This document shows, piece after piece, positions 1 to 64,000 of a stretch of 64,000 nucleotides of DNA. The stretch is from positions 124,001 to 188,000 of the forward strand of contig JAAEZT010000003.1 of assembly GCA_018222765.1 (NCBI GenBank), written 5' to 3'. Source of the stretch: a bacterium (GTDB taxonomy: Bacteria > Verrucomicrobiota > Verrucomicrobiia > Verrucomicrobiales > Akkermansiaceae). The notes beneath the pieces were generated by a model. It did not search any database and was not told where the DNA came from. It saw only the letters and a list, made by a program, of their open reading frames with translations. How positions within the stretch are numbered: position 1 is the first letter of the stretch; every line of letters starts with the position of its first letter. The translations under genes and the position numbers were made by a program.

Positions 1-816
1 TGCTTCTTTCGGCCCCGCTTCCAGGTGCAGATTCGAAGTGTCCACTTTGGGAACCGGCGTATCGATCCACTTGCGGGCTTTCTCCAACTTCACCTCGGTG
101 TCGCGAACGGCATCGAGATACTGTGCCAAGGTCTCCTGATCGTGCTTAGAAAGTTTTCGTCCAAGAGCACGGGTGTTGGCGATGAGAAGATCCAGCGCAC
201 TTTTGCTTCTCGCCAATTTCGCTGCGGCATCCTTCCCGCTGGTGACGAAAAGCATGTCGAAGATTTGCTTAGGATGATTGAGCGCCGGGATCGGTCGACC
301 GCTGCGATTGTAGGATTGCGTCTGGGCTCCCCGGGGACCACCGACGCCTCCATTGGTGGACATCACCAGCGAGGAATGGCGTGTGTATTGCCCCACTTGT
401 TCGGCATAGACCTGATCAATGGAGACCGAATTTTGATAAGGCCCGTGGCCGCCAATGGCCGCTCCGGTGAGATATTGGTCGGCATTGGAGTGGCCGTGCA
501 CCTTTCGGGCCGCCGGATGCGAAAGCCCCGAATAAATGGTGATCTCCTTACGCAAAGGCTCGAGGACATCGAGCACTTTGGTAAGTTGGAAATCTCTCTC
601 GCCGCCTCGCGGAAACCAACTCCAATCCCTCCAGGCCGGATCATCCTTCAGCGGCAGGCCGACCCCGTCTGGATGGTAGACACTGAGAAAGCGTCTGGGC
701 GCAGGGTCCTGTCCGGAACGACTCGCGGCAAAGGTTTCAAACCAAGGCAGGGCCAGCGACACTCCCGCGCCATGCAAAAACTTTCTTCGGTTTAACTGAC
801 TTGCGGCTGATTTCAT
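1..816 (-). CDS. DUF1552 domain protein, exported by Tat (3' end missing)
   Basis: The minus-strand frame is open from the ATG at 816 to the left edge, giving 272 residues without a stop. The N-terminus reads NRRKFLHGAGVSLALPWF, a twin-arginine motif followed by a hydrophobic stretch, so export by the Tat route is likely. It continues with motifs typical of DUF1552: FLSVYHPDGVGLP, YSGLSHPAARKVHGHSNAD and SIDQVYAEQVG. Members of this family sit next to DUF1592/DUF1588 cytochrome proteins in Planctomycetota, Verrucomicrobiota and Myxococcota, and their biochemical role is not established. Here the gene starts 2 bases after the stop of exactly such a protein, so the two are probably one transcript and partners at the cell envelope. 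The remaining C-terminus lies outside the window. Confidence 0.9.
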   Translation of the reverse strand, partial: MKSAASQLNRRKFLHGAGVSLALPWFETFAASRSGQDPAPRRFLSVYHPDGVGLPLKDDPAWRDWSWFPRGGERDFQLTKVLDVLEPLRKEITIYSGLSHPAARKVHGHSNADQYLTGAAIGGHGPYQNSVSIDQVYAEQVGQYTRHSSLVMSTNGGVGGPRGAQTQSYNRSGRPIPALNHPKQIFDMLFVTSGKDAAAKLARSKSALDLLIANTRALGRKLSKHDQETLAQYLDAVRDTEVKLEKARKWIDTPVPKVDTSNLHLEAGPKEA

Positions 817-818
817 TG

Positions 819-3302
819 TTACTTCGATTGGAAGATACTGCTGTGAACAATCAAGTGTATCAAATCACCTAAACGATCGCCCTTTTTTCTGAATTGCACC
901 GTGAGGGCATCGATATCGGCATGATCGCTAAAACCCAAGGGCCGCCCCAGCGCGTAGGCCGTCATCTTGTGAACCATCGCGCGGGCAAACTGATCCTGAC
1001 GCTCCGCGAGCAGGTAGCGTTTTAACCCGTCCATCCCGGCCAATTCCTGTTTGTTGAACAAGACCGAGGTGGCATCGACAGGCTTGTTTTTGATCTTGGT
1101 CCGGTAGGACCCCAGGGCGTCGTAGTTTTCGAAAGCAATTCCCCAAGGGTCGATTTTGGCGTGACAGGAAATGCAGGCCGGCTTGTTGCGATGATCGACG
1201 ATGCGTTCCTTGAGCGTCATTTCCAAAATCCTCGGGTCGGTCAAATCAACCTCCGGGACATTGGGCGGTGCGGGCGGTGGCGGATCATGGAGAACGCGTT
1301 CCAGCATCCAAATGCCGCGCTTGAGCGGATGGGAATCCTTACCGTCGGAATTCATCGCGAGGATCGCGGCATTAGTGAGAATCCCGCCGCGATTGAGATC
1401 GGGCTTCACCGCGACCTTTCGGAAATGCGGACCATAGATATCGCGGATACGATAATGCCCCGCCAACTTTTCGTTCACCACGGCATAGTCCGAGTGCAAA
1501 AAATCCATCACGCTGTCGTTGCTCTTGAGAACGTGGTCAAAGAAGGCGACCGGCTCTTCCTGCATCGCTTCAAACAACACGCGATCCTTCACATGCACCA
1601 CACTTGCCATGGCATCCAGGCCGAGCCATTGCTCCACGAAATTTTGCGAGAAGCGCTTTGCCCGTGGGTCTGCCAACATGCGTCCGATTTGCCCCTTCAG
1701 AACCTCCGGCCTCTTGAGCGTTCCCTCCCAGGCAAGCGTCAGCAGTTCCTCGTCAGGAACACTGGACCAAAGAAAAAACGACAGCCGACTGGCCAACTCG
1801 ACTTCACTGACCGTCTTGGAGTCTTGCTGCGTCAGATAGAGAAATTCCGGTGTCGCCAGAACGGTCGCCAAGACCTCCAGCATCGCCTCCTCCATCGTAG
1901 CAAAGTCGGGACGGTATTTCGCAAACAAGTTCACGAAGGGCTCCACTTCCTTCACCTCAAGCGGGCGACGCCAGGCCAGCACCATGAATCGCGTCAGGAC
2001 TTCTCGGGCGTATTTTTCTTCATTTGTTTTGTGTTCGCTCTCGAAGAAAATCTCCCGATGGGTTTGCGGCGGCCATTGCTCGAAGTACGGCGCGCTGATT
2101 TCGACGAAGTCAATTAGGACGCCGAGCGGCTCCTTACCCCGCGTGCTCGCTTGATACTCGATGGTCAAAAACTCATCGCGTCGGGGAAAGTTTTTTTTGT
2201 TCTTCCGAAACGGGTTGCGCTGGATCTCGCTGAGCGGAATGTCCAGGTGAATGAACTGCGGGTCATCGACCGAAGCCGTCACCGGAATGTCGCGCGCGCT
2301 AATGACTTCGGAAAAATTGGCGTTGTTGCTGGTGTGCGCACTGAAGGTAAAACGCAGGCTGGCGAACTCATCTTGGTTCATTGAAGTGCGTCCGGCGCGG
2401 AGCGTGATCCGCATGGTTCCTTCGTCGGGAAGATGATTGCTGAGATTATACTTCACCGAACGTTTCCTTCGGTCCAACAAAGCCACTTTCGGGGAGGTCT
2501 GGCCCTTCTTCACATTCTCTTTGAGGAGATGAACGTTACCGACGTCTCCGCCATCGAGGGCTGACAATTTCTCGTCCTGCTCCGGCAGGCGATAAACCAC
2601 CATCTCGGGCCGCTCACCGAGAACGGTGATGTGCTTGAGAGCCTTCAGGGCAATCTCACGATAAATCTCAAATTGCATCGCGGACATTTGCAGTATCTCC
2701 GAGCTATTCTTGAATCCATCTTCGGAAGCCGTCTCCGGCGGGAGATTGCCGACCAGCGAATAGGGCAAGCCCAAGAGATCCTGCAGCGCGTAATCGTATT
2801 CGTAACGAGCCATGCGACGAAACGAGGAATGCCCTCCCTCATTACGGCGCGCGGTGGAGGCCTTGTCAATTTCCCCGCTCAGCCACTCGGTGACTTTTCC
2901 CAGATCCTCGTCCGCCAGATGAACATCAGCGTCTTCAGGCGGCATCTCACCATTGCTCAGGACATCAAGAACCTCCAACCACCAATCGACATCGCCGCCC
3001 TCCATGAGATTCGGATCAAGGGTATCAATGCGGAACTTGCCCTTGGCCTTCTTCGGCCCATGGCACTCCACACAAGTCTTCTTGAGGATGGGCGCGATGT
3101 GCTTTTTAAAGTCCCCAAGATTCGCGGTCGGCGCTCCCGCCGGGACCTCCTTTCGCGAAGCCAACAAAGCCGAATTCGCCCGCCCCGCTTCCCGGGCTTC
3201 AGCCAAGGAAGGTAACTCGGCACGACACATGGAAGCAGATGCCAAAAGACACCACGCCGTGATGCCAATTTTCTTTAGGGTGTCGGAGCTGGATTTGATC
3301 AT
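819..3302 (-). CDS. Cytochrome-type DUF1587/DUF1592/DUF1588/DUF1585 protein
   Basis: An 827-residue exported protein. After a signal peptide there is a c-type heme site CVECH (residues 77-81) in a PSCyt1-like domain, with MPPED as a possible axial Met region. RRMARYEYDYALQDLLGLP follows (DUF1587), then a beta-rich part, then LAWRRPLEVKEVEPF (DUF1595), LSFFLWSSVPDEELL (DUF1592), NRGGILTNAAILAMNSDG (DUF1588) and a second heme-type site CISCH (710-714). The C-terminus has the DUF1585 signature YALGRPLGFSDHADID. This domain order is standard for the family in PVC bacteria. The function is unknown, but two CxxCH sites suggest a periplasmic redox role. A purine-rich AGGGAG sits about 12 bases before the ATG. 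It is the first gene of a two-gene unit with the DUF1552 gene downstream. Confidence 0.92.
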   Translation of the reverse strand: MIKSSSDTLKKIGITAWCLLASASMCRAELPSLAEAREAGRANSALLASRKEVPAGAPTANLGDFKKHIAPILKKTCVECHGPKKAKGKFRIDTLDPNLMEGGDVDWWLEVLDVLSNGEMPPEDADVHLADEDLGKVTEWLSGEIDKASTARRNEGGHSSFRRMARYEYDYALQDLLGLPYSLVGNLPPETASEDGFKNSSEILQMSAMQFEIYREIALKALKHITVLGERPEMVVYRLPEQDEKLSALDGGDVGNVHLLKENVKKGQTSPKVALLDRRKRSVKYNLSNHLPDEGTMRITLRAGRTSMNQDEFASLRFTFSAHTSNNANFSEVISARDIPVTASVDDPQFIHLDIPLSEIQRNPFRKNKKNFPRRDEFLTIEYQASTRGKEPLGVLIDFVEISAPYFEQWPPQTHREIFFESEHKTNEEKYAREVLTRFMVLAWRRPLEVKEVEPFVNLFAKYRPDFATMEEAMLEVLATVLATPEFLYLTQQDSKTVSEVELASRLSFFLWSSVPDEELLTLAWEGTLKRPEVLKGQIGRMLADPRAKRFSQNFVEQWLGLDAMASVVHVKDRVLFEAMQEEPVAFFDHVLKSNDSVMDFLHSDYAVVNEKLAGHYRIRDIYGPHFRKVAVKPDLNRGGILTNAAILAMNSDGKDSHPLKRGIWMLERVLHDPPPPAPPNVPEVDLTDPRILEMTLKERIVDHRNKPACISCHAKIDPWGIAFENYDALGSYRTKIKNKPVDATSVLFNKQELAGMDGLKRYLLAERQDQFARAMVHKMTAYALGRPLGFSDHADIDALTVQFRKKGDRLGDLIHLIVHSSIFQSK

Positions 3303-3444
3303 CGTTGATGCCGCTCCCTGTTTACTGCCCGCACCTACTTACTTCTATCGGAGAATATTTGTGGAGACGGAGCGATTCCGATCCTCAATCGAACCTGCAC
3401 CTTGACCCCTCTGCTAAACGCAGTATCACTTCAGCACTTCACTT

Positions 3445-4932
3445 ATGATCACTATTCAGAAACATCTTCTCGTCGCAGGCGGCTTTGCGTTTACCGGTCT
3501 CCTTGGGCCAGTGGTGGCCCAAGAATCCGCTGCACCCCGCGCCGAGTATCCGGGCGGGTTTACGCGTCCGCCCTCAAAGGGAAAAGACTACGACACCTGG
3601 AACGGCGCCAAGGGACCCGATGTCGGTAAAACAAAAGTTGACCCCCAACGCCTGCCCTCGCGGGTCGACAATTCGAAAAGACCCGAATTCCCACCGGTCT
3701 ACAAACAGAGGTGGGGTGCGTGCGGTCAGTTTGCTTCGGTAGCTTCCATCTTCACCTACGAAATGAACGTCCTGAATGGCAAGAAAGCCGACAGCGACGA
3801 GAACAGATTTCCCGCTCACTTTTCCTGGAACATGATGAACCGCGCCGAGAATAAAGGCTCGGAAGCTTATCACGGATGGGAGGTTGCCAAACGGATCGGC
3901 ATTCCTACCGCGAAATCTTACGGCGGCGTGCGCCTCAACAAAATCGGAGTGTGGCCGAACGGCTACGATATTTGGCGTGAAGCGATGGAGTATCGGATCT
4001 CAGGCTACCGGTACACTCCCGCCAACACCGTGGCCCAACTTAACGAAGCCCGTGGTTGGATGTTTGATCGAAATCAACCCGGAAAGAAAACGCCCGGCGG
4101 TATCATGGCGCTCGACGGACGCATGGGCGAGTTGAAGAAAGTCACCGTGACCATTCCTGATGGGGAGCACGAAGCAGGCAAGGACATCTGGACCCGCTGG
4201 GGACCCTCCGGCTACGGACACGGAATCACCTGTGTGGGATACGACGATCAAGTCGGCTACGATGTCAACGGCGACGGCAAAATTACCAACGACATCGACA
4301 CCAATAACGATGGTAAGGTCACCCTCGCCGACTGGGAACGCGGTGCTTACATCGTAGTTAATTCCTGGGGCGAGAAATGGTCGAAGGACGGACGAATCTA
4401 TCTCCTCTACAGCGCCATGATTGACCCGAGCTGGAGGCGTGGAAACTACCTCGGCCGCGCGGAAGTGACCCGTTATCTTCCAAGCCAAACGCTCAGACTC
4501 AAACTCTTTTGCAACGACCGCACCGATCTCCGTATGACCATCGGCATTGCCGGAGACAAGAACGCCAAATCTGCCGAACACGAAATCACGCCCGAAGCCT
4601 TCAACGGCTGGCCGCTCTTCGGCCGAGGCGGAAATGGCGGCCACGTTCCCATCGCCGGACCGGAGGATGACACGCCCATCGAAGTCGGGATTGATCTCAG
4701 CCCCCTCCTCAAAAAACTCGGCCCCGATAAAGACGAAAAAGGAAAACTCTTCCTCCAACTCAGCCGGGCCGACGGCAGCAAAGTCAACGGCGAACTCCAC
4801 GAAGCCGCCGTCCGGCTCTATGACCCCAGAGGCAAGTTAGTCCGCGAATCAGCAATGAAGATCGAGACCGGAAAATTTGGCGAATCGCCACTTCAGGTCA
4901 ACACGGTGATCCACCATCTCGGCCAAAAGTAA
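3445..4932 (+). CDS. Papain-like C1 cysteine peptidase with EF-hand-like insert, exported
   Basis: A 495-residue protein with a signal peptide (about residues 1-26, ending VVAQ). The papain-type active site is visible: Gln88 and Cys93 in KQRWGACGQFAS, His259 in GYGHGITCVGYDD and Asn306 in VVNSWGEKW. Between His and Asn lies DVNGDGKITNDID followed by TNNDGKVTLADWE, two Asp/Asn-rich loops that look like an EF-hand or dockerin-type calcium pair. About 150 residues of beta-rich sequence follow the catalytic domain. It stands alone between a minus-strand unit and a convergent gene, so no operon partner helps define the substrate. The peptidase fold is secure. Calcium binding is inferred from the loop pattern. 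There is no clear propeptide, and no strong Shine-Dalgarno before the ATG. Confidence 0.88.
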   Translation: MITIQKHLLVAGGFAFTGLLGPVVAQESAAPRAEYPGGFTRPPSKGKDYDTWNGAKGPDVGKTKVDPQRLPSRVDNSKRPEFPPVYKQRWGACGQFASVASIFTYEMNVLNGKKADSDENRFPAHFSWNMMNRAENKGSEAYHGWEVAKRIGIPTAKSYGGVRLNKIGVWPNGYDIWREAMEYRISGYRYTPANTVAQLNEARGWMFDRNQPGKKTPGGIMALDGRMGELKKVTVTIPDGEHEAGKDIWTRWGPSGYGHGITCVGYDDQVGYDVNGDGKITNDIDTNNDGKVTLADWERGAYIVVNSWGEKWSKDGRIYLLYSAMIDPSWRRGNYLGRAEVTRYLPSQTLRLKLFCNDRTDLRMTIGIAGDKNAKSAEHEITPEAFNGWPLFGRGGNGGHVPIAGPEDDTPIEVGIDLSPLLKKLGPDKDEKGKLFLQLSRADGSKVNGELHEAAVRLYDPRGKLVRESAMKIETGKFGESPLQVNTVIHHLGQK

Positions 4933-4958
4933 TTACCAGAAAATCGGCCTCGAAAAAA

Positions 4959-6155
4959 CTACTGCTCAACTCTGAAATAGACTCTCGAGACTCCTTCCAA
5001 GGCGGGAATCGAGGAGAGGTCAAATTCCTTGGTGGTGGTTTCACCATCGTCTCCAACAACACCGTCGTCCAGATCAGCACCCCAATCGATCATATCCAGC
5101 GAGTAGTATACGGAATAGATTCTTCCCGGATTCGAATTCCAGGTCAGCGCCAATTTGGAATCCGACGATAAGTCGATTTCGGTGATTGCTAAAATGGACG
5201 AAGCCCCAACGGTAATACTTCCATCACCTTCGATCCAAGCTTCCGTGTTGGTATAGGTCCCCGGAGTAACTTCGGTGTATGTTCCTGTCCCCTCCAGATC
5301 GATCCATAAGTTTCCCTCACCAACCTTTTCGTTAACGCCCGCATCGATATTAAGGATGCCTTTAGCGCCGATATAAAAAACCGTCGCATCATCATCGATC
5401 GCGCCTTCGCCACCCACCGTGTTCGCGGTAATTCGAAGCGAAGCAATTCCTCCGTTCGTCCCGGCACGTCCCTCGAGCGTCAACTCCGAGGCCTGACCGA
5501 AAGCTCCCACCTTGTCAGCAACCCAATAACACGGCTGCTCCTCGGGAGCTGCCTTGTTGTTGCTATTCCATAGCCGGATTGTCCCAGTAATTGTATTCGG
5601 TTCTGTTCCGGTAATGGTGATGAGTTCATCGGGGTCAACTCCATCGGAAAACCCGCCGTCTCGTGTCATCAGCAGGTCACCCTCACCACTGATCACACCA
5701 TCAATGGTTAGGCTCTGGTCACGCTCTTCGCGGATATGAAATGGGGCTGTGGAGGCCAGCAAAGTCAGGTCCCCGATGGTATTAGAGCCACCATGCTTGA
5801 AGACGATATCCTGATTACCCGTGCCTGTCCCGGTAACCCCGGCGACAGTCCCAATGGTATTACCTGCATTCGTGAGTCTACTTGAACCGCCCAAGTTGGC
5901 CGTTCTATCTATCGCAAATGTGTCCGTGCCATCCGGATAGCCATTACTCCCATCATCAACTCCGCTCTCCAACTTCCAATTGCCGGGAATTGTCCAAAGT
6001 TGCTGGTGACCCTGTCCATCGGGACCATCAACGGACAAATCGTCCATCAGGAAGGTGAAATGTCCTCCCAGCGCGGTCTGGAAAATGAGAGCACAAAGCG
6101 AGCACGCGATCGCGCGACCGATTGATGAGTTTTTGATTTTGGCTGTAGAATTCAT
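4959..6155 (-). CDS. Secreted beta-rich protein with shared C-terminal module
   Basis: About 398 residues from the Met beginning MNSTAKIKNSS; an ATG 27 bases upstream (6182) would add nine residues. A signal peptide (CSLCALIFQTALGG) is followed by Gly/Thr/Asn-rich sequence with repeated ITITGT- and GDLTLLAS-type strands, reminiscent of autotransporter-associated beta-strand repeats, including LTIDGVISGEGDLLMT. The last 75 or so residues, beginning LAITEIDLSSDSKLALTW and ending VYFRVEQ, match the C-termini of two other proteins in this window (16508-17323 and 30437-32017). The fold is likely a right-handed beta-helix with a C-terminal domain that may serve sorting or anchoring. I cannot assign a function. 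It converges with the papain-like gene and diverges from the DUF1549 gene at 6395. Confidence 0.8.
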   Translation of the reverse strand: MNSTAKIKNSSIGRAIACSLCALIFQTALGGHFTFLMDDLSVDGPDGQGHQQLWTIPGNWKLESGVDDGSNGYPDGTDTFAIDRTANLGGSSRLTNAGNTIGTVAGVTGTGTGNQDIVFKHGGSNTIGDLTLLASTAPFHIREERDQSLTIDGVISGEGDLLMTRDGGFSDGVDPDELITITGTEPNTITGTIRLWNSNNKAAPEEQPCYWVADKVGAFGQASELTLEGRAGTNGGIASLRITANTVGGEGAIDDDATVFYIGAKGILNIDAGVNEKVGEGNLWIDLEGTGTYTEVTPGTYTNTEAWIEGDGSITVGASSILAITEIDLSSDSKLALTWNSNPGRIYSVYYSLDMIDWGADLDDGVVGDDGETTTKEFDLSSIPALEGVSRVYFRVEQ

Positions 6156-6394
6156 CTCGTTATTTTCTGCTAACTGCTTCATCGGGTGAAACCGAATGTC
6201 ATTTGAATAGACCGAAAAAGCAAGCCCGACAATGATCGTAGCGTGACTCTGCCTCGATATAAGTCACCTTAACTTTCTTGCAAAGATGCCCTTCCAAATC
6301 GAAAACGTCATCAAAGATCACGATCGCAAGCAGACGCCCTGGTCACCAAAACCTGACACGAGAAAAATTCTTTTAAGAGCTTCGTCATCCATTC

Positions 6395-8755
6395 ATGGTG
6401 CACATGATGTTGAAGGTATCCTCCATCGCTTTATCCGCTGCTCTTTGCGGGGCCTCCTTCGCGGCTCCCGAAAAAGCAACACCTCCTACCGCCGAACAAC
6501 TTGAATTCTTCGAGAATAAAGTGCGGCCGCTTCTCGCCGACAAGTGCTATCGCTGCCACTCAGTCAAGGCCGAGGAAAAGGGCAAACTAAAAGCCGGCTT
6601 GTTTCTCGATTCCCTGACCGGGCTTTTAAAAGGAGGTGATTCCGGATCGGCTCTGACTCCCGGCCATCCGGAAAAAAGTTTCCTCGTCGAGGCGGTCAAC
6701 TACCGCAACGAAGACATGGCGATGCCACCGAAGGGAAAGCTAAAGGAGGAACAAATTAAAACCCTGACCGACTGGGTCAAAATGGGAGCTCCTTGGCCCG
6801 GCGCGGAATCCACTTCCGAAATCGCCCAAGCCCAACCCGAAGAAGCCTATGATTGGGATCGCTTTCGCCGGGAACATTGGTCGTTCAAACCGATCGCCAA
6901 AGTCGGCCCTCCGCAGATCACGAACAACACCTGGGCGCGCTCTCCCATCGATCATTTCACTCTCGCGAAACTGGACGCAGCAAAACTTCAACCCAACAAG
7001 CCTGCCAAGAAATTACCTCTCATCAGACGTGCCTATCTTGATCTCATCGGGCTACCTCCCACACCGGAGCAAGTCGACGCTTTTCTCAACGACTCAAGTC
7101 CCGAAGCATTTTCGAAGATTGTCGACGAACTGCTCGCTTCGGAACACTACGGCGAACGCTGGGCCCGACACTGGCTCGATGTCGCCCGCTACAGCGACGG
7201 CCTCGGCGGATTTGGTGACAACCGGGCCCTCCCCGAAGCCTGGCGATACCGCGATTGGGTGGTCAATGCTTTCAATGCCGACATGCCCTACAACGAATTT
7301 GTTTCCCGACAGATTGCGGGGGATGTCCTTGAAAAAAATCCGGATCCGGTTGCGACTGGGTTCTTTGTTGTAGGGCCAAGCTACACTTCCGATGGTGGCG
7401 ATCCCGAAGCGAAGGCCCAAGCCCAAGCCGAGACACTTTCAGATCGTGTGGATACCTTTTCCCGCGCCTTTCTCGGACTCACCGCGGCCTGTGCCAGATG
7501 TCATGATCACAAGTTTGATCCCATTACGATCAAGGACTACTATGCCATCGCGGGAATTTTTAAAAACTCCCGCACCGGCGAACATCCCCTGGTTCCGCAA
7601 GAAATCGTGGATACCTATCGAAAGGGGCAGGACGCGATCAAAAATCAAAATAATGCCGTTAATCAATTCCTGAATGACGAAACCAAACGGCTGAAAGTCG
7701 AGCGGAAGCACGTCGAGAAAACGATGGGTGAGGAGGCGAAGAAAAAGGTCGCTGAGATGCGTGCCGAGCTGGACCGCCTGAAAAAGGTGGCGCCCAAGAA
7801 GTACGAGATCGCACATGTTCTTCAGGAAGCCGGAAAAAACAACATGCATGTCGCCTTGCGTGGAGATTTGCGTAAGAAAGGGGACTTGGTTCCTCGCCGT
7901 TTTATTCAAATCCTTGCGGGAGATTCGCCCGAACCCTACACCGATGGAAGTGGAAGGCGCGAGTTGGCGGAATCGGTCACCGCTCCAGACAACCCCCTCA
8001 CCGCACGAGTGATCGTCAACCGTGTTTGGCAATGGCATTTCGGCCAGGCCCTCGTGCGCACGCCGAGCAATTTTGGCATTCTTGGCGAGAAGCCCACCCA
8101 CCCGCAGTTGCTCGACTGGCTCGCCGCCGATTTCATCGAACACGGCTGGTCGCTCAAACGGCTGCACCGCCAGATCATGCTCTCATCCACTTGGCAAATG
8201 AGCAGCCGCTTTGACAAAGAGAAATTCGCTATCGACGGGGACAACAAATTGCTCTGGCGAATGAGCCCCCGGCGTCTCGAAGTTGAAGCCTGGCGCGATT
8301 CTCTGCTCGCGGTCACCGGCGAACTGGATCGCACCGTCGGCGGCAATCCCGACAAGGAGATTTTACGAAGCAAACGCCGCACTCTTTACGCCACGATCAG
8401 TCGCACCGGAGATCGATTTGAATCCGATGCCTTCCTGCGACTCTTTGATTTTCCAGCGGCCGTTTCCACCAGCGCCTCCCGTCCCACCAGCACCGTGCCC
8501 CAACAATACCTCTTCATGATGAACAGCCCCTTCATGACGGAACGAGCGAAGATGCTGGGCAATTCACTGCACGCTCAAAAAGAACCCCTGCCCGATCGAA
8601 TTAAAAAGGTCTACCGACAGCTCTACTCCCGCTCGCCCGATCCCGCTGAGATCGAACTCGGCACCCAATGGCTCGGCGACAAGCCAACCCCCAAAGGCTG
8701 GCAGCAGTATGCCCAGGTCTTGCTCAGCGCCCACGAATTGATCCAAATCCAGTAG
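6395..8755 (+). CDS. PSCyt1-DUF1549-DUF1553 cytochrome-type protein
   Basis: A 786-residue exported protein. After a signal peptide, an N-terminal planctomycete-type cytochrome domain has CYRCH (51-55) and the likely axial-Met segment EDMAMPPKGKL. DUF1549 follows, with LPLIRRAYLDLIGLPPT and HYGERWARHWLDVARYSDG, and a second heme-type site CARCHDH (367-373). A charged, probably coiled-coil segment spans about 405-470. DUF1553 follows with NPLTARVIVNRVWQWHFG and WSLKRLHRQIMLSSTWQMSS. This is the standard architecture in PVC bacteria; the function is unknown and heme binding is inferred from the motifs. The gene ends 5 bases before the DUF1501 gene, its usual partner. Nearby Met codons at 6404 and 6407 are alternative starts. 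Confidence 0.93.
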   Translation: MVHMMLKVSSIALSAALCGASFAAPEKATPPTAEQLEFFENKVRPLLADKCYRCHSVKAEEKGKLKAGLFLDSLTGLLKGGDSGSALTPGHPEKSFLVEAVNYRNEDMAMPPKGKLKEEQIKTLTDWVKMGAPWPGAESTSEIAQAQPEEAYDWDRFRREHWSFKPIAKVGPPQITNNTWARSPIDHFTLAKLDAAKLQPNKPAKKLPLIRRAYLDLIGLPPTPEQVDAFLNDSSPEAFSKIVDELLASEHYGERWARHWLDVARYSDGLGGFGDNRALPEAWRYRDWVVNAFNADMPYNEFVSRQIAGDVLEKNPDPVATGFFVVGPSYTSDGGDPEAKAQAQAETLSDRVDTFSRAFLGLTAACARCHDHKFDPITIKDYYAIAGIFKNSRTGEHPLVPQEIVDTYRKGQDAIKNQNNAVNQFLNDETKRLKVERKHVEKTMGEEAKKKVAEMRAELDRLKKVAPKKYEIAHVLQEAGKNNMHVALRGDLRKKGDLVPRRFIQILAGDSPEPYTDGSGRRELAESVTAPDNPLTARVIVNRVWQWHFGQALVRTPSNFGILGEKPTHPQLLDWLAADFIEHGWSLKRLHRQIMLSSTWQMSSRFDKEKFAIDGDNKLLWRMSPRRLEVEAWRDSLLAVTGELDRTVGGNPDKEILRSKRRTLYATISRTGDRFESDAFLRLFDFPAAVSTSASRPTSTVPQQYLFMMNSPFMTERAKMLGNSLHAQKEPLPDRIKKVYRQLYSRSPDPAEIELGTQWLGDKPTPKGWQQYAQVLLSAHELIQIQ

Positions 8756-8760
8756 TCCCC

Positions 8761-10203
8761 ATGAAATTCCTCGAACACGAACTCGCTTACCGCCGGACGA
8801 TGCAGTCTCAGATGACCCGCCGCGACGCGCTTGCAAAAATGGGTGCCGGAATTGGCAGTATTGGCCTAGCAAGCATGTTTGGGAACAACGCTCTCGGTGC
8901 GGAATCCTCGGCCAATCCCCTCGCCCCGAAAGCTCCTCACTTTGCCCCGAAAGCGAAGCGGCTCATTCAATTGTTCATGCCCGGCGGGCCCTCGCAAGTG
9001 GACACCTTCGATTACAAGCCGATGATCGCCAAGCACGCCGGCGAACGACCGGAAAGCGTCAATCGCAAGTCGCTCCGCAATACCAAGTTGGGCCTAATGC
9101 CCTCGCCCTTCGAATTCAAGCAATATGGCGAATGCGGAAAATGGGTCAGCGATATTTTTCCGGAAACCGCCAAGTGTGTCGACGACATCACCTTCATCCA
9201 CTCGATGCACACCGACATTCCCGAACACGCCGGTGGCATCCTCATGACCAACCTCGGAGCGCTGCAACCCAACCGTCCGAGCATGGGCTCTTGGCTGACC
9301 TACGGGCTCGGCGCAGAAACCGAAAACCTCCCGGGCTTTGTCGCGATGTCTCCGCGCGCCCAGCCTCGTGGCAAGATTGCCAACTGGGGCAATGCTTTCC
9401 TTCCCGGTGCCTACGCCGGATCTTATGTGAACATTCAAAGCATGAAACCGGATGCGGTCATTCGTGATTTGAAGAACTCCAATCTCTCACGGGAAGAACA
9501 ACGCAAACAGGCCGACCTCCTGACACAAATCAACAAGCTTCACCTGGAACGTCTCGAACAGGACCAGAATCTTGAGGCTGGCATTCAAGCCATGGAGATG
9601 GCTTTTCGAATGCAATTTTCGGTGCCGGAAGTTTTCGATGTTTCGAAGGAGAGCGAGGAGACCAAAAAGCTCTACGGCGAAAGCGAATTTGCCAAAGGAT
9701 GCCTCATCGCCCGGCGCCTGGTTGAGGAAGGCGTGCGCGTCGTCCAGCTCTCGCATTCCATCGATGGCTACGACATTGCCTGGGACACCGGCCATGGCGA
9801 TATCGTTGGTGGTCATGCCAAACTGGCTAAAGCCTGCGACCAGGGAATCGCCGCGCTTTTGAAAGATCTCGAAGGCCGCGGCCTGCTCGAAGAAACGCTC
9901 GTCGTCTGGGGCGGCGAGTTTGGACGCGCTCCCACTTCAGAAGGAAAGAAAGGTCGTGACCACGATCACTACGGCTACACCACCTGGATGGCCGGCGGCG
10001 GTGTGAAGAAAGGATTTAGCTACGGCGCCACCGACGAATTTGGATTGTCCGCCGTCGAGAACCGCGTCCACGTCCACGACATGAACGCAACCATCCTTCA
10101 CCTCATGGGACTCGACCACAAGAAGCTCACCTATCGCTATTCCGGCCGAGACTACCGCCTCACCGACGTCCACGGGCACGTCGTGCACGATATCATCGCG
10201 TAG
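8761..10203 (+). CDS. DUF1501 protein, exported by Tat
   Basis: 480 residues from the ATG at 8761, chosen because it follows the previous stop by 5 bases and places a twin-arginine-type signal (MTRRDALAKMGAGIGSIGLA) near the N-terminus. DUF1501 belongs to the alkaline phosphatase/sulfatase-like superfamily. The expected motifs are present: MPGGPSQVDTFDYKP, VWGGEFGRAPTSEG, RDHDHYGYTTWMAGGG and HVHDMNATILHLMGLDH, followed by YRYSGRDYRLTDVHG. These supply His and Asp residues that could bind metal. Substrate and reaction are unknown for the family. It is almost certainly co-transcribed with the DUF1549/DUF1553 gene upstream and acts with it outside the cytoplasm. A second pair of the same kind lies at 19564-23534. 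Confidence 0.93.
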   Translation: MKFLEHELAYRRTMQSQMTRRDALAKMGAGIGSIGLASMFGNNALGAESSANPLAPKAPHFAPKAKRLIQLFMPGGPSQVDTFDYKPMIAKHAGERPESVNRKSLRNTKLGLMPSPFEFKQYGECGKWVSDIFPETAKCVDDITFIHSMHTDIPEHAGGILMTNLGALQPNRPSMGSWLTYGLGAETENLPGFVAMSPRAQPRGKIANWGNAFLPGAYAGSYVNIQSMKPDAVIRDLKNSNLSREEQRKQADLLTQINKLHLERLEQDQNLEAGIQAMEMAFRMQFSVPEVFDVSKESEETKKLYGESEFAKGCLIARRLVEEGVRVVQLSHSIDGYDIAWDTGHGDIVGGHAKLAKACDQGIAALLKDLEGRGLLEETLVVWGGEFGRAPTSEGKKGRDHDHYGYTTWMAGGGVKKGFSYGATDEFGLSAVENRVHVHDMNATILHLMGLDHKKLTYRYSGRDYRLTDVHGHVVHDIIA

Positions 10204-10416
10204 CGCGAGGATTCCCACCTCTCCCCCAGGGAACGCGGAGTCGCCTACCCATCCGCAACCTGCCTACATTTAACCCACTTGCTTTCACATTTATAGATTG
10301 TCTGGAGCTCTGGAGTGATCATTACCGTTCAGGAGGCGCCTTACCTTCCATTTGGCCATCCCGGTTCGCATCGGTGATTCCAGCTCGAGCACTCCGCCAC
10401 CTGTATAACCATTTCT

Positions 10417-13400
10417 ATGACTATTTCCGGCCGTTTGTTCATCTCCGCTTTCACCACGCTCATCGCACTGCTGTCCCCAACCGTTCAGGCCGGCACCCTG
10501 ACTTTGGGGTCCCGGGTCCTGGTGACAGAGAACAACGCGAAATTCAATATTTCGGTGTTCGACGGGGCGGCAGGCTATGACAATGCCGGCACTCTCACCA
10601 CCAATCCTCCCTATACCACCGGAACATTTGGTGATGGCACGGTGGTCGACTACAATCTCTTCCACAGCCCCAACGACACGATCGTCAGCTATGCCAGCGG
10701 AGGGGCCAGTCTGATTAGCAACGGCACCTCAGCTGCAGGAAACATCAACGGTTCGGGGTCGGACTGGACGAACCTCTGGACCGACAGCGATCCAGGGGGC
10801 GACTTGACCGCACCAAGCAACCCGAAGGACTTCACCAACGGTTCGGTGCCCAGAACCTTCGCCCGGACGGCGAACATTACCGGCACAATTGACATCTCCG
10901 GTCTCACATCGGGAGAGGTCTACATCCCGCATGGGACCTACATCAACAACTGGACGCTCACCCTCACCATGACCGGCCCCGGACAGCCAACTCTGGCGGC
11001 CACCGACACCCAGAGTGGCAATGGCTCGAGCACGAACTTCGGATGGATCACCGACTTCGCCTTCACCGACGCCTCTCTCTACGACACCATCACTTATACC
11101 TACACTAACTCCGACTCCGACGGATCCCGCGCCCGTTTTATGGGCGTCATTCTCGACGGCACCGCCACCGTCTTTGCTCCGCCTACCGTCATTAATTCCG
11201 CCGCTTCCAACATCATCTCCTCCGGTGCAACCCTCAACGGCGAAGTCACCAACACCGGCGGTCAAAGCCCGGACGCCATCCTCTACTGGGGTGACAACGA
11301 CGGTGGCACCACTCCCGGAAATTGGGACAATGCCATCCCACTCGGAGCGAAGGGCAGCACCTTCTCAGCCAACATCAGCGGCCTGAGTATCACCACCACC
11401 TACTACTTCCGCGCATTCGCCAGCAACAGCGCCGGGGACGACTGGGCCGATACCACGTCCTCCTTCGTCACCGCGGCTGCCCCCAATCCCCCGGAGGTCA
11501 CCAACAACCCGGCCACCAGCATCACCTTCACCGCCGCCGACCTCAATGGCACCATCACCAACACCGGAGGAGAGTCCCCTGACGTGACGATCTACTACGG
11601 CGACAACGACGGCGGGACCACTCCCGGAAGCTGGGACAACTCAGTCGTCATTGGTCCCGAGTCCGGCGCCTTCAGCACTTCCGTTTTTGCCCTCACCCAC
11701 GACACGACTTACTTCTACCGCGCCTTTGCCGAAAACCCCGGCGGAACCGATTGGGCACCCTCCACCGCCAACTTCACCACCCTCGCGTTCTCTCTGCCAA
11801 GCCTCACCAACACCGCCGCCACCGACATTTCGGGCATTTCAGCGCAGGTCGGCGGAGACGTCACTGACACCGGCGACGACGACCCGGTCGTGACCATTTA
11901 CTATGGTGACAACGACGGCGGCACCAACGCGGGAAGCTGGGACGATTCGATCTCGCTCGGCAACCAGAGCGGAAATTTTTCGACCTACCTCACCGAACTC
12001 AGCCCGAACACCACCTACTACTTCCGCGCCAGCGGCCAGAACGGAGCCGGCACCGCCTGGGCCGGTTCCTCTCTCAGCTTCACCACCACCAATTTCGGCG
12101 ACGTGGTCATCAACGAGTTCATGGCTGCCAATGATGCCGGCACCAAAAACAACCCCAACGGCTGGTATCCCATCTCAAACCAAGTCCCGGGCACCAGCGA
12201 CGACTGGATCGAAATCCTCAACCTCAGCGGCGGCACCATCAACCTCGACGGCTGGCACCTCACCGACAATACGGGAAACCTCACCAAGTGGACCTTCCCG
12301 TCAGGAACCTCCCTCGACGGCGGAAGCTTTCTCCTCGTCTACGCCTCGGGCGACGGCACTCCCGATGCAAATGGCAACCTCCATACCAGCTTCTCCCTCT
12401 CCAAGGGCGGGGAATACCTCGCACTCGTCCGCCCCGACCTCACGATCGCCAGCGAATTCGGTCCCAACGGCACCGACTACCCTGGGCAGGACGACGACTT
12501 TTCCTACGGCATCCATCCCCTCAATACCGAATCCGTTTACTTCTCTTCTCCCACTCCCGGGACTACCAACGACCAGAACGGCATCGCCCGGGTCGAAGAC
12601 ACCAAGTTCTCCCCCGACCGCGGCTACTACCAGAACAATGTCGACGTCACCATCACCACCGTCACTCCGGGTGCCACCATCTATTACACCACCGACGGCA
12701 CCTCTCCGGTCAATGCCGTCGGGAGTCCCACTGGTTCCGCCACCGTCTACAGCGGCCTCATTACTCTCACCCAGACCACGCCTCTCCGTGCCGCCGCCGT
12801 GAAGAGTGGTCTCGCCCCCACCAACATCGATACCCATTCCTACTTCATTCTCGATATCGACGGCGCCGCCGCTGACGGCACCGACCCGGGTGGCTTCAAC
12901 ACCTCCTTCATCGAAGGATCCGGCATGGATACCGAGGTCTCAAAAGCAACCGCGACCGCCACCGGCCACACCACCTCCACCGCGCAAACGATGCTCCTAG
13001 GCCTCCGCGATATTCCCACCGTCTCAATCGCCAAGGACGGCGGTGGAATTGGCTCTGGTGAGCAGGCCTGTTCGGCGGAATTCATCCCCATCAACGGCGA
13101 CCCCCGCGAAGATTGGCAGATCAACTGCGGTGCCAGAATCTTTGGCGGAGCCAGCCGAAGCCAAAGCCCAAAAAAATCCATCAAACTGAGCTTCAGCAGC
13201 ACCTATGGCCCAGGAAAACTCCGTAAAGCCATCTTCCCCGGCTCCGAAGTCGAGGAGTTCAACTCCCTCGCCTTCCGCGGCGGATACAACAATTCCTGGA
13301 TTCACTGGGGTGGCGATCAACGGGACCGTGGCTCCATGATCCGTGACCAATGGATGCGCCAGACCATGCTCGACATGGGCAACCCCGCCGCTGGTGAGGG

Positions 13401-16400
13401 CTTCATGGTCCACGTCTTCATCAACGGCAACTACTGGGGCGTCCACAACCTTTGCGAGCGCCCCGAATCCTCCCACTACGCGGCCTACAACGGCGGGGAC
13501 GAAGATGCCCTCGACGCCAACAATGGCGGAGCCCCGATCGATGGAAACTCGACGGCCTTCGATGCCATGAAGGCGCTCGTCAACAACACCTCCACCCCCG
13601 ACTACTGGACCAAGGTGCAGCAAGTGATCGATATCGACCAATACATCGATTACCAAATCATCAACAAGTTTGGTGGCAATGGCGACCTCAAGTCGAACGG
13701 CAACTGGCGTTCCGCAGGCGGCGGGCCGTTTCCCGGCGGCCAACCCGAACTCATGGCTCCCTGGCAGCTCTACTCGTGGGACGGGGAGCGCACTCTCGAA
13801 AGCCAAACCGCGGGCAACACCCCCCTCGACCCGTTTGGAGTGCGGGGCACCCTGCAGGGCAATGACGAATACAAAATGCGCTTCGCCGACCGCCTCCATC
13901 AATACTTCTTCAACAACGGTGCCCTCACTCCCGCTGCCACCAAGGCTCGCTGGATGAAGTATGCCGACGTCCTCGACCGCGCCATCATCGCCGAGTCCGC
14001 CCGCTGGGGAGACCACCGCCGCGCCGTCCCCTACACCCGAGACGTCGAGTGGCTGAACGAGCAAGCCCGCCTCTGCAACGACTACTTCCCGGTCCGCACC
14101 AACAATGTCTTCAACGCCTACGGTAGCCTCTACCCAAATACCGACGCCCCGATCTTCCAAGTCAACGGTTCCCCGCAACACGGCGGCGCCATCCCCGGCG
14201 GTGGAACGCTCACCATCACCGCCACCTCCGGCACCATCTATTACACCACCGACGGCAGCGATCCCCGCCTCGAAGGCGGCGCGATTAACTCCGGTTCCAC
14301 TACCGCCATTTCCTCCGGGTCGACCGTCAGCCTTGCCGCCAGCGGCCTCGTCCGCATGCGTGCTCTCAACGGCGGCGAATGGTCCGCCATTAGCGAAGCC
14401 ACCTTCTATGTGGAACGCCTCGCCGGCCCCGGTGACCTCGCCATCACCGAGATCCACTACAACCCCTACCGCGCCGACGCTTTCGAAAAAGTCGCCGGCG
14501 CCGGACTCACTGTTCCCCGTAGCTTCGACAACCCCGACGACTTCGAATTCATCGAGATTCACAACATCTCCGGCGAAGCTCTCAACCTCGATGGTGTGTA
14601 CTTCACAACCGGCATCGGATTTACTTTCGGACCCACCACCATCCCCGCCGGAGGTTATGTCGTCGTCGTTAAAGATCTTGAAGCCTTCAGTGTCCGCTAC
14701 CCCTCTGTCACTCCCGCCGGAGCCTTCTCGGGCAGCCTCGACAACGGCGGCGAAACCCTCGTCCTCCAGTCCGCGTCCGCGGGCCCCATTCTCACCTTCA
14801 ATTACGACGATTCCGGTCAATGGCCCGGGCGTGCCGATGGCAACGGATCGTCTCTTGAACTCATCAATACCGCCGGCAGCTACCTTGACTCGCAAAACTG
14901 GCGACCCAGCTCCGAGTTCAATGGCTCACCGGGAATCTCCGGCACCGGTCCGGACGGACGTATCGTCATCAACGAAGTCCTCTCCCACACCGACGCTCCC
15001 AGCATGGACACCATCGAGCTCTACAACCCAACCGGCAGCCCGGTCAACATCTCGGGTTGGATTCTTAGTGACGACAACAACGCCTATCCTTCCTTCTCCC
15101 TTCCTTCCACCACCGTGAACTCGGGAGACTACGTCACCTTCGACGAAGACGATTTTAACATCACTCCGACGGGCACGATCAGTGCCTACGCTGGCACCCC
15201 CGCCGCCTCTCCCACCACCGTGACGGCGCCCGGCCATGGCCTCTCTACCGGAAACACCATTACCATCGAGGGATACGGAGGAACCGGCGGATACAGCGAC
15301 ACCTTCGAGATCATTGTCACCGGAGCCAACACCTTCACGATCGATACTCCCTTCCTCGACAACGACTCGACGAAAGGCGATTGGATTTTTGGGCGTCCCT
15401 TCGGTCTCAGCTCGTCGCGCGGAGAAGATCTCTGGTTGCTCGAAACCGATCCCTCCGGGCGCCCCATCAAGTTCATCGACCGCGTCGATTTTGCCGCGGC
15501 TTTCAACGGGGAAGCCCTCGGCAGATGGCCCAACGGCTCCGGAACGGGAACACTTATCAGCATGGCATCCACTACCCTGGGCTTCGAAAACCTGGCTCCC
15601 AAAATCGGACCCGTCATCGTTTCCGAGGTCATGTACCACCCCGATGTCCCCACCGAGGACAACCTCGAGTTCGTGGAAATCTGCAACACCGGAACGATCA
15701 CCGAAAACCTCGACCACTGGCGCCTCCGCGGGGGAACCGATTTCGACTTCACCTCCGCCCATAGCCTCGCCCCCGGCGGACTACTTGTCATCGTCGCCTT
15801 CGACCCGGTTGCCGAACCCGCCGTAGCCGCCGCCTTCCGCGCGGAATACGGGATCGACGGCACCATTCCCTTGGTCGGCCCCTTCACCGACGGCCCCCTC
15901 GACAACGCCAGCGGCACCGTCAGATTGCAACGCCCCGATTCCCCGCCGGCCGGTGAGCCGACCTTCTACCCTCAGGTCACCGAGGACGAGGTCATCTACC
16001 AAAGCCTCGCGCCCTGGCCACTCGGCGCCGGCGGCAATGGCGATTCCCTCAACCGCCTCGGGCCTTCCTCTTTCGGCAATTTCGCCGGCAGCTGGATCGA
16101 CAACTTCCCAAGCCCGGGTGGGAAATTCCTGAACTACGAATCCTGGAGCACGGCCTGGGGAGTGGGCGGCGAATTGCTCGACCCCGACCTCGATGGCATC
16201 GTCAACCTCATCGAGTTTGCTCTGGGGCTAAACCCTACTGTTAGCAACCTCAACGCCACCGCAAATCCGGTCGTGGAAGGAGGTAACTTAACCCTGACCT
16301 TCACCAGGAATCTCCTCCTCTCCGGGGTCACTTCCGTTGTCCAATCTTCCCCTGATCTGGAAAATTGGACCGACGTTCCCGACTCCCTCGTCTCCTCCTC

Positions 16401-16479
16401 CAACTTCAATGAGGTCCGCAAGGCCAGCGTCACCATGGTCCCCAAAGACCTCTACCTCCGGCTTAAGATCACCCAATGA
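10417..16479 (+). CDS. Giant secreted CotH / lamin-tail domain protein
   Basis: A 2020-residue secreted protein with a signal peptide ending near VQAG. From N to C: a beta-rich region to about 250; three repeats of about 100 residues (254-557) each with a WGDNDGG or YGDNDGG motif; a lamin-tail domain (about 561-720, VVINEFMAANDAG); a chitobiase-C-terminal-like domain (about 729-810, TIYYTTDGTSP); a CotH kinase-like domain (about 865-1228, with FNSLAFRGGYNNSW and HVFINGNYWGVHNL); a second chitobiase-like domain (TIYYTTDGSDPR); and three more lamin-tail domains (LAITEIHYNP, IVINEVLSH, VIVSEVMYHP). The end holds DPDLDGIVNLIEFALGLNP, a calcium-loop-like segment common near C-termini in Verrucomicrobiota. 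CotH of Bacillus is an atypical protein kinase; activity here is unproven. It is a single-gene unit. Confidence 0.9.
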   Translation: MTISGRLFISAFTTLIALLSPTVQAGTLTLGSRVLVTENNAKFNISVFDGAAGYDNAGTLTTNPPYTTGTFGDGTVVDYNLFHSPNDTIVSYASGGASLISNGTSAAGNINGSGSDWTNLWTDSDPGGDLTAPSNPKDFTNGSVPRTFARTANITGTIDISGLTSGEVYIPHGTYINNWTLTLTMTGPGQPTLAATDTQSGNGSSTNFGWITDFAFTDASLYDTITYTYTNSDSDGSRARFMGVILDGTATVFAPPTVINSAASNIISSGATLNGEVTNTGGQSPDAILYWGDNDGGTTPGNWDNAIPLGAKGSTFSANISGLSITTTYYFRAFASNSAGDDWADTTSSFVTAAAPNPPEVTNNPATSITFTAADLNGTITNTGGESPDVTIYYGDNDGGTTPGSWDNSVVIGPESGAFSTSVFALTHDTTYFYRAFAENPGGTDWAPSTANFTTLAFSLPSLTNTAATDISGISAQVGGDVTDTGDDDPVVTIYYGDNDGGTNAGSWDDSISLGNQSGNFSTYLTELSPNTTYYFRASGQNGAGTAWAGSSLSFTTTNFGDVVINEFMAANDAGTKNNPNGWYPISNQVPGTSDDWIEILNLSGGTINLDGWHLTDNTGNLTKWTFPSGTSLDGGSFLLVYASGDGTPDANGNLHTSFSLSKGGEYLALVRPDLTIASEFGPNGTDYPGQDDDFSYGIHPLNTESVYFSSPTPGTTNDQNGIARVEDTKFSPDRGYYQNNVDVTITTVTPGATIYYTTDGTSPVNAVGSPTGSATVYSGLITLTQTTPLRAAAVKSGLAPTNIDTHSYFILDIDGAAADGTDPGGFNTSFIEGSGMDTEVSKATATATGHTTSTAQTMLLGLRDIPTVSIAKDGGGIGSGEQACSAEFIPINGDPREDWQINCGARIFGGASRSQSPKKSIKLSFSSTYGPGKLRKAIFPGSEVEEFNSLAFRGGYNNSWIHWGGDQRDRGSMIRDQWMRQTMLDMGNPAAGEGFMVHVFINGNYWGVHNLCERPESSHYAAYNGGDEDALDANNGGAPIDGNSTAFDAMKALVNNTSTPDYWTKVQQVIDIDQYIDYQIINKFGGNGDLKSNGNWRSAGGGPFPGGQPELMAPWQLYSWDGERTLESQTAGNTPLDPFGVRGTLQGNDEYKMRFADRLHQYFFNNGALTPAATKARWMKYADVLDRAIIAESARWGDHRRAVPYTRDVEWLNEQARLCNDYFPVRTNNVFNAYGSLYPNTDAPIFQVNGSPQHGGAIPGGGTLTITATSGTIYYTTDGSDPRLEGGAINSGSTTAISSGSTVSLAASGLVRMRALNGGEWSAISEATFYVERLAGPGDLAITEIHYNPYRADAFEKVAGAGLTVPRSFDNPDDFEFIEIHNISGEALNLDGVYFTTGIGFTFGPTTIPAGGYVVVVKDLEAFSVRYPSVTPAGAFSGSLDNGGETLVLQSASAGPILTFNYDDSGQWPGRADGNGSSLELINTAGSYLDSQNWRPSSEFNGSPGISGTGPDGRIVINEVLSHTDAPSMDTIELYNPTGSPVNISGWILSDDNNAYPSFSLPSTTVNSGDYVTFDEDDFNITPTGTISAYAGTPAASPTTVTAPGHGLSTGNTITIEGYGGTGGYSDTFEIIVTGANTFTIDTPFLDNDSTKGDWIFGRPFGLSSSRGEDLWLLETDPSGRPIKFIDRVDFAAAFNGEALGRWPNGSGTGTLISMASTTLGFENLAPKIGPVIVSEVMYHPDVPTEDNLEFVEICNTGTITENLDHWRLRGGTDFDFTSAHSLAPGGLLVIVAFDPVAEPAVAAAFRAEYGIDGTIPLVGPFTDGPLDNASGTVRLQRPDSPPAGEPTFYPQVTEDEVIYQSLAPWPLGAGGNGDSLNRLGPSSFGNFAGSWIDNFPSPGGKFLNYESWSTAWGVGGELLDPDLDGIVNLIEFALGLNPTVSNLNATANPVVEGGNLTLTFTRNLLLSGVTSVVQSSPDLENWTDVPDSLVSSSNFNEVRKASVTMVPKDLYLRLKITQ
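11177..12090 (+). repeat. Three tandem ~100-residue repeats inside the CotH protein gene
   Basis: Three consecutive coding repeats of roughly 305 bases. Each encodes a start like LTNTAATDISGISAQ or VINSAASNIISSGATL, then a GDNDGGTTPGNWDN-type core, then TTYYFRAFA. They look like fibronectin-type-III-like beta sandwiches, the sort of spacer found in long surface proteins. The copies are clearly related at protein level but diverged at DNA level. Confidence 0.8.
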
Positions 16480-16507
16480 TCCCTGAACGAAGGATCCTAC
16501 CTCCTGT

Positions 16508-17323
16508 CTACCCTTCCTCAATGCGAAAGAACAGAGCCTCCGCCTGAACGCCCAGAAGAGGGAAGGTCACGGTGATGTGCTCGGGGTCATCGGGATTCTC
16601 GTCACGTTCGTCTGTGATGCCGTCGTCCAAGTCCGCGTCCCAATCGATCATGTCGGACGAGTATCTTGCGATGTAGGCCGCGGCACCGGTCTTGCTCCAG
16701 GTCAGGGTCACCGCTGGATTCGGGGCGAGCGAGTAATCAATCGCGGTAATGACAAGAGGAGCAGAGGGTCCCGTATCCCGGAGCCCAGCTGTGACGATCA
16801 CTTGTCCGGCATCACCATCGACGTTCGTATTCTCAAGCCAGACAAGATTATCCCCCTGGGTCAGACCAAAATCAGCAAACGACAAGCCACTAAAGGTATG
16901 AGTTGAGGTAACTTCAATCACGTCTCCAGCTTCGATCTCATCATCCATGAGAACTTGTCCATTATTCTGCTGAAAACGAATCGAGTTGGTATTGGCTTCC
17001 CAGGAATCGATGGTCCCAAACAAGTCAGTAGTCGACGAAAACACCTCATTTTGGACCGTCAGGGTGAACGCATTCACTGGTGCAGCAACACCAGACCCAA
17101 GCTGGAATTGTTCGTTAACCGTATCCAATAAAGTCGCGCCTCCCAAAATGGCTCCCTTATTACTCTCGGTCAGACCGGTGAGATCAAGGGTTCCGGAAAC
17201 GTAAAGGATCACATCGCCATCAGCCTCGGTAAATTCCAGTAAGATCTCAGCGTCCGAGTCCTGAGAGAGATTGAAACCGAGTGCCAAGACAACAGTTGCC
17301 GCCTTAAGAGCTGTTTTCATCAT
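16508..17323 (-). CDS. Secreted protein with shared C-terminal module
   Basis: About 271 residues from the double ATG at 17323/17320, preceded by AGAAG. A signal peptide (KAATVVLALGFNLSQDSDA) is followed by beta-rich sequence (ILLEFTEADGDVILYVSG, VNAFTLTVQNEVFSSTTD) with no recognised enzymatic motif. The C-terminal 80 residues, from LVITAIDYSLAPNPAVTLTW to ALFFRIEEG, are clearly related to the ends of the proteins at 4959-6155 and 30437-32017, including the invariant DLDDGI core. The gene has a long, hairpin-rich leader (17324-17520). It converges with the CotH gene. Function unknown; the module suggests cell-surface sorting or attachment. Confidence 0.8.
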   Translation of the reverse strand: MMKTALKAATVVLALGFNLSQDSDAEILLEFTEADGDVILYVSGTLDLTGLTESNKGAILGGATLLDTVNEQFQLGSGVAAPVNAFTLTVQNEVFSSTTDLFGTIDSWEANTNSIRFQQNNGQVLMDDEIEAGDVIEVTSTHTFSGLSFADFGLTQGDNLVWLENTNVDGDAGQVIVTAGLRDTGPSAPLVITAIDYSLAPNPAVTLTWSKTGAAAYIARYSSDMIDWDADLDDGITDERDENPDDPEHITVTFPLLGVQAEALFFRIEEG

Positions 17324-17520
17324 GATCGTTTTTCTTCTTTTAGTGCAGCGGAGCATTCTTTCTGAGCTGCAGCGCATCCCCATAGTGATCACTAGTCCAA
17401 CAAGAGCAAGCTTGTGGTAGGCCCGGGATACTTTCCCTTCGCCTGGGTCGACTGTGAGGCGAAGCAGGCTGTATCTCCTGACTCACATGCCCGCGGGGCC
17501 AAGGTAACTTCTCTCCTCCC
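17324..17520 (-). promoter_or_regulatory. Hairpin-rich leader, candidate structured RNA or promoter region
   Basis: The 197 bases between the glycosyltransferase stop and the start of the secreted-protein gene hold several inverted repeats. One is CTTCGCCT (17437-17444) with AGGCGAAG (17457-17464), a perfect 8-bp stem. Others are ACAAG/CTTGT (17400-17415), TGCAGC/GCTGCA (17344-17371), the 12-bp palindrome TAGTGATCACTA (17383-17394) and GCCC/GGGC (17489-17499). On the minus strand AGTCAGGAGATAC precedes the large hairpin, recalling the CAGGAGA box near the end of cobalamin riboswitches, but the rest of that riboswitch is not seen. It could be a leader RNA, a terminator for the glycosyltransferase gene, or both. 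Confidence 0.4.
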
Positions 17521-19419
17521 CTATGAATGCGGCGGATCGATCGGGCCTGGCTTGGCAGGGGCGACTTTGGGGGTGTCACCGTCTGCATTGGCATCCGCGT
17601 CGCCATCACAGGCAGCTGCAGAGAGGGCGATGCCTGCTGCAGCGGCGCTTGCGAGAAGTCGTTGGGCTTTGTGGGAATGCCCAAAGCGCTCGCGGCGGAT
17701 GGTGAGCGAATTCTTATCGTGAATGCGGTAGACCACATTACGAACTTCGTCATCGCGGAAGAATTCGCCGCCTGCTTTGAAGATGCGATACCAGAGATGA
17801 TAGTCGTCTGCTCCGAGGCCTACCGCGCGCTCCTGATAGTTGCCGGCCTTCCGGGCGATGCTGGTGCGCATCAAGACACTTGAGTGAGGCAACATGTTAT
17901 CGTCCGAATTTCCGGTGAACATCGTTTCGATCGGCTTGTTTGGCCAATGCAAGCGAGGAGTAATTTCCCCATCCTGCAAGGTATTCAGCATGCAGCCGTA
18001 GACATCAGCCTTTTCTCTTTCGAGAGTCTTCACCGCACGCTCGAGGTAGTTGGGGAGAAGCTGATCGTCGTAGTCGAGAGGCTTGTAGTATTCCGTGTCG
18101 CATTGCTCGAGGGCCTGACGATGGAGCCAGCTGCAGTGCTCAATATCCGCCTTCAAACCAGTGCAGATCAGCGGCAAGTCAAAGCGCTTGGCAAGTCGTT
18201 CGCCCAAGGCCCATGGTCCGTCGACGAGAAGGACGACTTTAAATTTACGATAAGTCTGCGAGGCAATGCTGTTAATGGCATCATCGAGATAAGCGGGGTC
18301 AACTCCATCATGAATTCGCACGCCGAAAGTCACCTTTGCGTCCTCATGTTGCAGCGAAGTGTGAGTCAGGACTCCAAGAGTCTGTCCGTAGGCGCGCACG
18401 TAATTGGACCCGAGCGAAAGTTCGTCCACCGAGGCGAGACACTTCACGGGATCGAGCTTGGCCGCTTTCAAAATAGCGCGATTCGCGATCTTAGCGAGGC
18501 GTTTGGGGTTTTCATGCCAATCGATAAGAACACCGTTTTGTCCTTTCTTGATGAATTTCGCGATGCCGCAGTCTTTCGTCACGACAACTGGAATTCCGCA
18601 ACTCAACGCCTCCGCGGCGGTGAGCAAAAAGCCTTCGCGCTTGCTGTTGCCGAGCAGGACATGGCAGCCCTCGAGACGATGGCGATAGTTGAAGGCGTCA
18701 AAATCGAGTGGCCGCACATCAAGACGATCCGCCACGCCGAGTTTCCGCGCCAACTTGTAAACTTCTTCCATCGCTTCGCCTTGCACCCGGAGCGTGTAAT
18801 CCAGACCTGCAGTCTCCGCACCGGTCCAGGCCCGCACCACAATGTGCGGATTTTCCGCCAAGAGATATGGCAAGGTCATGAGACCCTTGTCCTTAAGCGG
18901 ACGTCCCATCCAGCCGACCACAAGACGGCCCTTGGGATCCAAATTCCCTTTCGCCATGCAGAACTCGGTTACGGGAGGAGGGAGAATTCCGCCGGAGGTA
19001 TGGCCATTCTCCTGAATCCAATCGCCGTAGCGATTCATGACTTGCTGGGAAACGCCCGCCACGGTCATGCCACGACGACCTTCGTAGGCCTTGCTGAAAT
19101 AACGCCAGCCGGCATCGTCCCAGGAATGTAGCACGAGCGAGGTCGGCCGTTCCGGCAGGCCGTCGAGGTTTCCGTAACTCAAGAACCACATGCTCGGATC
19201 TCCCGGAGCCTCGCGCGTGATGTTTCCGCAATCAAATCCACCTTTCACCGCCTGATCAAGTAGTGGCGTATCAGCAGACTGACTATAGAGCGTGGTCCGG
19301 TCGCGCACCCACTCTGGGAGAGCTTGGATGTAGCGCAACACGGCGGTCTGCGCACCACCGAGGGCCATGTTGTGACTAACAAAACAAGGGGCGACTTGAG
19401 GAAGTAGAGTATGGTTCAT
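17521..19419 (-). CDS. Two-domain glycosyltransferase (GT4-like plus GT2-like)
   Basis: A 632-residue protein. Residues 1-350 look like a GT-B, GT4-type transferase: HNMALGGAQTAVLRY near the start, VVGWMGRPLKDKG (168-179) and the donor-binding segment GNSKREGFLLTAAEALSCGI (257-276), with Glu262 and Glu270. Residues 363-575 look like a GT-A, GT2-type transferase: VTFGVRIHDGV, LDDAINSIASQTYRKFKVVL and an acidic motif DYDDQ (449-453). The tail is odd: a hydrophobic stretch at 588-603 ends LSAAAC at Cys604 and is followed by an acidic, then Pro-rich end. There is no N-terminal signal, so the enzyme is cytoplasmic or membrane-associated. The gene diverges from the DUF1549 gene at 19564. No sugar or acceptor can be assigned. 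Confidence 0.85.
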   Translation of the reverse strand: MNHTLLPQVAPCFVSHNMALGGAQTAVLRYIQALPEWVRDRTTLYSQSADTPLLDQAVKGGFDCGNITREAPGDPSMWFLSYGNLDGLPERPTSLVLHSWDDAGWRYFSKAYEGRRGMTVAGVSQQVMNRYGDWIQENGHTSGGILPPPVTEFCMAKGNLDPKGRLVVGWMGRPLKDKGLMTLPYLLAENPHIVVRAWTGAETAGLDYTLRVQGEAMEEVYKLARKLGVADRLDVRPLDFDAFNYRHRLEGCHVLLGNSKREGFLLTAAEALSCGIPVVVTKDCGIAKFIKKGQNGVLIDWHENPKRLAKIANRAILKAAKLDPVKCLASVDELSLGSNYVRAYGQTLGVLTHTSLQHEDAKVTFGVRIHDGVDPAYLDDAINSIASQTYRKFKVVLLVDGPWALGERLAKRFDLPLICTGLKADIEHCSWLHRQALEQCDTEYYKPLDYDDQLLPNYLERAVKTLEREKADVYGCMLNTLQDGEITPRLHWPNKPIETMFTGNSDDNMLPHSSVLMRTSIARKAGNYQERAVGLGADDYHLWYRIFKAGGEFFRDDEVRNVVYRIHDKNSLTIRRERFGHSHKAQRLLASAAAAGIALSAAACDGDADANADGDTPKVAPAKPGPIDPPHS

Positions 19420-19563
19420 CGGTGATCGGGTGAAAAATTAATGCCACATATTAAGTTAACTATTACAAAGCTGCATGCGGAAAATCCCGTGCGCAACAGG
19501 CACATACACGTATATAATCGAGAATACCTTCCAAAATATTCGAAATTTGCCCGAGTTTATCTG

Positions 19564-22143
19564 ATGAATCGTCCCATCCATTTGTTGTTGTTGCTTGCCG
19601 GACTGCTTGTTGCCGCTCCTGCGCTTTCGGACGAAAAAGTTCCCCATTGGTCCTTTCAGGCTCTCGAAATGCCTGCCGAACCAGCTCTTCCCGACAAAAG
19701 CTGGGTTCGCAATCCCATCGATTCTTTCATCAAAGCCGACCTTCTCGACGCGAATTTGCAAGCGAACCCCGAGGCCGACAAACTGACCCTCATTCGTCGG
19801 CTCACCATCGATCTCATCGGCTTGCCCCCCACCGTGGAGGAAATCGACGCATACCTCGCCGACTCGTCACCCGACGCCTACGCCAAGCTCGTTGACCGGC
19901 TCTTAGACTCGCCCCATTACGGCGAGCGCTGGGGACGGCATTGGCTTGATGTCGCCCGCTACGTGCAGGGTAAGACCAAGGTAGCGGCAGTCGACCGCGT
20001 CGATATGGCAGAACCGTATCGCGACTACGTGATCCGTGCGCTGAATTCCGACAAGCCCTACGACCGCTTCGTCACCGAGCAACTTGCCGGGGACTTGCTG
20101 CCGCCCTCAAAAGACCCCATCGCCTCTCTCGATCAACTGGCCGCTCCGGGCTTCCTCTCGATCGGTCCGTGGTTCTCCGATTGTGCCGATCCGAACACCT
20201 TGCGGATGGACATTATCGACGAACAAATTTCGGCTACCTCGCAGGCCTTTCTCGGGATGAACTTCTCCTGTGCCCGCTGCCACGATCACTTCTTCGATCC
20301 CATCCCCACGCGGGACTACTACGCCCTGGCCGGAATTTTTGGCAGCACCCGCATCGTCGATAAGATGAACGAAAACTGGCGGGACGGAAGATTTCGTCTT
20401 ACCCGCCCCCAAGCCACGCCGGAAGAAATTTCCGCCGCCCGAGTAATTTCAGATCGCATCGCCAAACTACGCGAATCCCGTTGGTCGGCGCTCGAAGAGG
20501 CGAGAGAAAAACTCATCGCAAAAGTGCACCCCCGTCTCGCTGACTACGATCAAGCTCTCGCGGCTTTGCCCGACATGCCCATCGTTGAAATCGAAGCGGA
20601 AGACTACCACGGACAAAACAACGTCCGGCGGGTTGAACTCGACGGCGAGATGATCGTCGAAACACAACGAGCCCGTCTCCAGTGGGTGCAATACCGGCCA
20701 AGCTTGCCGGTAGCCGGAACCTATACTGTTTACCTTCGCTGTGCTGCTCCCGAAGCCCTTCCTATCGAGCTCAAGCTGGACGGAAAATCAGTCTTCAAAG
20801 ATCAGATCATCCCGGCAAGCGGCGGCTGGAAAATGGAACACTTCCGCTGGGTCAGCCTCGGCTCATTTCAATTTCGCAAAGGCACCACCGATGTGCGCTT
20901 CTGGGCCCAAGAGCATTCCTCATTGCCTCGCTTCGATAAGATTCGTTTTGTCCGCACTCCTCCCAATCGCTGGCATCTCATCAACGATCCTGCGACCGAG
21001 CACGGCGTCGAGCGCCCCATCCTTTCGGAATTACAGATCGATCGCTCCGCCTGGCCCCCGAATGTGGCCGACACCGAACGCTTCGTCACACTCCCCGCGC
21101 TCGATGACCTGGATCGCAAAATCTCGGCGCTTCAAAAAGAATCTCCCAAGTTGCCCCGCATGCTCGCCGTCACTGACCAGGCCAAGATGATAGACGAACC
21201 AGTGCACCTCAAAGGAGAGGTCTACAAGGTCGAAGCCAAAGCCGTCCCGCGCAGCGTACCAACCATTGCGAGCTCATTTCTCTCTAGTCCAAAAATCCCC
21301 GCAGATACAAGCGGTCGTTTGCAATTGGCCAAGTGGATCGTCGACGATAAGAATCCTCTCACCGCCCGCGTGATTGCGAACCGACTTTGGCAGGGACACT
21401 TTGGACGCGGTATTGTCGGCACTCCCGGCGACCTCGGCATTCAGGGAATGAAGCCCACCAATCAGCCCTTGCTGGATTGGCTCGCCGCGACCCTCATCAA
21501 AAAGAAATGGTCTCTCAAGGCTCTGCATCGAATCATCGTCAACTCCTCGACCTATCGCATGAGCAGCGAATCAAACTCCGCCGCCTTGTCTCGGGATCCC
21601 GACAACAAACTTCACTGGAGCTATCCCCGTCGTCGGCTCGAAGCGGAGGCTATTTACGACGGTATGCTCACCGCCAGCGGCAAGGTTCCGCGCCAGCCCA
21701 GCAGGCAGCCCCTCGACAACAACCGCTCGAAAGACCGCGCTCTTTACATCCTCACCTCGAGCCGTTCGCCACTCGGGATGGGCGTCGAAATTCGCAAAAT
21801 GCTCTCCCTCTTCGGCTACGACCCTTCCGGCGTTCCGGTCCACCAACGCGACCATTCCGCCACCACGGCACAATCGCTTTTTTGGTTAAACAACAAGTTG
21901 CCGAACTACTACGCAACGAAGCTCGCCGAACGACTGCTCGCCATGCCCGACCTGACCGAGGAAGAACGAATCACGATGGCCTTCCGCATCGCCATCGGAC
22001 GACCACCCACCCCTGAAATCATGGCACACACCAGGTCCTACCTCGACCACTGCCGTACGAGCCAATCACTTGAGGAAAAGAAATCCTGGAGCCGGGTCTG
22101 CCTTGGGATTTTTTCTTCCGACACCTTCAGCTATCTCGAATGA
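19564..22143 (+). CDS. DUF1549-DUF1553 protein with carbohydrate-binding-like insert
   Basis: 859 residues from the ATG at 19564, which directly precedes a clear signal peptide (MNRPIHLLLLLAGLLVAAPA). Unlike its paralogue at 6395 it has no N-terminal CxxCH cytochrome domain: DUF1549 begins almost at once (RNPIDSFIKADLL, LTLIRRLTIDLIGLPPT, HYGERWGRHWLDVARY) with one heme-type site, CARCHDHFFDPI. Between DUF1549 and DUF1553 (about residues 338-480) is a beta-rich module opening VEIEAEDYHGQNNV and containing AGTYTVYLRCAAPEALPIEL, which resembles CBM6/CBM35-type carbohydrate-binding domains. DUF1553 follows (NPLTARVIANRLWQGHFG, WSLKALHRIIVNSSTYRMSS). The stop overlaps the start of the DUF1501 gene as ATGA, implying translational coupling. 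Confidence 0.92.
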   Translation: MNRPIHLLLLLAGLLVAAPALSDEKVPHWSFQALEMPAEPALPDKSWVRNPIDSFIKADLLDANLQANPEADKLTLIRRLTIDLIGLPPTVEEIDAYLADSSPDAYAKLVDRLLDSPHYGERWGRHWLDVARYVQGKTKVAAVDRVDMAEPYRDYVIRALNSDKPYDRFVTEQLAGDLLPPSKDPIASLDQLAAPGFLSIGPWFSDCADPNTLRMDIIDEQISATSQAFLGMNFSCARCHDHFFDPIPTRDYYALAGIFGSTRIVDKMNENWRDGRFRLTRPQATPEEISAARVISDRIAKLRESRWSALEEAREKLIAKVHPRLADYDQALAALPDMPIVEIEAEDYHGQNNVRRVELDGEMIVETQRARLQWVQYRPSLPVAGTYTVYLRCAAPEALPIELKLDGKSVFKDQIIPASGGWKMEHFRWVSLGSFQFRKGTTDVRFWAQEHSSLPRFDKIRFVRTPPNRWHLINDPATEHGVERPILSELQIDRSAWPPNVADTERFVTLPALDDLDRKISALQKESPKLPRMLAVTDQAKMIDEPVHLKGEVYKVEAKAVPRSVPTIASSFLSSPKIPADTSGRLQLAKWIVDDKNPLTARVIANRLWQGHFGRGIVGTPGDLGIQGMKPTNQPLLDWLAATLIKKKWSLKALHRIIVNSSTYRMSSESNSAALSRDPDNKLHWSYPRRRLEAEAIYDGMLTASGKVPRQPSRQPLDNNRSKDRALYILTSSRSPLGMGVEIRKMLSLFGYDPSGVPVHQRDHSATTAQSLFWLNNKLPNYYATKLAERLLAMPDLTEEERITMAFRIAIGRPPTPEIMAHTRSYLDHCRTSQSLEEKKSWSRVCLGIFSSDTFSYLE

Positions 22144-23534
22144 ATCCGCTCAATACAGACTCCCTGCCGACCCTTTCTCGCCGTTCCCTCATGGGCATGA
22201 GCGGACTGGCACTCGCGGACTTGCTCACGCGACAGGCTTGGGCCAACACGACGGGAAAGAGTTCGATCCTGGAACCTCATTTCCCGGCCCGGGCCAAGCG
22301 GATGATCTTTATCCTCCTCGATGGCGGCCTCTCCCAAGTCGATTCCTACGACTACAAACCGCGTCTCCAAAAAGAACATGGCAAGGAATTGCCGGAGTCG
22401 ATTCAAGCTCCAAAGTTCACCTTCGCGCAACGAGGGCGCATCATTGGTTCACCTTTCGAATTTAAACAATGGGGCGAGACCGGGCACTGGGCCAGCGACC
22501 TGTTTCCCGAGGTCAACCGCAAGTGGATCGACAAGCTTTGCTTCATCCACTCGCTGCACCACGACAACGAGGATCACACCACCGCCATGTCGATGCTCAA
22601 CACCGGCGTGCCCCGGGAGATCCGACCCGCGATGGGAAATTGGCTGCTCTATGGACTTGGGTCCGACAATGGAAGCCTGCCCGGTTACATCGATCTCACT
22701 CCCAAAGACAACCGCACCTTTCCCTCGGGCTTCCTACCCTCCGTCTATTCCGGTGCGCCCATTTTCAAATCCAACAACGATGGCCTGAACTGGGACAATC
22801 TCAAAGCAGGCTTCAAAGGACAGCGCGAGCACCTCGATTTCATCCGAGGCCTCAACACCAACCCGCTTGAAATCGAACTTCGCAATCGCGAGCTGGCCTT
22901 CCGCATGCAGAGCGTCGCTCCCGGAATCATGGATCTAAACCAGGAATCGGAGGCAACTCGCAAGCGCTACGGCATCGGAGAGGAGCACACCGACGAATTT
23001 GGGCAAACTCTCTTGCTGGCCCGACGCTTTGCCGAATCCGGAGTGCGCTACATCACCGCAACCCACTCCACCTCACGCTACGGGAACCTTTGGGATCAAC
23101 ACGCCAATCTGGAAAAAGGACACCGTGGGAATGCCCATGCCGTAGACCAGCCCATTGCCGCGCTCTTGAGCGACCTCGAAGCTCGGGGTCTTTTGGACGA
23201 CACCCTTGTCCTCTGCGGCAGCGAATTTGGCCGCACTCCAAGTCGCGAGCTCTTCGATGGCCAAATGGGTCGTAGCGACAACGGTCGTGATCACAATCCC
23301 CACGGCTTCACGATGTGGATGGCCGGTGGCGGCACCAACCCCGGATACCATCACGGCGCGACCGACGACTACGGCTTCTATGCCACCGAAAACAAAGTTT
23401 CCATCCACGATCTCCACGCCACCATCCTACACCTCATGGGCATCGATCACGAACGCCTCACCTATCACCACTCCGGCCGGGATTACCGTCTCACTGATGT
23501 CTTTGGCAGCGTGGTCGAGGAATTGTTGGCCTGA
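22140..23534 (+). CDS. DUF1501 protein, exported by Tat
   Basis: 464 residues, starting inside the stop of the DUF1549/DUF1553 gene (ATGA). The N-terminus has a twin-arginine-type signal (LSRRSLMGMSGLALADLL). Family motifs are LLDGGLSQVDSYDYKP, LCGSEFGRTPSRELFDGQ, NGRDHNPHGFTMWMAGGG and SIHDLHATILHLMGIDHERL, then HHSGRDYRLTDVFG. The fold is alkaline-phosphatase/sulfatase-like; the reaction is unknown. The overlapping frame strongly suggests that it is made together with the upstream protein. It resembles the DUF1501 protein at 8761 in length and motifs but lacks that protein's extra N-terminal segment. Confidence 0.93.
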   Translation: MNPLNTDSLPTLSRRSLMGMSGLALADLLTRQAWANTTGKSSILEPHFPARAKRMIFILLDGGLSQVDSYDYKPRLQKEHGKELPESIQAPKFTFAQRGRIIGSPFEFKQWGETGHWASDLFPEVNRKWIDKLCFIHSLHHDNEDHTTAMSMLNTGVPREIRPAMGNWLLYGLGSDNGSLPGYIDLTPKDNRTFPSGFLPSVYSGAPIFKSNNDGLNWDNLKAGFKGQREHLDFIRGLNTNPLEIELRNRELAFRMQSVAPGIMDLNQESEATRKRYGIGEEHTDEFGQTLLLARRFAESGVRYITATHSTSRYGNLWDQHANLEKGHRGNAHAVDQPIAALLSDLEARGLLDDTLVLCGSEFGRTPSRELFDGQMGRSDNGRDHNPHGFTMWMAGGGTNPGYHHGATDDYGFYATENKVSIHDLHATILHLMGIDHERLTYHHSGRDYRLTDVFGSVVEELLA

Positions 23535-23580
23535 ACCTAGAGCCTTGGCAATGTGGTCCGGATGGTTAGGCTCCCGGCTC

Positions 23581-25053
23581 ATGAAAGTAATTTTTGTTGG
23601 GAGTGAAAAAGCGAGTTCCGGTGTTGGTGTCATTCCGGTTTTCAAAGGAGGGAAGTTTTACGGCGTGGCTAAGAGATATGCCCGCGACTCCGTGGGACAG
23701 ATCAAGGCGGCCATGAAGGCCGGGCACTTCAATGGAGAGAAAGGCTCTTCGGTCTCACTCTACGCCCCAACCGGATCAAAGCTCGCCCGACTGCTGCTCA
23801 AGGGAGCGGGAGAGAAGGCCGACTTCGATGCCGAGATCTTCGGAGCGACGGCAATGAAGGCGCTGCGGGTGAGCGGAGAGAAAACACTCACGCTGCATCT
23901 GGATGGTTTAAAGTTAAAACCCGACGACGCAGCGAGAGCAGTCGTGGGCGCGAGATTGGCCGCGTATCATTTTTTCAAATACCGCACCAAACTTCCCAAG
24001 GGAAGCGAAACCACGATCACGACCATTCGAGTCAGCGTAGACGATTCCGCAAAAGCGCGGGCGGCTTACCAAAAGTTCCATGGCCCTATTTGTGACGGCC
24101 AATTGATGGCCCGCGATCTCGTCAACGAACCTGCAAATACGCTCTATCCAAAATCGTATGCCGCGCGGATTAAGAAGTTCCAAAAGCTTGGCGTGAAGGT
24201 CGAAGTTCTGGGCGAGAAGAAGATGAAAGAGCTCGGGATGGATGCTCTGGTCGGAGTTGGTCAAGGATCGCGCCGGGAATCGCAACTCGTCGTGATGCAT
24301 TGGAATGGCGGAAAGAAATCGGACAAGCCGGTTTGCCTCGTTGGCAAGGGGGTCACTTTTGATACGGGAGGAATTTCCCTCAAGCCCGGCGCCGGAATGT
24401 GGGACATGAAAGCGGATATGGGTGGCTCAGCAGCCGTGGTGGGCGCGATGCACGCGATTGCCACCCGAAAGGCCAAAGCGAATGTCATCGGCATTGTGGG
24501 ATTGGCTGAAAACATGCCTGACGGAAACGCTCAGAATCCGGGAGACATTGTCACCTCAATGTCCGGACAAACCATCGAAGTTCAGAACACTGATGCCGAA
24601 GGCCGCTTGGTTTTGGCCGATGCCTTATGGTACGCGAAGGAACGATTCAAGCCGCAAGCCATGGTCGACCTGGCAACACTCACGGGAGCTATTCTCATTG
24701 CCTTGGGACATGAACACGCCGGTTTGTTTTCGAACTCAGACAAGGTGGCCAAGGCCTTCGCCAAAGCCTCCAAGCATTCAACGGAAAAGACCTGGCGCCT
24801 TCCCTTGGCTCCGGAATACGACCGCTTGATCAACTCTCCGATTGCGGACATGAAAAATATCGGGGGACGGCCAGCCGGATCCATTACCGCCGCACAATTC
24901 CTGCAGCGGTTTGTCGGCGACACTCCCTGGGTGCACCTCGACATCGCCGGAACAGCGATGAAGAACGACCGCAAGGATCCGCGTGAGACCACTTTGGGCA
25001 CTGGCTTCGGCGTGCGCTTGCTCAACCAATGGGTCGCGGACAATTACGAGTAG
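23581..25053 (+). CDS. pepA: Leucyl aminopeptidase, M17 family
   Basis: 490 residues from the ATG at 23581, where family similarity begins (MKVIFVGSEKASSG). The M17 active site is complete by eye: Lys256 and Asp261 in GKGVTFDTGGISLKPG, Lys268, Asp279 in MKADMGGSAAV, and the signature NTDAEGRL (337-344) with Asp338, Glu340 and Arg342. M17 enzymes are cytoplasmic two-metal hexamers that remove N-terminal residues from peptides, and some also bind DNA. There is no signal peptide. The gene follows the DUF1501 gene by 46 bases on the same strand but has no obvious functional tie to it. The usual length for the family is about 480-500. Confidence 0.95.
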   Translation: MKVIFVGSEKASSGVGVIPVFKGGKFYGVAKRYARDSVGQIKAAMKAGHFNGEKGSSVSLYAPTGSKLARLLLKGAGEKADFDAEIFGATAMKALRVSGEKTLTLHLDGLKLKPDDAARAVVGARLAAYHFFKYRTKLPKGSETTITTIRVSVDDSAKARAAYQKFHGPICDGQLMARDLVNEPANTLYPKSYAARIKKFQKLGVKVEVLGEKKMKELGMDALVGVGQGSRRESQLVVMHWNGGKKSDKPVCLVGKGVTFDTGGISLKPGAGMWDMKADMGGSAAVVGAMHAIATRKAKANVIGIVGLAENMPDGNAQNPGDIVTSMSGQTIEVQNTDAEGRLVLADALWYAKERFKPQAMVDLATLTGAILIALGHEHAGLFSNSDKVAKAFAKASKHSTEKTWRLPLAPEYDRLINSPIADMKNIGGRPAGSITAAQFLQRFVGDTPWVHLDIAGTAMKNDRKDPRETTLGTGFGVRLLNQWVADNYE

Positions 25054-25262
25054 GTCGTCGTCGATGAAAAATTCGGTCTCATTGACGGCTCCTCGTGACA
25101 TTCCACCGTGGAATACTACACCGAAATCAATCGCATCAATGAGCGACCCGGCGACAACACCCATCATCGATTCCCTGAAATACCATTGTAACGTGATCAT
25201 TGAGTTCATTTTGGATTCACCCTGATAGAAAGAGACCCTTCCAATGGGTAGAAGATTCCTCG

Positions 25263-26768
25263 ATGAAATTTCTACTCCTACTTTTGCTGATTGGTTCAGC
25301 CCGATGCGATGACTGGGGCGAAGCCTCGGGTCCGAATGGAAATTTTATCGTCGAGGGAACTGCCCCTGCGACATTCAGTGTTTCTCGTAACGCAGGGGTG
25401 AAGTGGTGCACTCCATTACCAAACACCGGACAAGGAAGTGTCGTGATTTCAAACGGACGAATCTTTGTTGCCTCGCATGCTCCCACGGACGGCGATGCCG
25501 AAACCGGTTCGCTGATCATCGGACAATGTTTCGATGCCGCGACCGGAAAAGAACTCTGGCGCAGGGAGCTCCCCGGCTCGCGCGTGACCGATCTCTCCAG
25601 TCTTTTCAGCGACAACACCGCTGCTTCACCGGTGAGCGACGGCGAACGGGTTTGCTTCACCAATGTCGGAGGATCGATGAAGTGCTTCGACTTTGACGGG
25701 AAGGAACTCTGGTCGAGAACCTGGGTTCCCTTTGGGAGACATCACTCCCGCCAGCACGAGCCGATTCTTCACGACGGAAAAGTCATCGTAGTTCGCGTCA
25801 AGCCATCCGATCTCAATCCCAGAGTTACTACCAAGGCGGGGGCCAAACCACTCGGCCGGGGCCGTGCTTACTGGACCTGGTTGCATGCCTACGACATGAA
25901 AACCGGCGAGCTGGCATGGACCGGGGAATCAGGCACCGGCATTCACGCTACGCCGCTTCTCAACAAAGAGACCTCTAGAATTGTCACGGCGCGCGGCGGA
26001 GGACACCAACCGCCGGAAGAACCTTACGGCATTTCCCTGCTCAATGCGGACGATGGAAAAACGATCTGGGACCTTCCGGTCAAAGGCTACGCGTCACACC
26101 AAAACGGCGTGTCCAATTCCGATATCTCTGCTCTCATCGCGGGCAAGACCCATCACATCGTCGATCTCAAATCCGGCAAGATTCGCAAGACCTCTTCTCT
26201 CAGCGAAGGAGTGCAAGTCTGTCGCCAGGTTGACGGAAAATACCTCACTCAATCTGATCAAGAGTTGGCCTTCGGGAAAAAACCCATCACTTATCAAACC
26301 AATCTCATCGTTGGCGACTACCACTACTTCCGCACGCACAAGGGATTCTTCATCGGCCGCGTTCATCTCAAAACCGGGAAGGTCGAATACCTCGAAGTGC
26401 CGGCGCAAGTCGTGCGGGTAAAAAACGCCCAAGACAAACTGCTCTGGAACAAAGCCCTTCCCAACGACATGCGCAACGCGAAGGGCTTTCTTGCCACCAA
26501 CGACAAACGCAATGCCGGCAGCGGCTGGGGACATTGTTCAGCAGCCAGTCCGATCGTCGTTGGGGAACATCTCTACATGCCCACCATGATCGGGATGGTC
26601 TACGTCTTAAAATGGAACGCGCCGATTCTCGATGAAAAAGCCCTCGTCTCAATGAGCGACCTCGGACCGGCGGGCAAGACCTGGTCCCTCTCGAGTTTGT
26701 CTTTTAGCAATGGAAGGATCTACGCGCGGACAATGAAGGAACTGATCTGCATCGGCAGCCCCGATTGA
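25263..26768 (+). CDS. Exported PQQ-type beta-propeller protein
   Basis: 501 residues from the ATG at 25263, which begins a short signal peptide (MKFLLLLLLIGSARC). Repeated propeller blades are visible: FDAATGKELWRRELPG, KCFDFDGKELWSRTW, AYDMKTGELAWTGESG and LNADDGKTIWDLPV. These follow the tryptophan-docking pattern of PQQ-like/BamB-like propellers. No residues for PQQ or calcium binding can be claimed. The Cys at position 15 follows GSAR rather than a standard lipobox, so lipidation is doubtful. The gene has a 209-base leader without another convincing gene and converges with the response regulator gene 16 bases downstream. Role unknown; a scaffold or ligand-binding function is as likely as an enzyme. 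Confidence 0.82.
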   Translation: MKFLLLLLLIGSARCDDWGEASGPNGNFIVEGTAPATFSVSRNAGVKWCTPLPNTGQGSVVISNGRIFVASHAPTDGDAETGSLIIGQCFDAATGKELWRRELPGSRVTDLSSLFSDNTAASPVSDGERVCFTNVGGSMKCFDFDGKELWSRTWVPFGRHHSRQHEPILHDGKVIVVRVKPSDLNPRVTTKAGAKPLGRGRAYWTWLHAYDMKTGELAWTGESGTGIHATPLLNKETSRIVTARGGGHQPPEEPYGISLLNADDGKTIWDLPVKGYASHQNGVSNSDISALIAGKTHHIVDLKSGKIRKTSSLSEGVQVCRQVDGKYLTQSDQELAFGKKPITYQTNLIVGDYHYFRTHKGFFIGRVHLKTGKVEYLEVPAQVVRVKNAQDKLLWNKALPNDMRNAKGFLATNDKRNAGSGWGHCSAASPIVVGEHLYMPTMIGMVYVLKWNAPILDEKALVSMSDLGPAGKTWSLSSLSFSNGRIYARTMKELICIGSPD

Positions 26769-26784
26769 TTATTTACCCTGAGGG

Positions 26785-27414
26785 TCAGTCCAATTGAATG
26801 ATTCCTTGTTTCACGGCGGCAGTCGCGGCTTGGGTCCGATCATTAACTCCGAGTTTGGTGAAGACGCGTTCGATATGATGCTTCACGGTGGACGTTGAAA
26901 TTCCAAGGTTCGCTACGATTTCCTTATTACTATAGCCAGAGACAATCTGAGCGAGGATTTGGGTCTCGCGCGGTGAGAGAGCCTCCTGTGCGCGTCGTTC
27001 GTCGAGCTTCTTTTCGAGACCTTCGGAATAGTAAGAAACTCCACTTGCTACTGCTCGCACCGCCGTGATGATCTCGTCAATCTCCCCACCCTTCGACACG
27101 CAACCCAGAGCGCCGGCTTCGGTCGCGCGCCACAGGCTCTCCGAGGTCTCATAAATCGACAACAAAACAATATGTGCCTCCGGGAATTCGGCGAGAATTT
27201 CGCCAATCGCTTCAGCACCGTTGAGCCCGGGCATTTGGTAGTCCATCGTCACGACGTCCGGCTGCAACTCGCGGTAAAGCGCGATGGCGCTGGCCCCGTT
27301 TTCAGCCTCGCCGACGAGTTCGAGGTCGTCTTGCTGTGCGAGAGCTTCAGCGAGAGCGAGACGGACCATGGCATGGTCATCGACAATGAGAACTCTGGTC
27401 TTGGGAATCATCAA
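26785..27414 (-). CDS. NarL/FixJ-type response regulator
   Basis: 209 residues: a receiver domain (about 5-125) with the acidic pair in VLIVDDHAMVR, phospho-acceptor Asp58 in VVTMDYQMPG and the conserved Lys in CVSKGGEID, then a LuxR-type helix-turn-helix (about 145-205, LSPRETQILAQIVSGYSNKE, STVKHHIERVFTKLGV). It is the cognate partner of the histidine kinase upstream: its start overlaps the kinase stop by 4 bases (27411-27414). Targets are not shown by the sequence. The neighbouring paralogous secreted-protein genes, with a shared palindrome upstream of each, are candidates. Confidence 0.93.
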   Translation of the reverse strand: MMIPKTRVLIVDDHAMVRLALAEALAQQDDLELVGEAENGASAIALYRELQPDVVTMDYQMPGLNGAEAIGEILAEFPEAHIVLLSIYETSESLWRATEAGALGCVSKGGEIDEIITAVRAVASGVSYYSEGLEKKLDERRAQEALSPRETQILAQIVSGYSNKEIVANLGISTSTVKHHIERVFTKLGVNDRTQAATAAVKQGIIQLD

Positions 27415-29459
27415 TTTTTGGTTGATTGGTTTGCTGGCGATGCTGAGGGAAGTCGGAGTTGAACTTTGGTGCCGAGAGAGGGTGAACTTTCGATTCCCAG
27501 TTCGGCAAAGATCTTGTTGGCACGCTCGCGCATACCCGTGATTCCAAAATGCCCGGCGGGTGGCCGCTGTTTGGGATCGAAACCAGAGCCATCATCGATG
27601 ATCTCGAGCCTGATTTCATCGGTTTCATAATGTAAACTAACTTCAATCCAGGTTGGCTTCGCGTGACGTCTGGCATTGATCACCGCCTCACGCGCAATCC
27701 TCACGAGATGATTTGTGGTGGTCGCGGGGAGTTTGCGTGGTGTCCCTTCAACGATGAATCGGAACTCGGCTCCTTCGGCCACAGCCGGGAGAATCTCTTG
27801 TATCGCTTCCGGGAGACTCTTCTTCAAAAGAGAGGGACTTCGAAGATCGCTGATCGAGGCGCGAGTTTCGGCTCGGCAATGCTTCAACATATTCCGTGCG
27901 AGTATCAGGCGGTTCTGTGCCTTTTCGCGATCGTCAAGTGAGGTGGTTAGATTCCCCAGTTGCATCGACAGGCCTGTAAGCTCTTGTTCCAGAGTATCGT
28001 GCAGCTCCCTCGCAATACGTTGCCGCTCGTCCTTCACAAGGCCTTGTTTAACCTGATTGCGAATTGTTGTTGCCTGGGCGGCGACCCGTTTGCGCAGCAA
28101 CCAGTTCCATGCGAAAATGGCGATTAAAATAGCCCCAAGGATCGCCAAGGCAGCTTGCACTCGTTCGGGCGTCCACCACGGAGTGGAGCGCAACACTTCG
28201 ATACTGGCATTACCGGACAGGTCGAGACGGAAACCATCGGCCCACTTTGTCCGCGGCATCGGTCGGGTCGTCGTCACAGTGTAAATTCCAGTCAGGCGTA
28301 TCTGGTCGCCCGCTTGCAAATTGCGTTCTTGTAAGGTTGAGCGGGGCGACCTTGCCAGGAAGTAACTCGAGCCAGCCCGGCATTGCAGGACGACTTCCTC
28401 AAGGCCCTCTCGATAGGCTAGAAATTCGCACTCGGTCACAACCCGCTCGGCGTGAAGATCAAACCGGGGGCCACCGGCTGGGTCGAATGAAGAGGGCGGT
28501 GGTCGCTCGCCTTTTCCTAACAAAAGAACACGCGCTGCCCGCATGGTCGGGCGGAACGGAGCCACCACGGCGAAACCCTGCACCTCGACTTCGCTGCCCG
28601 GCGGATAGGTGGTCCCCATTGCTGATTGGACGAAGGTGCTCCCGGTTTCATCGCGGAGAAAAAACCCCTCTTGGCCAAGCTGGGTGATCACTCCGCGGAC
28701 TCTCACCTTGTCTTTCCGCTCGTGGTCACTCTGTAGCAGACGAGTGATCGTGCGCGATGATATCTTGCCCGGTTCCGGATTTCCTTCAATCGGGATCAAC
28801 TGCTCGAACGAAGGCACGAAGAAGTAGCGGTCGGTCAATTGCCTTTCCCTACTAGTGATGCTGCCGACGATGCCACGTAAGAGAACTCGTTTTTGCATCA
28901 AGGTCTCCGCCTGGACCGCCGCATCGACGACTTTTGGTAACTCGGCCAGGAAGGTCAGGCCATCGATCTCGACCACCAGGGTAAAGCCTAGTCCACCGGG
29001 TATCACTCCGACGACCAGAGCTTCCACCTCGATCCAATCGGAGTCGATGCTGTTAGCAAATAATTCCTTGGCCGTGACACGCCGCGGTTCGGGAAGTTTC
29101 CCTTGATGTAAGATTTCCAACTTGGCTTCGACAATATCGGGAAAGTAGGAAGCTCCTCTAGTGACACCGCGCACGCGAAGTCTCGTGCCAGGTCGAATTT
29201 TGTCCCGTTCGGGAAATGGTAGGGAGGCGGCGATATGGCAACCGGCCGTCCCGTCGTGCAGGATGAGCCCTTCTGCCTTGTCGAGATTGTCGCTGCGTTT
29301 TTGGAAGAAGATGACCGTGCCCTCGATCAGCACCGGGTATCGCTGGGACTCTGCGGCCTCGTGCGGCACCTCGCGCACCTCGGCGAGCGTTGTTAACGGA
29401 GGTCCCTGCGCCGCTGCCCAAAGCGGAAACAGGAAAAGGATGAGGACACGTAATGGCAT
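27411..29459 (-). CDS. NarX/DesK-type sensor histidine kinase with OB-like sensor region
   Basis: About 682 residues from the ATG at 29459, which has GGAAAG just upstream; another ATG at 29471 would add four residues. A signal sequence (LRVLILFLFPLWAAAQG) is followed by some 410 residues outside the membrane, with repeats of the form RLRVRGVTRGASYFPDI and KVRVRGVITQLGQEGFFLRD that resemble OB-fold domains. One membrane segment lies at about 435-457. Then comes a HisKA_3 dimerisation domain with His487 in DERQRIARELHDTLEQE, and a HATPase domain with REAVINARRHAK (N box), IIDDGSGFDP and GHFGITGMRERA. It phosphorylates the regulator encoded next to it. The ligand is unknown. Confidence 0.92.
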   Translation of the reverse strand: MPLRVLILFLFPLWAAAQGPPLTTLAEVREVPHEAAESQRYPVLIEGTVIFFQKRSDNLDKAEGLILHDGTAGCHIAASLPFPERDKIRPGTRLRVRGVTRGASYFPDIVEAKLEILHQGKLPEPRRVTAKELFANSIDSDWIEVEALVVGVIPGGLGFTLVVEIDGLTFLAELPKVVDAAVQAETLMQKRVLLRGIVGSITSRERQLTDRYFFVPSFEQLIPIEGNPEPGKISSRTITRLLQSDHERKDKVRVRGVITQLGQEGFFLRDETGSTFVQSAMGTTYPPGSEVEVQGFAVVAPFRPTMRAARVLLLGKGERPPPSSFDPAGGPRFDLHAERVVTECEFLAYREGLEEVVLQCRAGSSYFLARSPRSTLQERNLQAGDQIRLTGIYTVTTTRPMPRTKWADGFRLDLSGNASIEVLRSTPWWTPERVQAALAILGAILIAIFAWNWLLRKRVAAQATTIRNQVKQGLVKDERQRIARELHDTLEQELTGLSMQLGNLTTSLDDREKAQNRLILARNMLKHCRAETRASISDLRSPSLLKKSLPEAIQEILPAVAEGAEFRFIVEGTPRKLPATTTNHLVRIAREAVINARRHAKPTWIEVSLHYETDEIRLEIIDDGSGFDPKQRPPAGHFGITGMRERANKIFAELGIESSPSLGTKVQLRLPSASPANQSTKN

Positions 29460-29552
29460 GTGTCTTTCCATACCATTACAGGGTGCTGCCAGAAAGGGGC
29501 ATCTCGCCAGGTCGCGTCATCGTCAGGCGCTACCTAGCGAGTATCATCAACC

Positions 29553-30308
29553 CTATTTCCGCTGGCGTCTCGTCAGTGCGAGCGCACCCAAGCAAAGCAA
29601 GATCCCTGAGGAAGGCTCTGGAATTGAAGCAACCGTTCCGTTGAGCGCCAAGCCATCAATATTGTGGAGTGAGTTCAAGGCTCCACTGTTGACGTTGATG
29701 GTGAAGGTTTTGCTTTCACCCGCTCCGATCACCACAGGCGCATTCAAGGCCACGGTAATAAGAGGATTACCAGAATTCAGAGTACCCCCTGCGCCCTGTG
29801 CAGCTCCCGCCTCCTGAATCTGCCAAATACTGGCCCCTCCACTGGTAAAATCAATCGTTAGGCTGTCCACCGTAACACTGGTGACCGCATCTGCTCCAAT
29901 CGTAAACGCGATCGGGGCATTTCCATTTGAGGAAAGATCGGCTCCCGTACCTTGGGCCGATCCTTGTCCCCATGAAGTGTAATCAGAAACTGTCGGTCTG
30001 GGACTAGGGACTGCCGAGCCGTCGAAATAGTTGGCCCGGTGAAGGAAGATCACTTGGTCGCCTGAGTTTCCGCCGAAGCCAAAGCCATCGTGAACATCGT
30101 TGGGGACCGCACCCGGGCCGACATCGGTAAAGGAGCTGTTAAATGACAGTCCGGAGATCGTCGCTCCGGCGGGCACGCCACTGGAGGCGAGACGCGCGGT
30201 AGAGTTCGCTCCGGCGTTGAATGTCCATTCCGCAATAACTGCAGCGTTGAGTAACGCAGTGCTCGACACAGCGAAAATTATGAAGGAAAGAGGGTGTGCT
30301 TTGTTCAT
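29553..30308 (-). CDS. PEP-CTERM secreted protein, paralogue of the next gene
   Basis: 251 residues from the ATG at 30308, which places a signal peptide (LSFIIFAVSSTALLNAAV) at the N-terminus; Met codons further upstream are possible. One copy of a roughly 200-residue domain begins IAEWTFNAGANSTARLA and contains GPGAVPNDVHDGFGFGGN and NSGALNSLHNIDGLALNG. The C-terminus is a PEP-CTERM sorting signal: IPEPSSG, a hydrophobic stretch, then RRQRK. Such proteins are cleaved by an exosortase, which is not encoded in this window. The same domain occurs twice in the protein encoded at 30437-32017, where the PEP-CTERM tail is replaced by a different C-terminal module. Function unknown. Confidence 0.85.
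   Translation of the reverse strand: MNKAHPLSFIIFAVSSTALLNAAVIAEWTFNAGANSTARLASSGVPAGATISGLSFNSSFTDVGPGAVPNDVHDGFGFGGNSGDQVIFLHRANYFDGSAVPSPRPTVSDYTSWGQGSAQGTGADLSSNGNAPIAFTIGADAVTSVTVDSLTIDFTSGGASIWQIQEAGAAQGAGGTLNSGNPLITVALNAPVVIGAGESKTFTINVNSGALNSLHNIDGLALNGTVASIPEPSSGILLCLGALALTRRQRK
29674..29825. repeat. 152-bp near-identical repeat, copy 1
   Basis: Inside the PEP-CTERM gene. By eye it matches 30757-30908 at about 146 of 152 positions in direct orientation, far closer than the rest of the paralogous domains. It encodes the segment around VALNAPVVIGAGESKTFTIN. This suggests recent duplication or gene conversion between the two genes. Confidence 0.85.
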
Positions 30309-30392
30309 TTGATTGAGGGTTGTGGGGTTGGAATTAGACATGAAGTTCAAACCCATTCCCTTCGAATTCTCGTAAATTTGATGACTCTTGTC

Positions 30393-30416
30393 GACTCGGC
30401 CATTTGGCCGGGTGAC
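30393..30416. promoter_or_regulatory. Conserved palindrome upstream of the PEP-CTERM gene
   Basis: GACTCGGCCATTTGGCCGGG holds the inverted repeat CGGCCATTTGGCCG (30397-30410), and GTGAC follows. It lies about 85-110 bases upstream of the start at 30308. Read on the minus strand it is GTCACCCGGCCAAATGGCCG followed by AGTC, nearly the same as the element at 32086-32110. Probably an operator or part of a shared promoter. Confidence 0.5.
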
Positions 30417-30436
30417 TTTGTCTGAGATGATCGTCA

Positions 30437-32017
30437 TTACTCCTCGGTCTCGATACGGAAGAACATCTTAGGCGCATCCATCTGGACAGGAGGCAAGGGA
30501 AGTGTCAGGGTGATCTGGGTTGGGTCTTCGGGGTTTTCGTCCCGGGCGGCGGTAATGCCGTCATCCAGATCCCCCTCCCAGCCGGTCATGTCGAGCGAGT
30601 ATTTGGCGACATAAGAGGTGGCCAGAGTTTTCCGCCAAGTCAGGGTCACGGTATTAGCGTCAAGGGTATAATCAATCTCAGTGATCGCGAGTTCGATGGG
30701 GTTCGAAGGAGCTCTGAAGCCGTTGAGCGTTAAGCCGTCGATATTATGAAGTGAATTCAAGGCTCCGCTGTTGACGTTGATGGTGAAGGTTTTGCTTTCA
30801 CCCGCTCCGATCAACACGGGAGTATTCAAGGCCACGGTAATAAGAGGGTTACCAGAATTCAGAGTACCCCCTGCGCCCTGTGCAGCTCCCGCCTCCTGAA
30901 TCTGCCAGATGCAGGCGCCTCCGCTGGTGAAATCAACCGTCAAGCTGTCTACCGTAATGATGCTGAGTTCGTCCGCCTCAACCGTAAACGAGATGGCCGC
31001 ATTGCCATTTGAGGCAAGATCGGCTCCCGTCCCTTGGGCCGATCCTTGTCCCCATGAGGTGTAATCATCCAAGGTCGGGCGCGGATTTGGGACATCCGAA
31101 CCGTCGAAGTAGGTGGCCCGATGGAGAAAGATCACGCGATCACCTGAGTTCCCGCCGAAGCCGAAGCCATCGTGAACATCGTTGGGCACGGCCCCGGGAC
31201 CGAAATCAGTGAATGAAGCGTTGAACGACAATCCGGAAATGGTGGCGCCCTCGACGACACCACTGGGCGCAAGAAGCTCAACGGAGGTGGCACCCGAATT
31301 AAAAGTCCACTCGGCCAGAGGAGGACGCTCCTCCCGCTCCACGCTCCCATTAAGTAAAATGCCATCGATGTTGTGCAATGAATTCAGCGCGCCACTGTTG
31401 ATGTTGATGGTGAAAGTCTTGGTTTCACCCGGCCCAACAACCACCGGAGCATCCAAGGGAACATCGAGGACTGGGTTGGCACCATTTAAGGTGACTGTGG
31501 CACCGCTCGTGCTTCCGGCTTCCTGAAACCCGAAAATGATTCCGCCACCGCTGGTGAAATCTACGGTGATGCTTTCGATCGTAACGGTCGAGATGGCATC
31601 ACCCGTTACCGTGAACGCGATCGGAGCATTGCCGTTTGTGCCCACATCGGCACTAGTGCCTTGGGAGGATCCGAGCCCCCATGAGGTGTAATCATCCAAG
31701 GTTGGCCGGGGCGCGGGAACTTCAGAGGCATCGAAATATTCCGCCCGGTGAAGGAAGATTACCTGATCACCCCGATTCCCTCCAAAGCCAAAGCCATCGT
31801 GGACATCGTTGGGAACTGCTCCTGGACCGAAATCAGTAAAGGACTGGTTCAACAACAGCCCGGAAACCAAGGCTCCGGCGGCAACGCTGCCCGATGCGAG
31901 CCGGTCAACCGAAGTCGGGCCAGTATTAAAGGTCCACTCAGCAAGGACCTCGGCATTTATCGAGGAGATCGGCAAAATGGTCAAAAGACCCGCCATCAGA
32001 AATTTTTTCGGTTTCAT
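30437..32017 (-). CDS. Secreted protein with two tandem domains and the shared C-terminal module
   Basis: 526 residues from the ATG at 32017 (MKPKKFLMAGLLTILPISS is the signal peptide); a TTG 12 bases upstream is an alternative. Two copies of the domain found in the PEP-CTERM neighbour follow one another (about 22-225 and 230-432), each starting AEWTFN and containing GPGAVPNDVHDGFGFGGN and NSGALNSLHNIDG. The last 85 residues, from LAITEIDYTLDANTVTLTW to MFFRIETEE, form the module shared with the proteins at 4959 and 16508. The gene stops 128 bases before the start of the PEP-CTERM gene on the same strand. Function unknown. The repeat of an entire domain and the exchange of C-terminal tails suggest modular evolution of surface proteins. 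Confidence 0.85.
   Translation of the reverse strand: MKPKKFLMAGLLTILPISSINAEVLAEWTFNTGPTSVDRLASGSVAAGALVSGLLLNQSFTDFGPGAVPNDVHDGFGFGGNRGDQVIFLHRAEYFDASEVPAPRPTLDDYTSWGLGSSQGTSADVGTNGNAPIAFTVTGDAISTVTIESITVDFTSGGGIIFGFQEAGSTSGATVTLNGANPVLDVPLDAPVVVGPGETKTFTININSGALNSLHNIDGILLNGSVEREERPPLAEWTFNSGATSVELLAPSGVVEGATISGLSFNASFTDFGPGAVPNDVHDGFGFGGNSGDRVIFLHRATYFDGSDVPNPRPTLDDYTSWGQGSAQGTGADLASNGNAAISFTVEADELSIITVDSLTVDFTSGGACIWQIQEAGAAQGAGGTLNSGNPLITVALNTPVLIGAGESKTFTINVNSGALNSLHNIDGLTLNGFRAPSNPIELAITEIDYTLDANTVTLTWRKTLATSYVAKYSLDMTGWEGDLDDGITAARDENPEDPTQITLTLPLPPVQMDAPKMFFRIETEE
30757..30908. repeat. 152-bp near-identical repeat, copy 2
   Basis: The partner of 29674-29825, in the second domain copy of the gene at 30437-32017. 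By eye only about six positions differ. The first domain copy of the same gene (around 31365-31540) is clearly more diverged, so the close pair joins two different genes rather than the tandem copies. Confidence 0.85.
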
Positions 32018-32085
32018 CGTTTTAATCAAGAAGGTGTCCCTTGGGTTTCCAATGGATGGTCATCTTGAGTCGGGCGCGCCACCCT

Positions 32086-32110
32086 GTCACCTCGGCCAAT
32101 TGGCCGACTC
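32086..32110. promoter_or_regulatory. Conserved palindrome upstream of the two-domain gene
   Basis: GTCACC followed by TCGGCCAATTGGCCGA, a perfect 16-bp palindrome at 32092-32107, then CTC. It lies about 70-95 bases upstream of the start at 32017. It matches the element at 30393-30416 almost base for base, apart from one central position and one spacer base. The rest of the 281-base intergenic region (32018-32298) shows no further gene. Confidence 0.5.
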
Positions 32111-32298
32111 CGGCTTTAAAAACTCCACTGCAAAATCTTGGCAAAAAGAGAACCAAGGCGAACCGCTCTCGTCTTCACCGAATGACCTCGGCCCGACAGG
32201 AAAACGTGTCGCATCTTATCTCGAATTCACGAAGGTCCGTCCTCAAACCGCAATTTGAAATTATTCTGGGAAACCTCTAGGAACGGGTGCCAGTCGAA

Positions 32299-33504
32299 CT
32301 AACGATTCACTTCGAAGAACAAAATCGAAGCAGTCGTTCCTTTGCTTTTGGCATTCTTCTCCTTCGAGAGTCGCAATTTCAATTCATGCTTTCCCGGTTT
32401 CAAATCGGTGGCGAAGATCACGCTTCGTGGATAATTCAAACCGCCACTGAAACGATGGAAGAGGTCATGCTTCGTGGACTCGCCGCCATCAATGCTGGCC
32501 TCAACAATGCCGGCATCCGGTCCCGCGAGAATGAAAGCGCCAACGGTGCGGCCTTCGAAATCGAGTTTTAATTCGGCACCCGGCTTGTCACCACGAAGGA
32601 GTTGATAAGCTTCATACTGGCCTCTGATCCCGCCGAGCGGAAGAAGTTCACGCCCCACTCTTCCAAGTCGCCAGCCCTTACTAGAGAGCTTGGCCTGCTT
32701 GAGTGCGACAAAGCCACCTTGATCATAACTTCCGGCGTCCAGCGCCGCTTGTAATTTGCGCGGCTTGTCATCTTGCTTCGCCAGTCCGCCTTCGATCGCA
32801 GCGATGATCATATTCGAAGCGACCCGATAACCAAACTTCCCCGGATGGGTTCCGCCATAGTCTTTCCAGGTATAGCGTTTTGCATTCGCGGCATCGGCCA
32901 CCTCTGCAGCGACATTCACCGAGATCACCCCGTGGTGTTTGGCGACTTTCTCATGCGCGGCGATTGACGTCGGCACCTCGCCTTTTTGAAGTTTCGCCAA
33001 CATCCCCGGATTGACATATTGCACCATCACGACATCGCACTTCGGATGATTGGCGTGAACTTGCCGGATGATCCCTTCCATCCCACGAAGGCATTCGCGC
33101 GCGGGATGAGACGCATCCTGATCATCATTGACCGCGAACTCGACGATGAGAAGATCGACGTCCTCCTTGCCGAAGATGTGGGATTCGACGCGAAAGGCTC
33201 CGCTTGTCGAACAGGTCGAGCCGAGCCCGACATTGGTCAGGGTGAATTTCACTTTGGGGTATTTCTCCTTCAACCACGCTGGCACCATCTTGGTATGCCC
33301 GCCGGTATTCTGGGTAATCGATCCACCGAGAAAGGCCACGTGACACTCTTTATCAACTTCGAGCCGCTGTTTCAAATTGGGCAGTCCCGCCCTAATATGA
33401 AGATTCGGATTGTCTGGGGCGATGGCTGCGCTTGGGTCGGCCGCCAGAGCCATCTGCATAACCATGAGGAAAGCGAGCATTGAAGAAGCGAGTGCAGGTT
33501 TCAT
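32299..33504 (-). CDS. Exported SGNH/GDSL-type hydrolase
   Basis: 401 residues from the ATG at 33504, which starts a signal peptide (MKPALASSMLAFLMVMQMAL). The SGNH blocks are visible: Ser62 in VAFLGGSITQNTGG, a Gly in NVGLGSTCS, Asn126 in IVEFAVNDDQD and His220 in WKDYGGTHPGKFG. The spacing before His is not the usual DxxH; Asp215 is the nearest acidic residue. About 120 further residues form a beta-rich C-terminal part ending ASILFFEVNR. Enzymes of this kind remove acyl groups from sugars or lipids outside the cell. It is divergent from the HtrA-like gene at 33671, with 166 bases between them. Substrate unknown. Confidence 0.87.
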   Translation of the reverse strand: MKPALASSMLAFLMVMQMALAADPSAAIAPDNPNLHIRAGLPNLKQRLEVDKECHVAFLGGSITQNTGGHTKMVPAWLKEKYPKVKFTLTNVGLGSTCSTSGAFRVESHIFGKEDVDLLIVEFAVNDDQDASHPARECLRGMEGIIRQVHANHPKCDVVMVQYVNPGMLAKLQKGEVPTSIAAHEKVAKHHGVISVNVAAEVADAANAKRYTWKDYGGTHPGKFGYRVASNMIIAAIEGGLAKQDDKPRKLQAALDAGSYDQGGFVALKQAKLSSKGWRLGRVGRELLPLGGIRGQYEAYQLLRGDKPGAELKLDFEGRTVGAFILAGPDAGIVEASIDGGESTKHDLFHRFSGGLNYPRSVIFATDLKPGKHELKLRLSKEKNAKSKGTTASILFFEVNR

Positions 33505-33670
33505 GAGAACCGAGATTTCGCCAATTCGAGAGCCGATGCAAGCCCACTCGCCACAGCTTCCTAGCAATATTCGTTTCCTATGACAGAATCTCCGTTGTGA
33601 GGAAAGTATGCTAAGATCCTCACACAAATTCCCTCGGGAAACCGCTCTACGAGGGAGAACGACATTTCGT

Positions 33671-35974
33671 ATGAAAAAACCAACCAATCTATTGTTCGCC
33701 CTCTTTGCGTCACTCTCATTGACCGGAGGTCTTCTTTGGGCTCAATCACCGGACCAAGCGGCCAAGCAGCCCAAAATCGAGGCCGCTCCCAATGTGAAAA
33801 ACTTCAAGGCGCTCCAGAAGCTCAACCAGCAAATTGTCGGCCTTTCCAAGAAGGCCCAGCCCGCCACCGTTTGTCTTGTGGCCAAGAACGGACGGGGCGC
33901 TGGAAGCGGGGTAATTGTCAGCCAAGATGGACTCATCCTTACGGCCGCTCATGTGACCTCCAGCATGCCAGGGGAAATCATCGTGATCTTCCCGGACGGA
34001 ACCCGCAAAGAAGCGGTGTCCCTCGGAGCCGACTATGATCGCGACGCCGCAATGGTGCAGATCAAGGAGCCCGGGAAATATCCCTTCGTAGAGGTTGGGC
34101 AAAGCAAGGACCTCAAACGCAACCAATGGACCGTCGCTCTCGGGCATTCGGGTGGATTTGACCCAATGCGCAAACCTCCGGTTCGTCTGGGCAGGGTTCT
34201 AAGGAACGAAAAATTCATTGTGACCGACACCGCAGTGGTCGGCGGAGATTCCGGCGGACCTCTCTTCGATGCTGAAGGCCGGGTAATTGGGATTCATTCC
34301 AACATCGGAGTGAGCTTGATGGAAAACCGTCACGTGCCAATCGGTGTTTACCACCAGCAATGGAAGAGCCTCAAGGAAGGGGAAAAATCCGGAGAACGAT
34401 TTAACAACGCTCCAAAAAATGTCCCTTCACCGGATCAGCCGGTTCTTGGAGTTCAACTTGCTGACAGCGACGACGGAGTCCGGGTCACCGGGGTCGTTCC
34501 AAAGTCTCCTGCCGAGAGGGCCGGTCTTGAGCCGGACGATGTCATTAAGAAAATTAATGGTGAGCTAATGAAGTCCACCGACGAGCTGATCGCTCTGGTC
34601 AAGAAGATGAAAGCCGGCGACGAAGTACAGCTGAACTATTACCGCGACGGAAATCCCTGGTCAGTGAAAGTAAAGCTCACCACTTACAAGGAACTCTCCG
34701 GCGAAAGAAAGGCTCCTGCAAAAAAGAAAGAGGAGGAGCCCAAAGAAGACCCGGCCCCCAAGAAAGAGAAGCCCAAAAAGGAAAAACCCAATGATCAGAA
34801 AGAGGCCGAAGATGCCATCGATGAGCTCATGAAGAAAGCGGCCAAAAATGGCGGTCGCCTTGAAGTGACTCCGGAACTCGTTGAGAAAATGGGCGGCATG
34901 GAAAAACTAATGGAAGAACTCGAAAAACGAGGAGGGATGACCCGACTTCCAAATCCCGGACCCGACAAATTTTTTGAGTCCTCCATGAAAGCCTTGGCGC
35001 CTGTTTCTAAAAAAAATGAAGGCAGCACCGCTCTGGTATTAATCGATGACAAGCTTGCCGCTCTTGGGACCGTCATTTCCACCAATGGCCGAATCCTCAC
35101 CAAAAATACCGAAACCCAAAAAGGGAAACTCTCGATCCGCCTAGGAGATAAAAAGTATGACGCCAAGGTTCTGAAACGATTCCCCGAACGCGATCTCGCA
35201 CTGTTGAAGATTGATGCCGAGGAACTTCACCCTGTTCGATTTCAGACGGCGGAACCTCCCCTCGGTTCTATTTTGACCGCGACCGGAGCCAAAGACGAAC
35301 CACTGGGCATTGGACTCCTAAGTGTGCCGGGAAGAGCGATGGCCAAAGTTGGCTTTATTGGAATTCAAGCAGGCGAGTCAGACAAGGGAGTCCTCATTCA
35401 AAGAGCGCTCCCCAACGGCGCCGCCTCCGAGGCCGGCCTCAAGGACAATGATGTGATCACTCATATCGACGGCAAAAAAGTCGACGACCCTGTCGAATTT
35501 GGTCATCTCATCCGTGGTCGAAAAGCGGGCGAGGAAGTTAAGGTGCAATACCTTCGTGAGGGTAAAGCCGGAAAAGCCACCGCCACTCTCAAGGAGCGGG
35601 CGATGCGGGATAACGCCAGAGACGATCCCCGCATGAAAATGTCCCACGGCGAGCTTTCAGAAAAGACCAGTGGATATCCCGACGCCATTCAGCATGACAT
35701 TCCGCTCCCACCTCAACTGTGCGGCGGACCGCTTTTCGATCTTAAAGGAAGATGCATCGGCATCAACGTTTCCCGCGCCGGGCGGACCAAGACTTACGCC
35801 ATTCCGGCGGATGAAATTCAAGCAATGCTCAAGTCTGCCAAAGGTCCAAAGAAGCCTGCTAAACCAGAGAAGCCCGTCGCAAAAAATGACAACCTCGAAG
35901 CGATCAAGGCCATCCGCGAAAGCCTCAAGGAAATCGAAAAACGCCTCGAGGAACTCGAGAAAGCCGGGCGATAA
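33671..35974 (+). CDS. Double HtrA-like protease with PDZ domains; second protease domain degenerate
   Basis: 767 residues from the ATG at 33671, preceded by GAGGGAGAA. After a signal peptide, the first trypsin-like domain has an intact triad: His94 (LTAAHV), Asp125 (DRDAAMVQI) and Ser194 (GGDSGGPLF). PDZ1 follows at 257-340, then a Lys/Glu/Pro-rich linker (345-380). A second trypsin-like domain starts at about 450, but the His position is Thr480 (ILTKNTE), Asp508 is kept (ERDLALLKI) and the Ser position is Cys684 (PQLCGGPLF). A second PDZ domain (about 562-640) sits between the Asp strand and the Cys684 loop, so it splits this protease domain. A short coiled coil ends the protein. The first half should be an active periplasmic protease. 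The second is probably a binding or regulatory unit. Confidence 0.9.
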   Translation: MKKPTNLLFALFASLSLTGGLLWAQSPDQAAKQPKIEAAPNVKNFKALQKLNQQIVGLSKKAQPATVCLVAKNGRGAGSGVIVSQDGLILTAAHVTSSMPGEIIVIFPDGTRKEAVSLGADYDRDAAMVQIKEPGKYPFVEVGQSKDLKRNQWTVALGHSGGFDPMRKPPVRLGRVLRNEKFIVTDTAVVGGDSGGPLFDAEGRVIGIHSNIGVSLMENRHVPIGVYHQQWKSLKEGEKSGERFNNAPKNVPSPDQPVLGVQLADSDDGVRVTGVVPKSPAERAGLEPDDVIKKINGELMKSTDELIALVKKMKAGDEVQLNYYRDGNPWSVKVKLTTYKELSGERKAPAKKKEEEPKEDPAPKKEKPKKEKPNDQKEAEDAIDELMKKAAKNGGRLEVTPELVEKMGGMEKLMEELEKRGGMTRLPNPGPDKFFESSMKALAPVSKKNEGSTALVLIDDKLAALGTVISTNGRILTKNTETQKGKLSIRLGDKKYDAKVLKRFPERDLALLKIDAEELHPVRFQTAEPPLGSILTATGAKDEPLGIGLLSVPGRAMAKVGFIGIQAGESDKGVLIQRALPNGAASEAGLKDNDVITHIDGKKVDDPVEFGHLIRGRKAGEEVKVQYLREGKAGKATATLKERAMRDNARDDPRMKMSHGELSEKTSGYPDAIQHDIPLPPQLCGGPLFDLKGRCIGINVSRAGRTKTYAIPADEIQAMLKSAKGPKKPAKPEKPVAKNDNLEAIKAIRESLKEIEKRLEELEKAGR

Positions 35975-36039
35975 ATCATCACCGTCCCCGATCCTCGTTT
36001 GACCTTGTGAGGCAACCGATCACACTCTAGTTTGCGGGA

Positions 36040-36921
36040 ATGAAGATTCTTGCAAACCGTGCGATTGAGTTGTTGGCGATTGGGTTGATCCTAGCTCCCA
36101 ATATGATGGCTGATGAAGAGAAGCTAAGCCTCACTCTGCGCTCCCGGACGAAGGGTGCTCCGGAGAATTTTGTCGAGAAGAAGGTCAACTGGGAAGCCGG
36201 GAAGACCGCCCTGATCATCTGCGACATGTGGGATGACCATTGGTGTAAATCAGCCGCGCGACGCGTGGGCGAAATGGCCGGGCCCATGAACAAGATGGTC
36301 AACGCTGCGCGAGAAAAAGGAATCTTCATCATTCACGCACCCAGCAGCGTGGTGTCATTCTATGATAAAACCCCGCAACGCAAATTAGCGCAGGCCGCAC
36401 CATTTTCGAAATCACCCTCCCCGCTCAGCGTGAAGGAACGTTGGGGCACAAACTGGTGCTGGCCGGATCCGAAATTCGAAGGTGTTCTCCCCATCGATGA
36501 TTCCGACATGGGCTGCAGTTGCAAAGGCGAGAAATGCGAAATCCGGGAAGCGTGGACGCGGCAGATCAAGACAATTGAATTGGTGAAAGGCGATGCCCTC
36601 ACTGACAACGGGCAGGAAACCTGGAATCTTTTGGCGGAACGAAAAATCGACAACGTCATTTTATGCGGCGTGCATCTCAACATGTGTGTTCTTGGACGAC
36701 CCTTCGGCATCCGGCAAATGGTGAAGCTCGGCAAGAATGTCGCTCTCATGCGCGACATGACCGACACGATGTACAATCCCGAACGTCCTCCGGGAGTGGA
36801 TCACTTCACCGGAACGGACTTGGTCATCAACCACGTCGAACAATACTGGTGCCCCTCATTTACCAGCGCTGATCTGGTGGGCGGAAAGCCCTTTCGCTTC
36901 AAAGAGGACGAAAGAAAATAG
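36040..36921 (+). CDS. Exported isochorismatase-fold cysteine hydrolase
   Basis: 293 residues with a signal peptide (LLAIGLILAPNMMA). The isochorismatase/nicotinamidase fold shows in Asp62 (TALIICDMWDDHWC) and the nucleophile region VILCGVHLNMCVLG with Cys216; Lys183 (LVKGDAL) is a candidate for the catalytic Lys. The family hydrolyses amides, vinyl ethers or similar bonds, and substrates vary widely. Export is unusual for the well-known members but common in PVC homologues. An extra Cys cluster (MGCSCKGEKC, 157-166) lies before the core and could form disulfides. It converges with the SASA esterase gene, 10 bases apart. Confidence 0.85.
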   Translation: MKILANRAIELLAIGLILAPNMMADEEKLSLTLRSRTKGAPENFVEKKVNWEAGKTALIICDMWDDHWCKSAARRVGEMAGPMNKMVNAAREKGIFIIHAPSSVVSFYDKTPQRKLAQAAPFSKSPSPLSVKERWGTNWCWPDPKFEGVLPIDDSDMGCSCKGEKCEIREAWTRQIKTIELVKGDALTDNGQETWNLLAERKIDNVILCGVHLNMCVLGRPFGIRQMVKLGKNVALMRDMTDTMYNPERPPGVDHFTGTDLVINHVEQYWCPSFTSADLVGGKPFRFKEDERK

Positions 36922-36931
36922 GGCCGGGAAA

Positions 36932-37855
36932 TTACTTTGCGCAGAGTTTCTTCATTGCTTCACCCATCGCTTCACCAATCAGATAATAAGTCTCGGCATT
37001 GCCATTCCAATGGTAACCTTGACGGGACGGCGATTCTTCGGCCGGACGAAAAAACCCGGCAGTCTGGACACAGTCGACATTGCCTTTGAATTCAGGGTAG
37101 GTCTCGGGAGCGGCCTGTGCTTTGCGAATCAGAAGACGACGGTCAACTTTCTGCTTCACTCCGCCAAACCCGCTGTCGGCAATCACGAAAGGAAGGTTTT
37201 TGACACCGAGATCCTTTCTCACGTCCCGAACAAAATTGGCGAGATTCTTCTCATACTCAAGTGTCGCGGGCATTCCGCAACCGTCGTTCCACCCCTGATG
37301 CCAGCCAAAGCCTACCACCTCATGGCCCCGCCCCTCCAATTCTGGAAAAGTTTCTCCGAGCTTACCTAAAACGTCTTTCACATGCCCAATCATCTCCTTG
37401 TAATAGGGCCCGGGATCCCCACCTGAACTCGGTGGACGAAAATCTTTTTGGAGGCTCTTTCCGCCCCAGGCAGTCTTAATAAGGAGAACCGGTTCTTTGA
37501 TTGCGTCCCCAATGACATGGCCAAAAGCATACTCGGGACCGATCGCACTTGGCCTTGCTCCAAAACCTGGCGCCAGCTTTCCCTTACGCCCAAGATACCA
37601 AATAAACACGTCATCCCGGACGCTCCATTTTCCATCCTTATCCTTAAGGTGTTTGTGCTTTTGCGAATTCTCCACCAAATGGCTAAGGCTTCCCTTTCCT
37701 CCGTTGCGCTTGGGATCACCTTCGATCTTTCCCGCACCCTCCATGTTTGATTGTCCGGCAAGAATAAATACCTTCACGGAGCCCTGCGGGGGACATGCAA
37801 AAAGACCGGGAATTCCAACAAGGAACACAAAAAGAATGCAGAGAGTGTGCTTCAT
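36932..37855 (-). CDS. Exported sialate O-acetylesterase-type (SASA) esterase
   Basis: 307 residues from the ATG at 37855, chosen because AGGA lies about 7 bases upstream and a signal peptide follows (LCILFVFLVGIPGLFAC). The SASA-type SGNH blocks are present: Ser36 in FILAGQSNMEG, TAWGGKSL, and GFGWHQGWND. A C-terminal GYHWNGNAETYYLIG supplies the likely His. Enzymes of this group deacetylate sugars such as sialic acid or xylan side chains. It lies 90 bases downstream of a DUF1080 gene on the same strand, and the two are plausibly co-transcribed. Cys21 at the signal cleavage site could be lipidated, although the preceding LFA is an imperfect lipobox. Confidence 0.87.
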   Translation of the reverse strand: MKHTLCILFVFLVGIPGLFACPPQGSVKVFILAGQSNMEGAGKIEGDPKRNGGKGSLSHLVENSQKHKHLKDKDGKWSVRDDVFIWYLGRKGKLAPGFGARPSAIGPEYAFGHVIGDAIKEPVLLIKTAWGGKSLQKDFRPPSSGGDPGPYYKEMIGHVKDVLGKLGETFPELEGRGHEVVGFGWHQGWNDGCGMPATLEYEKNLANFVRDVRKDLGVKNLPFVIADSGFGGVKQKVDRRLLIRKAQAAPETYPEFKGNVDCVQTAGFFRPAEESPSRQGYHWNGNAETYYLIGEAMGEAMKKLCAK

Positions 37856-37945
37856 GATAAATCCTTTACGCTTACTCATGGGGAAAGCTTCCATGGATCA
37901 TGTTTGCTTTAGCGTTTCCCTGTCGCGCTCTGATTAGCAGGTAAA

Positions 37946-38662
37946 TCATCCCCCGGTTTTCAAGAAGAGATCCTTATACTCCACCACCATCCCTTTGTCG
38001 TGGAGTTGCAGCCCGATGAATCCTTTGCGAAGTTGCTTCCCCTCCAACTTGTCGGTGAACTCCGATGAGAGCTTTCCGTTAATGAGGAACTGGAAGTGAT
38101 TTCCCTTCGCCACGATTCGGCAGGTGTTCCAATCTCCCTTCTTGATCTCATTCACCTGCACCGCATTCTCGATCTTGCGGTGATGTCCCTTGCCTTTCTC
38201 ATCAATCACGAGGCTCCTGCCCCTCGGGCATGGAAACTCTTTACGCGTCCCTTTCCCAAAGTGAAAGTCCCACGCGCCCAGGACGCCGTCGCCAATTCCA
38301 ACATGCCCGAGGTCGGCATGATATCCTTCAAAATCCCTCTTCCCGGTCTTGTCCACCCGGGCCCGCATTTCCACGCCGGTATTCCCCTTCCCCACTAAGC
38401 GATAGCTGAACTTTAATTCGAAATCTGCCAACTCCTCGTCCCCTGAATAAATCAAATAGACCTGGCGATTCTCTTTTCCTTCGCCCCGAATCACCCCACC
38501 CTTCACCGACCACGCCAATTCCTTTCCCTTCGGCGCTTCCCGCCATCCGTCGAGTGATTTTCCATCGAACAAGGAAACAAACCCGTCACGCGATTCTTCC
38601 GCGTTCGTCAATCCACACAGATAAAAAGCTACCAACAAGAGCCACAACATTTCAGTTTTCAT
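37946..38662 (-). CDS. Exported DUF1080 protein (3-keto-disaccharide hydrolase-like)
   Basis: 238 residues from the ATG at 38662, which begins a signal peptide (MLWLLLVAFYLCGLTNA). A DUF1080 concanavalin-like domain follows: FVSLFDGKSLDGWREA, WSVKGGVIRGEGK, GNTGVEMRARV and IVAKGNHFQFLINGK, closing with GFIGLQLHDKGMVVEYKDL. Some DUF1080 proteins cleave 3-keto-disaccharides and many others are uncharacterised, so the enzymatic call is tentative while the fold is clear. The SASA esterase gene downstream on the same strand supports a role in handling modified sugars. Confidence 0.88.
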   Translation of the reverse strand: MKTEMLWLLLVAFYLCGLTNAEESRDGFVSLFDGKSLDGWREAPKGKELAWSVKGGVIRGEGKENRQVYLIYSGDEELADFELKFSYRLVGKGNTGVEMRARVDKTGKRDFEGYHADLGHVGIGDGVLGAWDFHFGKGTRKEFPCPRGRSLVIDEKGKGHHRKIENAVQVNEIKKGDWNTCRIVAKGNHFQFLINGKLSSEFTDKLEGKQLRKGFIGLQLHDKGMVVEYKDLFLKTGG

Positions 38663-38873
38663 TAACAACAACCTTAATGAAGGCCTCATTCCCACGAAAG
38701 CAATTTCAGCGCCCAACTTTCACGATAAACAGCACTTGATTGGACCAACTTATCACCAGACTCTCAAGGAAATGAAAAAGAGCATCCATTCAAGTAGGGG
38801 ATGCGCTATTCTTGACTATGCCCGCCGAGCGGCTTTTGGCATCATCGCCTACAGTATCTGAAATTCCCGAGCA

Positions 38874-39890
38874 ATGAAGACCATCGACAAAAAACAAAGC
38901 CTGGGTGGGTTTGAGAAATATCTCCCCCTCTGGATTCCTCTTTGCATGGCCATTGGGATTCTCCTCTCTCTCTACACTACGCTGGGCGAACGGATTGAAG
39001 CGCTCGCCATCAGGGGCATCTCTATCCCAATCGGAATTTGCCTTTTCTTCATGATGTATCCGGCCGTCTTGAATCTGAAGGGCTCGGAACTGAAGAAACT
39101 GAAAGACAATCCCAAACCAATCCTACTCACTCTCTTCTCCAATTGGATTATCGCGCCCTTGGTGGGATTTGTGTTGGCCAAGATGTTTCTCTCCGATCAC
39201 GACGAACTCTTTGTGGCCGTGATTTTACTCAGCGCGAGTCCCTGCACCGCGATGGTTCTGGTCTGGGGATCGATGGCCGATGGAAATCAGGAGCAAAACG
39301 TGGTGAATACCAGCCTCAACACGATCACCATCATGATTTTTTATGCCCCGCTCGTCGCACTTCTGACGGGAATTCAGAATATTGAAATCGATCGATGGGG
39401 ATTGGCAATCTCGGTCCTGGTCTTTATCGGGCTGCCCATTTTGGCGGGATTGCTTACCCGAAAAATCGTGATCCCAATGAAAGGGGAAACTTGGTTCGAT
39501 GAAACCTATCGCCCCGCGCTCGGCAAAATTTCGATCATCTCTCTCCTGACAACGCTGATCGTGCTTTTCGCACTGAATGGAAACACCATCCTGGGGAGCC
39601 CCGAATACCTGCTCTTGATTTCGATCCCTCTGCTATTGGGATTCGTGATTGTCGTGGGCATCAATATCGCCATGACCAAACTCTTCCGTTTGAAATACCG
39701 GGAAGCTGCGGTCACGGTGATCATCGGCTCATCGAGCCATTTTGAAATAGCCATCGCCACGGCCATCGCCGCCTACGGAGTCGGATCAGTGGCTGCCTTG
39801 GGCACAACGATGGGACTCTTTTGGGAAATCCCAATCATGTTGGGCCTAGTCTATCTCGCGCGATACTTGGGAAGGAAAAATTTCTGGTAA
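38874..39890 (+). CDS. acr3: Acr3-type arsenite efflux permease
   Basis: 338 residues with about ten hydrophobic segments and no signal peptide. Acr3 signatures are visible: the conserved Cys in SASPCTAMVLVWGSMADGN, NTITIMIFYAPL, and GSSSHFEIAIATAIAAYG near the end. Acr3 exports arsenite (and sometimes antimonite) using the proton gradient, from the inner membrane. No arsR, arsC or arsM gene is adjacent, which is unusual. The gene faces away from the DUF1080 gene, with a 211-base gap. Related members of the bile acid/sodium symporter superfamily are the main alternative, but the PCxAM motif favours Acr3. Confidence 0.9.
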   Translation: MKTIDKKQSLGGFEKYLPLWIPLCMAIGILLSLYTTLGERIEALAIRGISIPIGICLFFMMYPAVLNLKGSELKKLKDNPKPILLTLFSNWIIAPLVGFVLAKMFLSDHDELFVAVILLSASPCTAMVLVWGSMADGNQEQNVVNTSLNTITIMIFYAPLVALLTGIQNIEIDRWGLAISVLVFIGLPILAGLLTRKIVIPMKGETWFDETYRPALGKISIISLLTTLIVLFALNGNTILGSPEYLLLISIPLLLGFVIVVGINIAMTKLFRLKYREAAVTVIIGSSSHFEIAIATAIAAYGVGSVAALGTTMGLFWEIPIMLGLVYLARYLGRKNFW

Positions 39891-39934
39891 CCCAACAAGC
39901 TGAAGTCGCCAATCGTTCAAACCATTTCCCGCTA

Positions 39935-40186
39935 ATGCCTTTCGGAACTCCAATTCAAGCTACCCCCGGTGGATGCTTTTTTTGTTTATTCGGACTGGCA
40001 GCCATGATCTTTGGTGGCGTGTGCACCTGGGAATTGTTCGTCGCAATTGATATTCCCCCATCGAAATCCGACCCCGAGCTCATCATGAAACTTGGTTTTG
40101 GTTCAGCGATCGGCGTCAGCCTTGGGCTCTTTCTAATTCGGTGGGCTTGGCGGCTTGCCATCCGTTCCGACATGAAAAATCCGTAG
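39935..40186 (+). CDS. Small membrane protein, unknown
   Basis: 83 residues from the ATG at 39935, 44 bases after the Acr3 stop on the same strand. Two likely membrane segments are separated by a short polar loop: CFFCLFGLAAMIFGGVCTW and LGFGSAIGVSLGLFLIRWAW. The C-terminus is basic (RLAIRSDMKNP). I do not recognise the family. The position suggests co-transcription with acr3, but no functional link can be claimed. It is most likely real because of the amphipathic layout and the open frame ending tidily before the convergent gene. Confidence 0.55.
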   Translation: MPFGTPIQATPGGCFFCLFGLAAMIFGGVCTWELFVAIDIPPSKSDPELIMKLGFGSAIGVSLGLFLIRWAWRLAIRSDMKNP

Positions 40187-40224
40187 GGCCCCCGACAAAT
40201 CAAGCGAGCGATTCTATACGAATC

Positions 40225-41103
40225 CTACTTTTTTTCCAAGAATCCCATCTCTTTCATCCACCCTGCTGCGCGCTCCGGCCAGCCGCCGACTCGTTGCGGA
40301 ATATCCTTCATTCCGAACCCATGGCCACCTTTGCCATAGATATGTAGTTCGCATTCCGCGCCGGCCCGCTGCATCGCGAGGTAATAGAGAGCCGATCCTT
40401 CAACGTATCGCTTATCCCCATGCGCTACCACCACGAAAGACGGTGGCGTTGATTTCGTCACCTTCACCTCGGGCACGAGCGCGTTGGGATCTTTTTCGTT
40501 TTTGAGATAAGCCGGATAAATCAACACACCGAAGTTCGGAATGGGCGAATGCTTATCGACCGCCTCCTTCGGAAAAGAAATCGAACCATCGGAAGTCAAC
40601 ACCGTCGCAGTCAAATGCCCTCCCGCCGAAAAACCTAAAAAGCCTACCCGCCTCGGATCAATCTTCCACTCTGCGGCTTTGGAACGAACCAAACTCACTG
40701 CACGTTGCGCGTCTTGCAGCGGAGCATGATGCTTTTCGAGATTCTTGCGACGCGGCACACGGTATTTTAAGAGCACCGCATTCACCCCAATCCCATTGAG
40801 CCAGGTGCAAACATCCGAACCCTCGTGCTTTGAGGCTAAGATCCCATAACCACCGCCCGGAGCCACGACAATGACCGCGCCGGTATTCTTGTCAGCCGGG
40901 GCCGGATAGAAAGCGATCGTCGGCTTGCTGACATTGGAAGTCCGCGTTATCCCGTCGTTATTGCGATCCGCCACTTTTTCCTCCCCAACGCTCTGACCTT
41001 CTTCGCCGGGCACCTCGCCGGTCCACAGGGGAATTGGGCTACCCGGGTCAGCTGGAACCAAAGAAGACATTGCCATAAAAAGTGAGAGAGAAAGTGATTT
41101 CAT
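40225..41103 (-). CDS. Exported alpha/beta hydrolase (esterase)
   Basis: 292 residues with a short signal peptide (MKSLSLSLFMAMSSLVPA). The alpha/beta hydrolase fold is shown by the oxyanion segment VVAPGGGYGILAS, the nucleophile Ser159 in GFLGFSAGGHL, and candidates Asp230 (VVVAHGDKRYV) and His261 (YGKGGHGFG). This pattern fits the acetyl-xylan esterase / BD-FAE-like group often found in polysaccharide-degrading bacteria. It stands alone, facing the small membrane protein gene and diverging from the cupredoxin fusion gene. Confidence 0.87.
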   Translation of the reverse strand: MKSLSLSLFMAMSSLVPADPGSPIPLWTGEVPGEEGQSVGEEKVADRNNDGITRTSNVSKPTIAFYPAPADKNTGAVIVVAPGGGYGILASKHEGSDVCTWLNGIGVNAVLLKYRVPRRKNLEKHHAPLQDAQRAVSLVRSKAAEWKIDPRRVGFLGFSAGGHLTATVLTSDGSISFPKEAVDKHSPIPNFGVLIYPAYLKNEKDPNALVPEVKVTKSTPPSFVVVAHGDKRYVEGSALYYLAMQRAGAECELHIYGKGGHGFGMKDIPQRVGGWPERAAGWMKEMGFLEKK

Positions 41104-41260
41104 AAATTACGCAGACAACTACCCATCGAAAATGATCAACCTTTCTCTAAGAATCCCTTCCCGATTTCGAAAGAGTCGCAACTCTGGCCCGTAGAGTGGT
41201 TCCCCCTTCCCTCTCCCTCAATTATTTAAGGTGAATTAGATAGCTGGAAAAACTCTCTTT

Positions 41261-44026
41261 ATGAAGACCTTGTCCTCAACTCTCGTTTGCTTCGTTTCGC
41301 TCAGCCTCGCCACAATCGGTGTGGCCCAGGATAAGAAGAAGCCTAACGTCGCGCGCGCCAGCGAGCATCCCTACGCCGACTCGTCGAAAGGCCGCGAAAA
41401 CTACCAGCTCGCTTCCAATCCGGTCAACAGCGAGCGGCTTTACGATTTCTTCCAACGCCAAGCCGACTACTACATGGCGAACCCCGACAAGATCCCCGCG
41501 ATCATTCCAGCCTACCCTGGACTCGATGCCGGAGAGCACGGACACTGGGGAAAACACAATCAGAACAACCACAGCGACACCCGCTGGAACCAGGCCGAAA
41601 TGGGCGAAGTCATCACCCAGGTTTTCCGCCATCAAAAACTCGCCGTCCTCAAAGGCATCTGCGTTCGCCTGGGTAGCCAACGCGAACTCGCCACCTGCTT
41701 CGATCCCCAATCACTCAGCTATCGCGCGATCTGGGATGGCGGCTTTGTCAAATTCGACGGCTTCCGCTGGGGCACCTCCCGCAACGCCCAACTTCAAGGC
41801 ACTCCCTGGTGCATTATTTCCGAAGCAAAGATGCCCGAAGGCGGCGTCTACCTCGGCTACCATCGCTACGGAAAACGCGTCGTCTTCGACTACCGCATCA
41901 AAGATACGATCATCAGCGACGAAGCGTGGGCCAACTCCAGCGCCTTCTTCCGTCGACTCGATTTCAAGGGTAGCAACGCTCCCCTTTCCATCACCCTCCC
42001 CGTTGCCGACGGACTCCTCTCAGAGGTGATTTCCCGAACCAAAATCGATTCCGCGGTGATCGAAGGAAATCAACTCAAGATTCAGGGACCACACCCCGGC
42101 GCGTCACTCATCATTCGTATCCGTAAAGAAGGCTCCAAAATTCACGACGCCGAAGCTCTCAATCACCTCAAGGCCGAACGTAAGCCCGGGCGCCGTTGGC
42201 CGGAGGTCATCAAGTCACCCGGCACCCTCGGCAAGGAACGCAAAGGCTCCGCCTACCTCGTCGATACCCTCACCGTCCCCTACGACAATCCCTACAAGGT
42301 CGTGATGCAGATTAGCGGCATCGCCTTTCTCAAAAATGGCGACGCCCTCGTATGCACCCTCCTCGGTGATGTCTGGAAAGTGAACGGAATTAACAACGAT
42401 CTCAAAAATATCACCTGGCGACGCTTCGCCACCGGCTTCAACCAACCCGTCGGCATTCACATCGACGACGACGGCATCTTCATTCTCGACCGAGGACAGA
42501 TCTACCGCCTCCACGATCAAAACAACGATGGCGAGGTCGACTTCTACGAAAACTACGCCAACGACTTCGGCGGATACGACCGCAGCCACACCCACACCTT
42601 CGGCCTTCATCGCACCGCCGACGGCGCCTTCAACTTCACCCAGCGCGAAAGCATTCTCCGCACCGGCTACGACCGCAAGACCGTCCTGCAAGGCAGCGGA
42701 GTCCGCAACTGCATGGGCATCGGCGGAGCCAACGACTATTTCTGGGTCGCCCCGCAGGAGGGCACCTGGACGCCTGCCTCCGCAATCATCGAAGTCAATC
42801 GCGGCGAGTTCTACGGTCTCCCCAACAAAGACCAACGCTCCGGAACCATCGCCTCTCCGCTTTGCTTCATCCCACGCGGTATCGAAAACTCAACCGGCGG
42901 AATGGTCGAGGTCACCAGCGACAAATGGGGACCCTTCAAAGGCGACCACATCGGTATCAGCTACGGGTCCGGTCTCCACTACCTCATCCTCCGCGACGAT
43001 GAAGGTTCCCGACCGCAAGGCGCCGTCGTCCCGCTTGAAGGCGAATTCATTTCCGGATCCATGCGGGGTGCCTTCCACCCCAAAGACGGCCAACTCTACG
43101 TCGTCGGTCTCGACGGTTGGGGCGACTACTCGATTGAAGACGGCTGCTTCCATCGCGTCCGCTACATCGACAAACCTGTCTACAAACCTCGCGGATTTCA
43201 AGTTCACGAGAACGGCATCCGTATCGACTTTGCCACCAAACTCGATCCCGGCGAGACCACCAAGCTCGCCAACTACTTCGCACAATCGTGGAACTACGAA
43301 TACGCCAAACGCTACGGCTCACCCGAGTTCTCCGCCAAGAATCCCAAGTCCCTCGGACACGACCCCGTCAAGATCCGCTCGATCAAACTCCTCCGCAGCC
43401 AGGAATCCATCTTCGTGGAAATTCCCTCGCTCGAGCCCGTGATGCAACTCCACATCCGCATGCATCTCAAAGGTCAGGACGGACACAAATTCAAGACCGA
43501 CATTTTTGCCTCTCCGATGTATCCCAGCCCGCACTTCAAAGCCGAAGGACTGGCACCCAAACAAGAGGGCAAACCCACCGCCATCTCCTTGCGCATCGCC
43601 AAGCCCAAAACCTCCGATCAGAAAGTCAACTTCAGCGGCGAACCGACCGAGGGAGCAATTGCTCTCACGGTCGACGCCATCGGAGGTCTACAATACAAGC
43701 AAACGGAACTCACCGCCGAACCCGGCCAGGCCCTCGCGATCACGCTCCGTAACACCGACGTCATGCCGCACAATCTTGTCATTCTCAATCCCGGAAAAAT
43801 TCAGGAAGTCGGTGAAGCATCCTTTAAAATGCTCAACGATCCAAAGGCCGGAGAAAGGAGCTACGTCCCCGACCTCCCCTCCGTCATCACCCACATTCCT
43901 GTCATCGACCCAGGCACCGAATACACCCTCCACTTCCGCGCCCCCAAGCAACCCGGTGACTACCCCTACATCTGCACCTACCCCGGCCACTGGCAGGCCA
44001 TGCGTGGCATACTGAAGGTTAGGTAA
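41261..44026 (+). CDS. DUF6797-propeller-cupredoxin fusion protein, exported
   Basis: 921 residues with a signal peptide (LVCFVSLSLATIGVAQ). The N-terminal part (about 35-240, with YYMANPDKIPAIIPAYPGLD and HGHWGKHNQNNHSD) looks like DUF6797. The middle (about 330-640) resembles a six-bladed glucose-dehydrogenase-like propeller: VGIHIDDDGIFILDRGQIYR, FGLHRTADGAFNF, GEFYGLPNKDQ, and MRGAFHPKDGQLYVVGLDGW. The last 120 residues form a plastocyanin/azurin-type cupredoxin with a full type 1 copper set by position: His837 (DVMPHNLVI), Cys905, His910 and Met914 in YICTYPGHWQAMRG. In PVC relatives such propellers often carry a c-type heme domain; here none is seen and copper takes its place. Probably a periplasmic oxidoreductase passing electrons through copper; substrate unknown. 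Confidence 0.87.
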   Translation: MKTLSSTLVCFVSLSLATIGVAQDKKKPNVARASEHPYADSSKGRENYQLASNPVNSERLYDFFQRQADYYMANPDKIPAIIPAYPGLDAGEHGHWGKHNQNNHSDTRWNQAEMGEVITQVFRHQKLAVLKGICVRLGSQRELATCFDPQSLSYRAIWDGGFVKFDGFRWGTSRNAQLQGTPWCIISEAKMPEGGVYLGYHRYGKRVVFDYRIKDTIISDEAWANSSAFFRRLDFKGSNAPLSITLPVADGLLSEVISRTKIDSAVIEGNQLKIQGPHPGASLIIRIRKEGSKIHDAEALNHLKAERKPGRRWPEVIKSPGTLGKERKGSAYLVDTLTVPYDNPYKVVMQISGIAFLKNGDALVCTLLGDVWKVNGINNDLKNITWRRFATGFNQPVGIHIDDDGIFILDRGQIYRLHDQNNDGEVDFYENYANDFGGYDRSHTHTFGLHRTADGAFNFTQRESILRTGYDRKTVLQGSGVRNCMGIGGANDYFWVAPQEGTWTPASAIIEVNRGEFYGLPNKDQRSGTIASPLCFIPRGIENSTGGMVEVTSDKWGPFKGDHIGISYGSGLHYLILRDDEGSRPQGAVVPLEGEFISGSMRGAFHPKDGQLYVVGLDGWGDYSIEDGCFHRVRYIDKPVYKPRGFQVHENGIRIDFATKLDPGETTKLANYFAQSWNYEYAKRYGSPEFSAKNPKSLGHDPVKIRSIKLLRSQESIFVEIPSLEPVMQLHIRMHLKGQDGHKFKTDIFASPMYPSPHFKAEGLAPKQEGKPTAISLRIAKPKTSDQKVNFSGEPTEGAIALTVDAIGGLQYKQTELTAEPGQALAITLRNTDVMPHNLVILNPGKIQEVGEASFKMLNDPKAGERSYVPDLPSVITHIPVIDPGTEYTLHFRAPKQPGDYPYICTYPGHWQAMRGILKVR

Positions 44027-44165
44027 AGCACCTCATCCCTGCATGGGATAAGTCGCCCCTTTTTGGGATATCAATTCACCCGCTCTCCTTGCGATACTTA
44101 AAAGCCCGAAGAGCGAAAGGTTCTGTTTGAATGCTCGCGAGGTTTTGGGCAAGCTGCACTCCTCC

Positions 44166-46043
44166 ATGAAAACCAGCCTGCTTTTCCTGCTCCTCACGAT
44201 TTCTCCGTTAGCCGCCCAGCTCATGCCAACCTCCGCCGAGGTCTTCGGTAAAAAATTTCCCAGCCTCGATAACCGGGCCACCGCCGACTGGTGGAAACGC
44301 TCTCCCGATCCCAACGCAAAGGCGAATAAAAGAAACCGCCTCAAGATCAACCTCGAGGTTCCTCGTGAAGAGGTCATCGGCTTCGCCGTCTACACTCTCC
44401 AAAACAAAACCCTCAAACTGACCGCCCAGCTCTTCCCACTGAAGCCGGAAGAAACACAGGAAGTGCGTCTCGAAGTCAAAGACGGCGATGCCTGGAAAGA
44501 AATCGCCAAAGAAAATATCGTCTACCCCGGATGGTCCGCCCACTTCCGCATCAAGAATTGGGACGCCACCAAGGACACTCCCTACCGTCTCCGCCACGCG
44601 GAAAAAGCCACCTTCGAAGGACTCGTCCGCAAGGACCCCAAAGATCAGGACACCATCACCGTCGGCAACTTTTCCTGCAATTCCTCCCGCACCACCGGAC
44701 CACGTCCGGTCATTCTCAAAAACCTCATCAAACAGAATCCCGACGTTCTCTTCTTCGCCGGTGACCAAACTTACAACCACACCCAGCACACCTATGGCTG
44801 GCTCGAGTTCGGCCTGCAGTTCCGCGACATCATGCGCGACCGCCCCACCATCACCATCCCCGACGACCACGACGTCGGACAAGCCAACCTCTGGGGTGAA
44901 GAAGGCATTCTCGCCACCAATGCCGCTGGTCCCAGCGGTGGCTATTTCTACCCACCCGCATACGTCAACATGGTCCAACGTCAACAAACCTGGCACCTCC
45001 CCGACCCTGTCGATCCCGCCCCCATCAAGCGCGACATCGGCGTGTATTTCACCAACCTCACCTACGGTGGGATTTCCTTCGCCATCCTCGAGGACCGCAA
45101 ATTCAAAACAGGCCCCCAAGGCACCATTCCCAAAATGGGACCTCGTCCCGATCACATTAACGACCCCAAGTACGACCGCAAAGCTGTCGACGTCAAAGGA
45201 CTCAAGCTCCTCGGCGACCGCCAGCTCAAATTCCTCAACACCTGGTCACAAGATTGGACCGGCGCAGAGATGAAATGTGTTCTTTCCCAAACCGCTTTCT
45301 GCGGCGCCGTCCACATTCACGGTTCACCAAAAAACCGTCTCCTCGCTGATCTCGACTCCAACGCCTGGCCACAGACTCCACGCAACAATGCGCTTCGCGA
45401 AATCCGGCGCGGGTGGGCCACCCACCTTTGCGGCGACCAACACCTCGCCGTCTCCGTGCGACACGGAATTGATACCTTCGACGACGGCCCCTACGCCTTC
45501 ACCTCACCCGCTCTCATCAATACGATCTACGGTCGTTGGTGGCACCCCGAGGACGAGAAGGCCGGGCCAAATCCTGTCCCCAATTCCCCTCTCCCCTGGA
45601 CCGGAAACTACCTTGACGGCCTCGGCAACAAGCTCACCATGCTCGCCTACGCCAACCCGCCGAACCGTAACGACGAAAAACAACGCGCTGACGGATACGG
45701 TCTCGCCCGTTTCAAAAAGTCGACCCGTGAAGTCACCTTCGAATGCTACAAGCGCTTCACCGACGTCACCACCGACAAGGATTCACAATTCCCTGGTTGG
45801 CCCATCACCTTCAATGCCCGCAACAACGATGGCCGCAAGCCCACCGCTTACATTGACTACGAGGTCGACCTCAAGAACCCGGTAGTACAAGTCATCAACG
45901 ACACCACCAAAGAAATCCTCTACACCGCCCGCCTCCAGAAGCCCTCAGGCAAGCTTCCAATCTACTCCAGTGATCCTCACACCGTGAAGATCGGAAAGGA
46001 TAAGCCAAGTAAGGTTCATAAATCAGGAGTAAAGGGCGAATAG
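44166..46043 (+). CDS. Exported PhoD-type metallophosphatase
   Basis: 625 residues from the ATG at 44166, which starts a signal peptide (MKTSLLFLLLTISPLAAQ); an in-frame TTG at 44127 is less likely. An N-terminal beta domain is followed by the metallophosphatase core with NFSCNSSRT, FFAGDQTYNHTQ, TITIPDDHDVGQ, LSQTAFCGAV and HLCGDQHLAVS, the usual metal-ligand blocks of PhoD-like alkaline phosphatases. PhoD enzymes are calcium/iron phosphodiesterases or monoesterases acting outside the cytoplasm, often by Tat export, but this one has a Sec-type signal without twin arginines. It is 139 bases downstream of the cupredoxin fusion on the same strand. Confidence 0.88.
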   Translation: MKTSLLFLLLTISPLAAQLMPTSAEVFGKKFPSLDNRATADWWKRSPDPNAKANKRNRLKINLEVPREEVIGFAVYTLQNKTLKLTAQLFPLKPEETQEVRLEVKDGDAWKEIAKENIVYPGWSAHFRIKNWDATKDTPYRLRHAEKATFEGLVRKDPKDQDTITVGNFSCNSSRTTGPRPVILKNLIKQNPDVLFFAGDQTYNHTQHTYGWLEFGLQFRDIMRDRPTITIPDDHDVGQANLWGEEGILATNAAGPSGGYFYPPAYVNMVQRQQTWHLPDPVDPAPIKRDIGVYFTNLTYGGISFAILEDRKFKTGPQGTIPKMGPRPDHINDPKYDRKAVDVKGLKLLGDRQLKFLNTWSQDWTGAEMKCVLSQTAFCGAVHIHGSPKNRLLADLDSNAWPQTPRNNALREIRRGWATHLCGDQHLAVSVRHGIDTFDDGPYAFTSPALINTIYGRWWHPEDEKAGPNPVPNSPLPWTGNYLDGLGNKLTMLAYANPPNRNDEKQRADGYGLARFKKSTREVTFECYKRFTDVTTDKDSQFPGWPITFNARNNDGRKPTAYIDYEVDLKNPVVQVINDTTKEILYTARLQKPSGKLPIYSSDPHTVKIGKDKPSKVHKSGVKGE

Positions 46044-46083
46044 GGAAATACGAGCTAATCCGACTCCCCCATATTCAACAAGC

Positions 46084-46698
46084 TCACTCCTTATCCGGTT
46101 TGGGCTTGGCTGGCTTCTTAAGGTCACTTTCTTCCGTGAACACGAAACTGGATTCGATGAGCTCGAACCCGGGCAGAACATCTTTCTCCTCGTCGAGATA
46201 AAGCCACTCAACCACGGAAACCGTGATGCCATTGACGGAGCCACAAAAAATATCGACCCTCGTTTTGTTCCCGTAAACCTTCCCTTCAATCCGTTTCCCT
46301 TTCCCCTCGAGATTCCCATATTTCGTAAATTCCGTGATCTCGGGATTCCGCATCATGTCCTCATATTCTTCGGCATACAATTCAACGCCTTCGTCTAAAT
46401 CCGATTCGTAATGATCAAATGCCACCAAGACAAAGTTCGACCCGCTGGACTCAATTAAGAAGAAATTTTCCTTATCGAAATCAGGATCGTCCTCATCCAG
46501 ATTCCAATTCCCAGGATATTTTAATTCATAGAAATCCGTTTTGAGCGTCTGCGGATTCGCTACCTCTGCAGGACTCTCAACCCGGGAAATCTCTGCAAAA
46601 AAATTACGCCCGACCTCACTCGTCACGACTCCTCCAAAAAAGCCCAGAGCACCGCACACGATTCCCACAAGTATACAAACCCAAATAGGCACTTTCAT
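46084..46698 (-). CDS. Membrane-anchored protein, unknown
   Basis: 204 residues. One N-terminal membrane segment (VCILVGIVCGALGFFGGVV) is followed by an acidic soluble part. The run from TDFYELKYPGNWNLDEDDPD onward, with FVLVAFDHYESDLDEG and KVYGNKTRVDIFCGSV, resembles the PsbP/Mog1-type fold seen in many lipoproteins and anchored proteins, but this is only a pattern judgement. The C-terminus is Lys/Pro-rich. The gene lies 36 bases downstream of leuS on the same strand and could be transcribed with it. No function can be given. Confidence 0.7.
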   Translation of the reverse strand: MKVPIWVCILVGIVCGALGFFGGVVTSEVGRNFFAEISRVESPAEVANPQTLKTDFYELKYPGNWNLDEDDPDFDKENFFLIESSGSNFVLVAFDHYESDLDEGVELYAEEYEDMMRNPEITEFTKYGNLEGKGKRIEGKVYGNKTRVDIFCGSVNGITVSVVEWLYLDEEKDVLPGFELIESSFVFTEESDLKKPAKPKPDKE

Positions 46699-46734
46699 GG
46701 AACTTGTCTAATTGAAGGAGACGCCGCTGGTAAC

Positions 46735-49266
46735 CTAATTCGCCACAATGTTCACCAGCTTGCCGGGAATCACGATGACTTTACGGACCGTCTTCCCATC
46801 AGTATGAGCGGTGACATTGGAATCGGTGAGAGCCTGAGCTTCGAGGTCTTCTTTGCTGATTTCAGCCGGCACGGTGAGGCGGGCTCGGAGCTTGCCATTG
46901 ACCTGCACAATGATTTGGATTTCCGATTCCACGAGGAGTGACTCATCGAGGACGGGCCAGCTTTGTTCGCTAAGCAGCTCGCTTTCGCCAAGCGCCGAGT
47001 TGATCTCTTCAGAGAGATGCGGAGCGAAGGGGTTGAGTAATTTGAGGAAGGTCAGAAAGAGATCACGCGGAATCTCACCCGCTGCGGTATAGGCATTGGT
47101 GCACTCCATCATGGAAGAGATCGCGGTGTTGAAGCGAAGGGTCTCGATAGCCTCCTGCACCTTCTTAATCGTCTGGTGGGTGATCTTGGCGAGGTCGACA
47201 TTTTCGCCAGCCACGATCTTCCCGCCCAGCTCCCACTGGCTTTCCTGGTTCTCGACAAAGGCAAGACGCCAGACTTTGGCGAGGAAACGATGCACCCCTT
47301 CCACGCCCTTCATGGCCCAGGGTTTGTCCTGATCGAGGGGGCCCATAAACATTTCGTAGAGGCGCAGAGCATCGGCGCCGTAATTGGAAACGACGTCATC
47401 GGGGTTGACGACATTTCCGAGAGACTTGGACATTTTCTGTCCGTCCTCGCCCATGATGAGGCCGGGGGCAAAGTAGCGCTTAAAGGGTTCGCTGGTTTTA
47501 ACGTGGCCGAGGTCGTTGAGAACCTTGTGCCAGAAGCGGGAATAGAGAAGGTGCAGCACGGCGTGCTCTTTTCCGCCGACGTAGAAGTCGACAAAGCCAT
47601 CGCTGTTACCCCAGTAGTTTTCGGATTCTGGGCTCAGGAAATGCTCTTCGTTGTGGGGATCGCAATAACGCAGGTAGTACCAGCACGATCCGGCCCACTG
47701 GGGCATGGTGTTGGTCTCACGCTGTAGCTTGTCGCTGTAGTTGATCCAGTCAGTGCAATTGATGAGCGGACCACGAGGGTCTCCAGTAGGCTTGAAGTCT
47801 TCCATCTCCGGTTGGAGAACCGGTAGCTCGGACTCAGGCACCGCAGAATGCTGACCGCTTTCCTTATCCCAAAGAAGTGGGAAGGGCTCGCCCCAATAAC
47901 GCTGGCGCGAGAAGAGCCAGTCACGGAGTTTGAATTGGATCTTCTTTTCGCCTTTTCCATTCTCACCAAGCCAGTGAATAATCTTCTTCTTGGCGTCCTT
48001 GGTTTTGAGGCCGTCTAAGAATCCCGAATTGATCGCGGTTCCCGGATCGGTGTAGCCCTGCCAATCTTGGTCGCCAGTCGGCTGAACAACTTGGAGTATC
48101 GGAAGCTCAAATTTCCCGGCAAACTCAAAGTCCCGCTCGTCATGAGCCGGCACGGCCATGATTGCTCCGCTGCCGTAGCCCATCATGACATAGTCGGCGA
48201 TCCAGACGGGGATCTTCTCTCCGTTGACCGGATTGATCGCAAAGGCTCCGGTGTCGACCCCGGTCTTTTCCTTGTCGAGACCACGCTCCATGTCGGACTT
48301 GCTGGCGCAGGCTGCGACGTAGGAATCTACGGCTTCTTTTTGATCGGTGGACGTGATTTCCGCTACCAGCGGATGCTCGGGAGCAAGCACCATGTAGGTT
48401 GCGCCGAAGAGAGTATCGGGACGAGTAGTGAAGACAGTGACGTCATTGCCCTCGACATCGAAGACGACCTCGGCGCCTTCCGAGCGGCCGATCCAATTGC
48501 GCTGGAGGGCTTTGATCGACTCAGGCCAATCGAGTGGTTCGAGTTCGTCAATGAGACGTTGGGCATATTTGGTAATGCGAAGCATCCACTGTCGCAACGG
48601 ACGGCGCTCGACGGTCTCGCCTTTGTCTTTCCACTCCTGGACTTCTTCGTTGGCCAAGACGGTGCCCATGCTGGGCGACCAGTTCACGGGTGCTTCGTGG
48701 ATGAAGGCAAGACGGACATCATCGATCTGATCCTGGCTCCAGCCTTTCGCCTCGAGTTCGGATACGGGCTTGGCCTTCTGGTCTTCGTCGCAGAAATAGG
48801 AATTATAAAGCTGGAGGAAAATCCACTGGGTCCAGCGGACATACTTCGGGTCAGTGGTGTTCACTTCGCGATCCCAATCGTAGCCGAAGCCGAGTTCCTG
48901 AAGCTGACGGCGGAAGTTGTTGGTATTAGCCTCGGTAGTAATGCGAGGATGCTGGCCGGTCTTGATGGCGTATTGCTCGGCCGGGAGTCCAAAGGCATCC
49001 CAACCCATGGGGTGGAGAACGTTGAAGCCATTCATGCGCTTGTAGCGACCGACAATGTCAGTGGCGGTGTAGCCCTCGGGGTGCCCTACGTGCAGACCCT
49101 CACCCGAAGGATAAGGGAACATGTCCAGGATGTAGTATTTCGGCTTGGACGCATCGAAGCCTTCCTCGCCGGGACCGGGAGTGCGGAAGGTTTTGTTTTT
49201 AGCCCAATGGGACTGCCATTTGGATTCGAATTGGTCGAAAGGGTAGGGCTTGCGTTTGTCGGACAT
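46735..49266 (-). CDS. leuS: Leucyl-tRNA synthetase
   Basis: 843 residues from the ATG at 49266 ([18 protein letters not shown]), where family similarity starts; an in-frame upstream Met is unlikely. Class I motifs are clear: [12 protein letters not shown] (His59-His62) and KMSKSLGN at about residue 605. The editing domain (CP1) shows [19 protein letters not shown] and [27 protein letters not shown] and [13 protein letters not shown] are typical of bacterial enzymes. It charges leucine onto tRNA in the cytoplasm. The length is normal for the bacterial type (about 800-880). A leader of about 195 bases separates it from the terminator at 49462. Confidence 0.98.
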
Positions 49267-49461
49267 GATGTTGGGCGCGAGAGAAACCGCGAATGGTGGG
49301 AAAAACACGCAAAAAATACATCTGAAATGTCCCCATTTAAGTTAGATCTTGGAAGATCGGCTCAAGCGGCTGCCAATTTTTCCCTCCAAAGAGAAGCTGC
49401 CAGGGAAGCGACAAAGTATGTATCGCTTTTGTAAAATGATGCTCCGCCCCTGACACAGGGA

Positions 49462-49490
49462 AAACCGAAGGCTGTCAGGACCTTCGGTTT
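49462..49490 (-). terminator. Intrinsic terminator-like hairpin
   Basis: A perfect 10-bp stem: AAACCGAAGG (49462-49471) and CCTTCGGTTT (49481-49490) with a 9-base loop. On the minus strand the stem ends in TTTTCCC. It lies 26 bases past the stop of the Ser-rich lipoprotein gene and upstream of leuS, so it most likely ends the lipoprotein transcript. Confidence 0.7.
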
Positions 49491-49516
49491 GTTTAAGTGA
49501 GCTATTTGTGTCAGCC

Positions 49517-50428
49517 CTATTGGCCTCCCCGCCCACCAGACCGTCCCCCACTGCTACTGCGTCCTGCCGCGCTGCTACGAGAGGGCGAGGACGATGAGCT
49601 CCTGGAAATTCGTGAAGTTGACACGCTGGTGGGCACGGTTCGCATCGTGCGGCTACTTGATTGCCTCGCAACCTCGAGTCGGCTCGATGGCGGGGACTGA
49701 ATGCGTGGAGCCGGTGTGGACGGACGGGTGCTTGGACGAGTCTGGATCGATTGACGCGATGGCGGTGCGACCGGCATTTTATAGCTTGGCGTCGCCGATC
49801 CTCGCGACGAACTACTACGACCCGAGCTGGAGGAAGAACCTCTCGAACTTCCGGAATAATCTGAACTGGACGAGGCTCCACTTGGGCGACTGGAAGAGCA
49901 TGAGCTGGAAGTAGAACCCCGATACGAAGAACCATACGAGGACGAACGCCCGCTTGATTCATAATGCCCCCGATGGCTGCTCGACGAGCTTTTCCCGAGG
50001 AGACTGGATCCGAAGAGGCCCGTGGAACGACTGCGGTAGGAACTAGCATATGCGCGTGGCGTGCCGCCGCTCCCGTAATGCGATGAGTATGACGAACCGG
50101 AATGTTTGGGGAGATAAGTCGGGCAACTAAGGCGGCGCCCGGGCCGATAACCGTGCGGGTAAACCGGACTGCTGTAGCGATGAGGCTTCGAGGTGTAGTA
50201 ACAACGAGAATGGTGATTGTAGTATCGCCCGCAGGAATAATCATAATAGCTGCGGCGATAAGGATCGTAAGCCCAGCGGCTGTATTCCGTGCTCACGAAG
50301 CCGAGACTGACGGAATTATACGCCGAAGAAGAGCCGTAGGTGCTGTAGCTCCCGTAATAGCCATAGTCGGTGCACGAACTCAGGAACAAAATCCCAACAC
50401 CTGTGATCAGCGCAAAAATTGTTTTCAT
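49517..50428 (-). CDS. Ser/Tyr-rich low-complexity lipoprotein
   Basis: 303 residues. The N-terminus is a lipoprotein signal: MKTIFALITGVGILFLSSC, with Cys19 as the lipidated residue. The mature part is very biased. The first 100 or so residues are Tyr/Ser/Arg-rich (YRRSYYDYSCGRYYNHHSR) with several Cys. The rest is Ser-rich with Gly and Arg (SGSSRGSSSSSGRSSSSRGS). No domain is recognised. Other frames are also open here because of the composition, but only this one has a lipobox signal and a tidy stop before a terminator. It probably sits on the outer or inner membrane surface. Function unknown. Confidence 0.65.
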   Translation of the reverse strand: MKTIFALITGVGILFLSSCTDYGYYGSYSTYGSSSAYNSVSLGFVSTEYSRWAYDPYRRSYYDYSCGRYYNHHSRCYYTSKPHRYSSPVYPHGYRPGRRLSCPTYLPKHSGSSYSSHYGSGGTPRAYASSYRSRSTGLFGSSLLGKSSSSSHRGHYESSGRSSSYGSSYRGSTSSSCSSSRPSGASSSSDYSGSSRGSSSSSGRSSSSRGSATPSYKMPVAPPSRQSIQTRPSTRPSTPAPRIQSPPSSRLEVARQSSSRTMRTVPTSVSTSRISRSSSSSPSRSSAAGRSSSGGRSGGRGGQ

Positions 50429-50463
50429 AGCAAGAAGTAGGACACTCTGAATTCAGAAATAAT

Positions 50464-51711
50464 TCACTCTTTTTCGGATTTTTCCACCGCAGCATAGATC
50501 AGGGGCTTGAGCGTCTTCTCCATATTCCAATTATAAGGCATCGTTTGCTCCATCGTCACGACGACGAGTTCATGCTTCGGCGAAATCCAATAATGCGTGC
50601 TGGCAGCCCCTCCCCAGCCGTATTCACCGATCGCCGCATCCTTATCCCAGCGATCGTCGTGATCAAATCGAACGCAAAATCCCAACCCGAATCCGGTCCC
50701 GAAACGTTGTTCTTTGCCGAATGAGATCTGTGGAATCGAAAGCGGCAATTGATTGGTTCTCATCAAATTCACGGTGCTTTCCCGCAAATAACGCTTTCCC
50801 TGAAACTCGCCCCCATTGGCAATCATCTGAAGAAAACGACCATAATCGGTGATCGTCGAAATTAATCCGCTCCCACCTCCTTTAAACGCGGGGTCCTTGA
50901 GATATTTGCTCTCCGCCGCCGTCTCCAGAACTTTCAATCCCTTCAGTTCCAGTCGATAACTCGTCGCGAGACGATCTGCTTTATCTGCCGGAACCGAATA
51001 GGCCGTGTCCTTCATCCCAAGTGGCTTGATCAAGCGACGGTGGAGAAAATTCTCGAAGGGCTCGCCTGCCGCCCTCGTCACTACCGCCGCGAGCATATCA
51101 CTGCTCATTCCATAGAGCCACCGGCTTCCCGGCTCATCCAACAAGGGCATTCCTTTGAGAGCCTCCACGGTATTCATCAAAGGCACCTCGCGATCCATAA
51201 CGCCGGCCTTGCGGTATCTCAAATTGAGAACCTGCCCTCCCCGAGTCGGAGGAAATCCAGAGGTATGCCGCAAGAGATCCCGCACTGTTGTCTTCCGGCG
51301 AAGCGACGTTGTTTTCCGCAGGCTTTCCCACCGCTCCTGTCCTTTGAGTTCTTTCAAATACAAATCAATCGGATCATCGAGACTCAGCTTTCCTTCCTCA
51401 CAAAGCATCAGGGCTGCTGCCGAAGTCAACCCCTTCGTCATCGAATAAATCCGAAACAAAGTGTCCTTCTCCATCGGCTTTTCGGACTCAATGTCGCGTT
51501 GCCCGAAACTCTCCTGATAAACAATCTGTCCTTTTCGTATGACGAGGACCGATCCCCCTGCGAGCTTCCTCGTTGCAATCAAAGACTCCACAGCCGGACC
51601 GATCTTTGCCAAAGCCTTTTCAGACATCCCCACCTTGGCGGGATCACTCTTAGGCAGGGGCTCAACTGCAAAGACTCCCAGAGGAAAAAACCATAAAAAC
51701 TGCCATTTCAT
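50464..51711 (-). CDS. Exported serine hydrolase of the beta-lactamase (class C) fold
   Basis: 415 residues with a signal peptide (MKWQFLWFFPLGVFAVE). The SxxK motif is Ser90-Met-Thr-Lys93 (FRIYSMTKGLTSAAALM). A Tyr motif YGMS (200-203) and a third motif GWGGAASTHYW near the C-terminus complete the active site. LLRHTSGFPPTRGG is typical of EstB/CubicO-like esterases and peptidases, which are more likely than a true beta-lactamase. The substrate may be a small ester or peptide outside the cytoplasm. It lies 55 bases downstream of a possible small gene and 35 bases upstream of the Ser-rich lipoprotein gene on the same strand. Confidence 0.88.
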   Translation of the reverse strand: MKWQFLWFFPLGVFAVEPLPKSDPAKVGMSEKALAKIGPAVESLIATRKLAGGSVLVIRKGQIVYQESFGQRDIESEKPMEKDTLFRIYSMTKGLTSAAALMLCEEGKLSLDDPIDLYLKELKGQERWESLRKTTSLRRKTTVRDLLRHTSGFPPTRGGQVLNLRYRKAGVMDREVPLMNTVEALKGMPLLDEPGSRWLYGMSSDMLAAVVTRAAGEPFENFLHRRLIKPLGMKDTAYSVPADKADRLATSYRLELKGLKVLETAAESKYLKDPAFKGGGSGLISTITDYGRFLQMIANGGEFQGKRYLRESTVNLMRTNQLPLSIPQISFGKEQRFGTGFGLGFCVRFDHDDRWDKDAAIGEYGWGGAASTHYWISPKHELVVVTMEQTMPYNWNMEKTLKPLIYAAVEKSEKE

Positions 51712-51765
51712 CCCCCAGACCTAAAGAACTTTCCCCCCGCCCGCAAAGGGATTCCAAAATCCCAG

Positions 51766-51948
51766 TCATTTTTTACCCATCGCGAGCACATTAACCAACC
51801 CGACTGCCACATTCTCCGCCCTATAAAGATAGAGCAGGCTGATAATATCCCAACGGCGGAAAACTAATCGGAGAAGAGAAACCACTTTGGCGCCCAAGGG
51901 AGCGAGCGCCAATGCACGCCGCAAAGCCTCTTTAAGAAAAGGAAGCAT
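51766..51948 (-). CDS. Possible small basic hydrophobic protein downstream of msrB
   Basis: 60 residues. The ATG follows directly on the msrB stop (TGA then ATG), and AGGAG inside the end of msrB lies 4-5 bases before it, so translational coupling is possible. The peptide alternates basic and hydrophobic residues (LKEALRRALALAPLGAKVV, LLRLVFRRWDIISLLYLY) and could form amphipathic helices at a membrane. I recognise no family. It could equally be a chance frame, as nothing but the ribosome site and position supports it. Confidence 0.4.
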   Translation of the reverse strand: MLPFLKEALRRALALAPLGAKVVSLLRLVFRRWDIISLLYLYRAENVAVGLVNVLAMGKK

Positions 51949-52542
51949 TCACTCCTTCTTCTCTCCGCTCTTATCGTCTTCTTTATCCTTCTTGGGATCT
52001 GCAGGAACAAACTTCAACACGGTGCCATTGATGCAATAGCGTTGCTTTGTCGGAGTAGTTTTCCCATTGAACGCCGAAAACAACTCATTCTCGAAAACAT
52101 GGCCAAGGTGACCGTCACAAACTTTGCACAGCACCTCGGTGCGCGCGTATCCCAAATGGTAATCGACCGAAGTCTTCACATTCTTTGCTTTGGCTGGATC
52201 ATAAAATGACGGCCATCCGCAATGGGAATCAAACTTGGTCTTCGACGAAAAGAGCTCGGCATTGCAGCCCGCACAATAATAAGTCCCCGCACCCTGGGCT
52301 TTGAACTCCTTGTAAACCTGTCCATTCGAGCGCTCGGTCCCGGCCTTGCGAAGAATGACGTATTGCTCGGGTGTAAGCTTCTTCTTCCACTCTTCATCGG
52401 TCATTTTGGCAATTTCTTCCTTGGTGAGTTCGGTAGGCTTTTCCTTAGAGGTTTCCATGACTTTTTCTTTGGGAGATTGGGCGAGGGCAAAAATTCCGGC
52501 GGCAGCCACAGCTACCAGAGAGATTGAAATAATGCGTTTCAT
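51949..52542 (-). CDS. msrB: Exported peptide-methionine (R)-S-oxide reductase
   Basis: 197 residues. An N-terminal signal peptide (ISISLVAVAAAGIFALAQS) is followed by a charged linker and the MsrB domain (about 55-180): LTPEQYVILRKAGTERSNG, zinc cysteines Cys90/Cys93 (YYCAGC) and Cys139/Cys142 (LCKVCDGHLGHVF), FDSHCGWPSFYD, and the catalytic Cys170 in RYCINGTVLKF. MsrB reduces the R form of methionine sulfoxide in proteins. The signal peptide places it in the periplasm, where it would repair oxidised envelope proteins. It diverges from the M23-like gene, 91 bases apart. No msrA is next to it. Confidence 0.93.
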   Translation of the reverse strand: MKRIISISLVAVAAAGIFALAQSPKEKVMETSKEKPTELTKEEIAKMTDEEWKKKLTPEQYVILRKAGTERSNGQVYKEFKAQGAGTYYCAGCNAELFSSKTKFDSHCGWPSFYDPAKAKNVKTSVDYHLGYARTEVLCKVCDGHLGHVFENELFSAFNGKTTPTKQRYCINGTVLKFVPADPKKDKEDDKSGEKKE

Positions 52543-52633
52543 AATATTGAGAGGCTAGACCGAAGAAATTGTCCCGTCAAATTCCACGGACTTCAGGTTT
52601 GCCTGAAGGCGGGATGACGGCAAGAGTCTTCCT

Positions 52634-53449
52634 GTGCAGATACGGCGAAGAACAGTCATTGTTTCGGCTCTCATCCTTTTGGGACTCGCTTTTCTCGTCA
52701 TCGGCATTCTGATGCAACGGCCCATGCCAAAATTCTACGCCCATTCCCTGCGTAACTGGCAAGAGGCGGATGCCACGGCAGGCTATCCCATCGCCGCCGG
52801 AAAAGCAGGAGAATTCTGGACCGCAGAGTTCAATCCCAACCTGAGCCACCTGCGAAGTCTGGAGCGATACCAACTCCCCATCGCACGTAATTTTACCCAC
52901 CCCTGCGGAAATCTTGCCACTATCGAGAAACAATCTCCGGCTGCGGTGGAATTTAATGCTCCAGGAAACAAAGTCTTCGCCGCAGGTAACGGCCTGATTC
53001 TCGCCATCACCAAAACCCGCGGCTATCCCGGAAAGTCCATCCTGATGGGGCACCGCCTCCCCAACAACGACATTGTGCAATCTCTCTACGCCGGACTCAG
53101 CTCCCATACCGTCCGGGTTGGCGAGCGAGTGGCTGGTGGAGAAATGATCGGAGAAAAAGAAAACTCACTTTACTTCGAAGTTCGGCAGGGATCAGGGGTC
53201 GACTTGGGCTTGGAGGTCATTGAAGGAGTCACCCTGAACGCACCGCACAACGAAGCCAAATTCAACCGAATCAGTCCGCTCAAGTTCCTCGAAAGCCACG
53301 GTTTGCATTCCTCACCCAGAATCACAAATGCCATGACTATTATTCGCGCACAAAAAACCGACCCTGAGCGAGCCCTGGAAAGCTTGGAATTCGACGCAGC
53401 CTCGGCCCTCAAGTTACAAGAACTGATGGAAAAGAAAAAGCAGGACTAA
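52634..53449 (+). CDS. Membrane-anchored degenerate M23 (LytM-like) protein
   Basis: 271 residues from a GTG start at 52634. One N-terminal membrane segment (VIVSALILLGLAFLVIGIL) is followed by a LytM/M23-like domain at about 100-190: FNAPGNKVFAAGNGLILAI, VRVGERVAGGEMIG, and SLYFEVRQGS. In active M23 peptidases the last motif reads HxHFEVR; here the two His positions are Ser178 and Tyr180, and the first His/Asp pair is also absent. It is therefore probably not an enzyme but, like EnvC or NlpD, a regulatory or scaffolding protein at the cell wall. Its stop overlaps the stop of the convergent phospholipase-D-like gene by 4 bases. Confidence 0.75.
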   Translation: MQIRRRTVIVSALILLGLAFLVIGILMQRPMPKFYAHSLRNWQEADATAGYPIAAGKAGEFWTAEFNPNLSHLRSLERYQLPIARNFTHPCGNLATIEKQSPAAVEFNAPGNKVFAAGNGLILAITKTRGYPGKSILMGHRLPNNDIVQSLYAGLSSHTVRVGERVAGGEMIGEKENSLYFEVRQGSGVDLGLEVIEGVTLNAPHNEAKFNRISPLKFLESHGLHSSPRITNAMTIIRAQKTDPERALESLEFDAASALKLQELMEKKKQD

Positions 53450-54699
53450 AGCTGGTTCTCAATCAAACGGGCGAAAAACCGTTTGTACCACGCTTCTAAG
53501 ACTTCGGGTAGGTTCTCCATGGTAATCTCCCGGGACTTCTTCAAATCAACACGAAACATTCGGGTCTGCTCCTTTGCAAAAGCCACAGAGTCAACGTGCA
53601 GGTTCACCTCGTCGTTAATGAAAAATGAACGGTCGTCGAGATTGCCTGAACCGATAATGCTCAGGCGGCCGTCGGCTACGAGCAGCTTGCCGTGCATCAT
53701 GGTGGCTTCGTATTGATAAATCCGAATCCCCCCCCGCAAAAGCTCCACCCAATGGTTCTGGGAAGCATAGCGAGAAGGCTTTGAATCAATGTCCTTATTC
53801 GGCACCAATATTTCAATCTTCACTCCGCGCGCGGCCGCTTTAAGAAGAGCCTCACGAAAAGGCTTGGTTGGAACAAAATAGGACTGGGCCATTAAAAGCG
53901 ACTCGCGGGAGGAATTGATCGCCATCAAGACCGAGTGGGCCAACGGATGCTTTCGATCTTTCGGAGAATCAAAAACAAACTGCGCCCGCAGATTCCCACG
54001 CCGCGAAAGCTTTGGAAAATACTCCCGACCCCGAAGCTCTTTCCCCGTCATCTCGCTCCAGTTCTCACAGAACGCTTCTTGCAGTTGCTCCACAGCCGGG
54101 CCTCTAACTTCATATTGTGTATCCCGCCAAAAGGAAGGACTCTGCGCATTTCCCGTCCAGGCTTGGGCAAAGCCCGCGCCCCCGGTGAAGCCAACTTTTC
54201 CATCAACCACGAGAATTTTCCGGTGGGTCCGGTTGCTCAGGGCAATCGGGGAAATATTGTGGAGCGGGTGATAAATTTCTACCTCAACTCCGGCATTTCT
54301 CATCAAGCCAATATTGAACTTTCCGACATCCCGAGAACCCACACCATCCAAAATGACATGCACTGCCACGCCTTCGCGCGCTTTCTCCGCGAGGGCTTCC
54401 GAAAATTTCCGTGTCACCGGACTTTCGATAAACGCAAAGGTTTCAAAGGTGATCGACTTTTTTGCTCCTTGCACAGCCTTCAACATAGGAGGAAAAAATG
54501 CCTCTCCATTGACAAGCGTTCTCACCGCATTTCCTTCATGCCACGACACCCGGGAGGCCTTGGAAAATTCCTTCGCAAATTCAGGTGTGCGAACAGCGAA
54601 CCCGGCGCCAACTGAGGCATCGACCGACCGATGGAAACAACCGGAGAGCAATCCCGCACACAGTGCGAAGACAACGAACGCTTTATCTTCCTTCCGCAA
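53446..54699 (-). CDS. Phospholipase D family synthase (cardiolipin synthase-like), probable lipoprotein
   Basis: Two HKD motifs define the family: HRKILVVD (His159, Lys161, Asp166) and HGKLLVAD (His336, Lys338, Asp343), followed by GSGNLDDRS. Cardiolipin synthases of this type join two phosphatidylglycerols at the membrane; other phosphatidyl-transfer or hydrolysis roles are possible. The start is uncertain. A TTG at 54699 gives 417 residues with a lipoprotein-like signal (AFVVFALCAGLLSGCFHR, Cys21). An ATG at 54837 would overlap the upstream phosphoesterase gene by more than 150 bases and bury that signal inside the protein, so the TTG is preferred. GGAAGGAAGA near the start does not fit either choice well. 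Confidence 0.87.
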   Translation of the reverse strand: MRKEDKAFVVFALCAGLLSGCFHRSVDASVGAGFAVRTPEFAKEFSKASRVSWHEGNAVRTLVNGEAFFPPMLKAVQGAKKSITFETFAFIESPVTRKFSEALAEKAREGVAVHVILDGVGSRDVGKFNIGLMRNAGVEVEIYHPLHNISPIALSNRTHRKILVVDGKVGFTGGAGFAQAWTGNAQSPSFWRDTQYEVRGPAVEQLQEAFCENWSEMTGKELRGREYFPKLSRRGNLRAQFVFDSPKDRKHPLAHSVLMAINSSRESLLMAQSYFVPTKPFREALLKAAARGVKIEILVPNKDIDSKPSRYASQNHWVELLRGGIRIYQYEATMMHGKLLVADGRLSIIGSGNLDDRSFFINDEVNLHVDSVAFAKEQTRMFRVDLKKSREITMENLPEVLEAWYKRFFARLIENQL

Positions 54700-55405
54700 G
54701 ACGTTCGGAAAGAACCCCGGGCAATCCAGCCGCGATGATCTTTTGCTGGGTGGTGGCAAGATCATACTCCACACGGCGGAAATACACCCTGGAAGTTGGA
54801 ATATCATAAATCGCGTAACAGGCCCGCCAATCACCATCGCGGGGCTGGCCCACCGATCCGGTGTTGATAAAATATTTCATCCCCGGTTCGATCTCAACCG
54901 AATCAGATTCGATCTCTCCCACCCGGCTGTCGCGAATAAAAATTCTCGGCACGTGCGTGTGCCCGTGGAAACAAAGATTGGTAAACTGGTAGGAGAAGTT
55001 CGACATGGCATCAAACTTATTGGTGACGTAATTCCACGACTGCGGTTGATCGAGGGTCGAGTGCACCACTGTGAAATCTTCCACCTGACGAACCATACGG
55101 AGGTTGCGAAGCCATTCGCGTTGTTCCTCTGAGAGTTGATCCCGAGTCCACTGCAAAGCCGTCGCAGCCACCGGGTTCATCGCTTCCAGACTGTGACTCC
55201 CGGCGGCATCCTCATCGTGGTTGCCTTTCACCACCGGCCAATCGGTGCTCCGGATCATTTCTAGGCATGCAAAAGGATCGGCATTATAACCCACAATATC
55301 ACCCATACAGACTCGGTGTGTACACGACTGCTCCTCAGCATCTTGGAGGACTGCTTCAAGAGCTTCCAAATTAGCGTGGATATCTCCGAAAAGGGCAATA
55401 CGCAT
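54683..55405 (-). CDS. Calcineurin-type metallophosphoesterase
   Basis: 240 residues with all metal-binding blocks of the YfcE/MJ0936-like family: FGDIHANLEAL, MGDIVGYNADP, VVKGNHDEDA, TVVHSTLDQP, and FHGHTHVPR, closing with FINTGSVGQPRDGDW. Such enzymes cleave phosphodiesters or phosphomonoesters using two metal ions in the cytoplasm; the substrate is unknown. There is no signal peptide. The end of the gene overlaps the probable start of the phospholipase-D-like gene, so the two are likely co-transcribed. Confidence 0.93.
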   Translation of the reverse strand: MRIALFGDIHANLEALEAVLQDAEEQSCTHRVCMGDIVGYNADPFACLEMIRSTDWPVVKGNHDEDAAGSHSLEAMNPVAATALQWTRDQLSEEQREWLRNLRMVRQVEDFTVVHSTLDQPQSWNYVTNKFDAMSNFSYQFTNLCFHGHTHVPRIFIRDSRVGEIESDSVEIEPGMKYFINTGSVGQPRDGDWRACYAIYDIPTSRVYFRRVEYDLATTQQKIIAAGLPGVLSERLAEGR

Positions 55406-55482
55406 GGGGCGAATGAACGAGGCTTTAGATTCACCAAAGGATGCAAAAGTGTAAAGGTTAGATTAGCTCTCCCTTCAAAGAG

Positions 55483-56508
55483 TTATTTCCTACCCTGAAA
55501 ATACGGATTTCCGGACCTCGAATGCGGCAGCACGTTCCGCTTACTACGAAAATCTTTGGGAATTCGGTACCTTGAATTGACCAAGAAAGGGATCCAATCC
55601 GGAGGAACATCGAGTTTATTCGCGAGAATTCGTAGGGTATCATCAATACTCCCCCGAAAATATCCCTCCTCCTCGGTGCGCAAACGGTAATTGTAGAGAT
55701 TTCGATAGGCTTCCTCTTCCGAACGAAAAATCTCCAAAATCCCCGGTCGACCCTCGGATAGAGGAAGACTTGGGTTTGTCCACAGGGTATAGAGAATGGC
55801 CCGAAACGAGGGTAACCTCAGATGGCTGGGATCTTGCTCAAGAAGCTTACGTGCCTCGAAATATCCCTCAATTTCCCGCCCGGGAATCTGGGCGAGAAGA
55901 TAAACATACCGCCGCTCATATATCCGGCTCTTCCCAAACGACGCGGCCATCTTATAGGCCTCCAAGGCCCTCTCGTAATCCGGACGTTTGAATCTGTTAG
56001 ACCATAGGGAACCAAGCTCACCCCACAAATGATGTGCATCTGGAATCTGCCTCAATCCCTCGCGATAAAAAGCATCGCCAGCCTCAAGATATTCCCGCTC
56101 CATGGTTTCCCGCTGGATCGGTTTCAAGTCATGACGATTCCTCGCCCACGAGGCCGCATTATAGGCCAGATGCCATCCTCCATGTGACCAGTAAAACGAG
56201 TTGTAGGGATCCAAGGAAGTGATGACGTCATAATCCTGTTTCAACTCATACCACTCCTGATTAGAAAAATGGTCCTGTGCTTCCAGACTCAATATTGAAG
56301 CCATCACCGAGCGCAATCCACCAAAAGTTCCCGCCAATCCGGTCTGCCCCATTTGATTCCACGTTTCCACGGAAACTTTCGGCGCCGCAATGCGGCGCTC
56401 CCGATAATCTTCAGTTAACTTTTGCTCGACCGGCATCCGAATCGCGCCGCTAAGCGCAAGCCCTATTGCGATCACGAGAATATTTCTGGATTTTAGAAAT
56501 CGTTTCAT
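55483..56508 (-). CDS. Membrane-anchored TPR-like protein in the ABC exporter operon
   Basis: 341 residues. One N-terminal membrane segment (ILVIAIGLALSGAI) is followed by helical repeats that look like tetratricopeptides: FYREGLRQIPDAHHLWGELG, and YERALEAYKMAASFGKSR. It begins 12 bases after the stop of the ABC permease gene on the same strand, so it belongs to that unit (ATPase, permease, TPR protein). It may be an accessory or adaptor protein of the exporter at the inner membrane. I do not recognise a named family. Confidence 0.8.
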   Translation of the reverse strand: MKRFLKSRNILVIAIGLALSGAIRMPVEQKLTEDYRERRIAAPKVSVETWNQMGQTGLAGTFGGLRSVMASILSLEAQDHFSNQEWYELKQDYDVITSLDPYNSFYWSHGGWHLAYNAASWARNRHDLKPIQRETMEREYLEAGDAFYREGLRQIPDAHHLWGELGSLWSNRFKRPDYERALEAYKMAASFGKSRIYERRYVYLLAQIPGREIEGYFEARKLLEQDPSHLRLPSFRAILYTLWTNPSLPLSEGRPGILEIFRSEEEAYRNLYNYRLRTEEEGYFRGSIDDTLRILANKLDVPPDWIPFLVNSRYRIPKDFRSKRNVLPHSRSGNPYFQGRK

Positions 56509-56520
56509 CGAATCGTCGCA

Positions 56521-57453
56521 TCAAAATTCCTTATCGGAGAAAACGAACCAGGACAGAACAGTATAAATCGCAATATAAAAGAAAGTCAGCCCACCCAAGT
56601 GGAGCATATCAAACACTCCAATTTCCATCGCTCTGGCCGCGCCATCCGAAACCGACTCAAACAGCTGGAAATCGGGAAATACCAGGGAAATTATTGTTCC
56701 TAAAATCCGGTCCACCATTCCTGGTTCTACGCCATATTCACCTTTCGTAAACAAACCCTCCCGCGCCAATGACTGAACGGCTCCGATGATCCAAATCATC
56801 ACGCTACTCGCGATGGTGAAAAGCGTTGAAGTCGAGAAGGTCGATATCAACAAAGCCACCGCGGCAATGATAGATGCCTTAAAAAAGTGTGCCAATACTC
56901 CGTATTGCAGAATCAAGCTCGGACCATGGGAAGCCACCTCGGCCTGTCCTTGTCGGACTTCCTCCTCACCCCAACCGATCGCGCCCAAATATTCGCCTAG
57001 CTCCGCACTTACCGCCTGCGTTCGATAGTGAAGCGTCACCACCATGAGAATATCCATCACCAACATCGCTACAAAAATCACCGAAATTACTCCGAGCAAT
57101 TTTCCCACCAAATAATCCAACCGTGGCACCGGTTTACACAAAATAGTATACAAAGTGCGATCCTCGATATCACCCGGAATTAACAAAGCAGTCGAGACGA
57201 TGGCAAAGAGCGAACTGAAAAGCATCATCGTGCCAAGGCAGAGATTCTTGTGCATCATCAACTCCTGCTGTGGCTGCGAAGCCTCTGGTCCTTCATACCA
57301 AAAGACATCAAAAAACTGCAGCCCTACAAACAATAAAGCGATTGGTGCGAGAAAATAAAACACCTTCATTCGCACCAATTGCGTCACGGTGCTCAGGGCA
57401 ATAATTCCCGCACGACGCGGCGAAAAGAAACTGGTTCCAGATCGATCACTCAT
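56521..57453 (-). CDS. ABC-2 type transporter permease
   Basis: 310 residues with about six hydrophobic segments, including VFYFLAPIALLFVGLQFF, LFSSLFAIVSTALLIPG and FTIASSVMIWIIGAV. DIEDRTLYTILCKPVPRLDY, after the second membrane segment, is the typical ABC-2 pattern that contacts the ATPase. It starts 2 bases after the ATPase gene stop, so the two form one exporter. The cargo is not shown. A larger periplasmic loop (GEYLGAIGWGEEEVRQGQAE) lies mid-protein. Confidence 0.9.
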   Translation of the reverse strand: MSDRSGTSFFSPRRAGIIALSTVTQLVRMKVFYFLAPIALLFVGLQFFDVFWYEGPEASQPQQELMMHKNLCLGTMMLFSSLFAIVSTALLIPGDIEDRTLYTILCKPVPRLDYLVGKLLGVISVIFVAMLVMDILMVVTLHYRTQAVSAELGEYLGAIGWGEEEVRQGQAEVASHGPSLILQYGVLAHFFKASIIAAVALLISTFSTSTLFTIASSVMIWIIGAVQSLAREGLFTKGEYGVEPGMVDRILGTIISLVFPDFQLFESVSDGAARAMEIGVFDMLHLGGLTFFYIAIYTVLSWFVFSDKEF

Positions 57454-57455
57454 GA

Positions 57456-58337
57456 TTACTTTGTGCTGACTGCTTTCTGATTGGATTCAGCTTCTATGGT
57501 TTCTTTTAAGAAGAGACTCTCCAGCGACGAACGCGGATGCCCCTCCGAAACCAACTCCCCCTTATTCGCTTGATCCACCAGATTCCGAATCTGCTCCAGC
57601 AACTCAGGCGGGGCATCTTGAAGAATAATCTCGGTACGATCCTGCATCGAGGTGAGCTCTTCAAGATTCCCTTCATTCACCATTTTGCCCCGATGAATAA
57701 TGCCCACCCGGTCACAGATTTCCTGAACCTGCTCGAGTAAATGGGAACACAGAAATACAGTAATACCGCGTCCCTTGAGATCGAGAATCAAGTCGCGGAT
57801 CTGACGCGACCCCATTGGATCCACCCCGGCCGTCGGTTCATCCAGCACGACCAACCGAGGATCCTGCACCAAAGCCTGAGCTAACCCGATCCGCTGCAAC
57901 ATTCCTTTGGAAAAGCCCCGCAGTCTCCGATGGCGCGCTTCTTCCAACCCAACCAACTCCAACATCTCATTCACTCGTGCCTTAAGTAACGCTCCGCGCA
58001 TTCCGCAGAGCCTACCATAAAAACTCACCGTCTCAGCGGCTGATAAATGTTTATAAAAGTAGGGATTCTCGGGTAAAAATCCCACCTCCATCCGCGAGTC
58101 CACCTTCGAGGAATCCCTTCCAAAAATGGCGCAGCTTCCCGCAGTCGGCTTCACCAAACCCAGAACCGCTTTCATCGTCGTCGACTTTCCCGAGCCATTG
58201 GGACCAATCAAGCCGTAGACCTCACCGGGCGCGATAGAGAGAGAAACCTCATCAACCGCCCTAATCCCTCCTCCACGAAAGGATCCCTTAAAATCCTTCA
58301 CCAATCGATTGACCTGCACTGCGGGAACCTCGCTCAT
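57456..58337 (-). CDS. ABC transporter ATP-binding protein
   Basis: 293 residues from the ATG at 58337 (MSEVPAVQVNRLVKDF). Walker A is GPNGSGKST, the signature is LRGFSKGMLQRIGLA (SKGMLQ form, usual for ABC-2 exporters), Walker B is RLVVLDEPTAGVDP, and the switch His is in FLCSHLLEQ. It powers the permease encoded 2 bases downstream; a TPR-like protein follows. ABC-2 exporters of this type move drugs, lipids or polysaccharides, or act in gliding and sporulation; no substrate can be assigned. Another ATG lies 6 bases upstream at 58343. Confidence 0.95.
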   Translation of the reverse strand: MSEVPAVQVNRLVKDFKGSFRGGGIRAVDEVSLSIAPGEVYGLIGPNGSGKSTTMKAVLGLVKPTAGSCAIFGRDSSKVDSRMEVGFLPENPYFYKHLSAAETVSFYGRLCGMRGALLKARVNEMLELVGLEEARHRRLRGFSKGMLQRIGLAQALVQDPRLVVLDEPTAGVDPMGSRQIRDLILDLKGRGITVFLCSHLLEQVQEICDRVGIIHRGKMVNEGNLEELTSMQDRTEIILQDAPPELLEQIRNLVDQANKGELVSEGHPRSSLESLFLKETIEAESNQKAVSTK

Positions 58338-58500
58338 TATCATCCCAGCGTAGCGACCCATTCATTACGTGCAAGAGAGTTGACATTGTTACCGCTCTTT
58401 CCTGCTTACATGATCGCTCAAGAAATAGATGATAAAAGCCATCGTGAGTCGATTACTAGCCGCACCCTCCTCAAAGGACGGCGATTTTTGTGCCCACTCA

Positions 58501-59763
58501 TCACGGAAAAAGCCCGCGGGTCTTTTTCACCCTGGCCACCAAATCAATCCCGGTCGCAAGAGCTCCCAGACGATGACCACACTCTCTCTCCTCACAGAAA
58601 TCCATGAGATTCTCAAAAGCTTCATTCAATTTGGTTTCCAGCTTCGCCAATACCTCCGGCTTGGTCCAACTGAAGCGTTGCAAATTCTGCACCCACTCAA
58701 AGTAACTCACCGTCACTCCGCCGGCATTGCATAAGACGTCTGGAATCAGGAAAATATCTCCCCGCTCTTCAATGATGGCATCGGCTTCCGGAGTTGTCGG
58801 ACCATTCGCCGCTTCCGCCAGAATCCTGCACTTCAAGTTCGCGGCATTCTTCTCCGTAATGACGCGCTCCATTGCCGCTGGAACGAGAATATCGCACTCC
58901 TGCTCCAACATCTCATCGGGATCGATCGCCTCCGCATCCGGAAAGCCAGCCACTCCTCCAGTCTTCGCCACGTGAGCACGAAGATCCGATGCATCAATCC
59001 CCGCCTTGTTCCAAATTGCTCCGGAAAGATCCGAGACCCCACGCACATGCATTCCATAGCCCGACATCGTCTCGACAGCATACGAGCCGACATTTCCAAA
59101 TCCCTGCACTACCGCCGAAGCTCCCGAGACCGGAAGCCCCAACCTGTTGAGCGCGCGCGTCGCCAGGAACGCCACGCCGTGCCCCGTCGCCTGGGCCCTC
59201 CCTTCACTCCCCTGGAGCTCCACCGGTTTCCCCGTGATCACTTCCGGAACAAAACGACCTTCCCGCGTCGAGTAGGTATCCAAAATCCACGCCATATGCT
59301 GCGCTGTCGTCCCCACGTCAGGAGCCATAACATCCACTTCCGGTCCAATGAACTGCCCGATCTCCTGGGCGAACCTACGCGTCAATCGCTCTTGCTCACC
59401 CATGCTCATCGCGCACGGATCGCACGCAATACCTCCCTTGCCTCCACCATAGGGCAATCCCATCAAAGCACACTTCCAGTTCATCCACATCGCCAGAGCA
59501 GCAACCTCTCCCAGCTTAACCGAGGGGTGAAATCTCAAACCTCCCTTCACCGGCCCCCGCGATAGATGATGCTGCACCCGATATCCAAAAAAGACCTCCG
59601 TCCTCCCGTCATCCATCGTCACTGGAAGACTCACCGTGATAAGACGCTTAGGCCATTTGCACCGTTCCCTGACCCGTTGTTCCAGCCCCAAAAAATCCGC
59701 TACCCGGTCAAACTGCTCCGCCGCCATCCCAAAAACCGGATCCTGCAGTAAATCTTCCTTCAT
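58501..59763 (-). CDS. gdhA: Glu/Leu/Phe/Val dehydrogenase (glutamate dehydrogenase type)
   Basis: 420 residues. Catalytic Lys109 lies in LPYGGGKGGIACDP. The Rossmann fold is marked by GFGNVGSYAV (221-230). FGYRVQHHLSRGPVKGGLRF and VDVMAPDVGTTAQHMAW are typical of the 420-residue glutamate dehydrogenases. It interconverts glutamate and 2-oxoglutarate with ammonia in the cytoplasm; cofactor choice cannot be read reliably. A short frame (59776-59832) with its own ribosome site ends 12 bases before the start and may couple its translation. A gap of 163 bases follows before the ABC ATPase gene. Confidence 0.95.
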   Translation of the reverse strand: MKEDLLQDPVFGMAAEQFDRVADFLGLEQRVRERCKWPKRLITVSLPVTMDDGRTEVFFGYRVQHHLSRGPVKGGLRFHPSVKLGEVAALAMWMNWKCALMGLPYGGGKGGIACDPCAMSMGEQERLTRRFAQEIGQFIGPEVDVMAPDVGTTAQHMAWILDTYSTREGRFVPEVITGKPVELQGSEGRAQATGHGVAFLATRALNRLGLPVSGASAVVQGFGNVGSYAVETMSGYGMHVRGVSDLSGAIWNKAGIDASDLRAHVAKTGGVAGFPDAEAIDPDEMLEQECDILVPAAMERVITEKNAANLKCRILAEAANGPTTPEADAIIEERGDIFLIPDVLCNAGGVTVSYFEWVQNLQRFSWTKPEVLAKLETKLNEAFENLMDFCEERECGHRLGALATGIDLVARVKKTRGLFP

Positions 59764-59775
59764 CGTTACCCAAGG

Positions 59776-59832
59776 TTACTCCTCCTTCACAAGATGTCCA
59801 CTCACCGCTCCATTGATCTCGCCCCACACCAT
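59776..59832 (-). CDS. Candidate 18-residue leader peptide before the dehydrogenase gene
   Basis: The frame encodes MVWGEINGAVSGHLVKEE and stops. GAGGAG lies 4-5 bases before its ATG, a good ribosome site, and its own end (AAGGAGGAGTAA) carries another strong ribosome site just before the dehydrogenase start 12 bases further on. It may be a coupled leader peptide. It shows no run of a regulatory amino acid, so attenuation cannot be claimed. Confidence 0.35.
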   Translation of the reverse strand: MVWGEINGAVSGHLVKEE

Positions 59833-59903
59833 GATACTCCTCGTATCCTAAAAATGGTCCTTACTATTTTGATTAGCTCATCGAGCTTACACCTCGCCGC
59901 TTT

Positions 59904-60461
59904 CTACCCGATTAACTCGCTTCGCGTGAAAATACTCACGACCGGCACTCCATCCGCCTCAATCGCCGGACGGCCGCCTTCTTCGCGGTCAACCAACACC
60001 AGACAAAAAACCACCTCACCACCCGCGGCCCGAATGGCTTCGATCGCCTTGAGCGTCGAGCCGCCTGTCGTGATGACATCGTCAACCACCACCACGCGAT
60101 CGCCTTCCTTGAAATTCCCTTCGATCTGTTTTCCCCGCCCGTGCCCTTTCGGCTCCTTGCGCACCGTGAACACCTGCAACGCTTTTTCGTGCTCCGAGCT
60201 CGCCATCCCAACCACCAGAGAGATCGGATCCGCCCCCATCGTCATCCCGCCAATCGCATCCACCTCAAGCCCCTCGGCTTCAATTTTCTCGAGAACCAAA
60301 TCCCAACCCGCCTGACCAATCCAATGCGCCCCTTTGTTATCCAACGCCGTCACCCGACAGTCCACGTAAAGGTCGCTCTTCTTCCCCGAAGCGAGAGTAA
60401 AATCCCCGGTCCGAACCGATTTTTCAAGTAACATTGTCTTCAGATCATCCTTGGCGCTCAT
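59904..60461 (-). CDS. pyrE: Orotate phosphoribosyltransferase
   Basis: 185 residues from the ATG at 60461 (MSAKDDLKTMLLEKS); a TTG at 60497 would add 12 residues that do not look like the family. The PRPP-binding motif is VVVVDDVITTGGS (123-135). FTLASGKKSDLYVDCR and GGMTMGADPISLVV are typical of PyrE, as is VRKEPKGHGRGKQIEG (catalytic loop). It converts orotate and PRPP to OMP in pyrimidine synthesis. It lies 42 bases downstream of the enolase-superfamily gene on the same strand. Confidence 0.96.
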   Translation of the reverse strand: MSAKDDLKTMLLEKSVRTGDFTLASGKKSDLYVDCRVTALDNKGAHWIGQAGWDLVLEKIEAEGLEVDAIGGMTMGADPISLVVGMASSEHEKALQVFTVRKEPKGHGRGKQIEGNFKEGDRVVVVDDVITTGGSTLKAIEAIRAAGGEVVFCLVLVDREEGGRPAIEADGVPVVSIFTRSELIG

Positions 60462-60503
60462 CGAAGCGGAGCTTGCCGGACTCACGGAAAAAGACAATCC
60501 CTC

Positions 60504-61844
60504 TCACAAAGATTCCACCCCCGCATATCCAAAGCCGGGACCGGAGAGCGTGCTCAGGTCAAGAATGCCACCCCGTCGTTGATACAAGCCGGGATGCACT
60601 TTAAGAAACTCCGACGAAGCCTCGGGGTAAAACTGCATCCCGTTACTCTCCACACCGCAAATCGTTCCGGCGTAGGCAGCCAATAAAACATGCGGCACTT
60701 GGGCTAACCTTGGATTAGTCAAATCCTGCACCATGAGAGTCATCCCGTGCTCCTTGGCCCAGCAAAGACTGAGCAGCGCTCCGGTCAAAGTCTTACAGGT
60801 CTTCAATGCCACACTGGTCCAGCCCAACTCCCGGCCCAGACGCACAAAGCGCCAGTCATGCGCGCTCTCATCCATGAAGAGAGGCTTGCGCTCGCTTACC
60901 GAATGAACGTCGATCCTATTAGCCTCCAAATCATACGGGAAAGGCTGCTCGACATAAACAATGCGATCATAAATCTCAGCCTCTTCCTCTTTCAGGCGAT
61001 CCAAAATCTCATTCACGTAGTCCGGGTCTGTCACCATGCAATTGAAGTCTGTCGTAAGATTCGTCACGTCTTCTTCGAGCGAGATTTTCCCAATTGCCAC
61101 GAGGCGATCATAGTCCCAAGGGAGATCGTTGCCGCGCAATTTAATCTTCAGACAATCCAGACCATCCCGTTGAATCCAATCACGCAAGAGCACCGGGTAA
61201 CCATCGTCAGGCTCCTCACCTGTCAGCTCGCTTTCGTCAATGGCATCCAACCCTCCAACCAAATGCCAGACGGGTTGCTTCATCTCCGGCGTCACAAGAT
61301 AGTCGCCGGGATACTTCCCAAGAAATTTTTGGGCAGGCTCCAAGAAATGACTCAAATCCATCTCGCCCATCCACTCCTGGGTGAGACTTTCGAAGGCCTT
61401 CACATCGTGCAATTTTCCAAAAGCATCATAGAGCGCGAGATCGAATGCCGAGAGGCATACCAAGCCCGCCAAATGCGGCATGAAGGCCTCTTCGTCCAGC
61501 CCTTCATTCTCTTCATCCAGACGATCGTGCAAGCGATCTTCGATATACCGGTGACCAATCGCCATCGGATGCCCCGACTCACCGTGCGCCACCAAATCAT
61601 CGCGCAACACTTTGCAAAATTCCTTCAAGCGATCTTCCCTCTCGGCATAGCCCAAATCCGACGGCCAAACCCAGGCCACGCTCAGCGGCGTCTCAGCCCA
61701 ACCCGTCGCGATCCTGCCATCTTCCCCTTCGACATGCACTGCTACCCTGGCGCAACTCACTTCGGTGAGGGTCTGATTGCCAAACTTCAGCGGCACCCGC
61801 GTCACCACGGAAACAAAGGAGAGATCAATGCGGGAAATTTTCAT
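60504..61844 (-). CDS. Enolase-superfamily enzyme (mandelate racemase/muconate-lactonizing-like)
   Basis: 446 residues from the ATG at 61844 (MKISRIDLSFVSVVTRVPL). The superfamily residues are visible: Lys233 and Lys235 in LKIKLRG, metal ligands Asp266 (TTDFNC), Glu299 (YVEQPF) and Asp325 (FMDESAHDW), and Lys348 in VALKTCKT. This KxK / D-E-D / K set fits the muconate lactonizing enzyme and dipeptide epimerase subgroup. The substrate is unknown. It lies 51 bases downstream of a LysR-type regulator on the same strand, an arrangement that suggests regulation by it. The protein is longer than most in the subgroup (about 350-370), with an extra stretch near 85-125. Confidence 0.85.
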   Translation of the reverse strand: MKISRIDLSFVSVVTRVPLKFGNQTLTEVSCARVAVHVEGEDGRIATGWAETPLSVAWVWPSDLGYAEREDRLKEFCKVLRDDLVAHGESGHPMAIGHRYIEDRLHDRLDEENEGLDEEAFMPHLAGLVCLSAFDLALYDAFGKLHDVKAFESLTQEWMGEMDLSHFLEPAQKFLGKYPGDYLVTPEMKQPVWHLVGGLDAIDESELTGEEPDDGYPVLLRDWIQRDGLDCLKIKLRGNDLPWDYDRLVAIGKISLEEDVTNLTTDFNCMVTDPDYVNEILDRLKEEEAEIYDRIVYVEQPFPYDLEANRIDVHSVSERKPLFMDESAHDWRFVRLGRELGWTSVALKTCKTLTGALLSLCWAKEHGMTLMVQDLTNPRLAQVPHVLLAAYAGTICGVESNGMQFYPEASSEFLKVHPGLYQRRGGILDLSTLSGPGFGYAGVESL

Positions 61845-61895
61845 CGTGCAGCGCCCCCAACTTGCACACCCCTTACACAAGCGACAACCCAGATC

Positions 61896-62795
61896 TTAAA
61901 AGGCCTTCGTGACATTTCGGGAAATCCGCAGGAAATCCTCCTCTACCATAGAAAGGTGACGCGACTCATAACAGAAGTACCCCCATTCCCGCTCGAATTT
62001 CTTGTTGCCCAGCGGAAGGGCAATGAGCTCTCCTGATGCGATTTCCTGTCGTGCCGTCCACGGTGCCACGATGCCCACCCCAAGACCCACTTTGGCCATC
62101 TCCTTGATCGCCCCCATATCGCCCAGACTCAATCCCGGCCGCAATTTGGCACCAGATTTTTCAAAGGACGCTTTCAGCAAGCGATAAGTTTCACTGGCCC
62201 GCGCATAGACCAGAAAAGATTCTTTCTCCACCTCGGCCAACGGAACCTCCCCAAGCTCGGCCCACGGATGGTTGGACGAGACCACAAAAACCAATTCATC
62301 TTCGAAGATCCTCTCAAAACGAGCCCACCCTGGACACCGTCCTCCAATTCCCAGCACCAGATCAATCTCCGCACGTTCGAGAATATCGATCAGTTCCTGA
62401 GTATCCTCCGATTCAATGTGAATCTCACACCGGGGATAAAGCTCTTTGAACTCCCGCATCACTTCCGGCAGCATGTGACTGCACAGCGAATGCGTGACAC
62501 CCACCCGCAGGCGTCCCTGCCCCCAACGCTTGAGTACGCCCAATTCCTCCCCAGCTTTCTCAAGCTCCCCAAGTGCCGCCCGAAAACGCCGAACCAAAAT
62601 CATACCCTGCTGGGATAAAGCCACCCGCTTTCCGGATCTCTCCAGTAACTTGCAATCAAGTTGAGTCTCGAGCGCGCGAATCGAATGACTTACTGCCGAC
62701 TGCGTCACATGAAGACGCTCCGCTGCTTTCGTAAAACTCTCTGTTTCCGCCACTGCTACCAGCGAGCGAACTTGTCGAAGATCAGGCAATTCCAT
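61896..62795 (-). CDS. LysR-type transcriptional regulator
   Basis: 299 residues. The N-terminal winged helix-turn-helix is typical: LRQVRSLVAVAETESFTKAA, LHVTQSAVSHSIRALETQLD and LLERSGKRVALSQQG. The C-terminal part is the LysR substrate-binding domain (LRVGVTHSLCSHMLPEVM, ELIDILERAEIDLVLGIG). The length is standard. It is co-directional with the enolase-superfamily gene 51 bases downstream rather than divergent, the more common layout for this family. The inducer is unknown. Confidence 0.95.
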   Translation of the reverse strand: MELPDLRQVRSLVAVAETESFTKAAERLHVTQSAVSHSIRALETQLDCKLLERSGKRVALSQQGMILVRRFRAALGELEKAGEELGVLKRWGQGRLRVGVTHSLCSHMLPEVMREFKELYPRCEIHIESEDTQELIDILERAEIDLVLGIGGRCPGWARFERIFEDELVFVVSSNHPWAELGEVPLAEVEKESFLVYARASETYRLLKASFEKSGAKLRPGLSLGDMGAIKEMAKVGLGVGIVAPWTARQEIASGELIALPLGNKKFEREWGYFCYESRHLSMVEEDFLRISRNVTKAF

Positions 62796-63017
62796 GAATA
62801 AATTCTATCGGTTCCCCAAAAGGGTGAATCCTCAAGAGCACTCTACATACCAACATTGAGCGAAATTCATCACCCAATCCACAATCGATGAGAGCGACTC
62901 ATGCTAACCCAGCAATATTACTGCATACCTCGCGCTTATTCCGCGTGATCCAGAAGAGAAAAAAGACACCTCCCGCCTCGTCGTTGGCACTGTTAACCAT
63001 GAGGGTTCTTGGCTGTC

Positions 63018-64000
63018 TTATTCCTCACGCAACGCAAAGAGCGTTCCATCCTCACTCCCAACCAACAAAATACCGTCGGCAAAGGAGGGCGCGGCGATGA
63101 TGGATTCACCGAGATCAACTCTCCAAATCTCCTCTCCTTTTTCGAGATCGATGGCGTAGAGCCGACCGTCGCTGGACCCACAAACGAGCGCATTGGTGAA
63201 AAGGAGCGGTGAGCTTTCGACCCGGCCGCCGGTTTTGTATTTCCATATTCCATTTCCATCCTCCCGGGAAATGGCGTGGATCTTCTTGTCGCGGCAGCCA
63301 ATGTAAACTCGTGTCTTGTCGATGGCTGGAGCGGACATGAAGGGAAACTTGCGATCGGTGTATGTCCAACTTGTCTTCCCGGCGGTAACATCAGCGGCGA
63401 GCACTTCGTTTCCATAATTCCCCCAGGCCACGAAGGTTCCTTCGGTCGCCACAGTGGAGACAATCTCCGCACTAGTTTCGACCTGCTTGGCAGGTTTCCC
63501 GGTGGCGAGATCGAGGGTATAGAGAATGCGGTCGCATCCACCGAAGACGATCCACTTTCCATCCACAATCGCTGGTGTGCCATTGATGTATTCCTCGGTC
63601 TGATGAATCCAGACCTGATCTCCCGTTTTAGCATCGAGCGCACGGCAGGCTCCGTCGTAGCCATTCAAGACAACCCAGTGAGTCGAGCCATCCGGGCTGG
63701 GGGTGATGTTTACTCCAGCCGTGATCTTCTCGTTGGTCTGAATCTTCCACCTCTCTTCGCCAGTGGCAAGGTCGAGAGCGTAGAGATAGGTGTCCTGACA
63801 GCCAATGAACAAGGTGTCCTCGAAAATGGCGGGAGCTGCTTCAATGCTGTCTTCAAATTCCTTCTTCCATTTCAGCTCGCCCGTTTTGAGGTCCAACACA
63901 TGCAGCCATCCCAGGTCATTTCCAAAAGCCACCAATCCTTGCGACACGACCGCCTCCCCCGCAATGGGTCCCTCGGTTTCAAATGTCCAAAGTGTGATCG
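63018..64000 (-). CDS. PQQ-type beta-propeller protein (5' end missing)
   Basis: The frame is open from the right edge to the stop at 63018, at least 327 residues; blade sequence (LWTFETEGPIAGEAVVSQG) continues to the edge, so the true start is outside. Blade repeats are clear: VLDLKTGELKWKKEFED, ALDLATGEERWKIQTNE, ALDAKTGDQVWIHQTEE, AISREDGNGIWKYKTGG and AIDLEKGEEIWRVDLGE. Each has a D-x-x-T/K-G-x-x-x-W core typical of BamB-like or PQQ-like propellers. PQQ binding cannot be decided. The end, LLVGSEDGTLFALREE, closes the fold. It is separated by 222 bases of unannotated sequence from the LysR gene. Confidence 0.88.
   Translation of the reverse strand, partial: ITLWTFETEGPIAGEAVVSQGLVAFGNDLGWLHVLDLKTGELKWKKEFEDSIEAAPAIFEDTLFIGCQDTYLYALDLATGEERWKIQTNEKITAGVNITPSPDGSTHWVVLNGYDGACRALDAKTGDQVWIHQTEEYINGTPAIVDGKWIVFGGCDRILYTLDLATGKPAKQVETSAEIVSTVATEGTFVAWGNYGNEVLAADVTAGKTSWTYTDRKFPFMSAPAIDKTRVYIGCRDKKIHAISREDGNGIWKYKTGGRVESSPLLFTNALVCGSSDGRLYAIDLEKGEEIWRVDLGESIIAAPSFADGILLVGSEDGTLFALREE

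Follow-up and report, generated by a model that had tools for sequence, protein, structure and literature searches.

Paralogous secreted-type proteins of an Akkermansiaceae genome carry a common passenger domain with either a PEP-CTERM signal or a recurrent C-terminal module

Two neighbouring genes on the minus strand of the window, i.e. the whole stretch of 64,000 nucleotides analysed here, which belongs to an Akkermansiaceae assembly of 4.33 Mb in 87 contigs, encode proteins of 251 and 526 residues that both start with a signal-peptide-like stretch, as read from their sequences, and that have in common a passenger domain of roughly 205 residues in the shorter protein (Table 1). The 251-residue protein contains a single copy of this passenger; the two copies in the 526-residue protein share 69% and 82% identity with it. 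The C-terminus of the 251-residue protein, composed of a PEP motif, a hydrophobic stretch and a basic end, scores above the curated cut-offs of Pfam (PF07589, 23.5 bits for a cut-off of 20.7) and of NCBIfam (TIGR02595, 24 bits for a cut-off of 16) and hence belongs to the PEP-CTERM family. The 526-residue protein ends instead with a module of 86 residues to which a scan of Pfam and NCBIfam assigned no family, and it gives no PEP-CTERM match in either database at E ≤ 1. The original prediction had described exactly this architecture, one passenger copy with a PEP-CTERM signal versus two copies with the module in its place, and both descriptions hold. A domain named 'choice-of-anchor' in NCBIfam is also found among the matches, with a score below its own cut-off.

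Table 1. Position of the genes, domains and palindromes in the window (coordinates relative to its first nucleotide).
Feature	Position	Strand	Remarks
526-residue protein gene	30437..32017	-	ATG at 32017, stop codon ends at 30437; signal-peptide-like start, two passenger copies, C-terminal module
Passenger copy 1 of the 526-residue protein	31337..31951	-	from alignment; contig positions 155337-155951 minus 124000
Passenger copy 2 of the 526-residue protein	30719..31321	-	nearest to the PEP-tailed copy
C-terminal module of the 526-residue protein	30440..30697	-	86 residues; structure also predicted
251-residue protein gene	29553..30308	-	ATG at 30308, stop codon ends at 29553; signal-peptide-like start, one passenger copy, PEP-CTERM
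Single passenger copy of the 251-residue protein	29631..30242	-	jelly-roll, CBM-like in the predicted model
PEP-CTERM sorting signal of the 251-residue protein	29556..29627	-	IPEPSSGILLCLGALALTRRQRK
Palindrome upstream of the 526-residue protein gene	32093..32106	.	CGGCCAATTGGCCG; about 76 bp from the start
Palindrome upstream of the 251-residue protein gene	30397..30410	.	CGGCCATTTGGCCG; about 89 bp from the start
Module at the C-terminus of a 407-residue protein (4959-6182)	4962..5192	-	
Module at the C-terminus of a 294-residue protein (16508-17392)	about 16511..16756	-	

The listing of open reading frames (ORFs), which prefers longer starts, gives 294 and 530 residues instead of 251 and 526 for the two neighbours; the shorter starts are favoured, short of proof, because a palindrome lies upstream of each of them at the distances given in Table 1. 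This palindrome, CGGCCAWTTGGCCG, occurs twice in the window, upstream of the 526- and 251-residue protein genes, and these may be co-regulated since both have it. A search of 587,659 bases of the same genome with the pattern CGGCCANNTGGCCG and at most one mismatch returned seven sites, of which only the two of the window are complete, and 2 of 1966 unrelated combinations of PEP and module upstream regions score as high as the window pair. A recognisable upstream element common to both genes was found in 2 of the 14 pairs tested, the window pair and one other. A promoter element common to all pairs was rejected, none standing out in the other 12 of these 14.

The module recurs throughout the genome as an uncurated domain of roughly 78 residues, a predicted β-sandwich located at the stop codon. 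A profile built from 28 copies retrieves 64 matches in 64 ORFs, one in each, and the match ends at most 7 residues from the stop codon in 57 of them and at most 27 residues in 60; in the three ORFs at 11–27 residues, the profile match stops short, and near the stop codon one can still see an end motif of the type aromatic-Tyr-Arg (in one ORF, Ser-Tyr-Arg). Among the remaining modules, one lies at a contig edge and three are internal, the first preceding an esterase (PF03629 with a Big_5 domain), the second a region that we take, by eye, to be sulfatase-like, and the third a region of 741 residues with no Pfam match at E ≤ 0.01. At least one copy is found in 33 of 38 genomes, this one included, and in at least 46 of 144 genomes sampled across the phylum, again including this one, mostly with low scores; 24 genomes of the same genus, some of them incomplete, have 7 to 88 copies each. 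No match was obtained in the 15 listed genomes of another genus of the family, presumably Akkermansia, in the phylum-wide sample; absence outside the genus is weak evidence because the profile is tuned to it. Known domains were considered and rejected: the best Pfam match is SusE in 1 of the 28 members (E 0.0015), none of the Pfam families is hit by more than 3 of the 28 (F5_F8_type_C and fn3_SORL1, the latter in 3 members with a best E of 0.078), and the best matches reach E 0.085 in NCBIfam for the 28 members and E 0.038 among PDB sequences. A viral origin was also discarded, as none of the 13 pattern matches found in viral contigs with one module query is a relative.

The predicted structure of the module (pLDDT 75.6, pTM 0.59, 7 sequences) displays six strands. 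Foldseek returned nothing for it at E ≤ 0.001, and VIA-align gave middling matches to FlgD (Z 5.5), an arabinoxylanase module (Z 5.3), many fibronectin domains (Z 4–5), carbohydrate-binding domains and other folds, none of which is prominent. The module could thus be an ordinary Fn3-like domain with a structural or ligand-binding role, in which case the module-tailed proteins would be secreted without any anchor and the C-terminal bias would stem from domain accretion at the 3′-end of genes. We regard this explanation as a serious contender, slightly less probable than the one that we prefer. The six-stranded predicted fold with its mixed solved-fold matches and the internal copies ahead of enzymes are in line with it, as are the strongly conserved columns, most of which are hydrophobic or aromatic and have the look of a fold core; the most conserved of all are aromatic (W, Y, W and a final [FY][FY]R[VI]). 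Yet an ordinary domain of the Fn3 or carbohydrate-binding kind would, to our knowledge, seldom show one match per ORF in all 64 and a position at the stop in 57 of them. The module may sort, anchor or simply cap the protein: its C-terminal position points to targeting, and the internal copies and predicted fold to an ordinary domain. As for the passenger, its predicted model has a pLDDT of 77 and is poor at about residues 71–108. Foldseek gave nothing for it at E ≤ 0.001; the best-ranked hits (from E 1.1e-3 upwards) are a mixture of Cry-toxin domains and carbohydrate-binding jelly-rolls of CBM6, CBM35 and CBM4 type. A search with the passenger profile reaches a CBM4-type xylanase module at E 0.14 only, so that carbohydrate binding by the passenger is our guess.

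A census of the whole genome, which supersedes an earlier sample partly picked around PEP genes (17 of 35 module proteins being cross-tail), was undertaken on the 64 module ORFs and on 40 PEP-CTERM matches, 35 of which are above the Pfam cut-off. The genome encodes one exosortase (PF09721, 139.3 bits for a cut-off of 25.7), and a crude signal-peptide rule is positive for the N-termini of 46 of 56 module ORFs and 33 of 36 PEP ORFs. The original prediction would have been contradicted by a protein carrying both tails, and none is seen, either among the 64 module ORFs or among the 40 PEP ORFs. After removal of the tails and exclusion of ORFs with a passenger shorter than 60 residues (5 of the 40 PEP and 2 of the 64 module ORFs), 97 passengers were compared, homology being accepted at E ≤ 1e-5. 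A homologue was found for 24 of the 35 usable PEP passengers, the best one being module-tailed in 17. Furthermore, a module-tailed homologue lies at most 7 kb away for 15 of the 35, within 2 kb for eleven; four of these 15 PEP matches are slightly under the Pfam cut-off (17.7–20.0 bits) with a visible tripartite PEP tail.

Homologous neighbours less than 2 kb apart are cross-tail in 12 of 15 cases (label-shuffle mean 7.0, p = 0.006), same-tail ones being rarer (3 of 15), and those less than 7 kb apart are cross-tail in 16 of 20 (mean 9.3, p = 0.0014). When all reciprocal best passenger pairs are taken together, 15 of 27 are cross-tail, which does not significantly exceed the shuffle mean of 12.6 (p = 0.22); the cross-tail signal is hence a property of neighbours. 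PEP and module genes lie at most 2 kb apart in 16 instances, where uniform placement would give about 4.1, a figure that takes no account of regional clustering. Same-tail genes are this close in 8 instances.

In seven pairs, the exchange is clean (window, C24, C34, C58:31116, C83, C15:133712 and C26:176302): homology stops 1–6 residues before the PEP tail and 5–15 residues before the module. In the other pairs, the module-tailed gene has extra stretches, including Big_1/invasin, Laminin_G or Ig-like domains. At the window junction, the single PEP-tailed passenger and copy 2 in the 526-residue protein gene agree at 56, 55 and 55 of 60 nucleotides in the three complete blocks that precede the tail, beyond which identity declines. 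In a tree of 12 passenger copies, the grouping of PEP-tailed copies into one clade is rejected (p-AU 0.013) and two tail changes are needed, which is moderate evidence since the sequences of Verrucomicrobiaceae bacterium E54, described below, add long branches. The interchangeability of tails proposed in the original prediction is well supported by this tree, by the passengers common to both tails at many loci and by the mutual exclusion of the tails. One could argue that tandem duplication, followed by gene conversion between 3′-ends, generated the pairs as a neutral side effect, both tails residing at one locus without function, as the mosaic identity at the window junction would suit such a process and passages of PMC1569441 report a fast turnover of PEP-CTERM paralogues as well as pairs with one PEP-less member. 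We find this improbable: duplication should by default yield same-tail neighbours, yet these make up only 3 of 15, and opposite tails are seen with several passengers, in E54 together with a conserved palindrome.

The window passenger is rare, being present in 2 of 58 related genomes (this one and one congener) and at three loci of a collection of genome contigs, one of which is nearly identical to the window. In E54, which belongs to another family, it is found in three nearby genes encoding a protein of 276 residues with a C-terminal PEP-CTERM recognised by eye, a protein of 1387 residues recognised at its C-terminus by the module profile (E 6.7e-5), and a protein of 606 residues with two passenger copies and a different C-terminal region. 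With up to two mismatches allowed, the palindrome is complete upstream of the PEP gene of E54 and has one mismatch upstream of the 606-residue protein gene; a third site, with two mismatches, lies inside a gene. An Opitutia metagenome-assembled genome encodes a protein of 1118 residues with two window-passenger copies and a weakly module-like end (E 0.77). The swapped-tail observation is thus real and exceeds chance, since the opposite-tail arrangement is found at 15 PEP-CTERM genes of the genome and, with the window passenger, in E54.

Loci of other genomes, G031, G033 and G048 among them, contain 41 listed module ORFs, none with both tails, and the module lies within 8 residues of the stop in 36 of them. 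Non-terminal modules account for 3 of 9 module ORFs in G031, 1 of 8 in G048 and 1 of 23 in G033, and in three G031 proteins the module is ahead of an esterase-like region. The five non-terminal ORFs and three without a passenger were left out of the comparison, in which the PEP genes were those inside the analysed stretches; in G033, these were 20 stretches with 23 module ORFs, for 36 module matches reported. Neighbouring cross-tail pairs with other passengers number two in G033 and one, weak, in G031 (28% identity), and the analysed loci of G048 contain no neighbouring cross-tail homologues. With so few of them in these loci, the pairing is best shown in the genome of the window. Two G033 ORFs at one locus (L082) overlap on opposite strands, and one is probably spurious.

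Across 38 genomes, this one included, module, PEP-CTERM and exosortase occur together in 30 and are all missing in 3; PEP-CTERM and exosortase occur without the module in 2, module and exosortase without PEP-CTERM in 1, and module and PEP-CTERM without exosortase in only 2, whose assemblies are 77% and 80% complete. Genomes with more modules also tend to have more PEP-CTERM matches (rho 0.61), genome size being a confounder within the genus. A replacement between genomes, module-rich ones losing PEP-CTERM, is not supported by these counts, and joint use fits better than replacement, though both counts follow genome size within the genus. The further claim of the original prediction, that the module serves as an alternative to sorting by the exosortase, is not borne out here: both counts rise jointly, the module is internal in 3 of 64 proteins of the genome, and its predicted β-sandwich is devoid of transmembrane or basic segment.

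Our preferred explanation, which we put forward tentatively, is that the tail-swapped pairs comprise a PEP form processed by the exosortase and an exosortase-independent form bearing a targeting or retention module, both made together. A secreted, carbohydrate-binding-like passenger would have been duplicated, and recombination at the domain boundary would have placed PEP-CTERM on one copy and the C-terminal β-sandwich module on the other. The PEP-tailed form, as an exosortase substrate, would presumably become attached to the envelope or to exopolysaccharide, and the module-tailed form, lacking the exosortase signal, would exit by a different route, the module acting as a C-terminal targeting or retention domain similar to those of type IX secretion (T9SS) in role, not by membership. 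If both forms were produced together, as we infer, the same binding domain would be displayed in two places; the adjoining positions of opposite-tailed genes suggest a joint use of both forms and not the replacement of one by the other. No machinery that would secrete or anchor module-tailed proteins was identified. More doubtful is a bolder version in which the module would mark an undescribed route of outer-membrane export or surface retention in Verrucomicrobiota beside the exosortase, matched pairs being kept to send one binding domain along both routes.

Such natural pairs, which differ mainly in their tail, constitute built-in controlled experiments with the same passenger in the same genome and often at neighbouring positions. 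They would permit a direct test of what PEP-CTERM contributes and of the module as a sorting signal, and bear on the destination of PEP-CTERM proteins and on a possible further C-terminal sorting route in Verrucomicrobiota. With such pairs, one binding domain may be produced for delivery to two destinations.

C-terminal sorting domains of T9SS are β-sandwiches of about 80 residues found at the C-terminus of many unrelated passengers, with no transmembrane helix. The module resembles them in size, C-terminal position, predicted β-sandwich fold, variety of passengers and lack of a transmembrane helix; it differs by the absence of sequence match to those families and by the existence of internal copies. 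That it is itself such a domain, in an organism with a T9SS, is very improbable, since none of the 28 members matches the Pfam or NCBIfam T9SS C-terminal families at E ≤ 1. In its favour are the resemblances just listed and the presence of the C-terminal end of PorU (residues 1057–1141) among the fold matches of the module (Z 4.5, rmsd 3.2, 75 aligned residues), tied with many others, including unrelated folds. A SprA_N search gave no candidate in the genome, control genomes giving no match either.

The closest known system is PEP-CTERM/exosortase (EpsH), to which the 251-residue protein belongs by score in a genome with one exosortase. PEP-CTERM is described as an exchangeable suffix, like GlyGly-CTERM, in passages of PMC1569441 and PMC3237569, the former also mentioning homologous protein pairs in which one member is without PEP-CTERM, and rapid paralogue turnover in PEP-CTERM families. 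The difference here is that the PEP-less homologue is often a direct neighbour within one genome and bears a tail of a second recurrent family. Furthermore, vault-like proteins bear GlyGly-CTERM, LPXTG or PEP-CTERM as alternative tails (PMC3237569, section 12), and these, like the 'choice-of-anchor' domains of NCBIfam, share with our pairs the occurrence of one passenger with several tails. In the vault-like example, however, the tails are known sorting tags in different species, whereas here they are found in one genome, often on neighbouring genes, and the module has no known machinery; different tails on one passenger are indeed seen, the module being a putative sorting tail. Such pairs and the module were not found among the listed results of our searches of the PEP-CTERM, exosortase, T9SS and C-terminal sorting literature, mostly open papers. 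Tail choice itself is already known from the work of Haft, and what appears to be new is the neighbouring pairs within one genome together with a recurrent, uncurated module family.

In the window, and likewise in another bacterial family, as represented by Verrucomicrobiaceae bacterium E54 (locus L059), the palindrome CGGCCAWWTGGCCG is found in front of passenger genes of either tail. About 80 bp beyond the stop codon of the 251-aa gene, the same strand continues with one gene for a 686-aa HisKA_3 sensor kinase and one for a response regulator of LuxR/NarL-like type. This gene order is likewise present in L058, a very similar contig from an Akkermansiaceae MAG. This two-component system is a candidate regulator acting at the palindrome of the pair.

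Features of the window and of the E54 locus
Feature	Locus	Position	Strand	Context or source
Palindrome CGGCCAWWTGGCCG	Window	30397-30410 and 32093-32106		Upstream of passenger genes
Palindrome CGGCCAWWTGGCCG	L059	212 (one mismatch) and 2845		Upstream of passenger genes
Sensor kinase and response regulator	Window	26785-29471	-	ORF listing, domain matches
2020-aa CotH/lamin-tail-domain protein	Window	10417-16479	+	Pfam scan

Many copies of the module are found in the genus of the window, whereas none of the 15 listed genomes of g14, a genus of the same family, gave a match in the phylum sample, in which, for large genomes, scoring covered only some of the candidates. The C-terminus of the 2020-aa protein is a weak, distant relative of the module (E 0.0091, module profile). 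The module is internal rather than C-terminal in the proteins of loci L090, L091, L092 and L106, where it precedes a sialate O-acetylesterase-like domain (SASA, confirmed by Pfam only for L106 among the four). Finally, the proteins of loci L101 and L103 display a region that, as read from the sequence, appears YHYH-like, followed by a module-like domain, which occurs twice in L101.

Follow-up and report, generated by a model that had tools for sequence, protein, structure and literature searches.

The gene examined here lies at positions 33671-35974 on the forward strand of the window, by which we mean the whole 64,000-nucleotide stretch of Akkermansiaceae DNA that was analysed, and its translation is a protein of 767 amino acids without an internal stop. 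An alternative in-frame ATG is present at 33608, and the start at 33671 opens a typical signal peptide. A Pfam scan of the whole protein finds Trypsin_2 (residues 78-208; full-sequence E 2.9e-37) together with two stretches of PDZ_2, the better one at 257-336. The parts, with D1 and D2 denoting the first and second protease-like domains, are as follows:

33671-35974 (+): the whole 767-residue fusion protein (active HtrA protease, PDZ1, charged linker, PDZ-nested pseudoprotease, C-terminal helix)
33671-33742 (+): predicted signal peptide, residues 1-24, read from the sequence
33779-34405 (+): D1, active trypsin-fold HtrA domain, residues 37-245 (Pfam and triad)
33950-33952, 34043-34045 and 34250-34252 (+): D1 triad residues His94, Asp125 and Ser194, conserved in 78/78 loci
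34439-34678 (+): PDZ1, residues 257-336, in the ordinary HtrA place after D1 (Pfam); missing in some relatives
34703-34990 (+): charged linker, residues 345-440, mostly of low confidence and with short helices in the full-length model
34991-35344 (+): first part of D2, residues 441-558, comprising the first barrel and the first long strand of the second
35102-35104 and 35108-35110 (+): Lys478 and Thr480 (the His position) of the D2 TKNTE motif
35192-35194 and 35333-35335 (+): D2 Asp508 and the L3 arginine Arg555
35354-35590 (+): PDZ2, residues ~562-640, inserted where HtrA proteases have loop L3, with a FIGI carboxylate-binding-loop motif
35648-35836 (+): second part of D2, residues 660-722, which completes the second barrel and also holds Asn699, Arg702 and Arg705
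35690-35698 and 35720-35722 (+): D2 Gln674-His675-Asp676, and Cys684 (the Ser position) within LCGGP
35891-35962 (+): putative C-terminal amphipathic helix, residues 741-764, possibly a coiled coil (full-length model)

The signal peptide predicts that the fusion protein is exported and acts in the periplasm. A predicted model of the full-length chain has a pLDDT of 78.7 and a pTM of 0.65. In the closest pairs of relatives the charged linker has the highest dN/dS. On the opposite strand of the window, 29553-32029 holds two adjoining genes that share a repeated unit of ~200 amino acids, present twice in a 530-residue protein and once in a 294-residue protein with a PEP-CTERM-like tail; the pair looks like a tandem duplication.

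D1 is an ordinary member of the HtrA/Deg proteases (MEROPS S1C; DegP, DegQ, DegS, HtrA1) by its triad, its fold and its PDZ1: it has the trypsin fold (fold matches at Z ~23-25), the His-Asp-Ser triad located where a preliminary description of this DNA had placed it, a GxSGG motif, and a PDZ domain C-terminal to the protease domain. It scores far below the cut-off of every named HtrA model tested, that is, the Do family, DegP, DegQ, DegS and HtrA (for example, 248 versus 416 bits for the Do family).

A complete barrel with a PDZ domain inside it

The preliminary description had taken D2 to be a degenerate protease barrel that is split by a PDZ domain at about residues 562-640, with Thr480, Asp508 and Cys684 at the triad positions. 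The three residues are where it put them, and the split barrel is borne out by profile alignment, by an AlphaFold model and by structural alignment. Pfam recognises D2 alone only as PDZ_2 (8.8e-16) and the N-terminal part of Trypsin_2 (profile positions 11-88 of 144, 8.3e-10). A D2 profile aligns with the DegP-like chain 22kg in three blocks: profile positions 34-136 match residues 94-200, positions 248-304 match residues 204-265, and the intervening positions 147-232 match the separate C-terminal PDZ domain of 22kg. Since the two protease blocks abut in 22kg, this alignment places PDZ2 within the protease domain at loop L3. The AlphaFold model of D2 (pLDDT 89.1, from 81 sequences) contains strands both before and after the PDZ domain, and its residues ~8-300 match whole HtrA protease domains with the PDZ looped out (VIA-align, Z 22.6-24): 172/185 residues of DegS-deltaPDZ at 2.8 A, 173/184 of the DegQ protease domain at 2.6 A and 178/197 of HtrA1 at 3.2 A. 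The looped-out PDZ explains why no more than about 170-190 of the 310 residues align. The segment after PDZ2 thus packs into the second barrel, the point on which the preliminary description had staked its proposal, and the topology does differ from that of DegP and DegS, in which the PDZ follows the protease domain. Its insertion point can be refined: PDZ2 is inside the second beta-barrel, after the first long strand, and not between the two barrels.

Foldseek searches with D2 returned matches of low TM-score, most of them with an rmsd of 5-23 A, probably because sequential alignment to chains in which the PDZ follows the protease forces a wrong topology, and they were set aside for VIA-align on protease domains. 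A search of the BFVD viral library returned generic trypsin-fold matches only. Comparison of D1 with PDZ-removed D2 by hhalign supports their homology (99.3%, E 1.7e-20), with a gap placed implausibly around L3.

The arrangement recurs in relatives. In a collection of 80 related loci the PDZ is nested in D2 in 80/80 and follows D2 in 0/80, and in two D1-D2 fusions of one genome (G311) the PDZ is absent and the two parts of the D2 barrel adjoin. The constant nesting, together with the retention of both barrel parts where the PDZ is missing, excludes a chance origin of the split barrel. D2 has the complete HtrA protease fold, and its PDZ lies within loop L3 and not C-terminal to that fold.

The position of the insertion bears on regulation as follows: In HtrA proteases loop L3 relays the state of the PDZ to the active site, and DegP R187 and Q200 are relay residues (PMC5666011). 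PDZ2 is flanked by the strand that ends in Arg555 and by the one carrying Gln674-His675-Asp676 (DegP IQTD). By alignment, Arg555 would occupy the position of DegP R187, DegS R178 and HtrA1 R302, and Gln674 that of DegP Q200. Arg555 is kept in 77/80 of the motif-scanned loci and in 42/43 D2s of a set assembled without motif selection; for Gln674 the values in the same two sets are 79/80 and 40/43. The distance from Arg555 to the phi-G-phi carboxylate-binding motif of PDZ2 (FIGI here) is 6-8 residues in 80/81 sequences. D2 has Pro544 in place of the third relay residue, DegP T176. We also considered a complementary loss, in which D1 lacks an L3 arginine that D2 supplies, and dropped it when D1 Arg175 was found to pair with the HtrA L3 arginine in a profile alignment. 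D1 thus seems to retain an L3 arginine of its own, and so it may not need that of D2.

An inactive domain kept beside an active one

The catalytic positions of D1 are His, Asp and Ser in 78/78 related loci, whereas those of D2 have lost both the base and the nucleophile. Among the 80 loci the His position of D2 is Ser in 64, Thr in 8, Val in 5, Glu in 2 and Ala in 1, and never His; the Asp position is Asp in 79; and the nucleophile position is Cys in 54, Val in 13, Met in 7, Ile in 3, and Thr, Gln or Glu in 1 each, and never Ser. The 43 D2s gathered without motif selection agree with these tallies and include one Ser at the nucleophile position. The frequent Cys, which is present in all close orthologues, and the conserved His675 nearby raise the question of whether D2 is an active cysteine protease that uses Cys684 with another base. 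We regard this as very improbable: the His position holds Ser, Thr, Val, Glu or Ala in 80/80 loci, the nucleophile position holds Val, Met, Ile, Thr, Gln or Glu in 26/80, and His675 aligns with DegP Thr201 (IQTDA), in the strand before loop L1 and not at the site of the catalytic His. Cys684 is unlikely to be a nucleophile, and a special role for it is not supported family-wide, as Val, Met, Ile or another residue replaces it in about a third of cases.

Other residues around the dead site are kept, namely Lys478, Glu481 (mostly), Gln674-His675-Asp676, the GGP motif, Asn699, Arg702 and Arg705. The QHD and G..G.N..R motifs were scan patterns for the 80-locus collection, so their conservation there is partly selected and the 43-sequence set is the fairer measure; in that set Lys478 is kept in 41, Glu481 in 40, Gln-His-Asp in 40, 39 and 39, Asn699 in 38, Arg702 in 39 and Arg705 in 42. 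This conservation suggests that the D2 pocket is preserved for a non-catalytic purpose. Comparisons of close relatives show purifying selection on D2, and its post-PDZ segment has a lower dN than D1 in two moderately distant pairs with finite dS (L056 and L057; 0.068 versus 0.102 and 0.062 versus 0.133). In these dN/dS comparisons L014-L017 and L053-L056 overlap in part, as some of their genomes occur in two collections.

D2 is also nearly always found with D1. Matches to the protein occur in 38/38 genomes of a search of relatives. In a survey of 289 Verrucomicrobiota genomes the D2 profile matches 31, and the D1 profile matches exactly the same 31 (D1-clade matches score at least 173 bits and ordinary HtrA proteins at most 130, so the two are well separated). 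Of the 61 D1 genes in this survey, 58 lie next to, or are joined in one gene with, a D2 that the profile detects; two of the remaining three are fused to PDZ-less D2s, and the third has an unlinked D2, on a different contig of its genome. No D1-clade gene was found in a genome without D2 among the 289. In the separate 80-locus collection the pair is fused in 40 and adjoining in 38, with D1 directly before D2, and the other two loci are at contig edges where D1 would fall beyond the contig end. The Verrucomicrobiota part of this collection comes from Akkermansiaceae, Roseibacillus, Haloferula, Luteolibacter and Prosthecobacter, and the Planctomycetota part from Pirellulaceae, Thermoguttaceae and Fuerstiella. 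The fused or split state changes at least 10 times on a D2 tree (a quick tree with long branches). The genome studied here itself has the pair twice more as two adjoining genes (contigs C33 and C21) and once as another fusion (C14, 712 aa). D2 as a recurrent partner of D1, also on a separate neighbouring gene, goes beyond the preliminary description, which was made from a single sequence.

Purifying selection on D2, its presence across two phyla and the failure to find a D1-clade gene in a D2-less genome make it hardly credible that D2 is a functionless, degenerating relic of a duplication, although its catalytic residues are gone and its frame is broken in one incomplete MAG. The latter case is L193 (genome G023, C2:50100-52900), an orthologue of the 33671-35974 gene with a frameshift and a scrambled stretch early in D2, which could be an assembly error or decay.

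Some individual loci depart from the common plan. Locus L041 (genome G266) encodes a 637-aa fusion in reversed order, with D2 first, then D1 and a PDZ. On contig C14 of the genome studied here, a gene for a 553-aa homologue (L008, 1474-3132, minus strand) lies directly upstream of the D1-D2 fusion; both of its protease domains look catalytically dead, so that the cluster holds a second-order pseudoprotease, and it adjoins a gene for a TPR/membrane protein. The flanks of 13 diverse loci have no gene in common, and the gene context therefore names no substrate. Small subsets do share a neighbour: an epimerase-like gene in L084 and L091, and an upstream gene in L093 and L112. The latter (L112, from Luteolibacter pohnpeiensis, 2761-3828; L093, 2497-3843) are related, apparently exported genes just upstream of a split D1/D2 pair in two related species, and their product is possibly a functional partner for that orthologue group only.

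The PDZ domains are not equally persistent. PDZ1 is undetected in 12/78 loci with a D1, all of them Planctomycetota fusions, in 11 of which D1 and D2 are joined by about 10-20 residues (mostly ~10), and it is also missing from the ~250-aa D1s of genus g13. Where one PDZ is lost, then, PDZ1 goes and PDZ2 stays. The two fusions of G311 without any PDZ (L196, 615-3419, plus strand; L197, 1524-3167, minus strand) lie in a genome that also retains complete pairs. Of the two, the 935-aa fusion ends in an additional domain that resembles, judged from its sequence, a sialate O-acetylesterase. These two PDZ-less fusions in one genome make a PDZ-independent role of D2 possible. They are compatible with D2 being a scaffold only, an oligomerisation module whose PDZ just recruits clients with no relay through L3; retention of the whole barrel would also suit this, and the inactive protease domain of plant Deg7 is involved in trimerisation (PMC3473262). 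A pure scaffold, however, needs neither a PDZ ligand loop at a short, near-constant distance from Arg555 nor the kept Arg555 and Gln674, and we hold this explanation to be doubtful, if a serious one.

Known systems and a possible two-part protease

Several known systems resemble the D1-D2 pair in part. Plant Deg7 (PD-PDZ-PDZ-PDia-PDZ-PDZ) likewise has an active and an inactive protease domain in one chain, and the latter helps it trimerise (PMC3473262). It is eukaryotic and is likened to D2 by architecture; its annotated PDZ domains come after the protease domains instead of lying inside them, and a PDZ audit of the 80 loci did not find PDZ pairs after each protease domain. In magnetotactic bacteria the pseudoprotease MamO promotes MamE-dependent proteolysis (PMC4794232), and here too an active HtrA protein has a pseudoprotease partner from the same island. 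In MamO, however, His and Asp are retained and the nucleophile is Thr; it also binds metal and has a C-terminal transporter domain, and a nested PDZ is not described for it (PMC4794232); no such transporter domain was found in the Pfam scan of the 767-aa protein. Arabidopsis Deg5 and Deg8 are two different HtrA subunits, one without a PDZ, that form a hetero-hexamer (PMC3640471, PMC12485368), but both keep the catalytic triad residues and, unlike D2, have ordinary PDZ placement. In the part of the literature that was searched, which included a minority of subscription papers, we found no description of a trypsin-fold domain with a PDZ in its L3, or of such a D1/D2 pair.

Nested PDZs occur in S41 family proteases. 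In CtpA, CtpB and Prc a regulatory PDZ is inserted in the protease, as in D2 (PMC6686036), but their fold is unrelated, and the active site under the control of the PDZ is that of the same protein and not of a partner.

Our preferred reading, to which we give a probability of roughly 0.55, is that D1-D2 is an exported two-part HtrA protease in which D1 is catalytic and D2 is a dedicated pseudoprotease subunit with a sensor or recruitment PDZ. As a non-catalytic subunit of the same HtrA fold, D2 would pack against D1, within the single chain of a fusion or between the two chains of a split pair, probably as part of an HtrA-type oligomer; direct contact is favoured both by fusions whose linker is short and by pairs encoded as separate genes. 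PDZ2 would bind the C-termini or exposed segments of clients, and L3 of D2 would pass the client signal to D1. A regulatory or sensor role of D2, which the preliminary description had raised, fits the obligate pairing with an active protease, the total loss of catalytic residues and a PDZ that is hard-wired to the putative L3 relay arginine. With regard to the direction of control, we weakly favour activation of D1 by D2, by analogy with the effect of MamO on MamE-dependent proteolysis. In the opposite arrangement D2 would hold D1 inactive by docking on it, and the binding of a client to PDZ2 would release the lock, a DegS-like autoinhibition in trans; the DegS PDZ is indeed an inhibitory lock that acts via L3 (PMC5666011), and one dead subunit per active one is compatible with it. 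Docking of D2 on the D1 active site is a supposition of that model, however, and D1 has its own PDZ in most pairs, and we consider it rather unlikely.

The D1/D2 pair with its L3-nested PDZ thus looks like an overlooked two-part regulated protease, and the annotation of proteins in two large phyla is affected, as Pfam shows only a truncated trypsin domain and a PDZ in D2. Most work on how PDZ occupancy is coupled to the HtrA active site has used homotrimers, in which each subunit is both sensor and enzyme. In the D1/D2 pair these jobs seem to be separated, in many species on two genes, so that mutation and mixing could address sensor and catalyst one by one. We suggest, more tentatively and at somewhat less than even odds, that Verrucomicrobiota and Planctomycetota may have a widespread two-component class of HtrA proteases, in which an obligatory dead subunit with a PDZ wired into L3 would serve as an allosteric sensor for its active partner in cis or in trans.
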